Origin: Heterobilharzia americana
Lineage: Eukaryota > Platyhelminthes > Trematoda > Strigeidida > Schistosomatidae
Assembly: GCA_944470555.2 (NCBI GenBank)
Contig: OX104134.1
Location: forward strand, 99,504,701 to 99,568,700
Direction of reading: 5' to 3'
DNA length: 64,000 nt
Each line of letters begins with the position of its first letter. The stretch's first letter is position 1. The translations under genes were made by a program, and so were the position numbers. Below, one piece after another: positions 1 through 64,000 of the stretch. Under the pieces are notes generated by a model. It saw nothing but the letters and a program-made list of their open reading frames with translations. It ran no database searches and had not been told where the DNA came from.

Positions 1-2105
1 ATAAACGCTGCGCACCTACTGAAAAGTGATATTTTCTTGTTCGTTTCATAACTTTCAGACACTTGCTCATGATATAGAGCTTAATGTTCTTCCTCTTGTG
101 CTACTCAGGACCGCTTAAACGTCATCGATTTTCCCGACTGTTATCAGTTTTCTGATACCTGTACACCCGCTTCTTCTATGTCAAATTCATAACATGAAAC
201 AAAATGTTTACTGATAGATTTATTACACCGAAGCACTTCAAGTGCACATCATGAATTTTGTACCCAGTTTTCAAATGGTGAATTAGCTTATGTTGTGCTG
301 CACCCTGCAGCAAGCAAAACAACGCTTTGTATGGCCCGCTGTGGCCCCAACTGGAAGAACCATGTGAGACCCTTTCTTGAGGGATTCGGCTTCCCACTTG
401 CCACGTCCCTTCTCGAAAGTATGGTCGGACGTAATTTCAGCTGATGAATGAGCTGGATCTTGCTCACCAGGGCAACTAAGTTTGCTGGAACCGTGAGGCT
501 CAGCCAAACTTTGGGGAGTTCATCTTTTAGCACACTTTGATGTCGTTTTTATTACCAGGCTAAAATATTGAGTAGTATTATCTGGTTTTGCTGAGGCCTC
601 CACACAAACCGACCGAAGAGAAATCCTTTATTATGAGTATGCAGTTTTACCTAGAATATGTCACAGTTTTAGAGCAGTTCATCAATATCCAAATGCAGCT
701 TTACAGCCTCAGAACAGTTCGTTCCATCGTTCTCACCCAGCACACTATCCAGGCCAGATACAGCCCACTTTCCTTGGCAGTTGTTAGGTGCCCGATTTGG
801 CACTGTCCGAGGATCGACGTCATTCCTGGCATCAGTCAACGTACAGCTTACGGAATTCTCCTCCTAGCGTTGAGTGATTTATCCTCTGCGAGACGGGTCT
901 CAGCAGCCGCACTAAATACGCTTTTGTTTATTCAGCCTTTAATAGATTCCATTATGGGGTGGACCTGCTGCTGCTTATGACAGTTTTAGAGTCATAAAGT
1001 AACTTCACGGCTATCCTAGGCCTGCACCTAAGTTGAATCAAGTGTAGGGAAACTGTGGGGTATACTCGGCCATCCCCTGTCCTGCATATTTGAAAATAAA
1101 AACTGGGTTAGGTTAGACAGTAGTCAACACTCGCTTCTGACTGCTTTGTTTGACAATGTTTGCCAAGCCTGTGAAAAATGATAGGCTAGAGCTTTCGAGG
1201 GGTTTCCTGAAACTGCGTCGCTCGTCGAATGTCAGCAATCCTCCACAGCATGCTCTTCTACCTTTTCCAGTAAATTGTCCTTCGGTGAGGAAGAAGTTTC
1301 TTTACGCCTGCACTTGAAGTTCATCAATAGCGATGACACGGAGTTGCTGGCCTGTAAGCCCACCAATAGCTGAAGGTACTTAGCTGAAGTTCATTCATAA
1401 AGCTGACTACAGTTACTAGGCTAGGGACCTGCATCAACAAAGAAAGCGGAGTTATTTGAAGACAGATGCGCACAAGTGTCTGAGGTCCACCTAGACAATA
1501 ATCGGAGAGTAGGGTTGAAGTGCTTCGTGGCCTACCAAGAAGGCTGCGAGATGGAAGATTAACCTGATGAAGTAAAATGCGGGGACAGTGTTCCGAATGA
1601 GATCAAAGTATACAGGCATATGCAAAGAAGCATGGAGCCACTATTTACAGCGGGAATATATTTATGATTACATTCGATTTACTTATCTATCTGACATTCT
1701 CAGCTACTGACAAATATTTATCGGTGAGCCATGAAGATTGAGGTAATTGGTGGCTTAAAATAATGCGCGGCGACTTAAGACTGACGCTGTACTGCGTCCT
1801 GTGTTCCACGCGATCCATGTGTATTTTTATCTTCACTCAAGTTTTTGACCGGGTTGACACTCGAATACTCGTGTCCACCGAAAAATTGCTGACTGAAAGT
1901 ATGCTGTGCTTGGTTCGATTTTTTTCCATTGCACGCTTAAGTAGTTACAAATAATGGGCTGCGGATTGGCAACTGATGAAACGTGGAGTTCATACGAACA
2001 AAGCGACTGCTGCCTGAAGCCCATAAACTCCAAGACCTTTACTGGGCTTGGAGATATTCAAGTATGTGGTCAAGCGCGATTAAGACCGAAAAATACTTTC
2101 TAGCT
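1..2105. other. Unrecognised sequence
   Basis: No gene, RNA or repeat could be supported. The longest open frame (588-980, +, 130 residues) has no recognisable motif and no supporting context, so it is not called. The 1180-1380 stretch is less AT-rich than its surroundings but shows no clear exon borders. Confidence 0.4.
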
Positions 2106-2116
2106 ATTGTGGCAGT

Positions 2117-2185
2117 CCACTGGAGACGTGCTACTGAAGCCCTATGTTCCACTAGGAACCCAAGGACTAATAATAATAATAATAA
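2117..2185 (+). mobile_element. 69-bp RTE 3' stub with target-site duplication
   Basis: This piece carries only the last coding residues of the local RTE element (…ATEALCSTRNPR-) followed by a TAA-repeat tail. It is flanked by an 11-bp direct repeat, ATTGTGGCAGT, at 2106-2116 and 2186-2196. That is the signature of an extreme 5'-truncated insertion made by target-primed reverse transcription. The near-consensus sequence suggests a fairly recent event. Confidence 0.9.
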
Positions 2186-2196
2186 ATTGTGGCAGT

Positions 2197-4254
2197 CGTA
2201 ATTAGTATGAGTAAGGGAACGCGAATATCACCTCCACATGCCACAACCCTCGGTAGAACAGAATGAACAAATTCGAAGATTCTGAGTAGTCCACAGTAAT
2301 GCTGTTAATTTGCGCATTGCATTCGCTTCTTACTACAGGTATTTCGCATGCTGCAACACTGACATTTCTTCCTAGGAAAACCGGACTCTGGATTTCTGAA
2401 GTTCGCAAAAAAAACTTTGATCGCAGAATGAGATTCTGTTCATAACATCGTGCTAACGACCACAAACGCCCACATCCATATTCTCCATTCTTCAGTGGGG
2501 AAATCGTGAATGGTATCACTAACTGGTCTCTCCAGTTTCAGGTCATATGAGCAGTATTGTATTACACCTTATTTCATCTATTTATGCCTGATTGCTGAAC
2601 GAAGTCTTTCTCCCTCACTGCAGCGTGTACCACATTTACTGGAATTAGAACGTCAGCAGGTTTCCACCATATGTCGCTACCCCGGAGCTAATAGTCGCTG
2701 CTGGTCCTACGGATGGAAATCTGAACAACTTTCAACCAACTGAGAGCTACACCTCCTCTTGCTGACTCTCATTTATTGTAGCCTTGAGCCTTCTTTCCTT
2801 CACTACCTTTATCTCCTCTGGGCACTACGTTTGACAGATGGGGACCATCCTAAGATATCCTCCTTACCAGTAGCCTTGTCTCAGTTATCTTCAGGCGCGG
2901 CCAACATAAAATGCTGCAAATGAAGCAACCAGGGTTCTTAGATCTGATACATGGTAGAGAGAAACTCAAGTTTACCTCAGAACCATTCACTCGTTGAATA
3001 CATGTTCGACTGTGCGGGTTCTTCATGGCCATTTACCATGCCTTTGTCTCCTTTCGTTCACCCATCCTGATATTATAGTATAACAGTGTATATTCTCACA
3101 CAACATAAGTTATATGAAAATAAACCAGCTTATGGGTTTGATCAGTTTGATAACACGAGTTCGTAGTTTTGATTGCTGACACGCAGTACAGTGGAAATCG
3201 TTAAGGCATATAGGAGATGAGTTTAAAGATAGAACGATGCTGTTCCACGGACCACCTACAAAACAACTGCTGAGCGTCATCATGATTGTTCAGTAGGTCA
3301 AGGCAAGTTCAAGTGGAAGCTAGGACCATCAAATGTGCGGGTGGCATGGTCATGACCCTGAGTACTATGCCCATATATACCAACAGTTACGGCTCCGAAC
3401 ATCTATACCATGCACTATAACACCATCCATACGAGCGATAAACTGATGAGTTAAACCTTAAAAATAGATGACAAAGGCCAGCATCAGGCCAAACTAGAAA
3501 GGGGTTCACAAAGTACTACTCGGAAGTATATCAATCAGTTAAATTTCTTGTCCACAAAGACTACTTGATTCAGTATCCCAACGAAGTGTTTAGAGATCGG
3601 TTTAGAGGAAGGAAGGTGAATTTACATATAGAAGCAGCGATGACGAGGATGAAGGCTAAGATATAGCGATGGAATGGAGAAAAGAGAGGATATGGAGCTA
3701 GTTATATGATTGTGTGCAACAAAATAGTGCAAACAAGCGAGATAAGGTTACGAACATTCAAATAAAATGCTCAACTTTCGCCGAAGCGTCAAGCCTGCTG
3801 TAAGCAGTCATGAGCAGTGGGATGGCTGTGGTGTCGATTGTATTGTGACCTCAGGCCCAAGGAGATAAAATGATGGTACGGAGTGGACTGAGGTAATGTG
3901 CAGGGCGGTTTTATTTTCTCAGTGCACTCGATGTTTTGTTTCTGTCGTTTTATCGTCCTATGTTTCCCTACTCAACGACTGTGACAAGAGCGAGAGCCGC
4001 ATCCATCGGAAGCATCGGTATATGAATTGAATCTTTCTGCTATTTCAGAGTGTCTCCTTCACCGGACGTTGCTCTGTCTTGCAGTCTTAGCTTTGCTAAC
4101 CGATGAATAGATCAACTGATGGATGCGGAATGTGTTCGGGCTCAATAGTGCTGTCCAGAGGCACCTTCAAGGAGCTTTTGGCGGAAGTACTTGCTGAGGG
4201 GTCGGCTGTACAGGGTTGGACAACTCATTGAGGCTTGCAAACGTCTACATACAG
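2197..4254. other. Unrecognised sequence
   Basis: Short unrelated open frames only; no motif or repeat that I can name. A possible splice-acceptor-like CTATTTCAG at about 4040 is not supported by any downstream coding signal. Confidence 0.35.
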
Positions 4255-7200
4255 CCTCGCCTGGTTAACTAGTTCACTAGTTACTAGCCGGTACTAAGCC
4301 CGCATAAACAGGGAACGTTGGGCATAAGGCTAGCAACCCTACTCCGGAAAACAAATCTAACCGCTAAACAAACTTCAAAGCACAAACGAAATATAAAAAA
4401 TAATAACAAAATTATTCCTCGCTGGAATCGGAGAAGCAAAATGACGCCAGTTGGTGAAAGCCTGCCTTAGGGAAGCCAATTGGCCGATGTGTCTCCTCTC
4501 TCTCTCTCGATGAAAGCGAAAAGTAAACATGGGGACATGGAATGTCTGCACCATGCTTGATCCCAGCAAGACAGCCCAGATTGCAAACGAGATGAAGAGG
4601 TATCACACTGAAGTGCTAGGAATTTGCGAAAGCAGATGGAATGGGAGTGGACTCTCCAAACTTTCAACTGGAGAATCAATAATCTACTCCAATATTGTCA
4701 CCAAGACGACAACCACGAGCACACTGAGTTACAGAGTGGCTATCATGATGTCCAATTGAAGAGCATCGAAGGCTCTCTCTCATGCAGTGGGAACCAATCT
4801 CCTCCAGGATCAGGTACATGACAGCAAGGCTCAACTCAAAACGAAGGAAGGTCACAATCATACAATGCTACGCCACGCACCTACAAATAATGCAGATGAA
4901 GAGAAGAAGGGATTCTACGGACAACTGCAATCAACACTGGACAAGACCTCACCTCAGTTGTCGACATCAAAATTCTAGTGGATATGAGCGGACAACACAG
5001 GAAGAGAACTAACTATGGGTGGAGAAATGCTCGGTGAAATGACCGAGAATGGAGAACAGTTTACAGAATTCTGTGCATTCAACGATTTAGTGATTAGAGT
5101 CAGGCAGTGTGTTCAAGCACAACGATATCCACAAACCGACATGGATTTCATCAGACACCAGGACACACTAAAATCAAATTGACTTCATCTCAATGTAAAG
5201 AAAGTGGAGACTCAGCCTACTTGATACACTATCAATAAAGGGAACAGATGTGGGCTCGGACCATTACCTAGTACAAGGAACCCACCTCCAAAATCAAGTT
5301 AAAAGACTTCAAGGAAGTTGGTGATAGACCGAAGTTCAAGTTCATCACCCAGAAACTGAAGGACAAAGCTACAAAGGATATCTTCACGGCAGCCAGACAT
5401 CAAGACAAAATGGAAGATATCGAGGAACATCCCTGAAGGAACCTGCTTGGAAGAACACTGGAAATCTTTGAAAGAGATGTGGAAAGAAACCTGCACAGCC
5501 GTATTAGGAAGGAAGAAGAAAGAAGATAATGAGTGGAATGGATCTCGATGGACACATGGAAGCTGATAGAGCAGGGAGAGGAGGATGGTGAAACAGAAGA
5601 TAAACCAGTGCAGTGCAAGGATGCTCAACGACAAGAGGAACTGAGTACAAGGTATAAAACACTACACTGGACAAAGAAGTGAAGAAGAGTGCACACAAAG
5701 ACAAAAGACACTTCTACTACACACTGGCAAGTGAAGCAGAACAGGCTGCAGGTATGAGAGATAGAGACCTGACAACATTGTATCAAATAACCAGGTTACT
5801 TGCTGTTTGGGAAGAGATCGAAACAGATGAAACCAATAAAAGATGATGAAGGAAATCTAATTAGCAAAGAAGAGAAACAAAAGAAACAATGGGCTGACCA
5901 CTTCGAAAAGCTCTTGAATCGACCACCACCACCCACACTTCGTCCACAAATACCACCTGCATCCCAGTCACAGAACTACAAGTGAACATAAACCCCCCAA
6001 CGAAAATGGAAGTCCCGAAAGCCATGAAGCTACTGAAATGCGGGAAAGCAGTAGGACTAGACGGGATCCCGCCAAAGGCACTGAGAACAGACACAGAGAC
6101 AACAGCATCGGACATGCTCACACCACTATTCCAGAAGGTGTGGAAGGAAGAGAAGGTACCTGCCTGTCGATTGGAAGAAGGGTTACCTTGTCAAACAGGC
6201 GAAGAAGGGAGACCTCAGTGTTTGCAAGAACTAGTGCAGAATCACTCTTCTGTCCACCCACACCAAGCAAAATATTAAGCCGCATCATCCTGGAGAGGCT
6301 AAAGAATGCAATGGATTCAAAACTACGACCGGAACAGGCTGGCTGGCTGGATTCAGGAAGTACAAATCATGTGCAGACCAAATTGCAACGCTACACTACG
6401 CATCATCATAGAACACAGCATAGAATGGCAGTCAACTCCACACCTCAACTTTATCGACTTCCAGAAGGCTTTTGACAGCGTCGACCGAGAGGTAATTTTG
6501 AGACTGTTTACATACTACGCTGGATCATGCAGCAAACAGTGGGGGACGAGAAGAGGGGGATACGCTGGCTGGACTGCGGAAAACAACCTAGAAGATCTGG
6601 ATTTCGCCAACGATGACTTGTGTCTGATGTCACACAAACTTGAAGATCCACAGGTGAAAACTAACAAGTTGACAGAAGAGGCAGGGAAGCGAATACGGGA
6701 ATTCAAGTGAATATAGAGAAGACAGAGGTGATGAAGATGCTCAACCAACACACCACCACCAACAACAACAACTCCAGTCACCATCAACTGGAGAAACTTA
6801 AAGGAAGTAACCTCCTTCACCTATCTAGGCAGCACTGTTTCAACTACAGGCGGCACAGGCACAGACGAGGATGTCAAAGTCAGCCAGGATCGGAAAGACA
6901 GCAAGACAGGCATTCATTAACCTGAAACCAGTGTGCAGATCTTCTGCACTCCTCTCAGCATGTCGAACAACATCCGCATTTTCAACATCAACGTCAAATC
7001 AGTACTCCTGTATTGCTCAGGGACTTGGCGCATTACGAAAGTCATTTTCAACAAACTACAGACATTCATCAACAACTGCCACTTACACTGGCTCGTTACT
7101 AAAGCTCAGATGGCCAGAATAATGAGAATAAGCAACAAAGAACTCTGGCTGGGCAATGAACCAACCAAGAACCTATCACCTAACAAATATGCACTGGAAG

Positions 7201-7465
7201 CAAGTGGAGATGGATTGGGCATACACTGAGAAGGCCGATTGGGGACATCACGCGTCAGACCAGTCCCTCGAGTGGAACCCCCATGGGAAGTGACGAGTTG
7301 GGCGTACCAGCTGAGGGTGAAATGGAGGAGATGGTGCGAGGAGGAAATGAGAGCTTGTGGGCTGTCGTGGAGCCAGGTTGAAAAGACTTCAGAGAACAGA
7401 GGGCATTGGAGACGTGCTACTGAAGCCCTATGTTCCATTAGGAACCCAAAGGACCAATAATAATA
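4255..7465 (+). pseudogene. Decayed near-full-length RTE non-LTR retrotransposon
   Basis: The copy starts with the same 5' leader as the intact element at 24.6 kb (CCTCGCCTGGTTAACTAG) and ends in the same 3' coding tail plus a short TAAT repeat. Endonuclease pieces (GTWNVCTM…, ICESRWNGSG) lie near 4529-4680. RT motif A (FIDFQKAFDSVDREV) lies near 6440-6500 and a damaged motif C (DFANDDLCLM) near 6600. Multiple frameshifts and stops break it. Compared with the intact copy, about 165 bp are deleted near 6515, removing RT motif B. It is therefore dead. A roughly 1-kb central tract is indistinguishable from the copy at 20.3-23.7 kb. No clean TSD was found. Confidence 0.92.
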
Positions 7466-9024
7466 ATGTTGAAATGCAAACAGCCTTCAGTTGAGCAAGA
7501 CCAAGTTCCTCTCGATAGACCGACAAGAAAGGGTCTCTTTCCGTACGTTAAGGAGTTTGAGAGCTAATGTTAGGAGGATAATCCATCTTTTTGGATTCAA
7601 TCTATGCTGTAAAGCGTACCCAACGTTTTGGTGCCAACTCGGAGTCAAGTTGCAAATGCTGTTCGTCAGTTTTTGGAATGCTCGAAGGTTATGATGAGAG
7701 TTAGGTGGGGGTTTAGCAGTGCGTCTAAGGTCCATGCATCAAAATCTTTTTCAGTTGAACGGTAAGCGAATCAGATGTTAAGCGCTTCCGCTTCACATCT
7801 GATTGAGCAGCTGGAGTGACCACTATTCGTAAATTGCTTTCGGTATTTTCACCAACATTATTTGTGGCTTCGACATGTCTCCATTTCATATTCCTGTTCC
7901 TCCTGGGGCACTTAACATATATGGCGTTCGCATTCCTATTTGAGAGAACTATCCCAAATCTGGAGTGATAGGGAAAATCCGTAACTGATGCTTCGATGAG
8001 CTACTGATTCTCTTTCTCCTCCTTTCACTCTGAGATGCCGGACATTAGAAATTAAGGGAGTCATAGTCTTCGGGTTGTGGCCTGTAACACCAAAAACACC
8101 ACGGATTGCATGAACATGGTGCGGCTGTTTCGTAAAAAAATGGCAGCATACTTCTTAGATGCAGAATAATCATAGTCGCATACATTTGCCTTTCAGCCTA
8201 TTTCATATTTACTTTCGGTCATAAAATTCACGTGCATACCGATCGCCACCAAGCGGGTCATTCAGCTGTACGTCATAATGACTAAGATGTTCCGTAGGAT
8301 CACAGAAGCAATGAGCTTGCTACTCCCGCCTCTCTAGCATATCCGCTGACATTCCTATTGTGCACCTTGCAGAAGTTACGTGATACTTCAACTAGGCAGG
8401 ACTGAGCATATGAATAAACATTCGGGCAGGTAGTGAGGAAAATGTTTCAAAATTTCAAACTTACAAAACATGCCGCTGTCTTTTCAAAAGGCGCACTGCA
8501 TGTTTCTTGTTTCTAGACGTCATCTTACTGAGCTCTGACAGCTAGTCACCGGAATTCATACACTTCGTGTTATCAGTAAGTTGTAATAGTGGACTTTGTG
8601 AGTATAACAAATTAATTTGCCAGATTTCATCCTCCTCAATCGTGCGCTTCAGCTGGAACACAATAACCTGCAAACTACACTCAAAATGGTGTTGGCCACA
8701 TCCGTAAGACAAGGGATAGAAACTTCGTCTCCGGCAGCATCTGTCCTCGACTAATATTGCACACCAGTACCATCTAGATGCTTACGCTTGTCATTTCACA
8801 CATGATTACAGAACTTTCGACGACCTCCGAAGTGCTGGATCAGTCTGAAGGTGTGAATTTTATACATCAGCTAGAAAAGTTACTCAAGAGTTCATGCAAG
8901 AAAATTTTAAAGACACTTTGTTTTTTCCACCAACGCGAATTTCTTGAACTTGTTTCTACCTATTTTCAGACTCTATGATACTCGTGAATTCCTATAGTGA
9001 AAGAATGGATGGACTGTCATAGCT
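7466..9024. other. Unrecognised sequence
   Basis: Nothing beyond short open frames. It separates the RTE copy from the gypsy element. Confidence 0.35.
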
Positions 9025-9369
9025 TTTCAGGATTTGTCCTGTTGCGAACTTGACAGACGCAAAGACCAATCACCAATTATTCGGACTTGTTATATACCCA
9101 CGAATACGAGACTAAGGAAGAACACGATAGCGCAGTCGGATGGAATAGTATATTTGGATGGTTGTGCCAAAATACCGATGCGTCTCAACTAACTGGCTAG
9201 AGAGTCGAATACGAGCAGTGCAACGTAACACGACAGCGTGCCAAATGGCGAAGATGCTTGACTGGGTGCCTTCAGCTTAGCGAGTCCAGTTAATCTATCA
9301 AGGTCAGCATCAATGTCTAAAGTCGTCAAACCCCAGGCTATTGATTTTGGGGAAGTTTGTAACGCTACA
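9025..9369 (-). repeat. 3' LTR of the gypsy element
   Basis: The plus-strand sequence runs from TTTCAGGATTTGTCC to GACGCTACA-type ends (GTAACGCTACA here). Read on the minus strand it starts TGTAGCG. It matches 13853-14195 nearly throughout and also, inverted, the solo LTR at 17463-17806. The inner edge is sharp; the outer edge is inferred from the solo LTR and could move by a few bases. Confidence 0.9.
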
Positions 9370-9384
9370 GATCATTCCCCCCTA
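9370..9384 (-). promoter_or_regulatory. Polypurine tract of the gypsy element
   Basis: On the minus strand a purine run (TAGGGGGGAATGATC) lies directly before the 3' LTR start TGTAGC. That is where the plus-strand DNA primer is expected in LTR retrotransposons. The 9385-9860 stretch between this tract and the end of pol has no recognisable coding content and no env-like frame. Confidence 0.7.
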
Positions 9385-9860
9385 GTCGGTTCGTGAGGAC
9401 CCTAAGACGATACCAGCCGGAAGTAAAAACCCAGTGGTTTCTCCACCGGTAAAACTCTTCCGATGGGCTCACTGCGTGAAGTGGCCCCTGGTTGTCTGAA
9501 CTTATTCTAGGGTGTCGTGGCAGTTAAATAATAAAATACAATGAATCAAATCGGACATGGATCGCGGTCCTCAGTTCCTTTTGACGTTCGGCTCAGTGCT
9601 CATTGTACCTGGAATATAAATACAAGTCTTTAATACCACGAAAAGTTTCGTAGAAATGGGAATTATTCATATATAAACATATCCAAAAATAAAAATTTAC
9701 GCTAATTTTCACCGTTTTTTTAAAGTTTCATTACATGGTAATAAAAATTGATACAAAAAGGCAAAGTGTACGCATTGCGCATTGCCGGTAAATAAGAAAA
9801 AGTGCCTCGGAAAAAAATTTGACAAGAAAAAGTATGGTTGACACATTTTATTTCACACCG

Positions 9861-10622
9861 CTAAGTTGAGTACGACTTCAGATACTCCGGGAACCTGACG
9901 GTTCGACCTGATCGTGTTTTCTGTTGTGCCGACGGTTGTTGCAGCTGTGCATTACCAGGCACATCGTCGAGAATTTCGATAATTGAGTCATCCGTCGGTC
10001 GGATGTAGCGAGCTGAAACGTCACTTATAATGGGGTTGCCTTCGAAATAAGCTGGTTTCAAACGGTCGATACTGACAGTATCTTCACGTCCGTCTCGCTC
10101 AATTATGTAGAATTTCTCGTGTCGCTTAATCACTTTGAACGGCCCGTCGTAGGGTGGTTCAAGTGGTCGACGAACGGCGTCGTGGCGAACAAACACGTGT
10201 GATGTCTTTTGTAAACTGGGGTGAACGAAAACATCAGTCGTTTGAGGTCTAATCGGAGAAGGCCTAACTGAACGCATTGCGTTTGTAAGCCTAGTCACGT
10301 AAGATGCCCTGTCGGAAACATGTTTGAAAGTTGAAGGGGAAACAAACTCACCTGGTAGGCGAAGAGTGGTCCCATAGACGAGTTCTGCAGGAGTGCATCC
10401 AGCATCAACTTTCAAGGCGTTACGAATACCTAGTAGGACTAGAGGCAGAGCCTCGGTCCACTGAGGTATGTTTGTAGCTGAAAGAGAAGCTTGTGGATGG
10501 TAGGCTGTCGTTCGGAACCGAGTGCAACCTAAAAGTGCCGTTAGAGCGTGAAATAGTCCACACTCAAATTGGCGCCCACGGTCGGTTGTGACGTAGATGG
10601 ACATCCGAAGTTCGCGATCCAT
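9861..10622 (-). pseudogene. Gypsy integrase core (distal part) and C-terminal region
   Basis: This frame carries the second half of the integrase catalytic core (TTDRGRQFE, the second Asp; then AYHPQA…) and the C-terminal region (PPYDGPFKVI…) found at the end of chromoviral/CsRn1-type pol. It overlaps the preceding pol frame at 10541-10622, so a frameshift separates them. After AYHPQA the sequence jumps straight to SLSATNIPQW. The segment that normally follows, including the third catalytic acidic residue (Glu of D,D-35-E), is missing. This integrase should not be active. The first residue of the open frame is not a real start; the frame is the 3' part of pol. Confidence 0.88.
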
Positions 10623-11797
10623 CTTTCGACGAAAACACGAGCAACTGTTTCGGCAGTAATATCCTTAATAGGTACTGCTTCCGGCCATCGTGTGAAACGA
10701 TCAACACAAGTGAAAAGGTAGGTACATCCATTAGATTCTGGTAGGGGTCCTACAATATCTATATGGACGTGGTCGAAACGCATGTCTGGGGCTAGAAATG
10801 AGCCTAAAGGGCTTTTCGTGTGTCGCGTGACTTTACACTTTTGACAAGCTAAGCACGACTGGGCCCACTCCTTAACGTCTTTGTTCATCCCAGGCCAGCA
10901 GAAACGTTGTGCGATAAGCCTAATGGTGGCTCGTACACCTGGATGAGAGAGTTTGTGCAACGTATTGAAGACGTTGCGTCGACAACTCTTCGGAACTATT
11001 GGGCGTGGTTGACTAGCAGAGACATCGCACAAAATTGTATCCTTGTCTGATCCAACAGGACAAAGTCGCAGTTTGAGAGTTGTGGACGACAACTCATGAT
11101 GCAGCTCAAGGTCTTCCTTTTGACGCCGAGCTAGTTCAACGAGATCAATACCCTCGATATAGTTTATCGAAGCTATTCGAGATAGTGCGTCGGCTGCGGA
11201 GTTGTTTGCTCCAGAAATGTGGCGGATGTCTGACGTGAACTGGGAAATGTAATCCAGCTGTCGCGACTCACGAGGGGAGTATTTGTCAGACGCCGAGCTG
11301 AGGGAAAACGTTAACGGTTTGTGGTCTGTGAAAATAATGAAATCACGACCTTCCACAGAATGTCGAAAATGGCGTACAGAACAGTACATGGCTAGGAGTT
11401 CCCTACCAAATGTACTGTATCTTGTTTCCGCGTCTTGCAGCCGCCTCGAGAAAAAGGCTAACGGTTGCCACTGGTTGTCAGTCAACTGTTGCAAAACTGC
11501 TCCAATTGCTGAATCAGATGCATCAACAGCAATACTCAGAGGAGCATTGGGGTCATGATGCATAAGCATGGTTGCGTTCGAAATGGCTTCCTTGACTTTA
11601 GAGAAAGCAAGTCTAGCCGCGTTGTCCAGAGACACGAACTTCGCAGTTCCTCGAAGTAGATCTGTGAGTGGTCTCATGACAGAGGCACAGTTAGGGATAA
11701 ACCTTCGGTAATAACTTACCAGGCCATTGAAAGTGCGGAGATGTTTCACAGTGGTCGGCTCTGGATAGTTTGTGATAGCCGCCACTTTATCTCTCAA
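10541..11797 (-). pseudogene. Gypsy pol segment: RT thumb, RNase H, integrase N-terminus
   Basis: Order on the minus strand: the RT thumb/tether ([19 protein letters not shown]); RNase H with its acidic residues in [32 protein letters not shown] and NSAADALSR; an integrase zinc-binding domain ([12 protein letters not shown]…CLACQKCK); and the first catalytic Asp of the integrase core ([11 protein letters not shown]). The frame breaks after [11 protein letters not shown] and continues in another frame at 10622. At the other end a frameshift near 11800-11860 separates it from the RT palm. RNase H and zinc-finger residues look conserved, which fits a recent loss of function. Confidence 0.92.
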
Positions 11798-11853
11798 TGG
11801 GCGTATACCTTTGTTGTCAATGGTATGCCCAAGGAAGCTGAGTGATTCAACTC

Positions 11854-12963
11854 CTATTTCACACTTCTGTAAGTTAACTGTGATGCCATGTTTTTTAGTC
11901 TTTCGAATGCGAGGTCCAAATGTTTAAGGTGAGTTTCCTTATCTGGACTCGCAATTAGACAGTCATCGATGTAGACATGAACAAAATTCAAACCACGGAA
12001 GACATCGTCCATAAAGCGTTGGAATGTTTGTGCTGCATTCCGAAGACCAAATGGCATGCGCAGGAATTCAAACAGGCCAAAAGGAGTAATAATGGCTGTT
12101 TTCGCGATATCTTCTGCTGCCATAGGTATCTGGTTGTACGCTTTGACCAAGTCGATTTTGGAGAAAATGTTCATGCCGCATAAGGTTGCGGTCAAGTCGT
12201 AAACGTGAGGTATCGGGTAGCAGTCCGGAGTTGTTTTGGCGTTAAGCCTTCGGTAATCACCGGTTGGACGCCAGTCGTTGCTATCCTTTTTGGGAACCAT
12301 GTGCAATGGCGATGCCCAAGGACTGTTTGACGGTCTGATAATGCCCAGTTCGAGCATGTGGTCGAATTCACTTTTCGCCGTTTTGAGCTTATCGGGGGCT
12401 AAACGGCTCGCTTTGGATGCCACAGGTGGACCTGTGGTTGTGACGTGATGCATAACATTGCTGGTTATGCACGGAAGAGTGTGCTTCGGTTGTCGTAACT
12501 CTGGATATTTCTCCAGAACTGCCTGGTAGGACGCGTCGCCTGATTGTTTAGTCCTAACGATGGCTAAACTCGGACCTACATAGGTGGTGCCGCCAATAGA
12601 TAACTTTGTGTTGTTATCTATCAGTCGTCGACGGCGAGCATCTACGAGTAGATAGTAATGGTTTAGCAAATCTATGCCAATGATGGGCATAGAGACGTCA
12701 GCAAGGAGGAAAATCCAGTGGATAGGTTTGCGTAAACCTAAGTTGAGGTAGGCATACTGTCTCCCGAATGTCGCGATTGCCTCGCAGTTGGCTGCTTGGA
12801 GATTTGAATATGGGTCGGTGTCGATGAGGTAGCGGACTCTCGTTTTAATGTCGGTGACGTAGGGCAAATGGCTGTTTCCGCCGGCTACGGCTGCCGTGAA
12901 AACGTGCCGGCGTGACCGTTTCCCGAGTTTGTGCCCTTGTGAAAACTGCATGGTTTCCGACAT
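11854..12963 (-). pseudogene. Gypsy pol segment: protease and RT fingers/palm
   Basis: This frame begins with the end of the gag-pol junction. A retropepsin-like region follows ([14 protein letters not shown] … [20 protein letters not shown]) and then RT fingers and palm ([75 protein letters not shown]). The RT active-site YIDD is intact. The protease Asp-Thr-Gly triad reads DTD-P, so the Gly is lost and protease activity is doubtful. The frame ends at [13 protein letters not shown] and resumes, shifted, at 11797. In the family gag and pol form long ORFs; here they are fragmented. Confidence 0.92.
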
Positions 12964-12967
12964 TTTC

Positions 12968-13723
12968 TGGCTTAATCCCCGTAAGTATTATGAAACCAGC
13001 ACCATTCAGGGTTTTCCACCCTGCTAGGTTTAGTTTTGGGGCTACCACGAGAGTTGCTGCGATGCGCCAAGGTGCGTTTCTGTGAAGTGCTACGTGAGCT
13101 ACGACTTCGAGATCGTAGCAACTGTTTAACGGAGTTGCACGGTTTGGTCACCTCTGAATCCTGGCGCTCTGGTTTGTCGCAGACAGAATATACTTTGGAG
13201 ACGGGTCTTCTAGAAATCTCCAGTATTTTATCTGCTGAGGCTGCCAGGTCATCGAGTGGAACTGACTGGAGTGTCACCAACACGGTTTGCACTGGTTGTG
13301 GTAGTTTTGAGAGAAATAGCTCTCGGAAAAGGCCATCGTCGAATGTTCGTGCACCGATTACTTCTTGCATGCGTGCGAGGACTTCAGTAGCTGAGTGGCT
13401 GCCTAGCTCGACGTTACGAAGCAATTCGTCTAGACGCTGGCGATCTGTCAGATCGCTTTTCTTCAAGAGTGCGGCCTAAGAAGTGCATAAAGATCACTTA
13501 CTTCAGGATCAAACACGTGTGCTGTAACATACCTGTTTAATTCTCGCGGTAGTGACCGTATGACAGCAAGAAATCGAGAATGAGGATCTGAGACACCCTG
13601 TTCTCAAAAATCTGCCTCGGCATACAGAAACCATGTTTCTGCATTGTCTGGCCAATATGGCACGAGTTGAATCGTGTTCGTAGTCGGCTTAATACGAATA
13701 AGCTTGGGAGTGTGGTCGGACAT
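12968..13723 (-). pseudogene. Gypsy gag (capsid/nucleocapsid), broken
   Basis: A plausible start codon at 13723-13721 opens a gag-like protein. It is interrupted by a stop near 13605 (after YAEADF) and by a one-base frameshift near 13478. The downstream part (13466-12972) contains capsid-like sequence (LDELLRN…FRELFLSKLPQPVQTVLVTL…DDLAASADKILEI), a basic Arg/Ser tract and the beginning of a nucleocapsid finger ([10 protein letters not shown]), where a stop cuts it. The residual finger pattern fits CsRn1-type gag, which has an unusual Cys/His knuckle. Not translatable as one protein. Confidence 0.85.
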
Positions 13724-13834
13724 GAGAAAGTGTAGTAAATGGATATATAAATGTTATCGAAATGAAAACAATATGCAAATATAAAATGGAACAGGCTCAC
13801 CAATTCAATATTTGTTATTGGTCGGGATATGAAG

Positions 13835-13851
13835 TCACGTCGGGCTCACCA
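13835..13851 (-). promoter_or_regulatory. tRNA-Trp primer-binding site
   Basis: Minus strand TGGTGAGCCCGACGTGA, immediately inside the 5' LTR, is complementary at 16 of 17 positions to the 3' end of metazoan tRNA-Trp including CCA. tRNA-Trp priming is the known habit of the CsRn1/Kabuki-type gypsy elements, which supports the clade call. Confidence 0.85.
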
Positions 13852-13852
13852 A

Positions 13853-14195
13853 TTTAGGATTTGTCCTGGTGCGAACTTGACAGACGCAAAGACCAATCAC
13901 CAATTATTCGGACTTGTTATATACCCACGAATACGAGACCAAGGAAGAACACGATAGCGTAGTCGGATGGAATAGTATATTTGGATGGTTGTGCCAAAAT
14001 ACCGATGCGTTCCAACTAACTGGCTAGAGAGTCGAATACGAGCAGTGCAACGTAACACGACAGCGTGCCAAATGGCGAAGATGCTTGACTGGGTGCCTTC
14101 AGCTTAGCGAGTCCAGTTAATCTATCAAGGTCAGCATCAATGTCTAAAGTCGTCAAACCCTAGGCTATTGATTTTGGGAAGTGTGTGACGCTACA
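13853..14195 (-). repeat. 5' LTR of the gypsy element
   Basis: This is the second LTR copy. Read on the minus strand it runs from TGTAGCGTCACACAC to AAATCCTAAA and abuts the primer-binding site. Differences from the other LTR are a handful of substitutions and one single-base gap in GATTTTGGG(G)AAG. Confidence 0.92.
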
Positions 14196-15670
14196 GCCTG
14201 GCTATGTATAACCGTTGTATAGGTTTTTTCTAAAATATCTAACTTTGGTGGTTAGGAGATCTTCAGGGTTTGGTTATATTCTTAAGTCCTTCCCTTTAAG
14301 CCCACAGAAAGTCCCCAAGGCATATGAGTAAGCAACGTTTTGCTCTTCAGACCTAGTTAAAATCCCACCTAACCTGTTTACTGCCCGATAACCCACTCAC
14401 AGAATTCCTCGGATTCCTTCGTCTTCACTTCTACCCATTCCCACTCATACGCCTTATACAGAAGCAAGGAATAGGCTTGAAGCGGCGTTTTGTAGGGAGT
14501 CATTTCTGGGAGGAGGTTGACTTGTTGTCTGAACTCGGTTTGCGAGCGTTTTCAGTAAGTGAGAGATGCTAGCGATGGAATCAACTATTTGTAAGAATAA
14601 GGATAGAATTGATAATATGCAGGATGGTGGTTAAACTTTTAGCAGTTAGAGATTAGCTACAACCCGGGTAGCCGAAGCCGTAGCAATTTCTCAGCAGGCA
14701 CCATGCAGTAGATAGAAGATACGATACGTGGCCAGTACCTAGGGAAAGACTGCAGTGATTAAGGTGCTGTCTACATCTTCCCCCTTTGTAAGCATCATAT
14801 TCTCAACTTAACCAAATGTTAAATCGACCCTGAGGGTTTGTCTAGGGTGATTCCTACTTCACTTGTCTGCCAGTGTGCAAATGAAGTTCGTATGTCTTGT
14901 TGGCACATCAGCGATCCTTTTTAAATACTTCGGGCTGGGGCTGCGATATTTCGCATTCGCCCTAAATTCCATTCATTTTGACAATTTGGGTGGGCTTAAT
15001 CTGCATGAAACAATGGCAAGCATAGAACTTTTGTATTTTCAATAATTTTATATCTTGCGCTCTGGTTTTTACTCATTTGAAACTCCTGGTGATATAAGCA
15101 TTGAGGCTATACCAGCTTAAGTTATCGAACTGGCATAAGTATATCATCTTGGCTGTAAATTGGTATGTACTTGTGTTTCCAACAATAAATCACTATACGT
15201 CTATTACTAGTGCATGCAGTCTATTTTCGTTGCGATTAGGAAACCGCATTTATCGAATGTCTGCTTGAACGGTAGTAGATAATAGGACCTTCTTCTCATC
15301 CGATCTGGCTCAATCTAAGAGGTTTCAATATTTCCATGGAGACTGAAATATTCACGTATATTCGGCACCAGGTTTAAGCATTTGAAGTATAGTAGTTACC
15401 CACGCGTCTACTGAAGTATTGACAACTGTTCATTACCGTAGCCTATGCATCAACGGCAACTATTTTGTACCGGAAAAAGACAAATCCGTGGTTTCAAACC
15501 GCTGTATACTCCAAATCCCCTTCGAAGTCACCTGTGAAAAAATGTTACTTGCTTCAATAGGCAGCATCAATTCTCCACTGGTCACGATGTCCAGCATTCG
15601 TTGCTTTGCTGATTCTCTTCGGGTACATCAAGCCATTGCACAGAACCGATAAACCTTATTTTCTAGTAAC
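14196..15670. other. Unrecognised sequence
   Basis: No supported gene or named repeat. The last 250 bases may be the far 5' edge of the CR1-like remnant that follows. Confidence 0.35.
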
Positions 15671-15679
15671 AGAGAATCT

Positions 15680-16810
15680 CCCAAAATGGTTCTCAGACCC
15701 AGATTTAAATCTAAATCCAATATAAATTGTATAATAATTAATGCTCAAGTATGCGATGGCCCCAAACAAACTGTGGAGCCCTTTTCTGAACACTTTACTG
15801 CCTCGTTAGTAAGCAAAGCAGTGTATTCAGGATTGAGTGGTCACAGTACCTTTCCCCAGATCACAACAGTGGGGTTTCAGTACAAAGTATCCCTGCAGTT
15901 TTAAACATCGTAAAACCCCTTTCACAGATTTTCCGGGTGGGATGCCTACTGTTTTCTTCGAACCGGAGGTTGAGACATAGGTCTCTTGGTTCTGAAGGTA
16001 TTCTCCTCATCACCTAACACTGAACGCTACCCGCCCATCTTGTAAACTACCTTCGTTCTTCTCACTCACAGGTCCTGATCAATTGCAAATTTAGATAATT
16101 ACCGTTCAGTTAATCTCACATTGGTGGTTTCCAGCATGGTGGTGAAAATTGTACTGAAGAGTGATGTGGATTGCTTATTCGATAACGCGTTATCAACTTC
16201 ACAGCATGGGTTCATAAAACCAGATCGTATGATCCCTCCATGCTAGGTAGTCTTTAGTGTACCACCCAAAAGCGTGATCGAGGCTTTTTGTTGCTGTAGT
16301 GTTTTTCGACGTGAAGAAGGCATCTGAAAAAGTCCACCATCAAGAAATACTTTCGAGGCATAGGTCATTAGAGGTGGAAAACCCTTAAATACTGGTTTGA
16401 ATCATCCATCCACGAAAATTCTCTGGTAGTTAAATAAAACGATTACTTTTCAGACTGTGCACCAGTTATATGTATTGTGGGTCAAGGAGATGTACTTGGT
16501 CCACTCCCACTTCCCAGGTGTAATAATGACATATATCAGGTGATCAGACATTGAAAAGCGCATTTGTGTGCATTCGATCTCCAGATTGTTTACAGCTTCC
16601 AGTACCGTGCACTTGCAGAAGTTCTTGCAGCATCTCACGTTGATTTGAGCAATGTTCTTGACCCGAATAAGAGATGGTGGCTTGTGTACAACCACGAAAA
16701 AAATAGGATACTGTACATCAGAGAAAATTATCCCACCATCGTGCTGCACCTAAAAGTTTATGAAATAAAAATGGCGAAGAATATTTGTAGCTCAAGTGGA
16801 TGGTCTTGCT
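15680..16810 (+). pseudogene. Decayed CR1/SR1-like non-LTR reverse transcriptase
   Basis: Read across frames, the RT signature of a CR1/jockey-type element is visible in order. There is a pre-RT segment (…GPKQTVEPFSEHFTASLV) near 15760, an RT1/2-like stretch (FRSVNLTLVVSSMVVKIVL) near 16110, QHGF near 16205, motif A (VFFDVKKASEKVHHQEIL) near 16300, motif B (GQGDVLGPLPLPRCNNDIY) near 16480, and a ruined motif C (CAFDLQIVYS) near 16570 followed by NKRWWLVYNHEKNRILYI. Several stops and frameshifts are present. CR1-like SR1/Perere elements are known in schistosomes. Old and inactive. Confidence 0.75.
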
Positions 16811-16869
16811 TGTATTGTAATGTGTTCTCTGAGCTCGGTTGTTTAATTGTGGAGCTTGCGACGTCTTTC

Positions 16870-17120
16870 TAGACGACATCGTCAGCACTAGCTTCAGTAT
16901 GGAATGAGCCGTCAGTATCTCTTCGTGAGCGATTCAGTGGCTTGCCCTGATCAGCTGGCTTGTGATTGGTTGTTTCCCCTGGTTCTTGTGTCACTGACTG
17001 CGTGGATTTTCCTGTTGGCTGTTCCTTTACTTGACCTCTGACCTTCCTGTCGTCTACCATTTTTCTCCCTGGTTGAGACATTGGGTCTATGTCTATGCAT
17101 CTGTTGATTGCCATCTGACT
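16870..17120 (-). repeat. PLE terminal inverted repeat, left arm
   Basis: The minus-strand sequence (GGCAATCAACAGATGCATAG… through ACAGCCAACAGGAAAA… to GACGGCTCATTCCATACTGA) aligns along about 230 bases with the plus strand at 19250-19480. It may encode a C-terminal tail (INRCIDIDPMSQ…QPTGKSTQSV). Confidence 0.8.
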
Positions 17121-17462
17121 GACCTGAATGCCAAGCTTCCAGCAATTCTCTGATATTCTTTGTGTTTCCTCTCTCCGTCCAACATTTCTACATTTTCGAA
17201 ATTGAATTCATCTCCATAGTTGTTATCCACGTGCATTGAAATGATTGACGAAATGTCGTGACGTTTAATAGCCAACTGATGTTCATGTAGACTAAGGCGA
17301 AGAGGGTGACCACTTTGTCCATCCAGTGGTGACCATAATTGTTGCAGTTGATTTTGTAAATGATATTCGTTTGTCTTCTTTGCTTGTTGCATCCTTTGGT
17401 CTACATAATAGTGTTTGGAGGGAAATTGTTGGTGTATGCTCCACACCAATTTCAAGTGGTCT
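17110..17462 (-). pseudogene. PLE GIY-YIG endonuclease C-terminal part
   Basis: This frame has the back half of a PLE endonuclease (RLSLHEHQLAIKRHD…SIISMHVDNNYGDEFNFENVEMLDGERKHKEYQRIA). It matches the H/E-rich second half of PLE GIY-YIG domains: E for metal binding, then F-W/F-ENV. The Tyr-rich GIY…YIG front half upstream is degraded (LQQLWSPLDGQSGHPLR). The adjacent solo LTR cuts the frame from the RT. Confidence 0.75.
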
Positions 17463-17806
17463 TGTAGCGTCACACACTTCCCCAAAATCAATAGCCTAGG
17501 GTTTGACGACTTTAGACATTGATGCTGACCTTGATAGATTAACTGGACTCGCTAAGCTGAAGGCACCCAGTCAAGCATCTTCGCCATTTGGCACGCTGTC
17601 GTGTTACGTTGCACTGCTCGTATTCGACTCTCTAGCCAGTTAGTTGAGACGCATCGGTATTTTGGCACAACCATCCAAATATACTATTCCATCCGACTGC
17701 GCTATCGTGTTCTTCCTTAGTCTCGTATTCGTGGGTATATAACAAGTCCGAATAATTGGTGATTGGCCTTTGCGTCTGTCAAGTTCGCACCAGGACAAAT
17801 CCTAAA
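17463..17806 (+). repeat. Solo gypsy LTR with 4-bp TSD
   Basis: This is a full-length LTR of the same family as 9025-14195 but in the opposite orientation (TGTAGCGTCACACAC … AAATCCTAAA). It is flanked by GTCT at 17459-17462 and 17807-17810. The solo state implies LTR-LTR recombination after insertion. It sits inside the PLE coding region, so it is younger than the PLE. Confidence 0.9.
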
Positions 17807-18179
17807 GTCTCAGTAATCTTGTCGTCATTCCTGATATATTCTTCATGTACGGTAGGATGATGCGTTTATTGATTTCTGTCGATGACTTTGTATTTGGTGA
17901 CATACAGATATCTATGTAGGCATCTGATAGATTTTCACGTGTAGCCGTTCTTCTTTAGGATGGACATCAATTAATTTTCTTCGTTTCTCCGTGAAGTTGT
18001 TGTACTGTTCCCACTCTTTTGAATAGAGTCTGCAAGCAACTGATTTTGTGTGTTGTTGGGTTGTTGCTGTTGTACACATGAGTTTCCAGCATTAGTCCTA
18101 CTGACTAAAACACTCAGCAATGGTAGTTGGTTGTTTGACTCTTTCTCCATTGAAAGCGTTGTTAATCAAACTGTAAGTG

Positions 18180-18600
18180 TTTTCTATATCATCTTTTTAA
18201 TGATGACAAAAGTGTCGTCTACATTGTGAATCAGAATTTTTGGTTTTATCACAGGTAGAATGATGGCTTCCAGTGTCTGCATCAATGCTTCAGCAATTAG
18301 TCCGGATATCGGTGATCCCATTTTAGTTCCTTTCATCTGTTTGTATTTCTTGCCGTTGAATTGGAAGTATGTTGTCAGACAAGGATCGATGAGTTCCATC
18401 AGACTTGAACATTTGAGTTTTGTGCCTTGTGAAATGTTTGTGTTTTCATTGAGCAGCAGGAGGGACATCGTTTCCTTGGTCAGTTGAGGTTCGATGGATG
18501 TGTATAGTGCTGTGACATCGGGGGATACCATTAATTCGTCGTGTTCTATGCTAATGTTTTTGATGTTTTCTAAGAATTCCGTTGGTGACTTGATGGAATG
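18180..18600 (-). pseudogene. PLE reverse transcriptase core
   Basis: RT motif A (MVSPDVTALYTSIEP), a region ending in TTYFQFNGKKYKQMKGTKMGSPISGLIAEALMQ (motif B, GSP-S) and motif C written as HNVDDTFVII, where the usual Tyr before Val-Asp-Asp is replaced. The residue order matches PLE RTs (…FDVTALFTS… / …MGSPLS… / YVDD). A stop truncates it beyond KKMI. The catalytic aspartates remain. Confidence 0.85.
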
Positions 18601-18866
18601 TCCGCATGGTTGAACAAGGTGTTTGAGTTTTCTCGAAAGTTCTCTTCATATGTTGTATGTTGGAGTTCCTAGAAGTGAGACAATTGGTCGTAGAAGGATA
18701 TCGGGTTTGTGTAGTCTTGGTCTGGTGTAGAACCGGGGAAGGACAGGTCCATTCGATTTCATCCGCCTGGTGTGTCTTGCTTTGTTATTTCTTCTGCTTC
18801 ACAGAGTTTGTTCAAGGTTTTATTGATCTGGTTGTTGAACTTCTGGACTTTTGGATAGGGTTGGTT

Positions 18867-19235
18867 TCAAGTGGTTGATACACATTTTCGTCTTTGAGTA
18901 ATTTCTCTGCCTTCTCTATATAGTTTTCTTTGTCCATAACTACCGTCGTGTGTGTATCCTTTGTCTGCTGGGAGTACAACGATATCTTTCCTATTTTTCA
19001 GTCTTTTTAATGTTTTCTGTTCTTCAGAGTTCATTTGAGCATGATGTCTCTTCTGACTGTTTAGTAGTGGTACGATGGTTTGTCGTATTTCTTGTTGAGT
19101 GACCTCATTTAATCCTGATGTTTTAAATGACGATTCTAATGTATTAAGGGATTGTGGTGTTGAGGCATGTCTTGTGTTGCAATTCAACCCTTTTTGAAGG
19201 AGAAGTTCTTCCATTTTCGTTAGTGGTTGTTATGA
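18867..19235 (-). pseudogene. PLE N-terminal region
   Basis: MEELLLQKGLNCNTRH…LKRLKNRKDIVVLPADKG is the pre-RT segment that precedes the RT in PLE proteins (the VVLPADKG block is diagnostic). A frame disruption follows the ADKG block. The reading starts shortly after the right inverted repeat. Confidence 0.8.
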
Positions 19236-19249
19236 TATGTTGGTATTCA

Positions 19250-19480
19250 GGTCAGTCAGTCAGTCAGTCGGCAATCAATAGATGTATTGACATAGACCCA
19301 ATCTATCAATTAATAAGAAGAATGATACACGACAGGAGGGTCAGAAGTGAAGTAGAGGGACAGCCAACAGGAAAGTGTATACAATCAGTGATACAACATT
19401 TGAAGGAAACAAGCAATCATAGACGACTTTGTCAAGGAGACTACTAAATCACTCATGGAGAGATATTGTCAGCTCATTTC
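19250..19480 (+). repeat. PLE terminal inverted repeat, right arm
   Basis: Plus-strand counterpart of 16870-17120 (GGCAATCAATAGATGTATTG, ACAGCCAACAGGAAAG, ATACTGACC). It is preceded by a short (CAGT)n run at 19252-19270. Confidence 0.8.
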
Positions 19481-19494
19481 ATACTGACCTTAGT

Positions 19495-19620
19495 AAGTTT
19501 AGTAATGATGGACAGTGGCTAGCAATAGAATCTAGGATGAGCATTTCGTCCGATTTGGGATTCGTCAGCTGGGTGTACTTGGTTCTCGGTGAGTGATGTT
19601 GTTCCCACTGGGATTCTACA
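19495..19620 (-). mobile_element. Sm-alpha-type SINE fragment with hammerhead motif
   Basis: The minus strand carries the Sm-alpha block: hammerhead, then TTCTATTGCTAGCCACTGTCCATCATTAC. Upstream (19580-19615) is the short AACATCACTCACCGAGAACC-type linker seen in the other copies. The tRNA-like head is missing or replaced by PLE sequence. Confidence 0.8.
19530..19580 (-). ncRNA. Hammerhead ribozyme motif, family A, near-intact core
   Basis: Minus strand: CTGACGA (19568-19562), stem II ATCC/GGAC with loop CAAATC, GAAA (19547-19544), a 3-bp stem III (ATG-CT-CAT) and C17 at 19536; predicted cleavage falls between 19536 and 19535. All invariant core bases are present. Weak points are an A-C mismatch closing stem II and one mismatch in stem I (CCAG/CTAG). 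Sm-alpha hammerheads are known to be active in schistosomes; whether this copy cuts is uncertain. Confidence 0.7.
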
Positions 19621-19624
19621 CTAA

Positions 19625-20245
19625 ACTACGAAAAAGTGACTTTGAAAAACGTGTTAGTGAAGAATGGGTACCCAGAAAGCTATATCAACAAGCACGCAAA
19701 ATGGGTAGGGAGCAGAGCAAAGTCGCCAAGAGTGCAGAAGAAACCAGTCTATATCAACTTGCCATTCAAAGGTGACAACGTGCTAGAAGTAGTTAGACAA
19801 AGTCTAGAGAAGTCTATCAGAAGGACTTACTACGCTTCAAAACTCGTTCTACTCAATACCATCAAAAGGGTACTGCAACAATTCAGAAAAGACAGGGCTT
19901 CGATCCTCGACACATCTAAATGCATGTATTAATTCGAATGTACCTGCGGAAGCAAATACATTGGTCGTACGGAGAGGCGTCTGTCTACCCGAATGGTTGA
20001 GCATCTACCTAAATAGTTCAAGCATGCCGAGAAGAAGAAACCAAGGAGCTCGATAAAGCAACATCTAGTGGACTATGGGCATCATATTGATATGTGTAAA
20101 TCCTTTACGGTTATCAGTAGACAGTAAAATAAGAAGCTTCTTAGATATGCGGAAGCTTGCGAGATTCGAGTTGTCAAACCAAACCTCTGCAATCAGAAGG
20201 AAATGGTATTCAGCTTGAATCTGTCACGGTAGGAATTAAAACATT
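19625..20245 (+). pseudogene. PLE RT/GIY-YIG C-terminal fragment (second family)
   Basis: The open part at 19636-19932 (LKNVLVKNGYPESYINKHAKW … LEKSIRRTYYASKLVLLNTIKR) leads, after an in-frame stop at CMY, into FECTCGSKYIGRTERRLSTRMVEHLPK…SSIKQHLVDYGHHID. This contains the YIGR and R…EH residues of a GIY-YIG nuclease and the downstream H…G H pattern. It is a family distinct from the PLE at 16.9-19.5 kb. Two or more stops break it. It ends about 40 bp before the next RTE copy. Confidence 0.82.
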
Positions 20246-20282
20246 GTCTAATCATATTTAATCTTTGTTACTTGCTCTTCGG

Positions 20283-23200
20283 ACCTCGCCTGGTTAACTA
20301 GTTCACTAGTTACCAGCCGGTCCTAAGCCCGGGTAAAGAGTGAACGTTGGGCGTAAGGCTAGCAACCCTACCCCAGAAAACCAATCCAACCGCTACAGAA
20401 ACTTCAAAGCAAAGACAAAATATATAGAATAAAAACAAACTTATTCCTTACCGGATTCGGAGAGACGAGATGACGCCGGTTGGTGAAAGCCTTTGGGAAG
20501 TCTATTGGCCGATGAGCCTTCTCTCGACGAAAGCGAAAGTAAACGTGGGGACATGGAATGTCCGCACAATATTTGAAGCTGGCTGGCAAGGCTGCTCGGA
20601 TTGCCAAAGAGATGAGAAGGTACAGCATAGAAGCGCTATGAATTTGCGAAAGCAGGTGAAATGGAAGTGGACTTTCCAATCTGTCAACTAGAGAGTCAGT
20701 AATCTACTCCGATATTCTCACCCAGACGACAACCACGAGCACACTGAGTTACAGAGTGGCTATCATGATGCCCCCAACAGCATCGAAGGCTCTCTCTCTC
20801 ATGAAGTGTGAACCAATCTCCTCCAGAATCATGACAGCAAGGTTCAACTCAAAAGGAAGGAAGGAAAGTCACAATCATACAGTGCTATGCACCTACAAAT
20901 AATGCAGATGAAGAGAAGAAGGGATTCTACGAACAACTGCAATCAACACTGGACAAGACCTCACCTCAGTTGTCGACATCAAAATTCTAGTGGATATGAG
21001 CGGACAACACAGGAAGAGAACTAACTATGGGTGGAGAAATGCTCGGTGAAATGACCGAGAATGGAGAACTGTTTGCAGAGTTCTGTGCATTCAACGATTT
21101 AGTGATTAGAGTCAGGCAGTGTGTTCAAGCACAACGATATCCACAAACCGACATGGATTTCATCAGACACCAGGACACACTAAAAATCAAATTGACTTCA
21201 TCTCAATGTAAAGAAAGTGGAGACTCAGCCTACTTGACACAATATCAATAAAGGGAACAGATGTGGGCTCGGACCATTACCTAGTACAAGGAACCCACCT
21301 CCAAAATCAAGTTAAAAGACTTCAAGGAAGTTGGTGATAGACCGAAGTTCAAGTTCATCACCCAGAAACTGAAGGACAAAGCTACAAAGGATATCTTCAC
21401 GGCAGCCAGACATCAAGACAAAATGGAAGATATCGAGGAACATCCCTGAAGGAACCTGCTTGGAAGAACACTGGAAATCTTTGAAAGAGATGTGGAAAGA
21501 AACCTGCACAGCCGTATTAGGAAGGAAGAAGAAAGAAGATAATGAGTGGAATGGATCTCGATGGACACATGGAAGCTGATAGAGCAGGGAGAGGAGGATG
21601 GTGAAACAGAAGATAAACCAGTGCAGTGCAAGGATGCTCAACGACAAGAGGAACTGAGTACAAGGTATAAAACACTACACTGGACAAAGAAGTGAAGAAG
21701 AGTGCACACAAAGACAAAAGACACTTCTACTACACACTGGCAAGTGAAGCAGAACAGGCTGCAGGTATGAGAGATAGAGACCTGACAACATTGTATCAAA
21801 TAACCAGGTTACTTGCTGTTTGGGAAGAGATCGAAACAGATGAAACCAATAAAAGATGATGAAGGAAATCTAATTAGCAAAGAAGAGAAACAAAAGAAAC
21901 AATGGGCTGACCACTTCGAAAAGCTCTTGAATCGACCACCACCACCCACACTTCGTCCACAAATACCACCTGCATCCCAGTCACAGAACTACAAGTGAAC
22001 ATAAACCCCCCAACGAAAATGGAAGTCCCGAAAGCCATGAAGCTACTGAAATGCGGGAAAGCAGTAGGACTAGACGGGATCCCGCCAAAGGCACTGAGAA
22101 CAGACACAGAGACAACAGCATCGGACATGCTCACACCACTATTCCAGAAGGTGTGGAAGGAAGAGAAGGTACCTGCCTGTCGATTGGAAGAAGGGTTACC
22201 TTGTCAAACAGGCGAAGAAGGGAGACCTAAGTGTTTGCAAGAACTGTCGAGGAACTATGCTGTACTACAGTTCACCCCCAGTGAGCATCATCCTGAAGAG
22301 ACTAAAGAATGCACTCATCATCATCATCGATGTCAAAAATATCAAGGACGAGCTGGATTCAAAACTAGGATTGGAATAGGCTAGATTTAGGAAGTACAAA
22401 TCATGTGTGAATCAAATTGCAATGCTACGCACGCATCATCATAGAACGGAGCACAGAATGGTAGTCAAATGGATCTCTACTTCAACTTCATCGACTTTGA
22501 TAAGGCCTTCAACAGCGGCGACCAAGAAGAAATTTGACCGGCAGCTGCTTCAACATTGCAGTTTTAGTGCCACAAACCTCTATCAACCTTATCCGACAAC
22601 TATATGAAGACGCCATATGCCAAGTGATCCACAATGAGAAGCTCAATCACGCCTTTGAAGTGAAGACAGCAGTAAGACAAAACTGTATACTATCACCCAT
22701 GATCTCCCTGATTGTGGTCAAGTGGACTAGACTGGATCATGAAGCAAAGTGTGAGGAGCAAGAAGAGGGGCTTACGTTGGCTGGACAGATAAAAAGAATC
22801 CAGAAGATTTGGATTTCACCAACGATGATGATTCATGTCTAATGTACAGGCGAAATCTAACAAGTTGACAGAAGAGGCAGGGAAGCGAATATGGGGATTC
22901 AATTGAACGTAGAGAAGACAGGGGTGATGAAGATACCCAACCAACGCCACCACCATCAACAACAACAAGCTCCAATCACCATCAACAGGAGAAACTTGAA
23001 GGAAGCAGCTTCTTTCACCTACCTGCCCAGGCAGCATCGTTTCAACTACAGGCAACGGTACAGATGAGGATGTCAAAGCAGTCAGGATCGGAAAGACAGC
23101 AAGACAGGCAGGCATTCACTAGCCTGAAACCAGTGTGGAGATTTTCTGCACTCAGCATAAAGTGTGAACAAGATGCGGATTTTCAACACCAATTCAGTGA

Positions 23201-23675
23201 AATCAGTGCTTCTGTATGGCTCAGAGACTTGGCGCGTTACGAAAAGCATTTCCAACAAACTAAAGACATTCATCAATAGCTACCACTTACGCCCGCTGAT
23301 ACTGAAGATCAGATGGCGAGAATAATAAGAATAAGCAACAAGGAACTCACTGTGGCCTGCTAACGAACCAATCAAGAAGCTATCGCACAACAAATATGCA
23401 AACTGAAGTGGATATGGATTTGATTGGACATACACTGAGAAGACTATTCGAGGACATTACGTGACAGGCCATCGAGTGGAATCCAAAGGGGGGAACGATG
23501 AGTTGGGCGTCCCAGCTGAGAGTGACATGACGGAGATCATGTGAGGAAGAAATGAGAGTTTGTGGGCAGTCATGGAGCGAGGTTCAAAAGACTGCGGAGA
23601 AGGGGTGCGATGCGGGGGTGCTACTGAAGCCCTATGTTCCACTAGGAACCCAAAGGAAAAATAATAGTAACAATA
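20283..23675 (+). pseudogene. Decayed full-length RTE non-LTR retrotransposon
   Basis: It begins with the RTE leader (CCTCGCCTGGTTAACTAGTT) and ends in the consensus 3' coding tail (ATEALCSTRNPK-like) and a degenerate A/T tail near 23660-23680. EN start (VNVGTWNVRTIF) lies near 20530. RT motif A is shifted (YFNFIDFDKAFNSGD across frames, near 22490), motif B is changed to AVRQNC near 22670, and motif C to TNDDDSCLM near 22820. Many frameshifts. The central 21250-22230 tract equals 5240-6215, and 22560-23290 equals the inverted copy at 31480-32220. Inactive. Confidence 0.9.
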
Positions 23676-23859
23676 ATAATCTGCTGTTCGCTCTTAATTA
23701 CCACCCACCTGATGTTTTGTTTTCCCTCTGTGATTTGTTTAGCCTAATTAAACTTATTCCTATTACCATTGTTATTATTATTATTATTATTTTCCATCTC
23801 AGTTCAAACCTGGTTTTTTTATTAAGTCTGCATAAGTACTATGACGTGATCAACGCTCA

Positions 23860-24000
23860 GTCGATTCAGTTCTCACCCCTGAGCCATCATTACTGTACAT
23901 AACTAAAACACAGGCAATATCGAGGCATCCGCACACGAGCCAATTCGGTCCAATCAACGACGGTGTAATACAAGCAATAAAACTATGCCCGTCGTACAAG
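23860..24000 (+). mobile_element. 3' part of an Sm-alpha-type SINE unit
   Basis: CCATCATTACTGTACATAAC…CAGGCAATATCGAGGCATCC…CAATCAACGACGGTG…ACAAGCAATAAAAC matches the post-hammerhead tail of the units at 40.3 kb (minus) and 62.3 kb (plus). It directly precedes another unit's head, so the two look like a tandem pair. Confidence 0.65.
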
Positions 24001-24190
24001 AACTGGCTGTCGTGGCTCGGTGGTGTAGCGGACAACACTGTGGTGTTTGAAGCGATCGCTCCCGAGTCCGGATCGCGGCAGGAACAACATCAGTCGCCGG
24101 GAAGCGGGCACATCCAACTGACAAGTCCCAAATAGGATGCAGTGTGCATCCTGGATTCCACTGCTAGCCACTATCCATCATTACTATACA
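24001..24190 (+). mobile_element. Sm-alpha-type SINE: tRNA-like head and degenerate hammerhead
   Basis: A Pol III A-box-like TGGTGTAGCGG lies at 24020-24030, with a weak B-box-like region near 24070. A hammerhead relic follows at 24112-24170: CTGACAA instead of CTGANGA, intact GTCCCAAATAGGA stem-loop, and GCAG instead of GAAA, then GCATCCTGGATTCCACTGC. The stem I strand TCCTGGATTCCACTGCTAG matches the classic schistosome hammerhead. Core changes predict no self-cleavage. Confidence 0.8.
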
Positions 24191-24618
24191 TTATTATTGT
24201 CATTATGATTATTTTCCTACCTGAAATCCACTATTATCCAAACTCAATTAACCTATTCGCAACCTATTCGATTATGAATATCCATTTCTACGCTTTGTAT
24301 TACCATTTAACCCGTAAAAACTGTTCACTTCTATGTTGTTACACTTAGATCTGTCTCAGTCTACCTTATATATTTATGTGTATTTGTTCTTTCCTGTTGT
24401 TTAACGGTATTTATAATCAAGTATGTAGAGTATCCAGCTGACGAGTACTACTGAAATATATGAATTTATTAAATCCTTTTTTCACATTTTTTGCTTGTTT
24501 TAAATTTGTATCGGGAAACAAATGTTTTCAATTATTTAGTAACTAATACTACGTGAATGTAGGACTAAAGTAATGAACTATATAACGTGAAATAAATGTT
24601 TCTATCAACCTCGCCTGG

Positions 24619-24646
24619 TTAACTAGTTTACTAGTTACTAGCCGGT
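24619..24646 (+). promoter_or_regulatory. 5' leader hairpin of the RTE element
   Basis: The leader holds an inverted repeat, TAACTAGT-TT-ACTAGTTA, that is kept in the copies at 4.26 kb and 20.28 kb (loop TC there). In the 20.3-kb copy the stem extends outward through CTGG/CCAG. Its conservation at the very 5' end suggests an RNA structure, but no function is shown. Confidence 0.5.
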
Positions 24647-24671
24647 CCTAAGCCCGGGTAAAGAGGGAAGG

Positions 24672-27600
24672 TTGGGCATAGGGCTAGCAACCCTACCCCG
24701 TAAAACAAATCTAACCGCTAAAGAAACTTCAAAGCACAAACAAAATATAAAAAATGAAAACAAACTTATTCCCCGCTGGAATCGGAGAGGCGAAATGACG
24801 CCAGTTGGTGAAAGCCTTCGGGAAGCCAATTGGCCGATGTGTCTTCTCTCGATGAAAGCGAAAGTAAACGTGGGGACATGGAATGTCCGCACGATGTTTG
24901 AACCCAGTAAGGCAGCCCAGATTGCAAAGGAGATGAGAAGGTATAACATCGAAGTGCTTGGGATTTGCGAAAGCAGATGGAATGGGAGTGGACTCTCCAA
25001 ACTGTCAACGGGAGAATCAATAATCTACTCCGGTCACCCAGACGCCAACCACGAGCACACTGAGGGAGTGGCTATCATGATGTCCTCAAGAGCATCGAAG
25101 GCTCTCATGCAGTGGGAACCAATCTCCTCCAGGATCATGTCAGCAAGATTCAACTCAAAAGGAAGAAAGGTCACAATCATACAATGTTATGCACCTACAA
25201 ATAATGCAGAGCAAGAGAAAAAGGAGGAATTCTACAGACAACTTCAGTCAACACTGGACAAGACGTCAGTTGGCGATATCAAAATTCTAATGGGCGACAT
25301 GAATGCCAAACTGGGAGGGGACAACACGGGAAGAGAACTAACCATGGGTCGAGAGGCGCTAGGTGAAATGAATGAGAATGGAGAATTGTTTGCAGAATTC
25401 TGTGCATTCAACGATTTGGTGATTGGAGGCAGTGTGTTCAGGCACAAGGATATCCACAAAGCGACATGGATTTCACCAGATGGACACACTAAAAACCAAA
25501 TCGACTTTATCTCAATCTCAAGAAAATGGAGACGCAGTCTACTTAACACAAGGTCAAGAAGAGGAGCAGATGTAGGTTCAGACCACTATCTAGTGCAAGG
25601 AACCTTCGAAATCAAGTTAAAAGCCTTCAAGGAAGCTGGTGATAGACCTCAATTCAAGTACAACACTCGGAAACTGAAGGATGAAACTACAAAGGAGATC
25701 TTCAAAGCAGCCATCAAGACAAAATGGGAGACGTCGAGGGACATCCCTGAAGAAACCTGTGTAGAAGAACACTGGAAGTCTTTGAAAGCTATGTGGAAAG
25801 AAACCTGCACAACAGTATTAGGAAGGAAGAAGGAAGACAAGGAATGGATCTCGACGGATACCTGGAAGCTGATAGAGGAGAGGAGGATGGTGAAGCAGAA
25901 GATAAACCAGTGCAAGGATGCTCAACGACAAGAGGAACTGAGCACAATGTATAAAACACTGGATAAAGAAGTGAAGAAGAGTGCACGCAAAGACAAACGA
26001 CACTTCTACGACACACTGGCAAGTGAAGCAGAACAGGCTGCAGGTAAGAGAGACCTGACGACATTGTATCAAATAACCAGGTTGCTATCAGGGAAGAGAC
26101 CAACACAGATGAAACCAATAAAAGATGAAGAAGGAAATTTAATTACAAAAGAAGAGAAACAGAGGAAACGATGGGCCGACCACTTCAAGAAGCTCTTGAA
26201 TCGACCACCACCTGCACTTCGTCCAGAAATACCACCTGCAGCCGCTGAATTACAAGTGAACATAAATCCCCCAACGAAAATGGAAGTCCTGAACGCCATA
26301 AAGCTACTGAAATGCGGGAAAGCAGCAGGACCAGATGGAATACCGCCAGAAGCACTGAGAACAGATGCAGAGACAACAGCGGACATGCTCACACCACTAT
26401 TGCAGAAGGTGTGGAGGGAAGAGAAGGTACCTGACGATTGGAAGAAGGGTTACCTTGTCAAACTGCCGAAGAAGGGAGACCTCAGTGCTTGCAAGAACTG
26501 GCGAGGAATCACTCTCCTATCCACCCCAAGTAAAATATTAAGCCGCATCATCCTGGAGAGGCTTAAAGACGCACTGGATTCAAAACTGCGACCGGAACAG
26601 GCAGGCTTCAGGAAGTACAAATCATGTGCTGACCAAATTGCAACGCTTCGTATCATCATAGAACAGAGCGTAGAATGGCAATCAGCTCTATACCTCAACT
26701 TCATCGACTTTGAGAAGGCCTTTGACAGCGTCGACCGAGAAGTAATTTGGAAACTGCTTCAATACTACGGAGTACCGCAAACCTTTATCCGCCTCATTCA
26801 ACAACTATATGAAGATGCCACATGCCAAGTAATCCACAATGGGAAGCTCAGTGATGCCTTTGAAGTGAAGACAGGAGTGAAACAAGGTTGCCTACTATCC
26901 CCCATGATATTCCTAATTGTGGTGGACTGGATCATGCAGCAAACAGTAGGCAGCGAGAAGAGGGGGATACACTGGACGACGGAAAAGAACCTAGAAGACT
27001 TGGATTTCGCCGATGACTTATGCCTAATGTCACATAAACTTGAAGATCTGCAGGCAAAAACTAACAAGTTGACAGAGGAGGCAGCTAAGACGGGACTTCA
27101 GGTGAATATAGAGAAGACAGAAGTGATGAAGATACCGCACCACCACCATCAACAACAACAACAAACTCCAATCACCGTCAACGGTAGAAACTTGAAGGAA
27201 GTAACCTCCTTCACTTATCTAGGAAGCACTGTTTCAACTACAGGCGGGACGGACGAGGACGTCAAAGTCAGAATCGGAAAAGCAAGACAGGCATTCATTA
27301 GCCTGAAACCAGTGTGGAGATCTTCTGCACTCAGCATGCGGAACAAGATACGGATTTTCAACACCAACGTCAAGTCAGTGCTCTTGTATGGCTCAGAGAC
27401 TTGGCGCGTCACGAAAGGCATTTCCAATAAACTACAGACATTCATCAACAACTGCTTACGCTCGCTGCTGAAGATCAGATGGCCAGAAAAAATAAGCAAC
27501 AAGGAACTCTGGGAACGAACCAACCAAGAACCTATCACGCAACAAATATGCAGGAAGAAGTGGAGATGGATTGGGCATACACTGAGAAGGCCGACTGAGG

Positions 27601-27803
27601 ACATCACGCGTCAGGCCCTCGAGTGGAATCCCCATGGGAAGCGACGAGTTGGACGTCCGAGGGTGACATGGAGGAGGTCGTGCGAGGAGGAAATGAGAGC
27701 TTCTGGGCTGTCGTGGAACCAGGTTCAAAAGATCTCAGAGAACAGAGGTCACTGGAGGCGTGCTACTGAAGCCCTATGTTCCACTAGGAACCCAAGGGAC
27801 TAA
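24672..27803 (+). CDS. RTE endonuclease/reverse transcriptase (1043 aa)
   Basis: It encodes the machinery for target-primed reverse transcription. Residues 66-310 form an apurinic-type endonuclease: NVGTWNVR (Asn71), ICESRW (Glu100), MGDMN (208-211), NQIDF (Asp278) and GSDH (303-305), so all expected catalytic positions are present. Residues about 580-790 form the RT: LPKKGD, GITLLS, motif A FIDFEKAFDSVDRE (676-690), motif B GVKQGCLLSP (735-744) and motif C FADDLCLM (779-786). A His/Gln run (822-831) varies in length between copies. The C-terminus has a RWIGHTLRR block and ends ATEALCSTRNPRD next to the TAA tail. Such ORFs are often mislabelled as craniofacial development protein 2 in flukes. 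The true start could be this Met or the one at residue 42. Regulation not visible. Confidence 0.95.
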   Translation: MGIGLATLPRKTNLTAKETSKHKQNIKNENKLIPRWNRRGEMTPVGESLREANWPMCLLSMKAKVNVGTWNVRTMFEPSKAAQIAKEMRRYNIEVLGICESRWNGSGLSKLSTGESIIYSGHPDANHEHTEGVAIMMSSRASKALMQWEPISSRIMSARFNSKGRKVTIIQCYAPTNNAEQEKKEEFYRQLQSTLDKTSVGDIKILMGDMNAKLGGDNTGRELTMGREALGEMNENGELFAEFCAFNDLVIGGSVFRHKDIHKATWISPDGHTKNQIDFISISRKWRRSLLNTRSRRGADVGSDHYLVQGTFEIKLKAFKEAGDRPQFKYNTRKLKDETTKEIFKAAIKTKWETSRDIPEETCVEEHWKSLKAMWKETCTTVLGRKKEDKEWISTDTWKLIEERRMVKQKINQCKDAQRQEELSTMYKTLDKEVKKSARKDKRHFYDTLASEAEQAAGKRDLTTLYQITRLLSGKRPTQMKPIKDEEGNLITKEEKQRKRWADHFKKLLNRPPPALRPEIPPAAAELQVNINPPTKMEVLNAIKLLKCGKAAGPDGIPPEALRTDAETTADMLTPLLQKVWREEKVPDDWKKGYLVKLPKKGDLSACKNWRGITLLSTPSKILSRIILERLKDALDSKLRPEQAGFRKYKSCADQIATLRIIIEQSVEWQSALYLNFIDFEKAFDSVDREVIWKLLQYYGVPQTFIRLIQQLYEDATCQVIHNGKLSDAFEVKTGVKQGCLLSPMIFLIVVDWIMQQTVGSEKRGIHWTTEKNLEDLDFADDLCLMSHKLEDLQAKTNKLTEEAAKTGLQVNIEKTEVMKIPHHHHQQQQQTPITVNGRNLKEVTSFTYLGSTVSTTGGTDEDVKVRIGKARQAFISLKPVWRSSALSMRNKIRIFNTNVKSVLLYGSETWRVTKGISNKLQTFINNCLRSLLKIRWPEKISNKELWERTNQEPITQQICRKKWRWIGHTLRRPTEDITRQALEWNPHGKRRVGRPRVTWRRSCEEEMRASGLSWNQVQKISENRGHWRRATEALCSTRNPRD

Positions 27804-27835
27804 TAATAATAATAATAATAATAAATGTTTCTATC

Positions 27836-28363
27836 CTGAATTCTTTTTCACAAAAGTTTCCTTCTCAGTTCATCACAATTAATTGATCAGTCAGTCATGC
27901 AGCAGAAAGGTAACTACCACTGGGAGAAAATATATAGTGATTAGCTCAGTCATGAATAAAATAGACACCTACGTTTCGTCCAACTTGCATATTACCTTAT
28001 AGTAATCATAATAATGATAAATCAACTATTCAAAGTTATTTTCTATTTACAAACTTTATTTCTTCTCTTAAAGATTGTAGCTTTTAATCCTATTTGGTGA
28101 CTACTCTAGTCCAAGTTTTATTTCACTCTACACAGATCGTACCGGATGTCAACTACAGTGTATATTTTAGAAATTCATCCATTAGGAAGGCGATGTTCAA
28201 CTGCTCAGATTGTCAGCTAAACGATAATCACCTGACAACTTTGAAAGATCGGAAATAATTTTTGTTGTATTCAAAAATTGTTACATTTCTTACAATGTCC
28301 AGTGTCACAAAATTCTCATTTTCGTTTCCAACTTCTTAATTTGAGGTTTGTGGGGATTTAGAG
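27836..28363. other. Unrecognised AT-rich sequence
   Basis: Nothing supported; it begins with the RTE target-site flank. Confidence 0.35.
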
Positions 28364-28594
28364 ATTTTTCAAGTTGGTATTCATCGTAGATTGACATCAG
28401 GTGGAGTAACATTGGGAACCTGGGAGCACTGGACAGCTGTTTTGTCCTAGCATGGGACTTCTCAGCAGTGTGAATACACGACCCCGCCAGAGGTCGAACC
28501 CCACACTAGGATGAAACAGCTGTCCAGTGCTCCCAGGTTTTCAATGTTCCTCCAACTGATATTAGTCCACAATGAATACCAACTTTTCAATTTC
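28364..28594. repeat. Foldback of two family-B hammerhead SINE tails
   Basis: The left arm (28364-28450, minus-strand SINE) and right arm (28504-28594, plus-strand SINE) are inverted copies sharing AAGTTGGTATTCAT…, GAACATTG…, CCTGGGAGCACTGGACAGCTG and TCCTAG. The minus-strand unit extends through a tRNA-like B box (GGGGTTCGACCTC near 28490-28502). Its hammerhead reads CTGAGAA and AAAA where CTGANGA and GAAA are required, so it is predicted dead. The right unit is cut before the core. Confidence 0.85.
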
Positions 28595-28744
28595 GTTTAC
28601 TACAATGGCAAAGTAATCCGGTAGGACTTCATAAGGTGCAATCTTTGATTTTACGGACAGTAAATATGTTGACTGACAACGACAGTTAAAAAAGGTGTAC
28701 TTTGTTCAGAAAATAAATTACGTCTTCATTGACATTTAGAGATT

Positions 28745-29010
28745 TATGGGGTGCTAGTTAGTTAGAGGCAATTGGCAGGAACCCTTGGACCTAGGTTTTG
28801 CGCTTGTTGGCACTCTCTAGAAAAGTTCATCTGCAACCCCAATGGAACTGATGTCCCACCTGAGATTAGAAACCCGCTTCACTCAGCACTTTTGTCACCA
28901 ACGTCACCGCTGAGCTATTCAGGTAGCGACTGACCTCCTGTAGGACTGTGTTACATGCAATGATTGGTCATGAGGAAGCAACCAATTTCATGTTGTCTAG
29001 TCCTAAGTGT
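28745..29010 (-). mobile_element. tRNA-derived SINE, family C
   Basis: The minus strand has a perfect A-box match TAGCTCAGCGG (near 28918-28908) and a weaker B-box-like GGGTTTCTAATCTC about 45 bases on. A related copy lies at 37.3-37.5 kb (shared GAGCTATTCAGGT, CGACTGAC and GACTAATCA-type blocks on the plus strand). No hammerhead is seen in this family. Its end meets an RTE fragment. Confidence 0.6.
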
Positions 29011-29275
29011 CAGCATAAAGAACAAGTTCCAGATTTTCAATACTAATATCAAGTCGGTGCTTCTATGTGATAGTTGAAAGACTTGGTAAATCACAAAAAA
29101 CATTTCCAACAAACTGCAGACAAACACCACATGAACACCTGCCGCCTACACACACTGGATACTGAAGATCAGATGGCCAGAATAAGCAACACGCAAGTCA
29201 CTCTGGCCTGACAACAAACCAACCAAGAACCTATCACACAACAAATATGCAGAAAAAAAGTGGAGATGGATTAGA
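29010..29275 (+). pseudogene. RTE 3' coding fragment
   Basis: It matches the RTE region after the RT: GTCAGCATAAAGAACAAG…, ACATTTCCAACAAACTGCAGAC, TACTGAAGATCAGATGGCC, ACCTATCACACAACAAATATG, AGTGGAGATGGATTA. It resembles the 43-kb fragment more than the intact element (both share a TTCTATGTGATG/AG change and an extra Thr/His-rich stretch). Confidence 0.85.
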
Positions 29276-31100
29276 CTTGGACTTAGGTTCCTATCAGCAC
29301 TTAGAAGTAAACAATATGAAGTTAGTTACTTTCCAGTGACTAATCAATGTAAGATATTCGAATTGGTACATAATAATTCAGCATGAGAAAAGTCCTGAGG
29401 CAAATCATTCTCATTGGTCGTAAAATCGTGTTTATAATAAGAATAAACAAAAATATTAGTCTAATATTAGCTAATAGGCCAACGCTAGGTCATTAAAATG
29501 TAATGCCCTAGGAAGAATAGTCGGATGATGCTTAAGTTACAAAGGGATTTCATAATCATGATATGCATAGACAGTCAATTAAGGTGATGACTAATATGCC
29601 AATAATAATTACAAGAATAATTAACATGCGTAGACTTGGCAAGATAAAGCATAAAATAAAAGCAATCCAAAAATGATTAGTCTATACGAGTGTGGTGAAT
29701 ATTGAAGTAGTGAAGAAAATCGTCGGAGGAGGTTTATAACCACTACAATATAAGAGAATGAAAGTACCTTCTATGTACGGCATACTCTAGCTTTAGTTGT
29801 TTGATTACAAACACCCTTACAATGCATAGGTTGACTAATACTCACTCCTTTTGAGCTCCTTGTTTTGACTTTGTATAGATTTTTGAAATAAAACTATGAA
29901 GAAGCAAGTTGACTAAGTGGTTTCAGATGGAGCTGTTGCTTAACTTGCGTTCTCCTCTGCACAGCTAAGCAGGGTACTGATAGGAGATGCGTTTGGGAAG
30001 ACTGTCCTTTGTGGAGCCTATAGGACCAGGTAAACTGGCAGAAGAAGAGGAGAATACTGTAAGTCAGGCAGTATAGCTCTGTTATAATTTGCTATATGGA
30101 ATTATTGCGCTCCTGTCGAATATGTAATCACAGGTGGTGCAATTTCAAAAAAGTGACACACTGAAGATGAAGAGTAATAACTTCCTTCTTATATTTACGC
30201 AACCGACAAGCTTTGATCCTTGTAAACTGTTATAATCAGAATAATGAATACTACAGAACTGGTTCCCAGTACCCTCGCTTCATATCAGATCAAACAAAAG
30301 TTCTGAAATGATTGATTGTGTGTCAAAGGATATACTGCTGACAGACTATTAAAACACCTCCACAAACATATTTAAAACTTGGACAGAGAGTGTCAAACTA
30401 ACAAGAAATGCTGAACAGCGCACAAGATACAAGATACTTCTCTTACAGGTAGTCATCAGACAGAATGGGAACCTCTTGACCTAAACTGATACTGGCGTTT
30501 TACTGACATATAGGAACCCATGATTCGTTTCCTCAAATGTCAAAGTATATGTAGTAATATCAAGGATTTATCCTAATAGACTGTTGTGCCTTACTTATTT
30601 GCGCGTAATCATCTCAACTCATTGAAGTGATGGATGTTGCCTGTCATTGAATTGATGGTCGGTCGGCGAACACTTAAAATCAGGAATTCCATTAGATTTA
30701 TGTGTTAAGTGATAGGCTACGTTAAATACAGTTATTCTCTTTCATTGTAAACAGTCCTGAATACTGTGCTACATAATACTTATACAAGAGTATAATACCA
30801 AATCTTAATTACATGTACACTTGTTTGGACAAGTGCGATTTTGTACAACAGATACATCATACAGAGTTGCAATTTAAAGTAGCAGACAGCATTGTGAATG
30901 CATTAGAAAGACCTTACAGTCATATTTAGGTATTCGGGTATAATTCTGAAACATTTTCCGATATTTTTATTCTAAATTATATGCCTATTTTAATGAATAC
31001 ACCTTATAACTAACAGTGGAAAGGCTATCTAGTAGATAATGGTAACTTACAGTGGGTTGCGTAGTATAAAATACTACCCAGCTGTGCAACAACTATTATT
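29276..31100. other. Mostly unrecognised sequence
   Basis: No gene supported. It holds a short 5S rRNA-like stretch at 29940-30015 (listed separately). A block at 31010-31035 (CTAGTAGATAATGG) resembles part of the PLE-linked repeat at 39.7 and 44.5 kb. Confidence 0.35.
29940..30015 (+). pseudogene. Possible 5S rRNA-derived fragment
   Basis: GTTCTCCTCTGCACAGCTAAGCAGGG then GTACTGATAGGAGATGCGTTTGGGAAGAC resembles, with gaps, the middle and 3' half of metazoan 5S rRNA: the GTTCTC block, AAGCA, GTACTTGGATGGG-type and TGGGAA-C blocks of its internal promoter. About 15 bases are missing between them and the ends do not match. It is either a 5S pseudogene, a 5S-derived SINE head, or chance. Confidence 0.35.
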
Positions 31101-31104
31101 ATAT

Positions 31105-32240
31105 ATTATTATTTTCCCTTGGGTTCCTAGTGGAACATAGGGCTTCAGTAGCATGTCTCCATTCCACTCCGTTCTCTGCAATCTTTTGAACACGACTCCA
31201 CAACTGCCCACAAACTCTCATTTCTTCCTCACATGATCTCCTTCATGTCACCCTCAGTTGAGACGCCCAACTCTTCGTTTCCCTTTCTGTCCCCACTCGA
31301 CGACCTGGCCTGGTGCGTAATGTCCCTCAATGGTCTTCTCAGTGCATGCCCAATCCATTCCATCTCCACTTCCTTCTGAATATATGTTGGGAGATAGCTT
31401 CTTGGTTGGTTCGTTAGCAGGCCACAGTGAGTTCCTTGTTGCTTATTCTTTCCAATCATCCATCTGAGCTTCAGTAACGAGTCAGCGTAGGTAGTTGTTG
31501 ATAAATATCTGTAGTTTGTTGGAAATGCTTTTCGTAACGCGCCAAGTCTCTGAGCCATACAGAAGCACTGATTTCACTGAATTGGTGTTGAAAATCCGCA
31601 TCTTGTTCACACTTTATGCTGAGTGCAGAAAATCTCCACACTGGTTTCAGGCTAGTGAATGCCTGCCTGTCTTGCTGTCTTTCCGATCCTGACTGCTTTG
31701 ACATCCTCATCTGTACCGTTGCCTGTAGTTGAAACGATGCTGCCTGGGCAGGTAGGTGAAAGAAGCTGCTTCCTTCAAGTTTCTCCTGTTGATGGTGATT
31801 GGAGCTTGTTGTTGTTGATGGTGGTGGCGTTGGTTGGGTATCTTCATCACCCCTGTCTTCTCTACGTTCAATTGAATCCCCATATTCGCTTCCCTGCCTC
31901 TTCTGTCAACTTGTTAGATTTCGCCTGTACATTAGACATGAATCATCATCGTTGGTGAAATCCAAATCTTCTGGATTCTTTTTATCTGTCCAGCCAACGT
32001 AAGCCCCTCTTCTTGCTCCTCACACTTTGCTGCATGATCCAGTCTAGTCCACTTGACCACAATCAGGGAGATCATGGGTGATAGTATACAGTTTTGTCTT
32101 ACTGCTGTCTTCACTTCAAAGGCGTGATTGAGCTTCTCATTGTGGATCACTTGGCATGTGGCATTTTCATATAGCTGCTGAATGAGGTTGGTAAAGATTT
32201 GTGGCACTCGGTAGTGTTGAAGCAACTGCGAACTAGGTGT
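31105..32240 (-). pseudogene. 5'-truncated RTE copy (minus strand), decayed
   Basis: The TAA-type tail lies at the left (31088-31122), followed on the minus strand by the RTE C-terminus and RT up to about 32235. Pieces include VKTAVRQNCILSPM (motif B changed from GVKQGC to AVRQNC), a lost motif C (WISPTMMIHV) and the post-RT block FISLKPVWR-like (TSLKPVWRFSALSI). Translations of 31495-32002 are identical to those of the 22.77-23.28 kb copy in inverted orientation. Frameshifted and inactive. Confidence 0.9.
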
Positions 32241-33101
32241 TGGTAATTTTCCATCTGTCCTGTAAGTAATTTGATGCAGGTAGGATAGTGAAAGGGTGCA
32301 AATAATTTTGACAGTTGTAGTTAAGCCATCCTGTTAAGAAATGTGTAAGAAAAACAGAAAAGAGAAAAGCTAAGCAAACAACTCAGGAAGAATGCACTAA
32401 AGTTTACAATCAAAAGATACTTGTCAAGCGTTGATAACGCACAACTAGAAAATGATATAGTGAAAAGATTGAAACTAATTTACAAATTGCACGGTCTACA
32501 TTGACATTTCTAACAGCTGGGTAGTTTTTCAACTGCCCAGGAATGATGTTAACTAGGTTTCCGCTGGAAATCATTCAGCCAAGATTATAATTTGCAAATT
32601 GTTAACAAATTGATTACCCTAGTTTTTGGTGAATCGATCCATACAAGTCAACTAGCCTGACAGATTCAAGTAATCTGAACTTATTCGGCCCTATGAACTG
32701 AATTAGTTCATGTTCACCGCTGATGAGCTCAGCTTCAAACCAGTGAAACCGCCATCTAGTGTTTAGATCACTCTGTTTCACTATTTCAAGGTAGTTTTTA
32801 TCACACGATGACGTCAGTTGAAGAAGCATTGAAAACCTGATTGTACTTTTCCTCACATGTGAATCCAAAGCAGTGCACACTCGTGGACGGAAAAGAGATG
32901 TCAGGTTTCACAGTAATCTACACTTTTCTTCTTCTTTTTAATGTTATCGGTGAGTATTAGCATTCGCACCTAAGATGGTTAACCCCATAAGTCATTGATT
33001 TTGCGGTGATACTCCGGTGAATAAACACTGAAAATAATTCAACTATTGGTCTGTGCCTATTGATTGGTTTTAAGGTTATTCTCATCACTAAGTGATATAG
33101 A
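32241..33101. other. Unrecognised sequence
   Basis: No supported feature. It includes an AT-rich stretch that ends in a TTA-repeat target for the next RTE insertion. Confidence 0.35.
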
Positions 33102-33115
<14 letters not shown>

Positions 33116-33137
<22 letters not shown>

Positions 33138-33863
33138 GTCCCTTGGGTTCCTAGTGGAACATAGGGCTTCAGTAGCACGCCTCCAGTGACCTCTGTTCTC
33201 TGAGATCTTTTGAACCTGGTCCCACGACAGCCCAGAAGCTCTCATTTCCTCCTCGCACGACCTCCTCCATGTCACCCTCGGACGTCCAACTCGTCGCTTC
33301 CCATGGGGATTCCACTTGAGGGCCTGACGCGTGATGTCCCCAAAAGGCCTTCTCAGTGCATGGCCAATCCATCTCCACTTCTTCCTGCATATTTGTTGCG
33401 TGATAGGTTCTTGGTTGGTTCGTTCCCAGAGTTCCTTGTTGCTTATTTTTTCTGGCCATCTGATCTTCAGCAGCGAGCGTAAGCAGTTGTTGATGAATGT
33501 CTGTAGTTTATTGGAAATGCCTTTCGTGACGCGCCAAGTCTCTGAGCCATACAAGAGCACTGACTTGACGTTGGTGTTGAAAATCCGTATCTTGTTCCGC
33601 ATGCTGAGTGCAGAAGATCTCCACACTGGTTTCAGGCTAATGAACGCCTGTCTTGCTTTTCCGATTCTGACTTTGACGTCCTCGTCCGTCCCGCCTGTAG
33701 TTGAAACAGTGCTTCCTAGATAAGTGAAGGAGGTTACTTCCTTCAAGTTTCTACCGTTGACGGTGATTGGAGTTTGTTGTTGTTGTTGTTGATGGTGGTG
33801 GTGCGGTATCTTCATCACTTCTGTCTTCTCTATATTCACCTGAAGTCCCGTCTTCGCTGCCTG
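33116..33863 (-). mobile_element. Young 5'-truncated RTE copy with TSD
   Basis: On the minus strand this is the last 0.7 kb of the RTE ORF plus a long (TAA)n tail. The sequence TTGTTATTATTATT occurs at both edges (33102-33115 and 33864-33877) and is read as a 14-bp TSD, though the left copy merges with the tail repeat. The insertion chose an existing TTA-rich site. Confidence 0.88.
33135..33839 (-). CDS. RTE ORF C-terminal fragment, uninterrupted (234 codons)
   Basis: This open frame corresponds to residues 811-1043 of the intact protein and differs by only a few residues: the His/Gln run is one residue longer, GHALRRPFGD stands for GHTLRRPTED, and ALKWN stands for ALEWN. It lacks EN and RT. 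The start Met is internal to the parent protein, so the fragment is not expected to function. It shows that copies near the intact element's sequence were recently mobile. Confidence 0.9.
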
Positions 33864-33877
33864 TTGTTATTATTATT

Positions 33878-34794
33878 TGTTCATTATTTAATCTTGGACA
33901 ATTCGCCTTCATGTAAACGATTAATTGAAAAAAATATAACTGAGTATGGATCTAAGATGTTTGAAGTCCAAATGTTTTCACATTTTTGAAATTGACAGTG
34001 GTCTGATGATTAGCCAACATGAGAATTTGCTTCTTGTTAAATAATCTTTTCGAAACTAGTCATTTTTGATGTTGGGATCTTCACTAAAAGAATAGGCTCA
34101 ACTTTCTGACAAAATATCCTTAGACTACATGTGACTAATTGAATGCTGAATTAGCGAAGGTGGGTTGATCTTTAAAATTCAATGCTGCTTATTACTACAT
34201 ACACACACACACACACACATTTTATTCCATCTAAAAATATTTACAAACCTTTTCATTGCAAATCAGTCTAGTTGTTCTTAAAAACTAATAAGGGTAATAA
34301 ATAAAGTGTTGTGATGATATCTGGTTACATAAACGGAGGTGTATGGACTGGATATATGCCAATATTCAAATAGTTCATAGTTGAGTATTCATGTTATTGA
34401 ACAGCCAACAGTATGAACTTCGCAACAATCAGAAAAATATTTATGCACTTGATTCCCTTCAATAAAACAATCCAAAAACTGTTCACTTAATAAGACGATA
34501 TCATTTTATTGCATTGAGTTCCATCAGCTACAGAAAACTTTAATAAGCAATTCAAAAAATGGATAACATGAGATGATTTGATATATTTTGCATGAAATAT
34601 CTCAATCTCTCTTCTCATATTTTACAGACCATAAATAAAAATAGTGGTATTTTACAGCATGAAGTAAAAATGTAGTCAAACTAAACAAGATTGATTACAT
34701 CTGTTACTGTAGTTAATTAATCCTGTGAATAAAAGATGATAAACCGCCTACATAAGTAACTGTAATAATAATAAACATCAGTTGAAAAGTTTAT
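33878..34794. other. Unrecognised AT-rich sequence with a microsatellite
   Basis: It contains an (AC)n run at 34198-34219. No gene found. Confidence 0.4.
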
Positions 34795-34945
34795 GATGGA
34801 AAGTAGTTAGTAATGGAATCTACGATACACGTTTCGTCTTATTAAGGATTCGTCAGCCAGATGTACCTACCTACCAGTCAGTCTCTCACCTAATACCGAT
34901 TGCTTTAAATGTCGTAGCAATATCCACTAATACCACTAAGTCACA
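34795..34945 (-). mobile_element. Sm-alpha-type SINE with hammerhead relic
   Basis: Minus strand: a tRNA-like region (TTAGTGGTATTAGTGGATATTGC…) then GGTACATCTGGCTGACGAATCC, loop TTAATA, AGACGAAACG, TGTATCGTAGATTCC. The core CTGACGA (34856-34850) and GAAA survive, but stem II pairs poorly (ATCC/AGAC) and stem III has a mismatch. Probably inactive. Confidence 0.7.
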
Positions 34946-35039
34946 ACACTCACTCGTTACATGCATTTATTAGATGCATCACAAAATGAAAATCCTTACA
35001 TTCGAACCACTACTTAGACGTCAAATCATATAATTCTCT

Positions 35040-35330
35040 CAGCTAACAAACAGCTTGGTTAAATGTCAAACTAACAGATCAAGAAGGTTTGTTAATAGGA
35101 CAAAGAATCCGAGAGAAGAAATAAGGTACATTAGAGATAATATACATGTCAATAATTACCTATCTAAACTTATGAATAAGCTTTTAAGATATATAGAAAA
35201 ATCTACAACGAAGGAGAAGACAATATTAGAACAGTATAAACCCTGTCTGAAAGTTGTGGAGTTACCTTGATGTCAATTTAGAGTACAGGTTTTGCATGAA
35301 ACGTGATCCAGATGCGTTTAGTAAATCAAC
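35040..35330 (+). pseudogene. PLE fragment between RT and GIY-YIG
   Basis: RRFVNRTKNPREEIRYIRDNIHVNNYLSKLMNKLLRYIEKS is the post-RT linker of PLE proteins. The same stretch can be traced, decayed, on the minus strand at 45180-45270 (RRICDKKLDTSRI…). The frame runs 35055-35270 and is then lost. Confidence 0.6.
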
Positions 35331-37284
35331 TGTAGTGCAAGTAAATACTAGCTCAGTATACTCATAATAATAGTTGAAAGAAGGTGAATAGGGATGTTAA
35401 GAATTTGGAGAAAAAGATTTCACTGATTACCAGGAAAGTAAAAGGCTAACAACTTTTTCCTTTTGAATTACACAATTCTAGTTGAAGTTGTTGGCTAGTT
35501 ACTTAGTCTACAACTAGCGATATCTTTTATCTGTCGCCAACTGTAAAGGACATTATGGCGATGAATATATACCATTGTATGAAATAAATGACAGGTTATT
35601 TTTAATGCTAAACAAGGAGTTAAATTCTAAAATTTAGAGTCTAAGATACCTGCTTGGCAATCTTAATAAATAATAGCCTTTCTCTTTTTCATAAGTACTT
35701 ACCACCATAATTATAAATGAATTAATGAATACATATGAAGGGAATTACATCCACAAAAGTGAATAGGAATTTTACCCATTCAGATTATTATTTAAAAACT
35801 TATAGTAACTACAGAAGGTAACTAACTACTCATCTTCAAATTCTATAGTTTCCTTATTATAATTTGACTGTTTCACAGATAGATACTGTAAAAGCTTTTA
35901 ACAACTGTTTGCATTTTGTTACCATAGTGACACTGACCATTTCACCTATTAAAATAACATTTTATCCATCCTACATATGATTATGTATTCCTTCAATACG
36001 GTATAGAGATAAGTGATAATAAAATGAGTACATTGTCTTACTTTATCTCTGGAAATTAGTTAAGTGATATGAACTTTTAATGAATTGTATACATACTAAA
36101 ATTTCTCTCGGTCTCTGTGTGTGCATTATTTCTCTGAGTGATAACTAACATCCTGTCCAGTTAACAATTACAGGTTAAGTTTGCTTATTTATTAAGGTAG
36201 TAAAATTGTTCTTCCTTTCTTAGACTATAGATGCTTTGTTTATTCACAGTGAAGAGTTTATTTTATTCAAAAATTAAGGGAAATAAGCTTCTTATTCTGT
36301 AAAAGCAGCTGACATTTGAATGTTACTAGAGAAATACTTTTGATATAGGTCAATTCAACCAAATGTCTGTTGTTCCAACTCTATATATTACTGAGAGTTA
36401 TAACTATCGACTGGATGTAATGAAAAGTTGCTGTGTGAAGTAGTGTTTACCCTGGAAATTTCTATATGCCTCAAATCTCTGAAAGAAATGCTTGTATAAT
36501 ATACTGATACAATAGTTGGAAATAGTGCTAACATCAGCCTTACTTAATTGGTTGGCTAATGACCTTTGTTGTCAACTATCAATGATTTTTAAAATAACTT
36601 TGCATATTTGTGAAGGGACTACTATGGACTGCCTGGTTAGGGTCTTCGAAACGATGGGAATTGTTGGTTGGAGACTCTTGGTGGAAAGGCTCGAAATAGG
36701 TTGGAGTAATGCCTTTTAGAGCTTTCAATATTTTCACTTACCTTCATATATTTATCCTGTTAACTATCACACACTTGTTGACATCTCTATTACTCTTTAC
36801 CTATCCACTTTGCATGCTACTTTGAAGCATGAGAACTTAAAGTGATGCATTTGTACTTTAGGTTCTACTTTGATTTTTTTTTGTCTGTGCTACATATACT
36901 GTGTTCCTTTTAGTCTTGGTTAAACAGTTATGGTTACTAGATTAGATATACTGAAAGAATAAATAAAAAATGGGCGGTCGTTTCGTTATACTTACTCATA
37001 GGGATGGACATACACCTAGATGTTACAGTGTCAGTACTAAGTGATATGGTTCGATGAACTCGCCTTTTTTTTTATAAGAGTCACTAGTAGATGAACGGCT
37101 GGTTAGTTTTTAATTAACTGGAATAATTCGGTTTTCTGAGCGAGGTCAGTTTTCAAAAGTTGATCGCCAGCTGCTACAGAAAGAACTGGGATTCACCTAT
37201 ATCGATCTTTTGATGCCAAACGAAATCACTGAAAAAACAGGGCAATGTGCCAGCTTTGCTGATTTGTGGTAGTTGAAGGCTATC
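35331..37284. other. Unrecognised AT-rich sequence
   Basis: Only short frames; no repeat recognised. Confidence 0.35.
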
Positions 37285-37510
37285 ATCAGCAATCTTTGCC
37301 TGGTCTACATTTCACCCTTTCTCGCACCCGTCACTCCCAACCCTAAGAGAATCGATTTCTACTGAGAGAATACAGACAACGCCACTAAGTTTTGTAAACA
37401 TAGACCCTACCAGAGAGCTATTCAGGTCACGACTGACTTTCTGTAGTACTGCATTAAACACATTGATTAGTCACTAGAGAGTAACTAATTCCGTGTTGTG
37501 TAGAATAATA
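37285..37510 (-). mobile_element. tRNA-derived SINE, family C, older copy
   Basis: It aligns with 28800-29000 over the blocks GAGCTATTCAGGT…CGACTGAC…TGTAG.ACTG…ATTGATTAGTCA. The A box reads TAGCTCTCTGG, with one key base changed. Parts of the same family recur at 59045-59110. Confidence 0.55.
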
Positions 37511-38141
37511 ATGCTTCAATGTTCATTTGACTGGCTGACGACTGAACAAATGCGGCATTCGTTACATACATCCTGTTCCATGTACAAGTTTAAATAAAAA
37601 TGGATTTCGTAGCAGAAATTACATTTCAGTTGGTACTCTTGTTTACTGGCTATTAATAGTCAAAAGCCACTGAACGTTTTTGGACGACATATCAAGTTTG
37701 GATGATAATTTCAGAGTGATTATTTGTCACAGAAGTTAGTAAACAAATAATCATGAGCTTAACATAAAATAACAATAAAATGTATTTGAGTAAACGTAAA
37801 TGAATTACAGTCATAGAAGAAAAAAGAAAAGGTTAAGGCGATCAAAGCGGTTGAGTTTTTCACCAAGATAATTACTGAAGATACTTATCAGTTTATTGTA
37901 GAAGTGAAAAATATAACTGACTTGATCAGGGGTTGTTCACCATAACATATGCCTCAAACATTTTACCCTTAATGTTTCAGGAGAAAAGGTATACTTCTTA
38001 ACATCAAAATATAGTCTGAACAAACTATCCAGTACCAATTTTTGAATGTTTTTACATTCAAGCGAATTCATAAATTAACGCTTTGTCCTGAGATCACTAT
38101 CAATACTCTTCTGCTAGCCTAATCAAAAGAATTCTAGATTC
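37511..38141. other. Unrecognised sequence
   Basis: Nothing supported. Confidence 0.35.
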
Positions 38142-38330
38142 GGACCCAGTGGTTCAAGGGTGACGTGCTGGCCATGGAACCTGGAGGTCGCGGGTTCGAT
38201 CCCTAGTGGGGTCGTGGGTGTACACTGCTAAAGAGTCCCATACTGGGACGAAACAGCTGTCCAGTGCTCCCAGGTCTCCTTTGTTCCTCCAACTGATGTC
38301 AGTGTACGATGAATAACAACTTGAAATATT
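38142..38330 (+). mobile_element. Family-B SINE: tRNA-like head with mutated hammerhead
   Basis: The tRNA-like head begins GGACCCAGTGG. The A box TGGTTCAAGGG and B box GGTTCGATCCC both match consensus, and GACCC/GGGTC can close an acceptor-like stem. The hammerhead follows at 38222-38267: CTAAAGA (G5 changed to A), GTCC/GGGAC, GAAA, ACAGCTGT, C17 at 38261, then CAGTGC. The lost G5 should abolish cleavage. The tail ends GATGAATAACAACTTGAA. Confidence 0.85.
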
Positions 38331-38444
38331 TTCAAATCCGCACAACTCCCTCAAAAAAGAATAAATGCCGAATAACTTGGTGTGTAGAAATGCGCAACAC
38401 ATGTTCGATTTTCCATAGTCGATAGATTTTTTATTGTACTTTAG

Positions 38445-38545
38445 ATGGGTAGTCGTGGAACGAGGTTCAAAAGACTGCAGAGAAGAGAGTGCGATGGAGG
38501 CGTGCTACTGAAGTCCTATGTTCCACTAGGAAGCCAAGGGGAAAA
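38445..38545 (+). mobile_element. Short RTE 3' end fragment
   Basis: GGTAGTCGTGGAACGAGGTTCAAAAGACTGC… through GTGCTACTGAAG.CCTATGTTCCACTAGGAA.CCAAGG, then an A-rich end. It corresponds to the last 30 codons of the RTE ORF. No clear TSD. Confidence 0.88.
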
Positions 38546-38755
38546 AATGAGATGCATAACCAGTATAATCCTGATAATATCACTGATTGCTCTATCGAAA
38601 ATGGATTTCTCAGTCTGTATAGACTACAAAAGTGACTTATTTCATTCACTGTGGAAGATAGTTTTCCTTAACCCTAAGTAATACTTGGATTTTTTAACGA
38701 GAGATTCTTAACCTCATTTTCAAATAATTTTTGATGAACTGGTTCTTTCTAACAA

Positions 38756-38970
38756 CATTGATGGTTACGAGCTATCAGTGGAACCCAGGATAAAAGTTCC
38801 TTCCTACTTGAAACTCTTCGGCTAGATGTACCTACATTCTACTGAATGATGTTGTTCCCAGTAAGACTCTAACTAAAAATCGATCGCTTCATTGAATTGA
38901 CTAGTCCCAAACAGGAAAAACCATGCACCCTGGATTCCACTGCTAACCATTACTCAATTCAGTCCAGTCA
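38756..38970. repeat. Inverted pair of decayed Sm-alpha SINE pieces
   Basis: The left piece (38756-38880) reads on the minus strand: GGTACATCTAGCCGAAGAG…ATCCTGGGTTCCACTGATAGC. The right piece (38895-38965) reads on the plus strand: GACTAGTCCCAAACAGGAAAAACC…CCCTGGATTCCACTGCTAACC. Both hammerhead cores are ruined (CCGAAGA; CTGANGA absent). The opposite orientations make a foldback. Confidence 0.65.
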
Positions 38971-39629
38971 AATAAAAGGAAATTAAAAGAAATGGCAACT
39001 TCTTTTGTTCATCAAACTAAATACTACTGTGAAATATACTATTTGGAACATTTTTACTAGAGGTTGAATAACATAATACAAATCATTCCATTCCATAAAA
39101 ACGTAGATTAATCTTCTTTTAAAAAAAATGTTTTCGATATTTCTGCATTACTTATCTACAATTTATGTAGCTCAGAATATGTTTCATTTTCCTTTGATTT
39201 GGCCTAATTTATTACCAACAGTTTTCTTCATTGAATATCAATTATGGAAGTTATGAATTCAGTGATTTATTACTCCTGGAAATAATTTACCAATAACTTA
39301 TCTGTTACTGAAATGTATCTTTTATAACTAACATCCTTTTACTACTATGCCTGGTTATGCTTAGTGAAGAGGGAATAATGAAGTTTATAACAAAATAATT
39401 GGGTACATAAACATACATCTGTACATTTCTAAGCTTATAATTTAAGATCTTCACGAGATCACTGAAAAAGATATTCCCAGCATTAACAAAGAAGGCAATC
39501 TTCATGACTAGTGTTATCTAATCACCATGGCTAGAGGATAGAGTTTTTGATTTATCCACAATAATGTCAGCTTATGAATTCTATTATTTCCATATTACAA
39601 GGTGGTTAAAGTTATCTACCACTCTAATA
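38971..39629. other. Unrecognised AT-rich sequence
   Basis: Nothing supported. Confidence 0.35.
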
Positions 39630-39785
39630 TGAGTAAAACTTGGGTACTGTGGTAGAATGTAACTCCATTTTAGTTGATTTATTAGTTATTTGAAACACAT
39701 TGAAACGGCATTATCTACTAGATAACGTTTTAGATACAACTTACTATCCACAATCATCCCAAGATAACTCCATGACTAACAGATA
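39630..39785 (-). repeat. PLE-linked terminal repeat, single copy
   Basis: On the plus strand GAGTAAAACTTGGGTACTGTGG…CTAGATAACGTTTTAGATACAACTTACTATCC…CAAGATAACTCCATG aligns with the left arm of the 44.45-kb palindrome and with parts of 55.95, 56.64 and 57.85 kb. It has no adjoining PLE coding sequence here. Confidence 0.65.
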
Positions 39786-40334
39786 TGGTTTTCATGGTTC
39801 TATTTTTCTCTTCTCCTTTATGATAAGGGTACTAAAAATTTGCATATATCTAGAATGAGTGCTGAATCATTTCTACTTCATATCTTTAGTATTGTTCTAA
39901 TAAACGACGATTCAGTTAATTGTTTCTTTTTTATCTCTCTCAGTAAACCTGAAATTGTAGTGCTGCTTAAATCTACAAACTAACTTGGTGACAAACTTTA
40001 TCGGTTAAAAGATCCTATCAATCCAATTAGCAGAATAATTCAGTCTACTAAATCCATTGAAATAATTTTGAGGTCAAATACATAGGTCAAAGTAGCTGAA
40101 CAGATTCAAATAGGCTCTCCAAGCACAAAGTTAGCTGGGTCAAAACTAGTTCCTAGTGAGATTTTTAAAAAAGCTCAATCAAAGCTATGCATGCAATTAC
40201 ACACAACCACACAATAGGATGGTGCCAAGTGACAATCGTGAAAGGTATCTTGATATCACCAAGGACAATAAATTGTGTCAAAAAAATAATCAAGCAACTT
40301 ATTTATCATAGAATGAGATTTCCTGTCGCTGATT
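39786..40334. other. Unrecognised sequence
   Basis: Nothing supported. Confidence 0.35.
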
Positions 40335-40605
40335 GAACGGGATTGATTGGTCTGCATTGGCATATGCGTGCGTGTGCAGATGCCTCGATATTGCTAGTCG
40401 TTCCATTTTTGATAATGATGATGGATGGTGGCTAGTAGTGAAATCCAAGACAAGCATCTCATTCTGTTTGGGACTTGCTCCTTAACTGGATGTAGCTGGC
40501 CTCTAGTGAGTGATGTTGCCCCGCCCGGACTCGAATCTAGGACCGGTTGCTCTAAAATCCAGAGCGCTATCCACTAGAGTTACGGTGACTACAAGCTCTA
40601 TCAAG
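40335..40605 (-). mobile_element. Near-full-length Sm-alpha-type SINE
   Basis: Minus-strand order: a tRNA-like head (ACTCTAGTGGATAGCGCTCTGG) with a B-box match GATTCGAGTCC (near 40543-40533), the AACATCACTCACTAGAGG linker, a ruined hammerhead (CAGTTAAGGAGC…AGTCCCAAACAG…GATGCTTGTCTTGG), TTTCACTACTAGCCACCATCC, then a tail AGCAATATCGAGGCATCTGC…GACCAATC. This copy shows the full module order best. The core is not functional. Confidence 0.75.
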
Positions 40606-40835
40606 GTATAACTAATTCATCCTAGTCATCCATTGTATACTGAATTCTCCCCCTCTGCAAAAAGTTGAGGTTACCACCATTAGGATGATGAAATAAGAGC
40701 TGTCTGTTCAGTAAGTGCTAGCACAACTCTTTTTTTCATCGGCCCTTACACTGTCCTAATTTTTGATAATATATTCAATGTATCAACACTGTTTTTCATT
40801 TTCAGCTGATAATGATGAATTATCTTTTTGTAGTC

Positions 40836-41330
40836 TGAGGTCTATGGGGATCTTATTTTTAAGGTAGCATTCATCACAGATTGGTTTTCGTCGGAGAAGC
40901 ATTGGGAACCTGGAAGCACCGGATGGCTGTTTTATTCTAGCATAGGACCCTACCACAGATTGACACCTGCAGCTTCATGTTTCATGGTGGACGCACTAAC
41001 CATTCACCCACTAGACTGGAGTTCAGTAATTCACAGTCTCCTACTCCTTTCAATTCGCAACGCAGTGTTTTTATCCACCAGTCTCCAGTTGGCATCTCCG
41101 TTTACTTTAGACTGGCTGATCCCACACGTCATAACATCCCACTAGAACTTCGGGAAATCCGTCTCCAGGCATGTCACTAATGAACACTTTAAAGTAATGT
41201 GGTTTGCAGTTTATGAGGATGAGTGGGCACCAGTGAGGAGTCCCATGCTAGGATGAAACAGCTATCCAACGCTCCCAGTTTTTCAGTGGTTCTCCAACTT
41301 GTCTCAGTCTGTGATGAATACTATCTTAAT
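40836..41330. repeat. Inverted pair of family-B SINE pieces about 275 bp apart
   Basis: The left piece (40845-40940, minus) contains the rc of TAGAATAAAACAGCCATCC…GGTGCTTCCAGGTTCCC. The right piece (41215-41330, plus) reads CCAGTGAGGAGTCCCATGCTAGGATGAAACAGCTATCCAACGCTCCCAG, with core C3 replaced by G. Both ribozymes are predicted dead. Sequence between them is unrecognised. Confidence 0.7.
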
Positions 41331-42519
41331 TATTTTTTTTGTCTGTAGTCTGCTTGAACTTACTACCTCTCTTAACATTAACTAATGGGTTTCTGTGTGT
41401 TACGATGATAACAATAAAAACAGTAATAACAGCTGTATTCCAAGCAAGACTTGTGATACAGTTTGGAATTCTCAACATGTGACAGTTCAACAAATTAATT
41501 CCCTGTGCAATATCTTTAAGCGAAGTAATCACTGCATTTAAATAGTTTTGATAATGACAGTAATAAAAGCAACAATATGAAACAGGCACCTCATATTGCA
41601 CCAGTATCTGGTTTGGCCACGTGAATGAATAGAGTATCGAGATTAACTTTAGTGGTGGTAGTTTATTCAGCCATGATCAAAATCTGCAGTTCGACATGAT
41701 TATCCAAAGAATAGTAAAATAGTGTATTTCTGTGCATTTATAAGCCCATCCCTTACCGGTGTATCGTTTATTCTTTGTTTTGATGTTAGCTAGAAAAATG
41801 ACAGTTTGAAACCATTTTAAAAGTACACATTAGTACTTAAGGGATGGATTGATGAAATAAATTCAGTGGAAAATCTTCGATAGCCCAAAGTTTAAGCAGG
41901 ACGCCAGATTCAGTCATCCGCAAAACACTTGGTAAATGAATCAAATGTGTAATCAACTTTATTCTCAAAGCATTAGCCTAATATTCAGCCAACTGATATT
42001 CACTAAATTTATCGAACCACACAATGTGTATGTATGTAGCAAAGTGATTCGTATTTTAGGTCCAGATCATTTCCTCATGTATATTTTAATGATAGGCACT
42101 TGATGCTTAGGTTGACCTTGATAGTCATTGCTTCGGAACACTTTGTAAAGGCGATTTTCATCTGACTTCTATAACTGTTGAGAGCTACTATAAATTCTTG
42201 GCATTTGTGAACTGTGCTTGTATACAACTCATCTTGTGAGAAGTTGAGCTGATAATTTTGTTGTTGAAAATTTGATTTTTAGTCAACACCTGGATTTTTG
42301 AGGTTTGATCATGTGTGTTCTACTGATTAAGAATGCTTAGGAATGCAGTTTCGCTATTTTCTTCTTCTGCTTTTATGAATCGAATACTTTCATAGGTTTA
42401 GTTTTTCAATTCACATTTTTGAGCATTACAAAAGAGATGCATAACATGAGAAATGCAAATTTTCAGCTTGATTATTGAAATGACAAGTGATTTCAACCTC
42501 TGCATCCTTACTTCAGCTA
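41331..42519. other. Unrecognised sequence
   Basis: No supported gene; it may contain very old PLE sequence on the minus strand next to the following fragment. Confidence 0.3.
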
Positions 42520-42839
42520 TCAGTTTGAATATTGGTAGGTAAGTCTAATGGCAGTTCATCTGGACATCTCCTCGTTGAACTGAAATTACATTGTTAGACA
42601 GATAGACTAGTTGTACCAACTTTGTGGAAGTAGTTTGCGTATACTTTCGAAATCCTGTTCATTAATGAGAAGATTATTGATTATTTCTTCAATGAGATTT
42701 TGCCTGATTGAAGTGAAAAGTGTAGTGACATCGAAAGACGCCATTTTTTATCGTTGTCTATCTTGAGGTCTTTTATTCTGTCCAAGAAGTGAGTTGCTCA
42801 GTTGATTATTGTATAATTCTTTTGATAAATTTGAATCCC

Positions 42840-42843
<4 letters not shown>
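42520..42843 (-). pseudogene. PLE RT fragment
   Basis: On the minus strand: FLDRIKDLKID, then MASFDVTTLFTSIRQNLIEEIINNLL…FESIRKLLPQ, the motif A region of a PLE RT, with CLTM-FQFNEEMSR-type decay after it. An RTE fragment now splits this from its upstream part at 43545-43770. Confidence 0.75.

Positions 42844-42888
<45 letters not shown>
42844..42888. repeat. (TA)n microsatellite
   Basis: About 22 uninterrupted TA units at the junction between PLE sequence and the RTE fragment. Confidence 0.98.
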
Positions 42889-42890
<2 letters not shown>

Positions 42891-43540
42891 ATGGAACAAA
42901 CTATGAGGAGCGAGAAGAGGGGCATATGCTGGATCAATGAAAAGACCTTCGAAGGTAAGGATTTCGCTGATGATGATTTATGTCTAATGTTACACCAACT
43001 GGAAGATCTATAGGCGAAAACTAACAGGATGGTAGAAGAGGCAGGGCAGTGAAGGTGGGATTTCAAGTGAACGTAGAGAAGCAGAGGTGATGAAGATAGC
43101 CAACCAACACCACCAACAACAACAACAAGCACCAATCACCATTACCGATAGAAGTCTAAAGGAAGTAGTCTCTTTCATCTACCTAGACCTAGGGAGCATC
43201 GTTTCAACTACAGGCGTCACAGGCACAGATAAGGACGTCAAAGCCATGACCGGAAATATAGCAAGATAGATTTTCATTAATCTGAAATCGATGTGAAGAT
43301 CTACCCCACACCACTGCATTGCACTGCACTCAGCATAAAGCGTGCACAATCCGGATTTTCAACACTAATGTCAGTCAGGTAAGACAGTGCTTCTATGTGA
43401 TGATTAGGAGAATCGGCTCTTTACAAAAGGCATTTCCAACAAACTATAGACATACATCACATGAATAACTGCCACCTATGCTCATTGGATACTGAAGATC
43501 AGATAGATGACCGGAAAGAATAAGCGAGGAGGAACTCTGA
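42889..43540 (+). pseudogene. RTE internal fragment inserted in PLE sequence
   Basis: It begins within the RT (VMEQTMRSEKRGICWINEKTFEGKDFADDDLCLMLHQLEDL; motif C has an extra Asp) and runs through the His/Gln-equivalent region (NQHHQQQQQAP) and SIVSTTG to the post-RT block near 43530. It lacks the 3' tail. It shares a TGCA-rich insertion near 43305-43330 with the 59-kb copy. Confidence 0.88.
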
Positions 43541-43544
43541 CGTC

Positions 43545-43770
43545 TTTTATTCTGTCTAGGAAGTAAGTTGCTGAACTCACTGAATGTTTATTGTATAATT
43601 CTTTTGATAAATTAGATGATGCCCTCTTTTGTGATACTATCAGTTGCAATGGGAAATTTGTCTTGGTCCATCGTAGATTTTGATTGAACTAGGCCACTTG
43701 TTTTCATTCATCACTGTTGTTATTTCTTGACCTGACCGGCTTGACCATGTTGTTGAATTTTATTTGAATT
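43545..43770 (-). pseudogene. PLE pre-RT fragment
   Basis: Minus strand: ASSNLSKELYNKHSVSSATYFLDRIKD, the block just before PLE motif A. The segment GTCTTTTATTCTGTC…TATTGTATAATTCTTTTGATAAATT occurs both here (43543-43615) and at 42770-42833, so about 70 bp are duplicated around the RTE fragment. Confidence 0.7.
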
Positions 43771-44443
43771 TGATGGTTCAGCTTTTGATAGGCTTATTGT
43801 CTACCAGTTGGTAAGTGCTGTTGCTGCTGGATGCTTTCTGTGTTCTTTTTAGCAGAGTAGTTTTGAGTGAAGATTCAAATGTTTCACGGATTTCTGTGAG
43901 TCTGATACTCTAGTCGAACGATAATCAACAGACACATGCACAATGACCCAGTATACCAACTACTGAGAAGAAATCAACCAACTACAAAATGACAAATGAA
44001 ATCAATAACCAACATTGGGTCAACAGCATAAACCAGATGATAACAATAATTATAAAGGCCAACTTCTGATAAGAAACAAGAACAAATCACCGCTTATCCT
44101 TAAGTTAATACGGCTGAAGGTAGGCAAATACTCTTCACTTACATTCATATGACATAAAAATGCTTCATTTCTACATGAAGTAACTGCTGATGAAGACTCC
44201 TAGTCTGATGATAAAACGTCCCGAAACAAATCCAAAACTTTGGAGAGCTCTAAACATCCTAATTTTCAGGCATAAATCTTCCCCACTATCGTAGGAGTGA
44301 GAAAGAATCATCTAGGCACAAATTCTGTACCCCATACATGTATTCCATGTTAAAACGATCAGATATGAAATGTTTCTATACAATGGAATATACATACTTG
44401 TTGAGTACAATTAGAATTAAATTAGAGGTAAATATACTTCCTT
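43771..44443. other. PLE-associated sequence, not resolved
   Basis: No open gene. At 44188-44225 CTGATGA is followed by an AGACT-CCT-AGTCT hairpin and AAAACGTC. This resembles the hammerhead-like ends known in PLEs, but with extra bases before the A-rich core. Confidence 0.35.
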
Positions 44444-44724
44444 AATATAAGAGTAAAACTTGGGCACTGTGGTCGGTTGTAATTCCATTTTAGTCTGTTT
44501 ATTAGAACTATCACACAGTGAGACAGTAGCATTTACTGGATAACGTTTCGGACACAATTTACTGTCTTCATTCATATCAGATAACTCCTTATATGAATAT
44601 GGACAATAAACTGTGTCCGAAACGTTATCCAGTAAATGCTATTGTCTCACTATGTCATATTTCTAATAAATAGACTTAAATGGAATTACAATCTACCACA
44701 GTGCCCAAGTTTTACACTTATATT
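44444..44724. repeat. 280-bp near-perfect palindrome of PLE terminal repeats
   Basis: Arms 44444-44578 and 44591-44724 are inverted copies (TATAAGAGTAAAACTTGGGCACTGTGG… / …CCACAGTGCCCAAGTTTTACACTTATA) around a spacer of about 12 bases. The arms contain TTTACTGGATAACGTTTCGG, found also at 39.7, 55.98 and 56.67 kb. It lies directly downstream of the PLE GIY-YIG frame. Confidence 0.9.
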
Positions 44725-45103
44725 AATGAGTTTTTCTCTAGATTTCTTATCTTATTAAGATATACTAATCTTGATTTAGCTAAGTTTTTGTGCTTTGTTA
44801 TTCTAATCGACCCTGGTCGACTGCTTTGACCTATGTAGTTGACCTCGCAATCATTACAAGGGATCTGGTAGACCAGATTATTTTGCTCAATCGCATCGAT
44901 AGGATCTTTTAACCTACAGAGCTTGTTTCTAAGTGGGTGTGTTGGTTTGAATGCCACTTTAATCTCAGCCTTATTGAGAATTCTTCGTAGTGCTTCTGAG
45001 GTGTCTTCCTTGTATGGTAACATAGCAGAGGCTTTGAATTCTCTCTTAGTCCTGTCACCATTATTACCACTAGTAGTGGGATTATCATTAATAACACCTG
45101 TAT

Positions 45104-45139
<36 letters not shown>

Positions 45140-45149
45140 CACTGCTCAT
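44718..45149 (-). pseudogene. PLE GIY-YIG endonuclease fragment
   Basis: An N-terminal Ser run comes from an (ACT)n microsatellite at 45103-45138. It is followed by KASAMLPYKEDTSEALRRILNKAEIKVAFKPTHPLRNKLCRLKDPIDAIEQNNLVYQIPCNDCEVNYIGQSSR: the linker and start of a PLE GIY-YIG domain (VYQIPC-DC…YIGQ). After KHKNLAKS it diverges into the palindrome sequence, so the nuclease lacks its catalytic C-terminal half. The Met start is internal. Confidence 0.85.
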
Positions 45150-45169
45150 ATTTTCTTTCTATTTCTTAT

Positions 45170-45560
45170 GAATTTATTTATAAATTTTGATGGGTAATTA
45201 TTGAGACGTAGGGTATTCTTGATGTGTCTAATTTCTTGTCACAGATTCTCCGACCTACTAGTAAGTTTTTTCGCTCTATCACTTCAGCACTTAACTAGGC
45301 CTACTTTAACTAAAACAGGGTGGGATGATTCAGAGTCTAAGTAGTGATCCCAATGGTTAGGTTTCCCATAGACACTAGTCTCTAGATTTACTTCTTGTGT
45401 TCGTTTAATCTTGCAATCCAACATTGTTAGCTCACATTCTTCAGTTTCTAAGTCATAGGCAAGTTGGATTGCATTCACTACTGAATTTATATGTGCCAAG
45501 AACCTATTGATGTGTCCTGATTTCAATACTGTAAATGTATCATCTACATATCGGAACTAT
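45170..45560 (-). pseudogene. PLE RT palm/thumb fragment
   Basis: RYVDDTFTVLKSGH (motif C, near 45555-45515) continues into INRFLAHINSVVNAIQLAYDLETEECELTMLDCKIKR…SVYGKPNHWDHYLDSESSHP, the standard PLE RT thumb. It connects through the degraded linker at 45180-45280 to the GIY-YIG fragment, so 45560-44720 is one 5'-truncated PLE. Sequence upstream of motif C is absent. Confidence 0.85.
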
Positions 45561-48559
45561 ATCTTTGGAGGTAGACTTTGGAGTGGGACTTACGTCTACC
45601 GACAGGAAGGATGATGTTGACCTGACTATGCAATTTTCAGTTATCAGAAAAAATGAAACGTAATGCAACAGATATGGCATAATATCAATAAAAAGCTTCA
45701 CTGAAATTAAAATAATATTCAAGAAAGAAGCATTTGAAGTAGGATTAAAAACTCATGATAATGATAACGAATTCCAAGCTTATAGGAAACACAGAAAAGA
45801 AGTACTATAACTCATCAATATTTCATCATTATCTATGCATGATAACTGAACGAAAGTTGAAAGAATCAGTGAGATTTTATTCTCTTTTTGGCAGTATTAC
45901 AATATTGAATGAGATTTAGAGTCTGGAAAAATAAATCTAGTCCATTGAAAAATTGTTAAATGTTGTATTTGGGCTCCCAGAGTGGCTCATTGTAATCCGG
46001 TAAGCCTTTACGGAGAATGTGATTCATTCTACCTCTTCAGTAGTAAACTATTTAAATCAATCCCATTCATGAGTTAGCAAAGAAACCTCACTTCCTGAAC
46101 AAGGAAACTAAGTTCACAGAAGTAGTTGGACTTAAATATGACCAAGGGTTTCAACAGATTAAGAACTTTGTTTTCTTGCACCAGTTTATGAAATGTTTGT
46201 AGCTCTAGATTTGGTTTGGTTTTCTTGCTTAATTCATCATGTTGAAGTTAGGATATACACTTTCATGTAGGACACTTCAAATCCTCACCATTTTCAACCT
46301 AACGTATCTTTAGGGCATATTTTTTGAAAGTATATGGGTTAGATATCGAGACAAATTTCTCTTTTTCCATAATCAGATGAAAATATAAATATCCTATCCA
46401 TGTAAAGATGCGGCATACTCGTTCTTATCTTGGTATTTTCTAACCTACCAGTAGAGAGATTCGTCAGTTAAGGTCCCAGTAAAGAATCTAGAGCTTCCCC
46501 ACCGATCATCTTAAATATCTCCTCTTTAAATATGAACTAGGCACTCATTACATTGTCCAAGAATACTATCTTTGAAATGCCTTAGTGATAGACCGGTATA
46601 AATAGCTCTGTGATGTATTACTTCAGATTCCTAATAGAATGTTTCTAGGAATTAGGCATTGGTAAGTAGTAAATTCACGTCCAGAAGGGAAAATTTTCCA
46701 TTTCACATTTTGGGATACTTAATAGAATACCTGAACTCAAATTCCTATGAGATTTGTGGATACGGTAAACTTGGGATGTATAATCTGGGTACCGGATGAA
46801 CAATTTGATGCTCGACACATCACTCAGTTCACCAAAGGAAGAAGACACTATTGGACTGAAGAGAAGTTACCTCAATCTCTTGTGTTTATAAGAAGTGTGA
46901 ACGTCCTTGTGCGGAACAGATAAATTGAGGTATTGAAACTACGAGATTAACCAGGAGGAGAATAGAATTCTCAAAAGTGGTAGAGATTAGCGATTCACAT
47001 GAATCAGAAAACGCTGAAAAAAATCAGTAAAATTTAGGCCTAAAACATTCAATTTTGAGGATTTAACCTGCCTAACAAATACATCTATAATGTGTTTGTA
47101 TGTCACCCTTTTCAATGGTTTTACAATTCCTACTAGTCACGGGTAAGATGAACTACAGACATATGAGATTAGTACTCCATCTTTGTGAAATCCTAGATCA
47201 TAAAGTTTAAATATTTATGCTAAGATAGGCTTCAGATGTTCCAGGATGAACGAAGATATTGTATACCTTTCTCTTTGAGATTTCAGTTGAAAGCCTATGT
47301 AATGCCGAATCGTTTTGGTAGTGTTAAGTATTTGTTAGATGTTGAAACTTCAGGTCATCTTCAGAAATCTGAAGCATTTTCTCACAAGAATAGACCAATA
47401 GGATGATTCTTTTTGGCTTGCTGTTGAAGTCATTTTGCAGTATGCTCTGTGCTCCTTACCTGCATATGCTGATGTGTCCTCCCTTTGTATATATAACATC
47501 ATGTATATGTAAACGGATGAATACAGCGGCATGTGATCTCATTGTTCAAATGCTGAGATAGTTTGCCAGAGTATAGACGTTTCATTTTCTTCATGATGCT
47601 GAAGTCTGCGGTATAGTACGTTTTTCAAATCGTTAACTTAAATCTCTGTTTGGTTGTCAGATTTTGTCAGTTACCTATATATGATAGCGTTATGTAGACA
47701 CTTTCTTCGAAACTGGATGAAAAAAAAATTTTTTTTCACCATTTCTATTACGATGAATAAATTCAGAGAACAATTACTGTCTAATAATACTTTCGTGAGC
47801 TTTTGCGTTTTCAATTAACTCTATTGGTCATTGGTTTGATAGTTGACAAAGAAATAAAAGGAACCTTTCTTTGAAATGAAATCTTACAAAATGAAATGTC
47901 TCCATTCCGTAATTTGTTTAAAATTAATATTTTGGTAGTTCTTTTGAAAACAAGAACTATCAGACAGTCAAAAAGAATATGGGACACTGCATTGCTACAT
48001 AATGGTTCAGGCTACTCCAACTCACATCAAAATCTAAAGAACATCAAGAAAGATACAGTCTGAGCCTACTTCAGCGAACATTGAGAAGTGGAGTAGACAG
48101 TGACAGCCAACTGAGTCGAAGAAAGTTAACCACCTGAACTCGATTTGTCTACAACTCTAGACTTAAGGTCTACGTTACTAACTTAGTGGTTCCATTACAT
48201 CTGGCTAAGGCTGCGAGGCCAGTGGTGTTCCAAAGCCTAAAGCCTTCTTGTGTTCTCCGGCTTTAATAGTCAAGTCTTTAAGCCGTGTAATAGACCACTG
48301 AGAACTGCAGCGCAATACACTCAGCTCTTAGGGAGTGATCAGATATTTATCAGGCATCATAGGCTTCGTAAATTGAAAAAGACTAATGGAACCATTTGCA
48401 TCCATGCAAAAACCTCCTTGGGCACTGACCCAATAGGCCGGATCTGACTTCCCATGTAGGGGAAGCGATCACCACATTCAACCATTTTACTCACTATCGG
48501 TGTAAAATGCCCCAGCAAAGACCAGTTGTGGATCAATATTTTTCAGTTCGTTGTTGAGA
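45561..48559. other. Unrecognised sequence
   Basis: About 3 kb without a supportable gene or repeat. 47960-48480 is less AT-rich and could be an unknown dispersed repeat, but only one copy is in view. Confidence 0.35.
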
Positions 48560-48900
48560 AATGCATTTCAAACCTTCTCCAACTGTCACTCAACATGCTA
48601 AAAAGACTGCAACTTATCAAAATCTTCACCGGAAGAGTTACTTGAAACATGATCAGCTAAATTCAGAGGATGACAAATGAGTACATCTATAATGAAGTTA
48701 TATGGGAATATAGTGAGAGCACATCCTTGACGCATTCCACTCTATGCATCCAATTCACTTGATACCTCACCATGGACTATGACATGACCACAAGAGTTCA
48801 GAAAAGCTCACTAAATCAATTTTCGCGGAGATGCAAGTAAATTTTATTGTTTTGTCTTCCAAGAAGATGGGATTCAGTGAACTAATGCCATTAACAACTA
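48560..48900 (-). pseudogene. Non-LTR RT fragment (motif B region)
   Basis: Minus strand near 48750-48680: SGMRQGCALTIFPYNFIIDVLICHPLNL corresponds to the G-RQGC-LSP-LFN--ID block of non-LTR RTs. The surroundings are frameshifted. The family is not the dominant RTE of this window (which has GVKQGCLLSPMIF); an SR2-like or other RTE family is possible. Confidence 0.65.
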
Positions 48901-49759
48901 ATAATCTGTATGATACTCAGATATATAATGGAACCCATCTCAGTTCGCAAAAGTGATTAATACACTACTGTGTTGTATTACCTAGATTTAACTTTCAACT
49001 CCATTTGACACACACAATTTGACAGTTTCATCGGTTACCGTAGAGAAGTAGTTTTGGGTTCTTTATCCGTTTCCATAAGCAGCTGAAAACAGCTTAAACT
49101 TTTACTAAGAACTCTAACTTTCAGTTTACGAGAGGCTAAGAATTTCCTCACTGCTGAACATAAGCCTTTCTGAGAAGTGGAGGTCTCCACTAATTGTTCA
49201 CAACTAGGTGATGGATATGACTATCTATTCCTTCTTGCTCAACCCTGACTGAAGTCTACTAGTAAGTTCTGAATTATGAGCAATAAGCTAAGTGACTTGA
49301 CACTGCAGTGAACTGTATTTTCGTGTTAGGTGGTGATAGTGAATCTGTAAGAAGCCTACCTGTTCCATGTTTGATGCCTGTAGGCAATAATCCTCAAGGC
49401 ATATCTGCAAGAATGGATAAACTGATGTTCCCTCGGTAATTCAAGCTTGTATCTTTCAGAGCTGAAGTTATGATGACTTAGATATTTAATTCACAAAGGA
49501 ATATAGGCCTATCCGTTTTCTTCTTCAAAAATATAACTTATAAATATAAACATGAGAATTGGCCCTGAGTATTATTTTTTACATGTTTTACTTTGTACAA
49601 CTCTGTAATTTGGCAGCAACAAACAGTGGAAGCAAAGAAATATTTCTTGTCAATTAGTTCATCATCGCTGGCTCTACACTAATATATAACATCTTTGAGA
49701 GGTAAGATTACATACCAATCTAGCGATGAGATTTATTTAATGACAGGTTATCAATCTCA
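48901..49759. other. Unrecognised sequence
   Basis: May contain upstream remains of the minus-strand RT fragment; no motif can be shown. Confidence 0.3.
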
Positions 49760-49930
49760 AAGTATCAATAGGGTGATAATTGATCAGGTAATTAAGACAA
49801 TTGATGTTATTGTTTGTATTATACCACCGTTGATTGGACTGAATTGATCGTTCTCGTTGTTCTGCTGGGTAACGCTCTGGCGTTTGAAGTAATCTGTCCG
49901 AGTTCGAATTTCGGTGGCTCAGTGACTGAC
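49760..49930 (+). mobile_element. Sm-alpha SINE head joined to an inverted tail
   Basis: 49775-49850 reads as the reverse complement of the Sm-alpha tail (TTGTATTATACCACCGTTGATTGGAC). It is followed by a plus-strand tRNA-like head (GGGTAACGCTCTGGCG…GAGTTCGAATTTCGG, B-box match). The hammerhead segment is replaced by the RT fragment that follows. Confidence 0.6.
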
Positions 49931-49934
49931 GAAA

Positions 49935-50340
49935 TCCCTGCATGGATACAAAAATTCGTTTGGCCTTTGCCAACTTACGCTATGTGTGGCGCCGTCGTGA
50001 TATCCGACTGTCTATTAAGGGTCAAGTGTACTGTGCTGCAGTCTACTCTCTTCTCCTCTATGACTGTGAAACATGTCCATTAAAGTTAGAAGACATGAGA
50101 AGGTTTCAGGCGTTTGATCCCCGATGCCTTCTTACCACAGACTATGTTTCGTCGTGTCACCACGTGAGTAACCCAGAAGTTAGAAGTAGAGTTTTAGGCA
50201 GGATAGGTAAGTCAGTTGATGCTGTTGTGAACTTTCATCGACTTAGATGGATGGGACATGTGTTTCGTATGCCTTGAGACCGTCTGCTTCTTCGAAGTAG
50301 ATTCAAGCAGAAGAAGGATTAAAAGCAGACAGACTAAAAC
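49935..50340 (+). pseudogene. Non-LTR RT C-terminal fragment, different family
   Basis: LAFANLRYVWRRRDIRLSIKGQVYCAAVYSLLLYDCETCPLKLEDMRRFQAFDPRCLL…NPEVRSRVLG…VVNFHRLRWMGHVFRMP is the post-RT region of an RTE-like element (compare SVLLYGSETW and RWIGHTLRR in the intact element). Divergence shows that it is a separate family. The open stretch ends in a stop after FRMP, with coding-like sequence continuing (RLLLRSRFKQKKD). Confidence 0.8.
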
Positions 50341-50660
50341 ATGTAGAGAAATGTAAATTTCCCGGTCCGGTTCCACTTGACAAGGGGAACCAGTGGTTGG
50401 ACACTGTAGGTGATGTGACTCAGAATCGATATCAGTGGGGCAGGTGTATATATACACTTTCTTCACGTTAACCGCTATACTTATTCTCACCATTTTCTTA
50501 TTCCTCCTTCCTGTCTTTTACTACTTTCCACTTCTTTTGGCCGATTTTTCTTTCCTTCCATTTTATTGTCTTGTTACTTGATGTGCTGATATGAGATGTA
50601 GCAACTTGGACTGTTATACAGTAATCCCTGGTCCTATGTTGATCTTGATGATGATGACGA
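50341..50660 (+). other. Probable 3' UTR of the RTE-like fragment
   Basis: GAGATGTAGCAACTTGGACTGTTATACAGTAATCC and the pyrimidine-rich stretch before it recur, diverged, at 51330-51440 (GAAGTACAGCAAGCTGAACCGTTACGCAATAATGC). Two copies of the same 3' UTR are therefore present. Confidence 0.5.
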
Positions 50661-52042
50661 TTATAAACTTTCATCCAGCTTACAGAGAAGTTACAACAGA
50701 AGAGTGAAGAATAGTGTTCATTTTTCCTGGTAACTGTTCTTTTAGTCATCATGAGTATATTAAGTAAAGAACACGGGAGAAATGTGAATTATTGAATCAA
50801 CAAAGATTCAGAATGACAAACAATCAACATCAGTTAATATTGCTCAACGATTAAGGTATGACCGTCTACAAATCAAAATTGTAATTGGATGCAGTAAGCT
50901 TACAGTATATGACTCATTCAAGTAACAAGATTTCTCAGCTTATCCAAACTTATTCTCTCTAAAGTTTTTTTGTCTATGCCTAGATTGCTCAATGAAAAAT
51001 GTTTACATTTTAGAACGATAGTCGATTCTTTTTTTATCGGAATCCTATTTATCATGAAACGTTGGGGCTACTGAGTGAAGTTGAAGCGATATTTGAAGCA
51101 AATGTTGAGTTCCTCTGACATCTTCAGAGCTACATCAGCAGACACTCCACTGGCTCCATGAAGTCCTTAACTGTTAGTCTGAGCTGTGTGAGGAAATGTA
51201 GATTTTGCTATTGGAATCCATGCGATAACCGAAGTCAGTGATCAAAGACCCTAGGTGATATCATTGGTGGGTATACATTCATACACCATCCTCATTCTAA
51301 TCACCATATCGCATTTCGTTATTTGCTACAGCCATTCTCCTCTTCTTATGACTTTCTTCGACTTCTGACAACACTTTTATACGATTTCTTCATCTCATTG
51401 ATATGAAGTACAGCAAGCTGAACCGTTACGCAATAATGCAAGATCTCAAGTTCACTGATGAATGGACTATATCGTAAATCAGACATACCTCACAGAACTC
51501 AACCTAAAAAACGCTACTTTCCACGCCATCCTTTTACATAAAGCTGAATTGTAATATTTACTTTACTTTATGTCTTAATTGTTGGGAAAATATTATATAT
51601 TCCCTAGAATATATTTGATTTTAACATAGTGAAGAATGCTTGTACTTGAATAGGAGGATTCTGGTAGTGGTACATTACCTGAGCTAGACGGTACAATCGT
51701 GAAGCCGTCAGTATCAGCTTAGATAATATCACCAATACAAATGTTGCAAAGAAGTTGGCTTCAAGATGTGTTTTGTTTTCAATTAAATTTGAGATGACTT
51801 TGAGGTGTAGTATGAAGAACACTATAATTGTCATCCTACCTGATGAGAATAAACTCATAAAGATTTAGTTTGATTGCCAAAAATACCTATTAGGATATTA
51901 GAGAAAACTAGAAATATTCAGCAAAGAAATGAATATGAATATTAAGAGAAAGATATAAGTTGACGTTTCCAGCTGTTTAATATGTTGAAAGTAGCAATTA
52001 TCGTGAGCTAACAGAAGTTGGAAATATGGAGCATTGGATTCT
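50661..52042. other. Mostly unrecognised; second 3' UTR copy at 51180-51450
   Basis: Apart from the 51180-51450 similarity to 50340-50660 nothing is supported. Confidence 0.35.
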
Positions 52043-52235
52043 GACCCAGTGGCTCAATGGTAACGCGCTGGCCGTGGAAGCTGAAGGTCATGGGTTCGAT
52101 CCCTGCTGGTGGGGTCGTCGGTGCGCACTGCTGAGGAGTCCCATACTAGGACGAAACAGCTGTCCAGTGCTCCCAGGTTTCCTTTGTTCCTCCAACTGAT
52201 GTCAGTCTACGATGAATAACAACTTGAAAAAATTA
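52043..52235 (+). mobile_element. Family-B SINE with intact Pol III boxes and hammerhead
   Basis: The tRNA-like head begins GACCCAGTGG. The A box TGGCTCAATGG (52050-52060) and B box GGTTCGATCCC (52093-52103) match the Pol III consensus perfectly, and GACCC pairs with GGGTC to close the head. The hammerhead follows at once, then CTCCCAGGTTTCC…CAACTGATGTCAG…GATGAATAACAACTTGAAAAAATT. Relatives are at 28.4, 38.1 and 40.9-41.3 kb; this is the only one with every key position conserved. No TSD recognised. Confidence 0.88.
52125..52170 (+). ncRNA. Hammerhead ribozyme, all core positions conserved
   Basis: Stem I is GCACTG (52125-52130) with CAGTGC (52165-52170), 6 bp. Core CTGAGGA is at 52131-52137 (fits CUGANGA). 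Stem II is GTCC/GGAC with loop CATACTA. GAAA is at 52153-52156. Stem III ACAG/CTGT is self-complementary with no spare loop, or 2 bp with an AGCU loop. C17 is at 52164; cleavage is expected between 52164 and 52165. Tiny stem III is typical of retroposon hammerheads, which often need dimers or stem I contacts to work. Confidence 0.85.
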
Positions 52236-54279
52236 AGTAGTTTTCTTTCAAACATATTATTCAGGTTTCTCTATGTATACGACAAGAGCTTCTGCAGTAC
52301 AGAGATGACGGCAAAATTTCTCTTCCCTTCAAGTTATAAGAAAACATTGAACAACTGGGAAAATATAATCATAACCATCGACGCAAAGAGAGTCTTGGTC
52401 ACAGGGTTTGAAATTCTTCTCTTCAGGACATAAGAAATGGCGTTTCCTTCAAAATCAAGATTTATGTATAGTTCCTTCTTCGAAGCTCAATTGGTCATTT
52501 CTTTTTGGGGTTAAGTTCTTTTGTTTACCTCCCTTGAATATCCATTTCCAGCTAGAATCATTTTGAGAAATATGAGTTCCTCTTCTATGCTATCAGTGTT
52601 GATTTCTTTCTAAATTTAGCATAAAAACTTACTATAAAAATGAAACATCGGTAGTAGTTACTAAACAAACTTTCATCAGCCTACTGTGTTTTGCCAAATC
52701 TTCCCCTTTGTTGCAGAAAGCAGAATATCACGTTATGCTTTTCGATGCCGAGTGATAATTGAAAGCGAAATGAGAATATGAACCAATGGTGGGATTCAAA
52801 TCAGCGATCACCGGGTTTCCGGCCCAATGCTCTACCATCTTTTGTCAACGTTCGTTACTCATCAGTTTAATTGAGTATTCACAACCGCATCATTGGATCA
52901 AATTGCCAACAAGTATGTATTTGCAGTGAATTGATGAGAGCGATTCCATCTGAAATTGTCTTTATTCAAAGAAGAATAAACTGCTTGAGTAAAATATCTT
53001 CTTTCATTTGAGTAACTGTTACAGGATAATCTGATTTTGGTGAATAAAAAAGCAACGACTCCTGTAAAGAAGGTGTCGTAGAAAAAGCTTAACCTAAATG
53101 ATTTTGATTCATCGTCATATAGTAGAATGGCAAGTATTAAAGCACCATACATCATGAAGAAAGTAGCCTTCTACATCGCTTAAATAACATCACTGTTAAC
53201 AACATTATATTCCGCTGATGCGTGATGGCTTTACCAGCACACATCACGCGCCGAATATACAAAATATACTTTCAGTCATTCATGGCTGATATAAACTGAG
53301 GATTGCTGATCCTAACAATAATTTAGATTGCATACATTCTTGATACTTTAATGTATATAAAAGAATCATACTGACATCATTATAGTATGAAATTTTCATC
53401 GGAATAATCTGATTGGAGAACTTACAAATTCATTTTACATACTGCACAGATATACTTTGCAAGTCTTGTGCGTGGCTGCGAAGAAGGTAAGTGATAAAGT
53501 TGAGAATCTCCATCGAGCATGTTTAGGAACGAGATCAACAACTAGCTAAATACTTCAGTCACTCACTTAAGGCAGTAATAGTGGAAGTGCAAATTTCCAG
53601 CCCCAATCTGTGCTTCACACTTCATTGTAGCTATTCTTCATGGCTAGTATATCCACATGATCTGCGAATTCACTGTCTTTTATGACAACCTAAGCATATT
53701 ACTTCACTGATCACATGTATTCTTCGACCTCAGAATACGCCGGCCAATTACACAGATAAAGATGATTATTTTGTGATGGTTTTCTGTTCACTAAACTCGA
53801 TGGCTTCATCGTGAAGCTAGCTTTCAGTGACATTCTACACAACATCATCAGCACACCAAACTTCGCTTGGTGTTCTTCGAGTTTTCAGCTCTCTTCTCGG
53901 ACTTTGCATCATCACAAGGCTAGGCGAATTCGTCAGCACTCACTTCACATAGAAGTGAAGCATTTTCAGGTTGCATGATTGTTCATACAAAGGGAATTTG
54001 CCAACTTTGTACGTTATTACCTTCTGGGTATTGGTCACCTGTCCTTCCTTCTCATCAGAGGTTGACATTTATACCTATTGTCATCGTTCAACTTAAGCTG
54101 TTGACCTCATGTCTGATTATTGTTTCGCCTGATTGATTTCCAGCTGACTGACACCTTTTACACAGCCCGTACAATGCTTCATTTGTTATTTACTGACGCT
54201 CATAATCTTTCGTTGATTGTTATACTGGAAAGAATTGATCGATCCTCGAAATAAATAGGAAGGAACGCGAGTTCCCAAC
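52236..54279. other. Unrecognised sequence
   Basis: No supported gene. A small inverted repeat (GCTGATGCGTGATGG / CCAGCACACATCACGCG) lies at 53213-53253. Confidence 0.35.
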
Positions 54280-54600
54280 CTAACTGCTAGCCACCAACAG
54301 GGAAATAATATCAAGATAAGACTTTAATAAATATCAAGGCATCCATTCAAGGGGCCAATATACCATGAAAAGTGAAAATCAGCGGAAAATTACAAGCACC
54401 AACAACAAGTGGTAACTCTCTCTTGTTACACACTGGATAACTCTCTGATGTTTGGGTGCCGGATTTAAGTTCAGGTAGGAACAGCGTCATCCACTAGGGT
54501 GCAGGTATATCCAGGTGACAAATGAGTCCCAAACAGGATGAAAGAGACACTTTCGATTCCACTACTAACCATTACAAAGCAAATAAAATCAAAAAGACAA
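54280..54600 (+). mobile_element. Decayed Sm-alpha-type SINE unit(s)
   Basis: 54285-54420 resembles the SINE tail (TAACTGCTAGCCACCAAC…ATCAAGGCATCC). 54430-54590 resembles a head plus hammerhead relic (AAATGAGTCCCAAACAGGATGAAAGAGAC…CGATTCCACTACTAACCATTAC). GAAA and the stem II loop remain but CTGANGA is lost. The order suggests a tandem pair like 23.86-24.19 kb. Confidence 0.6.
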
Positions 54601-55929
54601 TCATTGGCTTATTCGATTAGAAGTACGGCCATCCCAACAGATCTTACTTTCAATACATATCTCTGAGACAGTAAAATACAACTGTCATTCAGCTAGTGGG
54701 TAATAATTTCGGCGGTTTCAGAGCTAAGCTATACTTTGCAGCTGCCATCATAATATATATCATCAGAGTTACAAAAGTGCCAAGATTCAGTCACTTTTCA
54801 ATTCGAAAAAATTACTCATTTCTGACCAACAAAGCAGCTACGTTCAAGCATAAGATTTTTATCACGAGAAGATAAATTACTAGTGTTGAACACCAAGGAG
54901 TAGACACATAATTAGGTAACTCATTGTTGACTTATTCATACACCAGTCATAATTTCTCAATGAACATAAGTCTCGTAAATGCTAAGATATCGAGTCAGAA
55001 AAAAAAATGAAAATTCATCCAGCAACCTTGTACATATTTGTGGAGTAGACAATGAACCATATCTAGCGTGTGAGGGCCAATGATTGTCCAAACTTAGATA
55101 GGTGGAGCGCCGTCTGAACCACGAGCCCACTGGTTGAAAGTCATCTCCCTCAACCAATGGGTCACACCTCCACAAATCCTACAATATGCCTTTCTAACGG
55201 GTGCCCGTAAGTACCAACAACTGACTGTAAATATCGAACACTAGAATAAAGTAGCCCAAAGTTTTGAAACACTTAACAAGCTGTCATGCTGCATATGTAA
55301 TTGCCGAAATTTCATCACGATTAGCAACTTAATAGTTTCATTACTTATCAAGTAAACAACTCTCCCATGACTGTTTACATTGTGTATCAACGATAATCAT
55401 CTTATGAACTTCCTTACAGTAGTATATTAGTTGAGTTTTATCAAAGATAGTGAACTTATTCAACTGACGATATATAAGGAAAATCAATAAATAATGTCTA
55501 CTACAAATCTTTATCTCATACAATTATTCAGGTACATGATATTTACCATGACCCATTGCATTGACAGGACTATCTAACTCATATATTTCAAGTTAATTCA
55601 CCTTCATAAACAACTAATCCTTTATGAAATGACATTTCATACAATAACAAGATGATTTATGAAGGGTCAGATTGTGCTTATTTTATAAACCAAAAGATTA
55701 GTGAAGAGAAATCAAATAGAGGTTGGAAGAAAGACAGGTAGTGACAAATTAACTCATTTACGGTTGATACTTAAATGTATGTACTGAAGAGTTGTTCTAT
55801 GGGCTTAACTTGAAACTAGTTGATTTTACTAAAAATTCTCACTTGACAGATGAATATTGAAAATGGATGTAGAGATCTGAGAAGACAGTTAATGAGAAGG
55901 CTGATGATGAACAACTAACATATCACTAC
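54601..55929. other. Mostly unrecognised; weak tRNA-like stretch at 55020-55165
   Basis: The minus strand at 55165-55080 has CCCATTGGTTGAGGGAGATG…CGTGGTTCAGACGG, which loosely resembles A and B boxes. Not enough for a SINE call. Confidence 0.3.
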
Positions 55930-55949
55930 ACTGACTGTTGATAGTAGAC

Positions 55950-56705
55950 TTGTCTCCTTTATTACAAATGTCATACAGTGAAACAGTATCATTGACTGGA
56001 TAACCTTTCGGATACAATTTATGATCCATATTCCTTTCAAGTGACTCCCCAACTTTGATACAGTTTATATAATTCCAATACTCTCGACTCTTCCTTTGTC
56101 ATAACGATAGTAAAGTCTTCCATATATCTAGGACAGGTGTAAAACCATTTCCACTACATGTATTTCATGTTGATTTGATAAACAACGATTTGGTTATTAA
56201 TCTCTCTCTCTCTCTCTCTCTCTCTCTTCACTCAACTCAGTTTGTTTTGATACTGTGGCTGTATCCCACCCCATTATTGTGGGAATGTTGTAATTGCATG
56301 CAGAGCTATAGCAGACCTGTTTTCTAAATTTCTCATCTTATTAAGATCTACTAATCTTGATTTAGCTAAGTTTAGTAGATCCTAATGAGTTGAGAAATTT
56401 ACAAAATATCTCTACTATACTCTGCACGCAATAACACACACACTTAGTTGACTGAAGGAAGAGATTGATAAGCGAATCGTTGTTTATAGAATCAACACGA
56501 AATATATGCAATCGAAATGATTTTACACCTATCCTGGATGTATGGAAAGTTCTGCTGCTGTTATCACACAGGAGGAGGCAAGAGCATTCTAACTATATAA
56601 ACGATATGTCAATGTTCAGGAGTCACTTCAAAAAAATATGGACAATAGATTACATTCAAATGTCATCCAGTCAATGATACTGTTTCACTGTGTGACATTT
56701 CTAAT
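55950..56705. repeat. Large imperfect palindrome (foldback) of PLE sequence
   Basis: The left arm (about 55955-56360) and right arm (about 56375-56705) are inverted copies throughout: AAATGTCA.ACAGTGAAACAGTATCATTGACTGGAT at the outer ends, AGTGACTCC, TCTTCC.TATAT..AGGA.AGGTGTAAAA, TAAACAACGATT, GCAGAG.TATAG, and AGATC.TACTAA by the centre. Only the left arm carries a (CT)n run (56203-56228) and about 60 extra bases. The left arm on the minus strand encodes CPRYMEDFTIVMTKEESRVLELYKLY, a PLE-like RT motif C region (Y-x-E/D-D). Confidence 0.85.
56203..56228. repeat. (CT)n microsatellite
   Basis: Thirteen CT units in the left arm of the foldback, absent from the right arm. Confidence 0.97.
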
Positions 56706-56724
56706 AATTTAATGATTCCCATTG

Positions 56725-57850
56725 CAACATGAAGAAGAAGATATTCAGGGAAGAGACACGTTTCAATGAATTTATTTTCAAGGTGTACATTCGTATATAT
56801 ATGATATATTTGAATAAGTATATCCTGTGAGGAGAACTAAACACTTTGTCATGATGATGATGATGATGACGATGACATTGATAATAAAATGGATAATGAC
56901 ATAGGTATTTGTGATAACATGATAACATTTGAAGTATGAATGGTAACAAAGTAGATTACTGAATATATGGAATGGTTCATGGAAGGTGTATAACTGAGAA
57001 ACGGGGCGAAAAATTCATCGAAGTGGTAAATCAATTAAGTATTATGTAATAAGTTTAGACAAGTTGGTCAAAATGATTTCAATGTTTTCTAATAAGGTTA
57101 AGATAATTAAGTGTAATAATATTGGAAATTAATCGGAGTAAAGGTAATTTTAATAACAATAGTAATGGTAAAGAAAGGATACAAAGGTTAGATTAACTAT
57201 GGTGGAGGTGATACTAATGGGGGTTAGGGAAAATGTTATCGCCATGGTAAAACATTGTGACTACTGTACATACTGTTTTTGTACACACAGATCAGGTTTA
57301 AGTTCATGAATAGGTAAAGCCTCCACTAGTTTAAGCAGTTTGAAACGAAGAAAAAGTGGAAGGTTTAGGTGAATTTGATAAAGATTTGTGTTGGTTTGTT
57401 AAGTGATAGAAATCAATGAAATGTTGTAGAATAGGACTTCTAACAGACTTTCTTTGACTTTTATAAAGCTAAGTAGGAACATGTATGTCGTATATGTGTG
57501 TAGAAATCATTCTGTAGCTACGACCGATGTACCCCGTTGCTCGACAAGAGTAGGTGAACTGATAGATGCAAATAGATGCAGTGAAATGAGGAAGGTTACC
57601 TTGAACACAAACGGAGAATAGTTTAGAGCTAGTAAAAGTCAACGGAACTCTTCTTATCATAATCACAAATATCTATGTCATCATCCATTTTATTATTGCA
57701 GTCATCGTCATCATCAGATAGTGTTTTGGTTCTCCTTACAGGATATAATTTTTCAAACCTGATTGATATACGAATGTACAGGTTGAAAATAAATTCATTG
57801 AACAGAGTCTATTCACTAAATATCTTGTTCTTGACATTCGTAATAAACAG
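56725..57850. repeat. Second foldback, arms about 185 bp, around a PLE fragment
   Basis: The left arm (56725-56910) and right arm (57655-57850) are inverted copies: TTCAATGAATTTATTTTCAA, GTACATTCGTATAT, TATATCCTGT.AGGAGAAC, GATGATGA repeats, ATAATAAAATGGAT.ATGACATA.. It directly abuts the previous palindrome. The right end continues into the PLE-linked terminal repeat (57850-57905, …GTTTTACTCTTATATTAAT). Confidence 0.82.
57475..57665 (-). pseudogene. PLE GIY-YIG fragment
   Basis: Minus strand: SICIYQFTYSCRATGYIGRSYRMISTHIYDIHVP matches the C-Y-F-C-C--YIGR----S-RI-EH-P pattern of the PLE nuclease at 19.9 kb. Catalytic residues after the YIGR block are partly replaced. A stop follows. It lies inside the second foldback. 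Confidence 0.72.
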
Positions 57851-57905
57851 ACTACAACGGAATTACAACCTACCAGAGTGCTCGTGTTTTACTCTTATAT
57901 TAATC

Positions 57906-59186
57906 TACTCATCTATTGCAAGTATACACCGAATTCTATTGTTTATGTTTGCGACGTAGCCATTGACCTATGCGAGAATCACTTTTTGATTAATTTCCAG
58001 CAACTGAAAAAGATCGGTTTCATGCTTTTTGGCATTTGTCAGTAAGATGAATTTACGAAGTAGAGGAGTGGGTGCATCCTTAAAAATGCAATTTGCATCA
58101 CCCGATGTTCTAGTGAGGAGTTTATATCACTCAATCATATGATAACCACGTGGAATACTCTCTGAGGCGAGTGGAAGAGATGCCCATTTTAGAACTTAAG
58201 GCTGATGAGTAGCAGAAAATTGATGCTACAAGTCACAGTTAGCTTTTTTCATACTGTCATAACTGAGGGGATCATACAAACACAATCATTGCAGTTGTAA
58301 AGAAAAGTGAGTCATAAAACCGTATCCAATAAATTATTATTCATCCAAGTTACAATGATAAGCTTTGTCGTAGAACAAAAGGAATAAATATATCTAATTA
58401 TTAGATCACTCAAATTTGATTGTTTAGTCTCTATACTTAACAAAGCTGACAATATTCCACTGGTCGTTTTTTCAACAAGTTAATTTACTATGACAAAACA
58501 TATGATCCAGACACAGTGGATTATGGTGCAAAACTTTGTTGAAATAGAATGATTCTACTGGCCATTTTCTCGACGACTGAAACAATCAATTAGGTTACTT
58601 TATTTCGGCTCTAAAGTTAATTTCTTCATAAGACAAAGGAACATTGTTGCTCATTATACACTTGCTAGAATAGCCTATAAAGCCATCCATTGAAATCATA
58701 ATTAAGTGTTAAATAACAACTGAAATGTGAAAATGTCATCAAGAAGATTATAGTTCGCCAATTTAGTTGGCTATCAATACCTAAAAAGAGACTTGAAATG
58801 TCTACTTTAATGTAAAATGAATAAAGAGAATCGAATTCTGTCGATTTCACCCTAGAATACAATAAATATTTACAATTTTCTTAAAAATTTCACACACCAG
58901 TCAGTAATTTTGCCCCCTGCTATTTCATTATACACATCTATATTTTATCCATTCACACATGAAACATGGATCGATGTAAATTTATTCAGAATTTGTGCGA
59001 ATAACAACGAGATATCGAAATATTAGAGACAGTAAACGAAAGTCAACCCATAGACTGATTAGTCATTGGAAAGTAACTGATTTTTCATTGTCTATTCCTG
59101 AGTGCTGATCAAATTCAGTAGGTCAGTTATGCAATTTGGCTACCAAGGTAGAAGGCTGAAAGTCACAAGGTACTTTCGATGCATGG
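57906..59186. other. Mostly unrecognised AT-rich sequence
   Basis: Nothing coding. 59041-59110 (GACTGATTAGTCATTGGAAAGTAACTGATTTTTCATTGTCTA…) matches part of SINE family C. Confidence 0.4.
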
Positions 59187-61950
59187 CATTATTATAATTA
59201 CTTGCCCTTTAGATTCCTACTGGAAAATAAGGCTTCAGTTGCACGTCACTATTTCACTTTCTTCTCTGCAGTCTTCTTAACCTGGCTCCACGACTGCCCA
59301 CAAGCTTTCATTTCTTCTTCACACGATCTCCTCCATTTCACCTTCGGCTGAGACGCCCAACTCTTCGTTTCCCATTTCGGCTCCCCTAATGTGTGATGTC
59401 CCCAATCGGCCTTCTCAGTGTATGTCCAATCCAATCCATCTTCACTTCCGTCTTCTGCATATTTCTTAAGTGATACGTCCACGGTTAGTTGGTTCGTCGC
59501 CAACCAGTCAGCCAGAGATCTTCGTTGCTTATTCTTCCTGGTCATCCATCTCATCTTCAGTATCGAGTGAGTGCAGGTGGCAGCTGTTCATGTATGTCTC
59601 CAGTTGTTTGTTGGAAATTCTTTTCGTAACCCACCACCAAGTCTCTCAACCATCACATAGAAGCACTGACTGACTTGACTGACTCAGTGTTGAAAATCTG
59701 GATCTTGTTCACGCTGTATGCTGGGTCCAGTGCAGTGCAGTACAGTGGAGTGCAGTGGGGGTGGGGTAGATCTCTACACTGATTTCAGATCAATGAAGGC
59801 CTATCTTGCTGTCTTTCCAATTCTGACTGGCTTTAACATCCTCATCCGTGCTACCGCCACCGCCTGTAATTCAGACGATGCTGCCTAGGTAGGTAGGTAA
59901 GTAGGTAGGTAGATGAACGAGGCTACTTCATTTGGATTTCTCTCGCTCATGGTGATTGAAGCTTGTTGTTGTTGGTGGTGGTGGTGGTGTTGGTTGAATA
60001 TCTTCATCACCTCTGTCTTCTCTACGTTCACCTGAAGTCAGTCCCGTATTCGCTTCCCCGCCTCTTTTGTCAACTTGTTAGCTTTTGCCTGTACATCTTC
60101 AAGTTCGTGTGACATTAGACACAAGTCATCGGTGAAATCCAAAACTTCTTGGCCGTTCCCATCCGTCAGGCGTATTACGCCCTTCTCACTCCTCACAGCT
60201 GTCTGTTGCATGATCCAGTCCAATCCGCTCAACTATAATCAACAACGTCATCGGTGATAATTGTAGGTGGCAACCTTGTCTTACTCCTGTCTTCACTTCA
60301 ATGGCATCACTAAGCTATGCATTGTGAATCACTTGGCATGCGGCGTCTTCATATACCTGTTGAATGAGGTTGATAGAGGTTTGTGTCACTAAAGCCGGAG
60401 TGTTGAAACAGCAGTTGCCAAATTACTCCTCGGTTGACGCCTCGATCGAAGGCCTTATCAAAGTCGATGATGTTGAGGTAAAGATCCATTTGACTGTCAT
60501 TCTGTACTCTGTTCTATGATGATGCATAGCGTGGCATTGCAATTTGATCCACACATGATTTGTACTTCCTGAATCCAGCCTGTTCCGGTCGAAGTTTTGA
60601 ATCCAGTGCACCCTTTATTCTCTCCAGGAAGATGCGGCATAATATTTTGCTCACTTGGGGTGAACTGGAGTAGAGCATGATTCCTCGACAGTTCTTACAA
60701 AGACTTAAGTCGCCCTTCTTCTGGAGTTTGACAAGGTAGCCTTTCTTCCAATCAGTCAGCAGGTACCATTCCTTCCTTCCAAACCTTCTGCAGTAGTGGT
60801 ATGAGCATGTCCAGTAGCCTGTTGTGCTTCACTTGCCAGTGTGTCGTAGAAAGGTCTTTTGTCTTCGCGCGCACTCTTCTTCACCTCTTTGTCCAGTGGA
60901 GTATTTTATAGGTTGCAGTCAGTTCCTCTTGTCGTTGTGCATCCTGGCATTGCACTGGTTCATCTTCTCCTTCACCATCTTCCTCTCCCTCCTCCATAAG
61001 CTTCCATGTGTCCATTGAGATCCATTCCACTCCTTATCCTCTTTCTTATTCCTTCCTAATACGGCTGTGCAGGTTTCTTTCCACATCCCTTTCAAAGATT
61101 TCCAGTGTTCTTCCAAGCAGGTTCCTTCAGGGATGTTGCTCAGTGTCTCTTATTTTGTTGTGATGGCTGACTGACATGAAGATGTCGTTTGTAGTTTTGT
61201 CCTTCAGTTCAGTTCAGTATCTGTTCTGGGTGGTTGTTCAACTTGAACTGTGGTCGATCATCACCAACTTCTTTGGAAGAGGCTTTCAACTTGATTTTGG
61301 AGGTAGGTTCCTTGCAGTAGGTGGCCAGTGGTGTGAACCACCTACATCTTCTCCCCTTCTTGATCTGATGTTGTGTCCAGTAGGCTGAGTGCATCTTCAC
61401 TTTCTTGAGATTGAGATGAAGTCGATTTGATTTTTAGTGTAGTGTGTCCTGGTGTCTGGTGAAGTGCATGTTGTTGCCTTGTGAATATGCTTGTGTTTGT
61501 AGACACTGCCTCGCCTCCAATCACCAAATTGTTGAATGCGCAGGAGTCTGCAAACAGTTCTCTGTTGTCATTCATTTCATTGAGTGCCTGTCGACCCATG
61601 ATTGGTTCTCTTCCTGTGTTGTCCACTACCAGTTTCGCATTGATGTTGCCCATTAGAATGAATTTTGAAGTCGTTATTCGGGGTGTGGTTTTGTGGATTA
61701 CTGATTGCAGCTGTCTGTGGAATTCTTCCTTCTTCTCTTGATCTACATTATTTGTAGTGTAGGTGAGTAGCATTGTATGATTGTGACTTTCCTTCCTTTT
61801 GAGATGAATCTTGCTCTCGTGATCCTGATCCTGTATGAGGAGATTGGTTCCCACTGCGTGAGAGAGAAAGCCTTCGATGCTGTTGGGGGCATGATGATAG
61901 CCACTGGAAAACTCAGTGTGCTCGTAGTTGTCGTTTTGCCTAAAATCTAA
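59187..61950 (-). pseudogene. Decayed RTE copy (minus strand), 5' end missing
   Basis: The 3' coding tail lies at 59200-59250 with a short ATTATTATAAT end. Going upstream on the minus strand: the GHHTLGEP/RW block (59400), the poly-Gln-equivalent GTTGTTGTTGG region (59965), RT motif C region (EVLDFTDDLCLMSHELED, 60120), motif A remnants (60430-60480), the pre-RT region (EEHWKSLKGMWKETCTAVLGR, 61080), and EN pieces (KFILMGNINAKL near 61640; NNLVIGGEAVSTN). It stops near 61945, about 340 bp short of the element's 5' end. Many frameshifts. It shares a TGCAG-rich insertion (59728-59752) with the 43-kb fragment. Confidence 0.9.
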
Positions 61951-62059
61951 CATAACTTATTCAAAAAGAATAGAGTATCGATCAGAAACTATGACGGATA
62001 TAAAATGTTGTAGATAAAAGGTTAAGGATACCAGGAAATACTAAAGAGTAAATAAGTGG
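61951..62059. other. Short unrecognised spacer
   Basis: No feature seen. Confidence 0.4.
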
Positions 62060-62420
62060 TAAACATGGGTAGCGGCCAGTGGTGGAATCACAGAGGTGCA
62101 GCTCACCCTAACTTCGACTCATTAGCTGGATACCCCTGCATGTTCCCACTAGGCAACCGAGTCACGATAACCACCTCTTGTGTGACACATCAAAGCGTTT
62201 TCAAGCCATCGGTCACGGGTTCACATCTTTGTGGGAATAACATCACTCACTGGAGGCGCACCCTGTACTCCACTGCTAGTCACTATCCATCATTACCAAA
62301 AAATTTAGACTACAGGCAACACTCAGGCATCAACACACCACACCAACACCATGTGCTAATACACACCGATCAATTCAGTCTAATCAACAACCGAACAATA
62401 CAAGCAACAAAATAAAAGTT
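62060..62420 (+). mobile_element. Sm-alpha-type SINE, decayed, with full tail
   Basis: AATAACATCACTCACTGGAGG…CACCCTGTACTCCACTGCTAGTCACTATCCATCATTACC (62240-62300) is the linker and post-hammerhead block. The tail CAGGCAACACTCAGGCATC…CAATTCAGTCTAATCAACAACC…ACAATACAAGCAACAAAAT follows to 62412. The hammerhead core itself is deleted or unrecognisable. Head boxes are weak. Confidence 0.65.
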
Positions 62421-62859
62421 AATAAATGCTCATAATTACATACAATGACTACTAATCTTGTCGTCATTTCATTCGAGAATCTTCCATTAGATTATGCTCA
62501 CAACTATGATCATTATTATTAGACTCTGCTTCAATTTACTCCTTTGACTAATATTTACGACTATTTCTGTCCAACATTCTGTTCTCGCTCGATGAATTAA
62601 ATTACACTAATTTTCAGTAGAAATACATAGAGGATTCTTAAACAAAATAACAACATGAGTAGCAATCAAACAATTTAGGGATATGACACTATAAGATGAC
62701 ACTAGTGAGTAAGTAACACAATAAATGAACGAAATATTGTGAGTTATGCTCAGTTGTTAGCTAAATCATTCAATATGGGCAGAAGGTGATGTAACTAAGT
62801 AAATCTGAATTATTGAGAATCTGTAGCAGATTAATGAAGGTGTCATCGAATAACATTCA
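62421..62859. other. Unrecognised AT-rich sequence
   Basis: Nothing supported. Confidence 0.35.
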
Positions 62860-63190
62860 AGAAGAAGCACGAAAGTTGACAGTGGTTGATTATAGCTCTC
62901 TTTCGAATTCATAAACCAGGTTTGGGGCGTTTAATGGGTATGGCTTCAGGATATGTGAGGAGAGTTGGACATGTTTATTTGTTATCTTGAAGGAGTTGAG
63001 GATGTATGTTTTTTGTTCAGTGTCAAGTGATTGCGCCTTTCAAAGTGTTATTTTTCCTCTGTCGCAGACTCTTCGAAATATGATCAGTAGTTCTAGGATG
63101 CATCCTTCTTTTAATTCTTCCAATGTATCTGCTTCGATAGCTACATGTAAATTGACAACTGTCGACTTCTGAATGGACTAAAGATCACAT
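62860..63190 (-). pseudogene. PLE GIY-YIG C-terminal fragment
   Basis: Minus strand: CQFTCSYRSRYIGRIKRRMHPRTTDHISKSLRQ…NNTLKGAIT, then after stops LKPYPLNAPNLVYEFERELS. It follows the C-F-C-C-S-YIGR--RR---R--EH---- pattern of the fragment at 19.93-20.1 kb, with the Glu before His replaced by Asp. Truncated on both sides. Confidence 0.7.
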
Positions 63191-64000
63191 GGTTTAGTAC
63201 ACAGAAATTAACTTGACTGCAAGTAACCTTATAGCCAGTGATTTCTTCATTCGTCCGTTAATAGTTCATCCAATACGTTTGGAAATGAGGTGAATGAATA
63301 GAGGCTTTTGCTGGTCGACGTTTTGCACTCTGCTTCTTAATATCTGCTGACAAATGGGGTAACGTGAAAGGTCACACAAGTAACTGCTGAAATAACTAAT
63401 TATTTTTCGCTATTTTATACAAAAAATTACCTTTCTAGTTGGAATGTGATAAAGTGTTCAGTTATTTCATTATTTGCTTGGGTGACCTTTAAATCGATAA
63501 ATGCTTATGGATATCCCGTAAGCATCTTTAAGATGTTCGTAATTCTACTTTATCACTGGAACATATGACATGAACTCTGTAGAATAGGATTTTAACTAAT
63601 ATTCGTTTTTAGTTAATCGGACAAAAGTTATTAAAATTCAGGTCTATACCATTCCATCCTCCTTCAGATACATAAGTAGATGGCGTTTGAACTCCATTAC
63701 TGGCACAGAGAGAAGATCCAGATGTTAGCATATAATATCCATGGTTTCATGAATAGGTACATTTTCGAAGAAGGGAAGCTATTTCAAACGACACTATGAA
63801 GGTTTAGGAAACAATAATATAACTCAAGTTTTTGGCAAACCGAAAGAAATCTTTAAGGCTGTATGCAGTCACTTGTAGAGGAACTGATGCCAATTTTTCA
63901 GCTAAACAATGGACTACTTTGTGATAAGATGAATTAACCATGGATAGAATAGATCTGAGTGGGATACATTGTTTATGTACTTCATGTTAACAACATAATC
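63191..64000. other. Unrecognised sequence
   Basis: No supported feature. Confidence 0.35.

Follow-up and report, generated by a model that had tools for sequence, protein, structure and literature searches.

What kind of element is the short repeat at positions 52043 to 52235 (+) of this window, a stretch of 64,000 bases of Heterobilharzia americana DNA on contig C8, and which enzyme copies it? The first-pass annotation had described these 193 bases as a stand-alone SINE with perfect Pol III boxes and a fully equipped hammerhead ribozyme, belonging to a second hammerhead-SINE family beside the Sm-alpha SINEs of schistosomes.

We found that the Rfam type I model (RF00163, Hammerhead_1) matches positions 52125-52170 (+) from end to end at 47.8 bits, compared to a gathering threshold of 34, with the conserved core CUGANGA...GAAA, three stems, an open stem I and zero non-standard pairs in the alignment, which confirms the full-core, three-stem ribozyme originally read there. 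Stem I pairs GCACTG with CAGTGC, stem II pairs GTCC with GGAC around the loop CATACTA, and stem III reads AC(AGCT)GT and is self-complementary (ACAGCTGT), as had been noted; cleavage is predicted at 52164|52165. The pattern CTGANGAGTCC-N7-GGACGAAAC occurs once exactly in the window and three times with one or two mismatches, versus 0.00 occurrences expected from 100 shuffles, and Rfam reports three above-threshold hammerheads in the window, the other two lying at 19530-19574 (-) (48.2 bits) and 24112-24156 (41.4 bits). A scan of IMG/VR with the stem-II/loop-II motif returned 0 matches.

Folding predictions bear on how the ribozyme might act. The whole of 52043-52235 is no more stable than its shuffles (z 0.02), and the best energy-model fold of the isolated 46-base motif is a competing hairpin (-14.5 kcal/mol) and not the hammerhead (-8.6 kcal/mol), so the activity of the monomer is uncertain. 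Because the model prefers this competing hairpin for the isolated monomer, cleavage as a dimer gains favor and is plausible. At position 52119 (+) the window copy has C where the 17 other plus-strand loci of the alignment have G, a change that weakens a possible outer stem I (TGGG/CCCA, our own reading).

Upstream of the ribozyme lies a tRNA-like head. Its A box, TGGCTCAATGG at 52050-52060 (+), fits TRGYNNANNGG in a pattern search, and the pattern is conserved in 35 of the 37 copies of at least 95% identity that span the box. The description of both boxes as perfect holds for the A box but not for the B box, GGTTCGATCCC at 52093-52103 (+), which is one base from the strict consensus GGTTCGANTCC and matches the looser form only; the identical 11-mer is present in 30 of 37 spanning copies of at least 95% identity. 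The annotated tRNA-like closing stem is present in the sequence, GACCC at 52043-52047 (+) pairing with GGGTC at 52112-52116 (+). The head carries the internal A and B boxes of a tRNA-derived SINE, and the sense strand of the repeat unit defined below has zero TTTT runs. ARAGORN called no tRNA; read by eye, the putative anticodon loop is CGG/TGG, which suggests a proline-like head.

We then determined the extent and abundance of the repeat. A search of the genome (664.9 Mb, 337 contigs) with the window repeat gave 1819 first-look candidates, and the best 40, which were scored, comprise the window copy and 39 others that are 95-97% identical over almost all of the query; five shorter matches are also among those listed. 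The hammerhead-bearing family is multicopy and young. Among the 40 youngest copies spanning the hammerhead, which were chosen by likeness to the window copy, 30 have an intact core with all 12 pairs formed, showing that compensated stems are not peculiar to this copy; Pol III boxes and hammerhead are retained in young copies and decayed in old ones. Alignment of the best 30 of the 40 scored loci (L001-L030, a set biased toward young, window-like copies) revealed a repeat unit of 402 bp, made up of the core and a 171-bp stretch, both of which recur at a 402-bp period. This stretch is absent from the window copy, and 20 of the 30 loci have a young arm with at least 40 of its bases. Blastn against the 30 loci and the unit limits the window copy to 231 bp at 51999-52229 (+), a single-arm insertion covering unit phase 1-231; positions 52230-52235 (+) hold the remainder of an A-run (52230-52232) and the first flanking bases. 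In 24 of the 29 other loci, homology reaches 51999 or farther in at least one arm, and the remaining five begin at 52004, 52008, 52025, 52038 and 52047. This upstream homology, together with the 402-bp period, leads us to reject 52043-52235 as a whole element.

Nor are the copies stand-alone SINEs, as had been proposed: they are permuted or tandem pieces of the 402-bp unit, often joined as head-to-head inverted pairs. Locus L025 contains 2.25 units head to tail and L010 has one arm of 2.16 units, so that, as in retrozymes, a type I hammerhead recurs in tandem units, here in arms of up to 2.25 units. The unit has stops in all three forward frames, which encode no reverse transcriptase and GIY-YIG region. 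Older relatives lie elsewhere in the window: a head-to-head inverted pair at 28340-28585 (28340-28501 minus, 28500-28585 plus), a copy of phase 39-261 at 38137-38356 (+) with the broken hammerhead core CTAAAGA, an old fragment at 41220-41335 (+) with the broken core GTGAGGA, and a very old, weak fragment (58.7%) at 40857-41197 (-). Twenty systematic 10-kb stretches (200 kb) from contigs C1-C4 contained 22 segments totaling 4,005 bases, or 2.0% of this sample, which scales, as a rough figure, to about 73,000 segments genome-wide. Rfam found 15 hammerheads, both families together, in 150 kb of the sample.

The evidence on the copying enzyme comes mainly from the ends of the insertions. Among 50 young 3' ends (matches of at least 94% identity and at least 40 bases, window excluded), 30 fall at phase 225-240, 25 of them exactly at 231, 16 fall at 255-275 and four fall elsewhere, defining two end zones: zone A at phase 231, where the window copy ends, and zone B at about 254-271. 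The copy at 38137-38356 ends in zone B, and the arms of the pair at 28340-28585 end in zones B and A. We took a census of insertions at a minimum of 88% identity and uncut by the end of the locus, which left 36 of 64 insertions; the window and L001 are one locus, giving 35 distinct. These 36 young insertions comprise 22 head-to-head two-arm insertions and 14 single ones (13 distinct). In 21 of the 22 young pairs there is one arm per zone, in none do both arms end in the same zone, and one is broken. When all 64 insertions are considered, old ones included, 31 are head-to-head, with one arm per zone in 27, both arms in zone A in one, and an unclear end in three. Adjacent segments at most 20 bp apart show the same preference, with 31 of 33 pairs head-to-head, two direct and none tail-to-tail. 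Target duplications of at least 12 bp (allowing at most one mismatch) flank 18 of the 36 young insertions, compared to 1.0% of 1260 mismatched flank pairs, and in 11 of the 36 the duplication is absent or at most 8 bp. The window copy has no convincing target duplication, only a 6-bp AAGTAG that does not abut the ends.

These ends allow us to weigh an ordinary explanation, in which a tRNA-derived SINE is moved by a LINE, such as the RTE element whose stop-free frame of 1053 amino acids occupies 24642-27803 (+) of the window, and the inverted copies arise by LINE twin-priming. A head bearing A and B boxes is what such a SINE would have, and A-rich 3' junctions with target duplications of at least 10 bp also fit LINE priming. 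Upstream ends are scattered round the unit circle, with one exception: phase 401-6 is the starting point of 7 of the 14 single insertions (6 of the 13 distinct ones), compared to 2 of 44 head-to-head arms, in a set of loci all pre-selected to span phase 45-237; this suits the defined transcript start of a LINE-moved SINE. In twin-priming by a LINE, however, the second cDNA starts internally at variable places, whereas the two arms of a young pair almost always end in different zones, both of them narrow. Arms also exceed one unit and run upstream of the tRNA-like head, and the 3' end of the window RTE copy is not alike in a reading by eye. We consider the LINE explanation improbable, with twin-priming disfavored above all by the paired end zones.

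A closer parallel is offered by Penelope elements. In a lizard Penelope, PMC11167929 describes reverse transcription that starts at two adjacent internal sites, located in an AC-rich stem-loop downstream of the hammerhead. These sites account for the 30-40-bp 'tail' carried by some genomic copies, and in vitro their use does not differ between strands. For rotifer Penelopes, PMC3846280 reports two inverted pLTRs of which one carries a 31-bp tail, overlapping inverted copies, partial tandems and, in some insertions, target duplications of 8-10 bp. Copies of the 402-bp unit resemble this Penelope/Poseidon type in having two putative reverse-transcription start sites some 30 nt apart with the tail on one head-to-head arm, and they share with Penelope elements inverted insertions flanked as a whole by short target duplications, partial tandems, and a hammerhead upstream of the start sites. 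Between the two end zones they too have an AC-rich stretch, CCAAATCTCCACAACCCCCTCAAAA, although no stable stem-loop is predicted at the start zones, unlike the stem-loop of the lizard element. They further differ from the lizard Penelope in vitro in that each arm has its own zone, and from Penelope elements generally in having a tRNA-like promoter and no long coding frame. Read from sequence, the insertion ends point to a Penelope-like helper.

Spread without an RNA step, as satellite-like DNA multiplied by recombination or as a fold-back DNA transposon, might be suspected from one unit occurring in both tandem and inverted repeats. Against this, 5' ends are variable, the 3' ends fall into two zones with A-rich sequence beyond them, the length of the target duplications varies, and copies lie on many contigs. 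This pattern of ends disfavors such a process, and we give it almost no chance of being correct.

We then examined what the arms reveal about the RNA template. Of the 58 arms of young insertions, 11 are longer than one unit and 24 reach past phase 390 on the upstream side, so a tandem, read-through or circular RNA is needed as template. The cleavage site is crossed by 53 of 58 arms, indicating that the template RNA was uncut or re-ligated. Where an arm wraps around the unit, successive passes can be compared: those of L010 are identical at 264/264 and 200/201 positions and those of L025 at 269/269 and 233/234, whereas passes diverge in L030 (169/183) and, over short overlaps, in L016 (37/43) and L029 (36/42). 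For the 48 arms of at least 92% identity, pooled identity was 97.99% between passes within an arm, 97.76% between the two arms of an insertion and 96.15% between loci. The near-identical passes of L010 and L025 suit a circular template or a tandem of very recent origin, while the divergent passes would fit tandem or nested templates better.

These observations also bear on a variant in which a Penelope enzyme mobilizes the unit from a linear read-through or tandem template, the hammerhead is a passenger inherited from the terminal repeat of a Penelope, and circles have no role. The many arms that cross the cleavage site suit this variant, as do the two L030 passes, with their 14 differences in 183 positions, and lizard Penelope hammerhead mutants insert normally (PMC11167929). 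The long, near-identical wrap-around passes of L010 and L025 speak against it, as do the intact hammerheads of most of the youngest copies, themselves selected for likeness to an intact copy. We regard a linear template with an idle hammerhead as a real possibility, if a somewhat doubtful one.

The account that we favor, and consider likely, is that the family is a non-autonomous element with a tRNA-like promoter and a hammerhead, and that a Penelope-like enzyme copies it. The working unit of this short retroelement would be a 402-nt RNA. In each unit a tRNA-like Pol III promoter is followed by a type I hammerhead, which begins 21 bases past the B box, and by two zones, 65 and about 90-105 nt past the cleavage site, in which reverse transcription would start. 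The unit would be transcribed by Pol III, and a Penelope-like protein, presumably combining a reverse transcriptase with a GIY-YIG endonuclease, would cut both target strands and prime one cDNA from each zone. Each cDNA would be of variable length, at times beyond a whole unit, and the joining of two cDNAs head to head would leave a short target duplication. The hammerhead would cut tandem transcripts into 402-nt monomers, and ligation of these monomers into circles may supply the template.

Candidates for the helper are present in the genome, where a reverse transcriptase that we read from its motifs as Penelope-type is abundant, with 7664 first-look candidates; four among the 150 scored have stop-free frames of more than 500 amino acids. 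The window itself contains two minus-strand remnants, at 18184-18645 and 44718-45158, which we take to be of Penelope type from their motifs. Pfam matched RVT_1 alone, below its cut-off, in the first of these fragments, and gave no match for the second or for the GIY-YIG fragment. The best reverse-transcriptase structures in a structure-bank search with the first fragment were telomerase (E 0.7), and its protein relatives are either unnamed proteins or reverse transcriptases, for the most part from flatworms where named. A Sm-alpha-like hammerhead, the match at 19530-19574 (-), lies about 300 bp upstream of the Penelope-type frame fragment at 18184-19229 (-); it may be part of the terminal repeat of a Penelope or of a truncated Sm-alpha copy alongside. 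A weak alignment to one arm of a local Penelope (equaled by 3 of 500 shuffles) and to an L031 arm (7 of 500) had no counterpart in the other arm of that local Penelope (55 of 500) or in L026 (429 of 500). A profile of the module from hammerhead to tail picked up none of the terminal regions of Penelope elements that were examined, so the partner suggested by the weak alignment is unsupported by the profile search, and no matching partner family was found.

Several other features were recorded in the window and the sampled DNA. A twister-P1 match at 24602-24675 (+), at 50.3 bits below the gathering threshold of 67.2, sits on the 5' edge of the RTE LINE, whose homology begins at the equivalent of 24603-24608 in six of seven other copies and at 24592 in one; twister motifs at RTE 5' ends are already mentioned in PMC7761336. 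A SECIS_1-like hairpin at 24785-24850 (+), within the 5' part of the same LINE, scores 34.2 bits versus a gathering threshold of 35 and is probably a chance match or a LINE hairpin. The remnant of a Ty3/gypsy-type LTR retroelement at 10541-11923 (-) has RNase H, integrase zinc-binding and integrase core domains in Pfam, with neighboring open frames at 9861-13475. At C2:50000001-50010000 (L041), five U6atac matches of 50.3 bits each, about 2 kb apart, mark a tandem array that contains a U6atac-like sequence.

We next compared the family with the schistosome SINEs. The proposal of a second hammerhead-SINE family, distinct from the Sm-alpha type, stands: within the window, a copy of the 402-bp unit and a Sm-alpha-type copy show no blastn cross-match at E 0.01, and the families differ in stems I and III and in loop II, with the pairs compensated. 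A profile search links the two weakly, over the hammerhead alone (e.g., E 0.006), and membership in Sm-alpha was rejected for lack of homology across the element at the same blastn threshold. To compare the stems, we aligned ten hammerheads, five of each family (four from the window, three from the 200-kb sample and three from young loci or their flanks), a set in which two related families amount to few independent covariation events. The stems were paired in 94.2% of 120 cells, compared to 80.8% in shuffles and 20.8-40.0% when slid, and the covariation score was 0.544 compared to 0.317 in shuffles; both values exceed all 500 shuffles and all slides. Two-sided changes occurred in 22 cells versus 10.7 in shuffles, whereas neither the count of pairs that show such a change (5 versus 4.9) nor that of further pair types (12 versus 14.1) was raised. 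The stems therefore covary with the Sm-alpha-type hammerheads of this genome, though not on every measure. Some Sm-alpha-type copies also occur as abutting head-to-head inverted pairs, at 38759-38952 in the window, 192-359 in L027 and 146-378 in L031.

Like Sm-alpha and Sj-alpha, the 402-bp-unit family is short and very abundant, with a tRNA-like head and a type I hammerhead. That schistosome SINEs carry hammerheads is well established: PMC2770079 reports about 38,500 hammerhead candidates by homology in S. mansoni, tRNA-Gln-TTG-type SINEs that resemble Sm-alpha in that species and, for S. japonicum, some 650 pseudogenes of the tRNA-Pro-CGG type. The CGG/TGG reading of the putative anticodon loop sets our family apart from the Gln-TTG SINEs; if the head is proline-like, the S. 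japonicum tRNA-Pro-CGG set may be the same family. The family could also be a relative of Sj-alpha, as its distinctness was established by comparison with the Sm-alpha type.

The remaining comparison is with retrozymes. Repeats with a tRNA in S. mansoni were already presented as putative retrozyme RNAs in 2016 (PMC4918200). A 2020 review (PMC7761336) describes retrozymes as seemingly devoid of promoters or of any motif betraying a helper, and names Penelope/Terminon elements as likely helpers on the basis of shared hammerheads and co-occurrence. The idea of a Penelope helper is thus already in print; we found no insertion-end evidence in either of these two papers. Neither such evidence nor a Pol III-boxed retrozyme was found in the literature searched, most of it outside subscription journals. 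Extending our reading to both the 402-bp-unit and Sm-alpha types, we suggest tentatively, with somewhat less than even confidence, that schistosomatid hammerhead SINEs are small, Pol III-promoted and probably circular RNAs that parasitize Penelope-like elements and not LINEs. If this is true, retrozymes gain a promoter, their suspected Penelope helper becomes a demonstrated one, and a SINE can be driven by a helper other than a LINE. The mechanism of Penelope insertion is only now emerging (PMC11167929), and a family that makes up about 2% of the sampled genome offers many natural insertion products on which questions of both the retrozyme helper and Penelope insertion can be tested. Like the metazoan non-LTR retrozymes of Cervera and de la Pena, the family consists of short tandem units (150-450 bp in those elements) with a type I hammerhead whose stem III has two pairs and a tetraloop; unlike retrozymes as described in PMC7761336, its 402-bp unit combines Pol III boxes with Penelope-like insertion ends.
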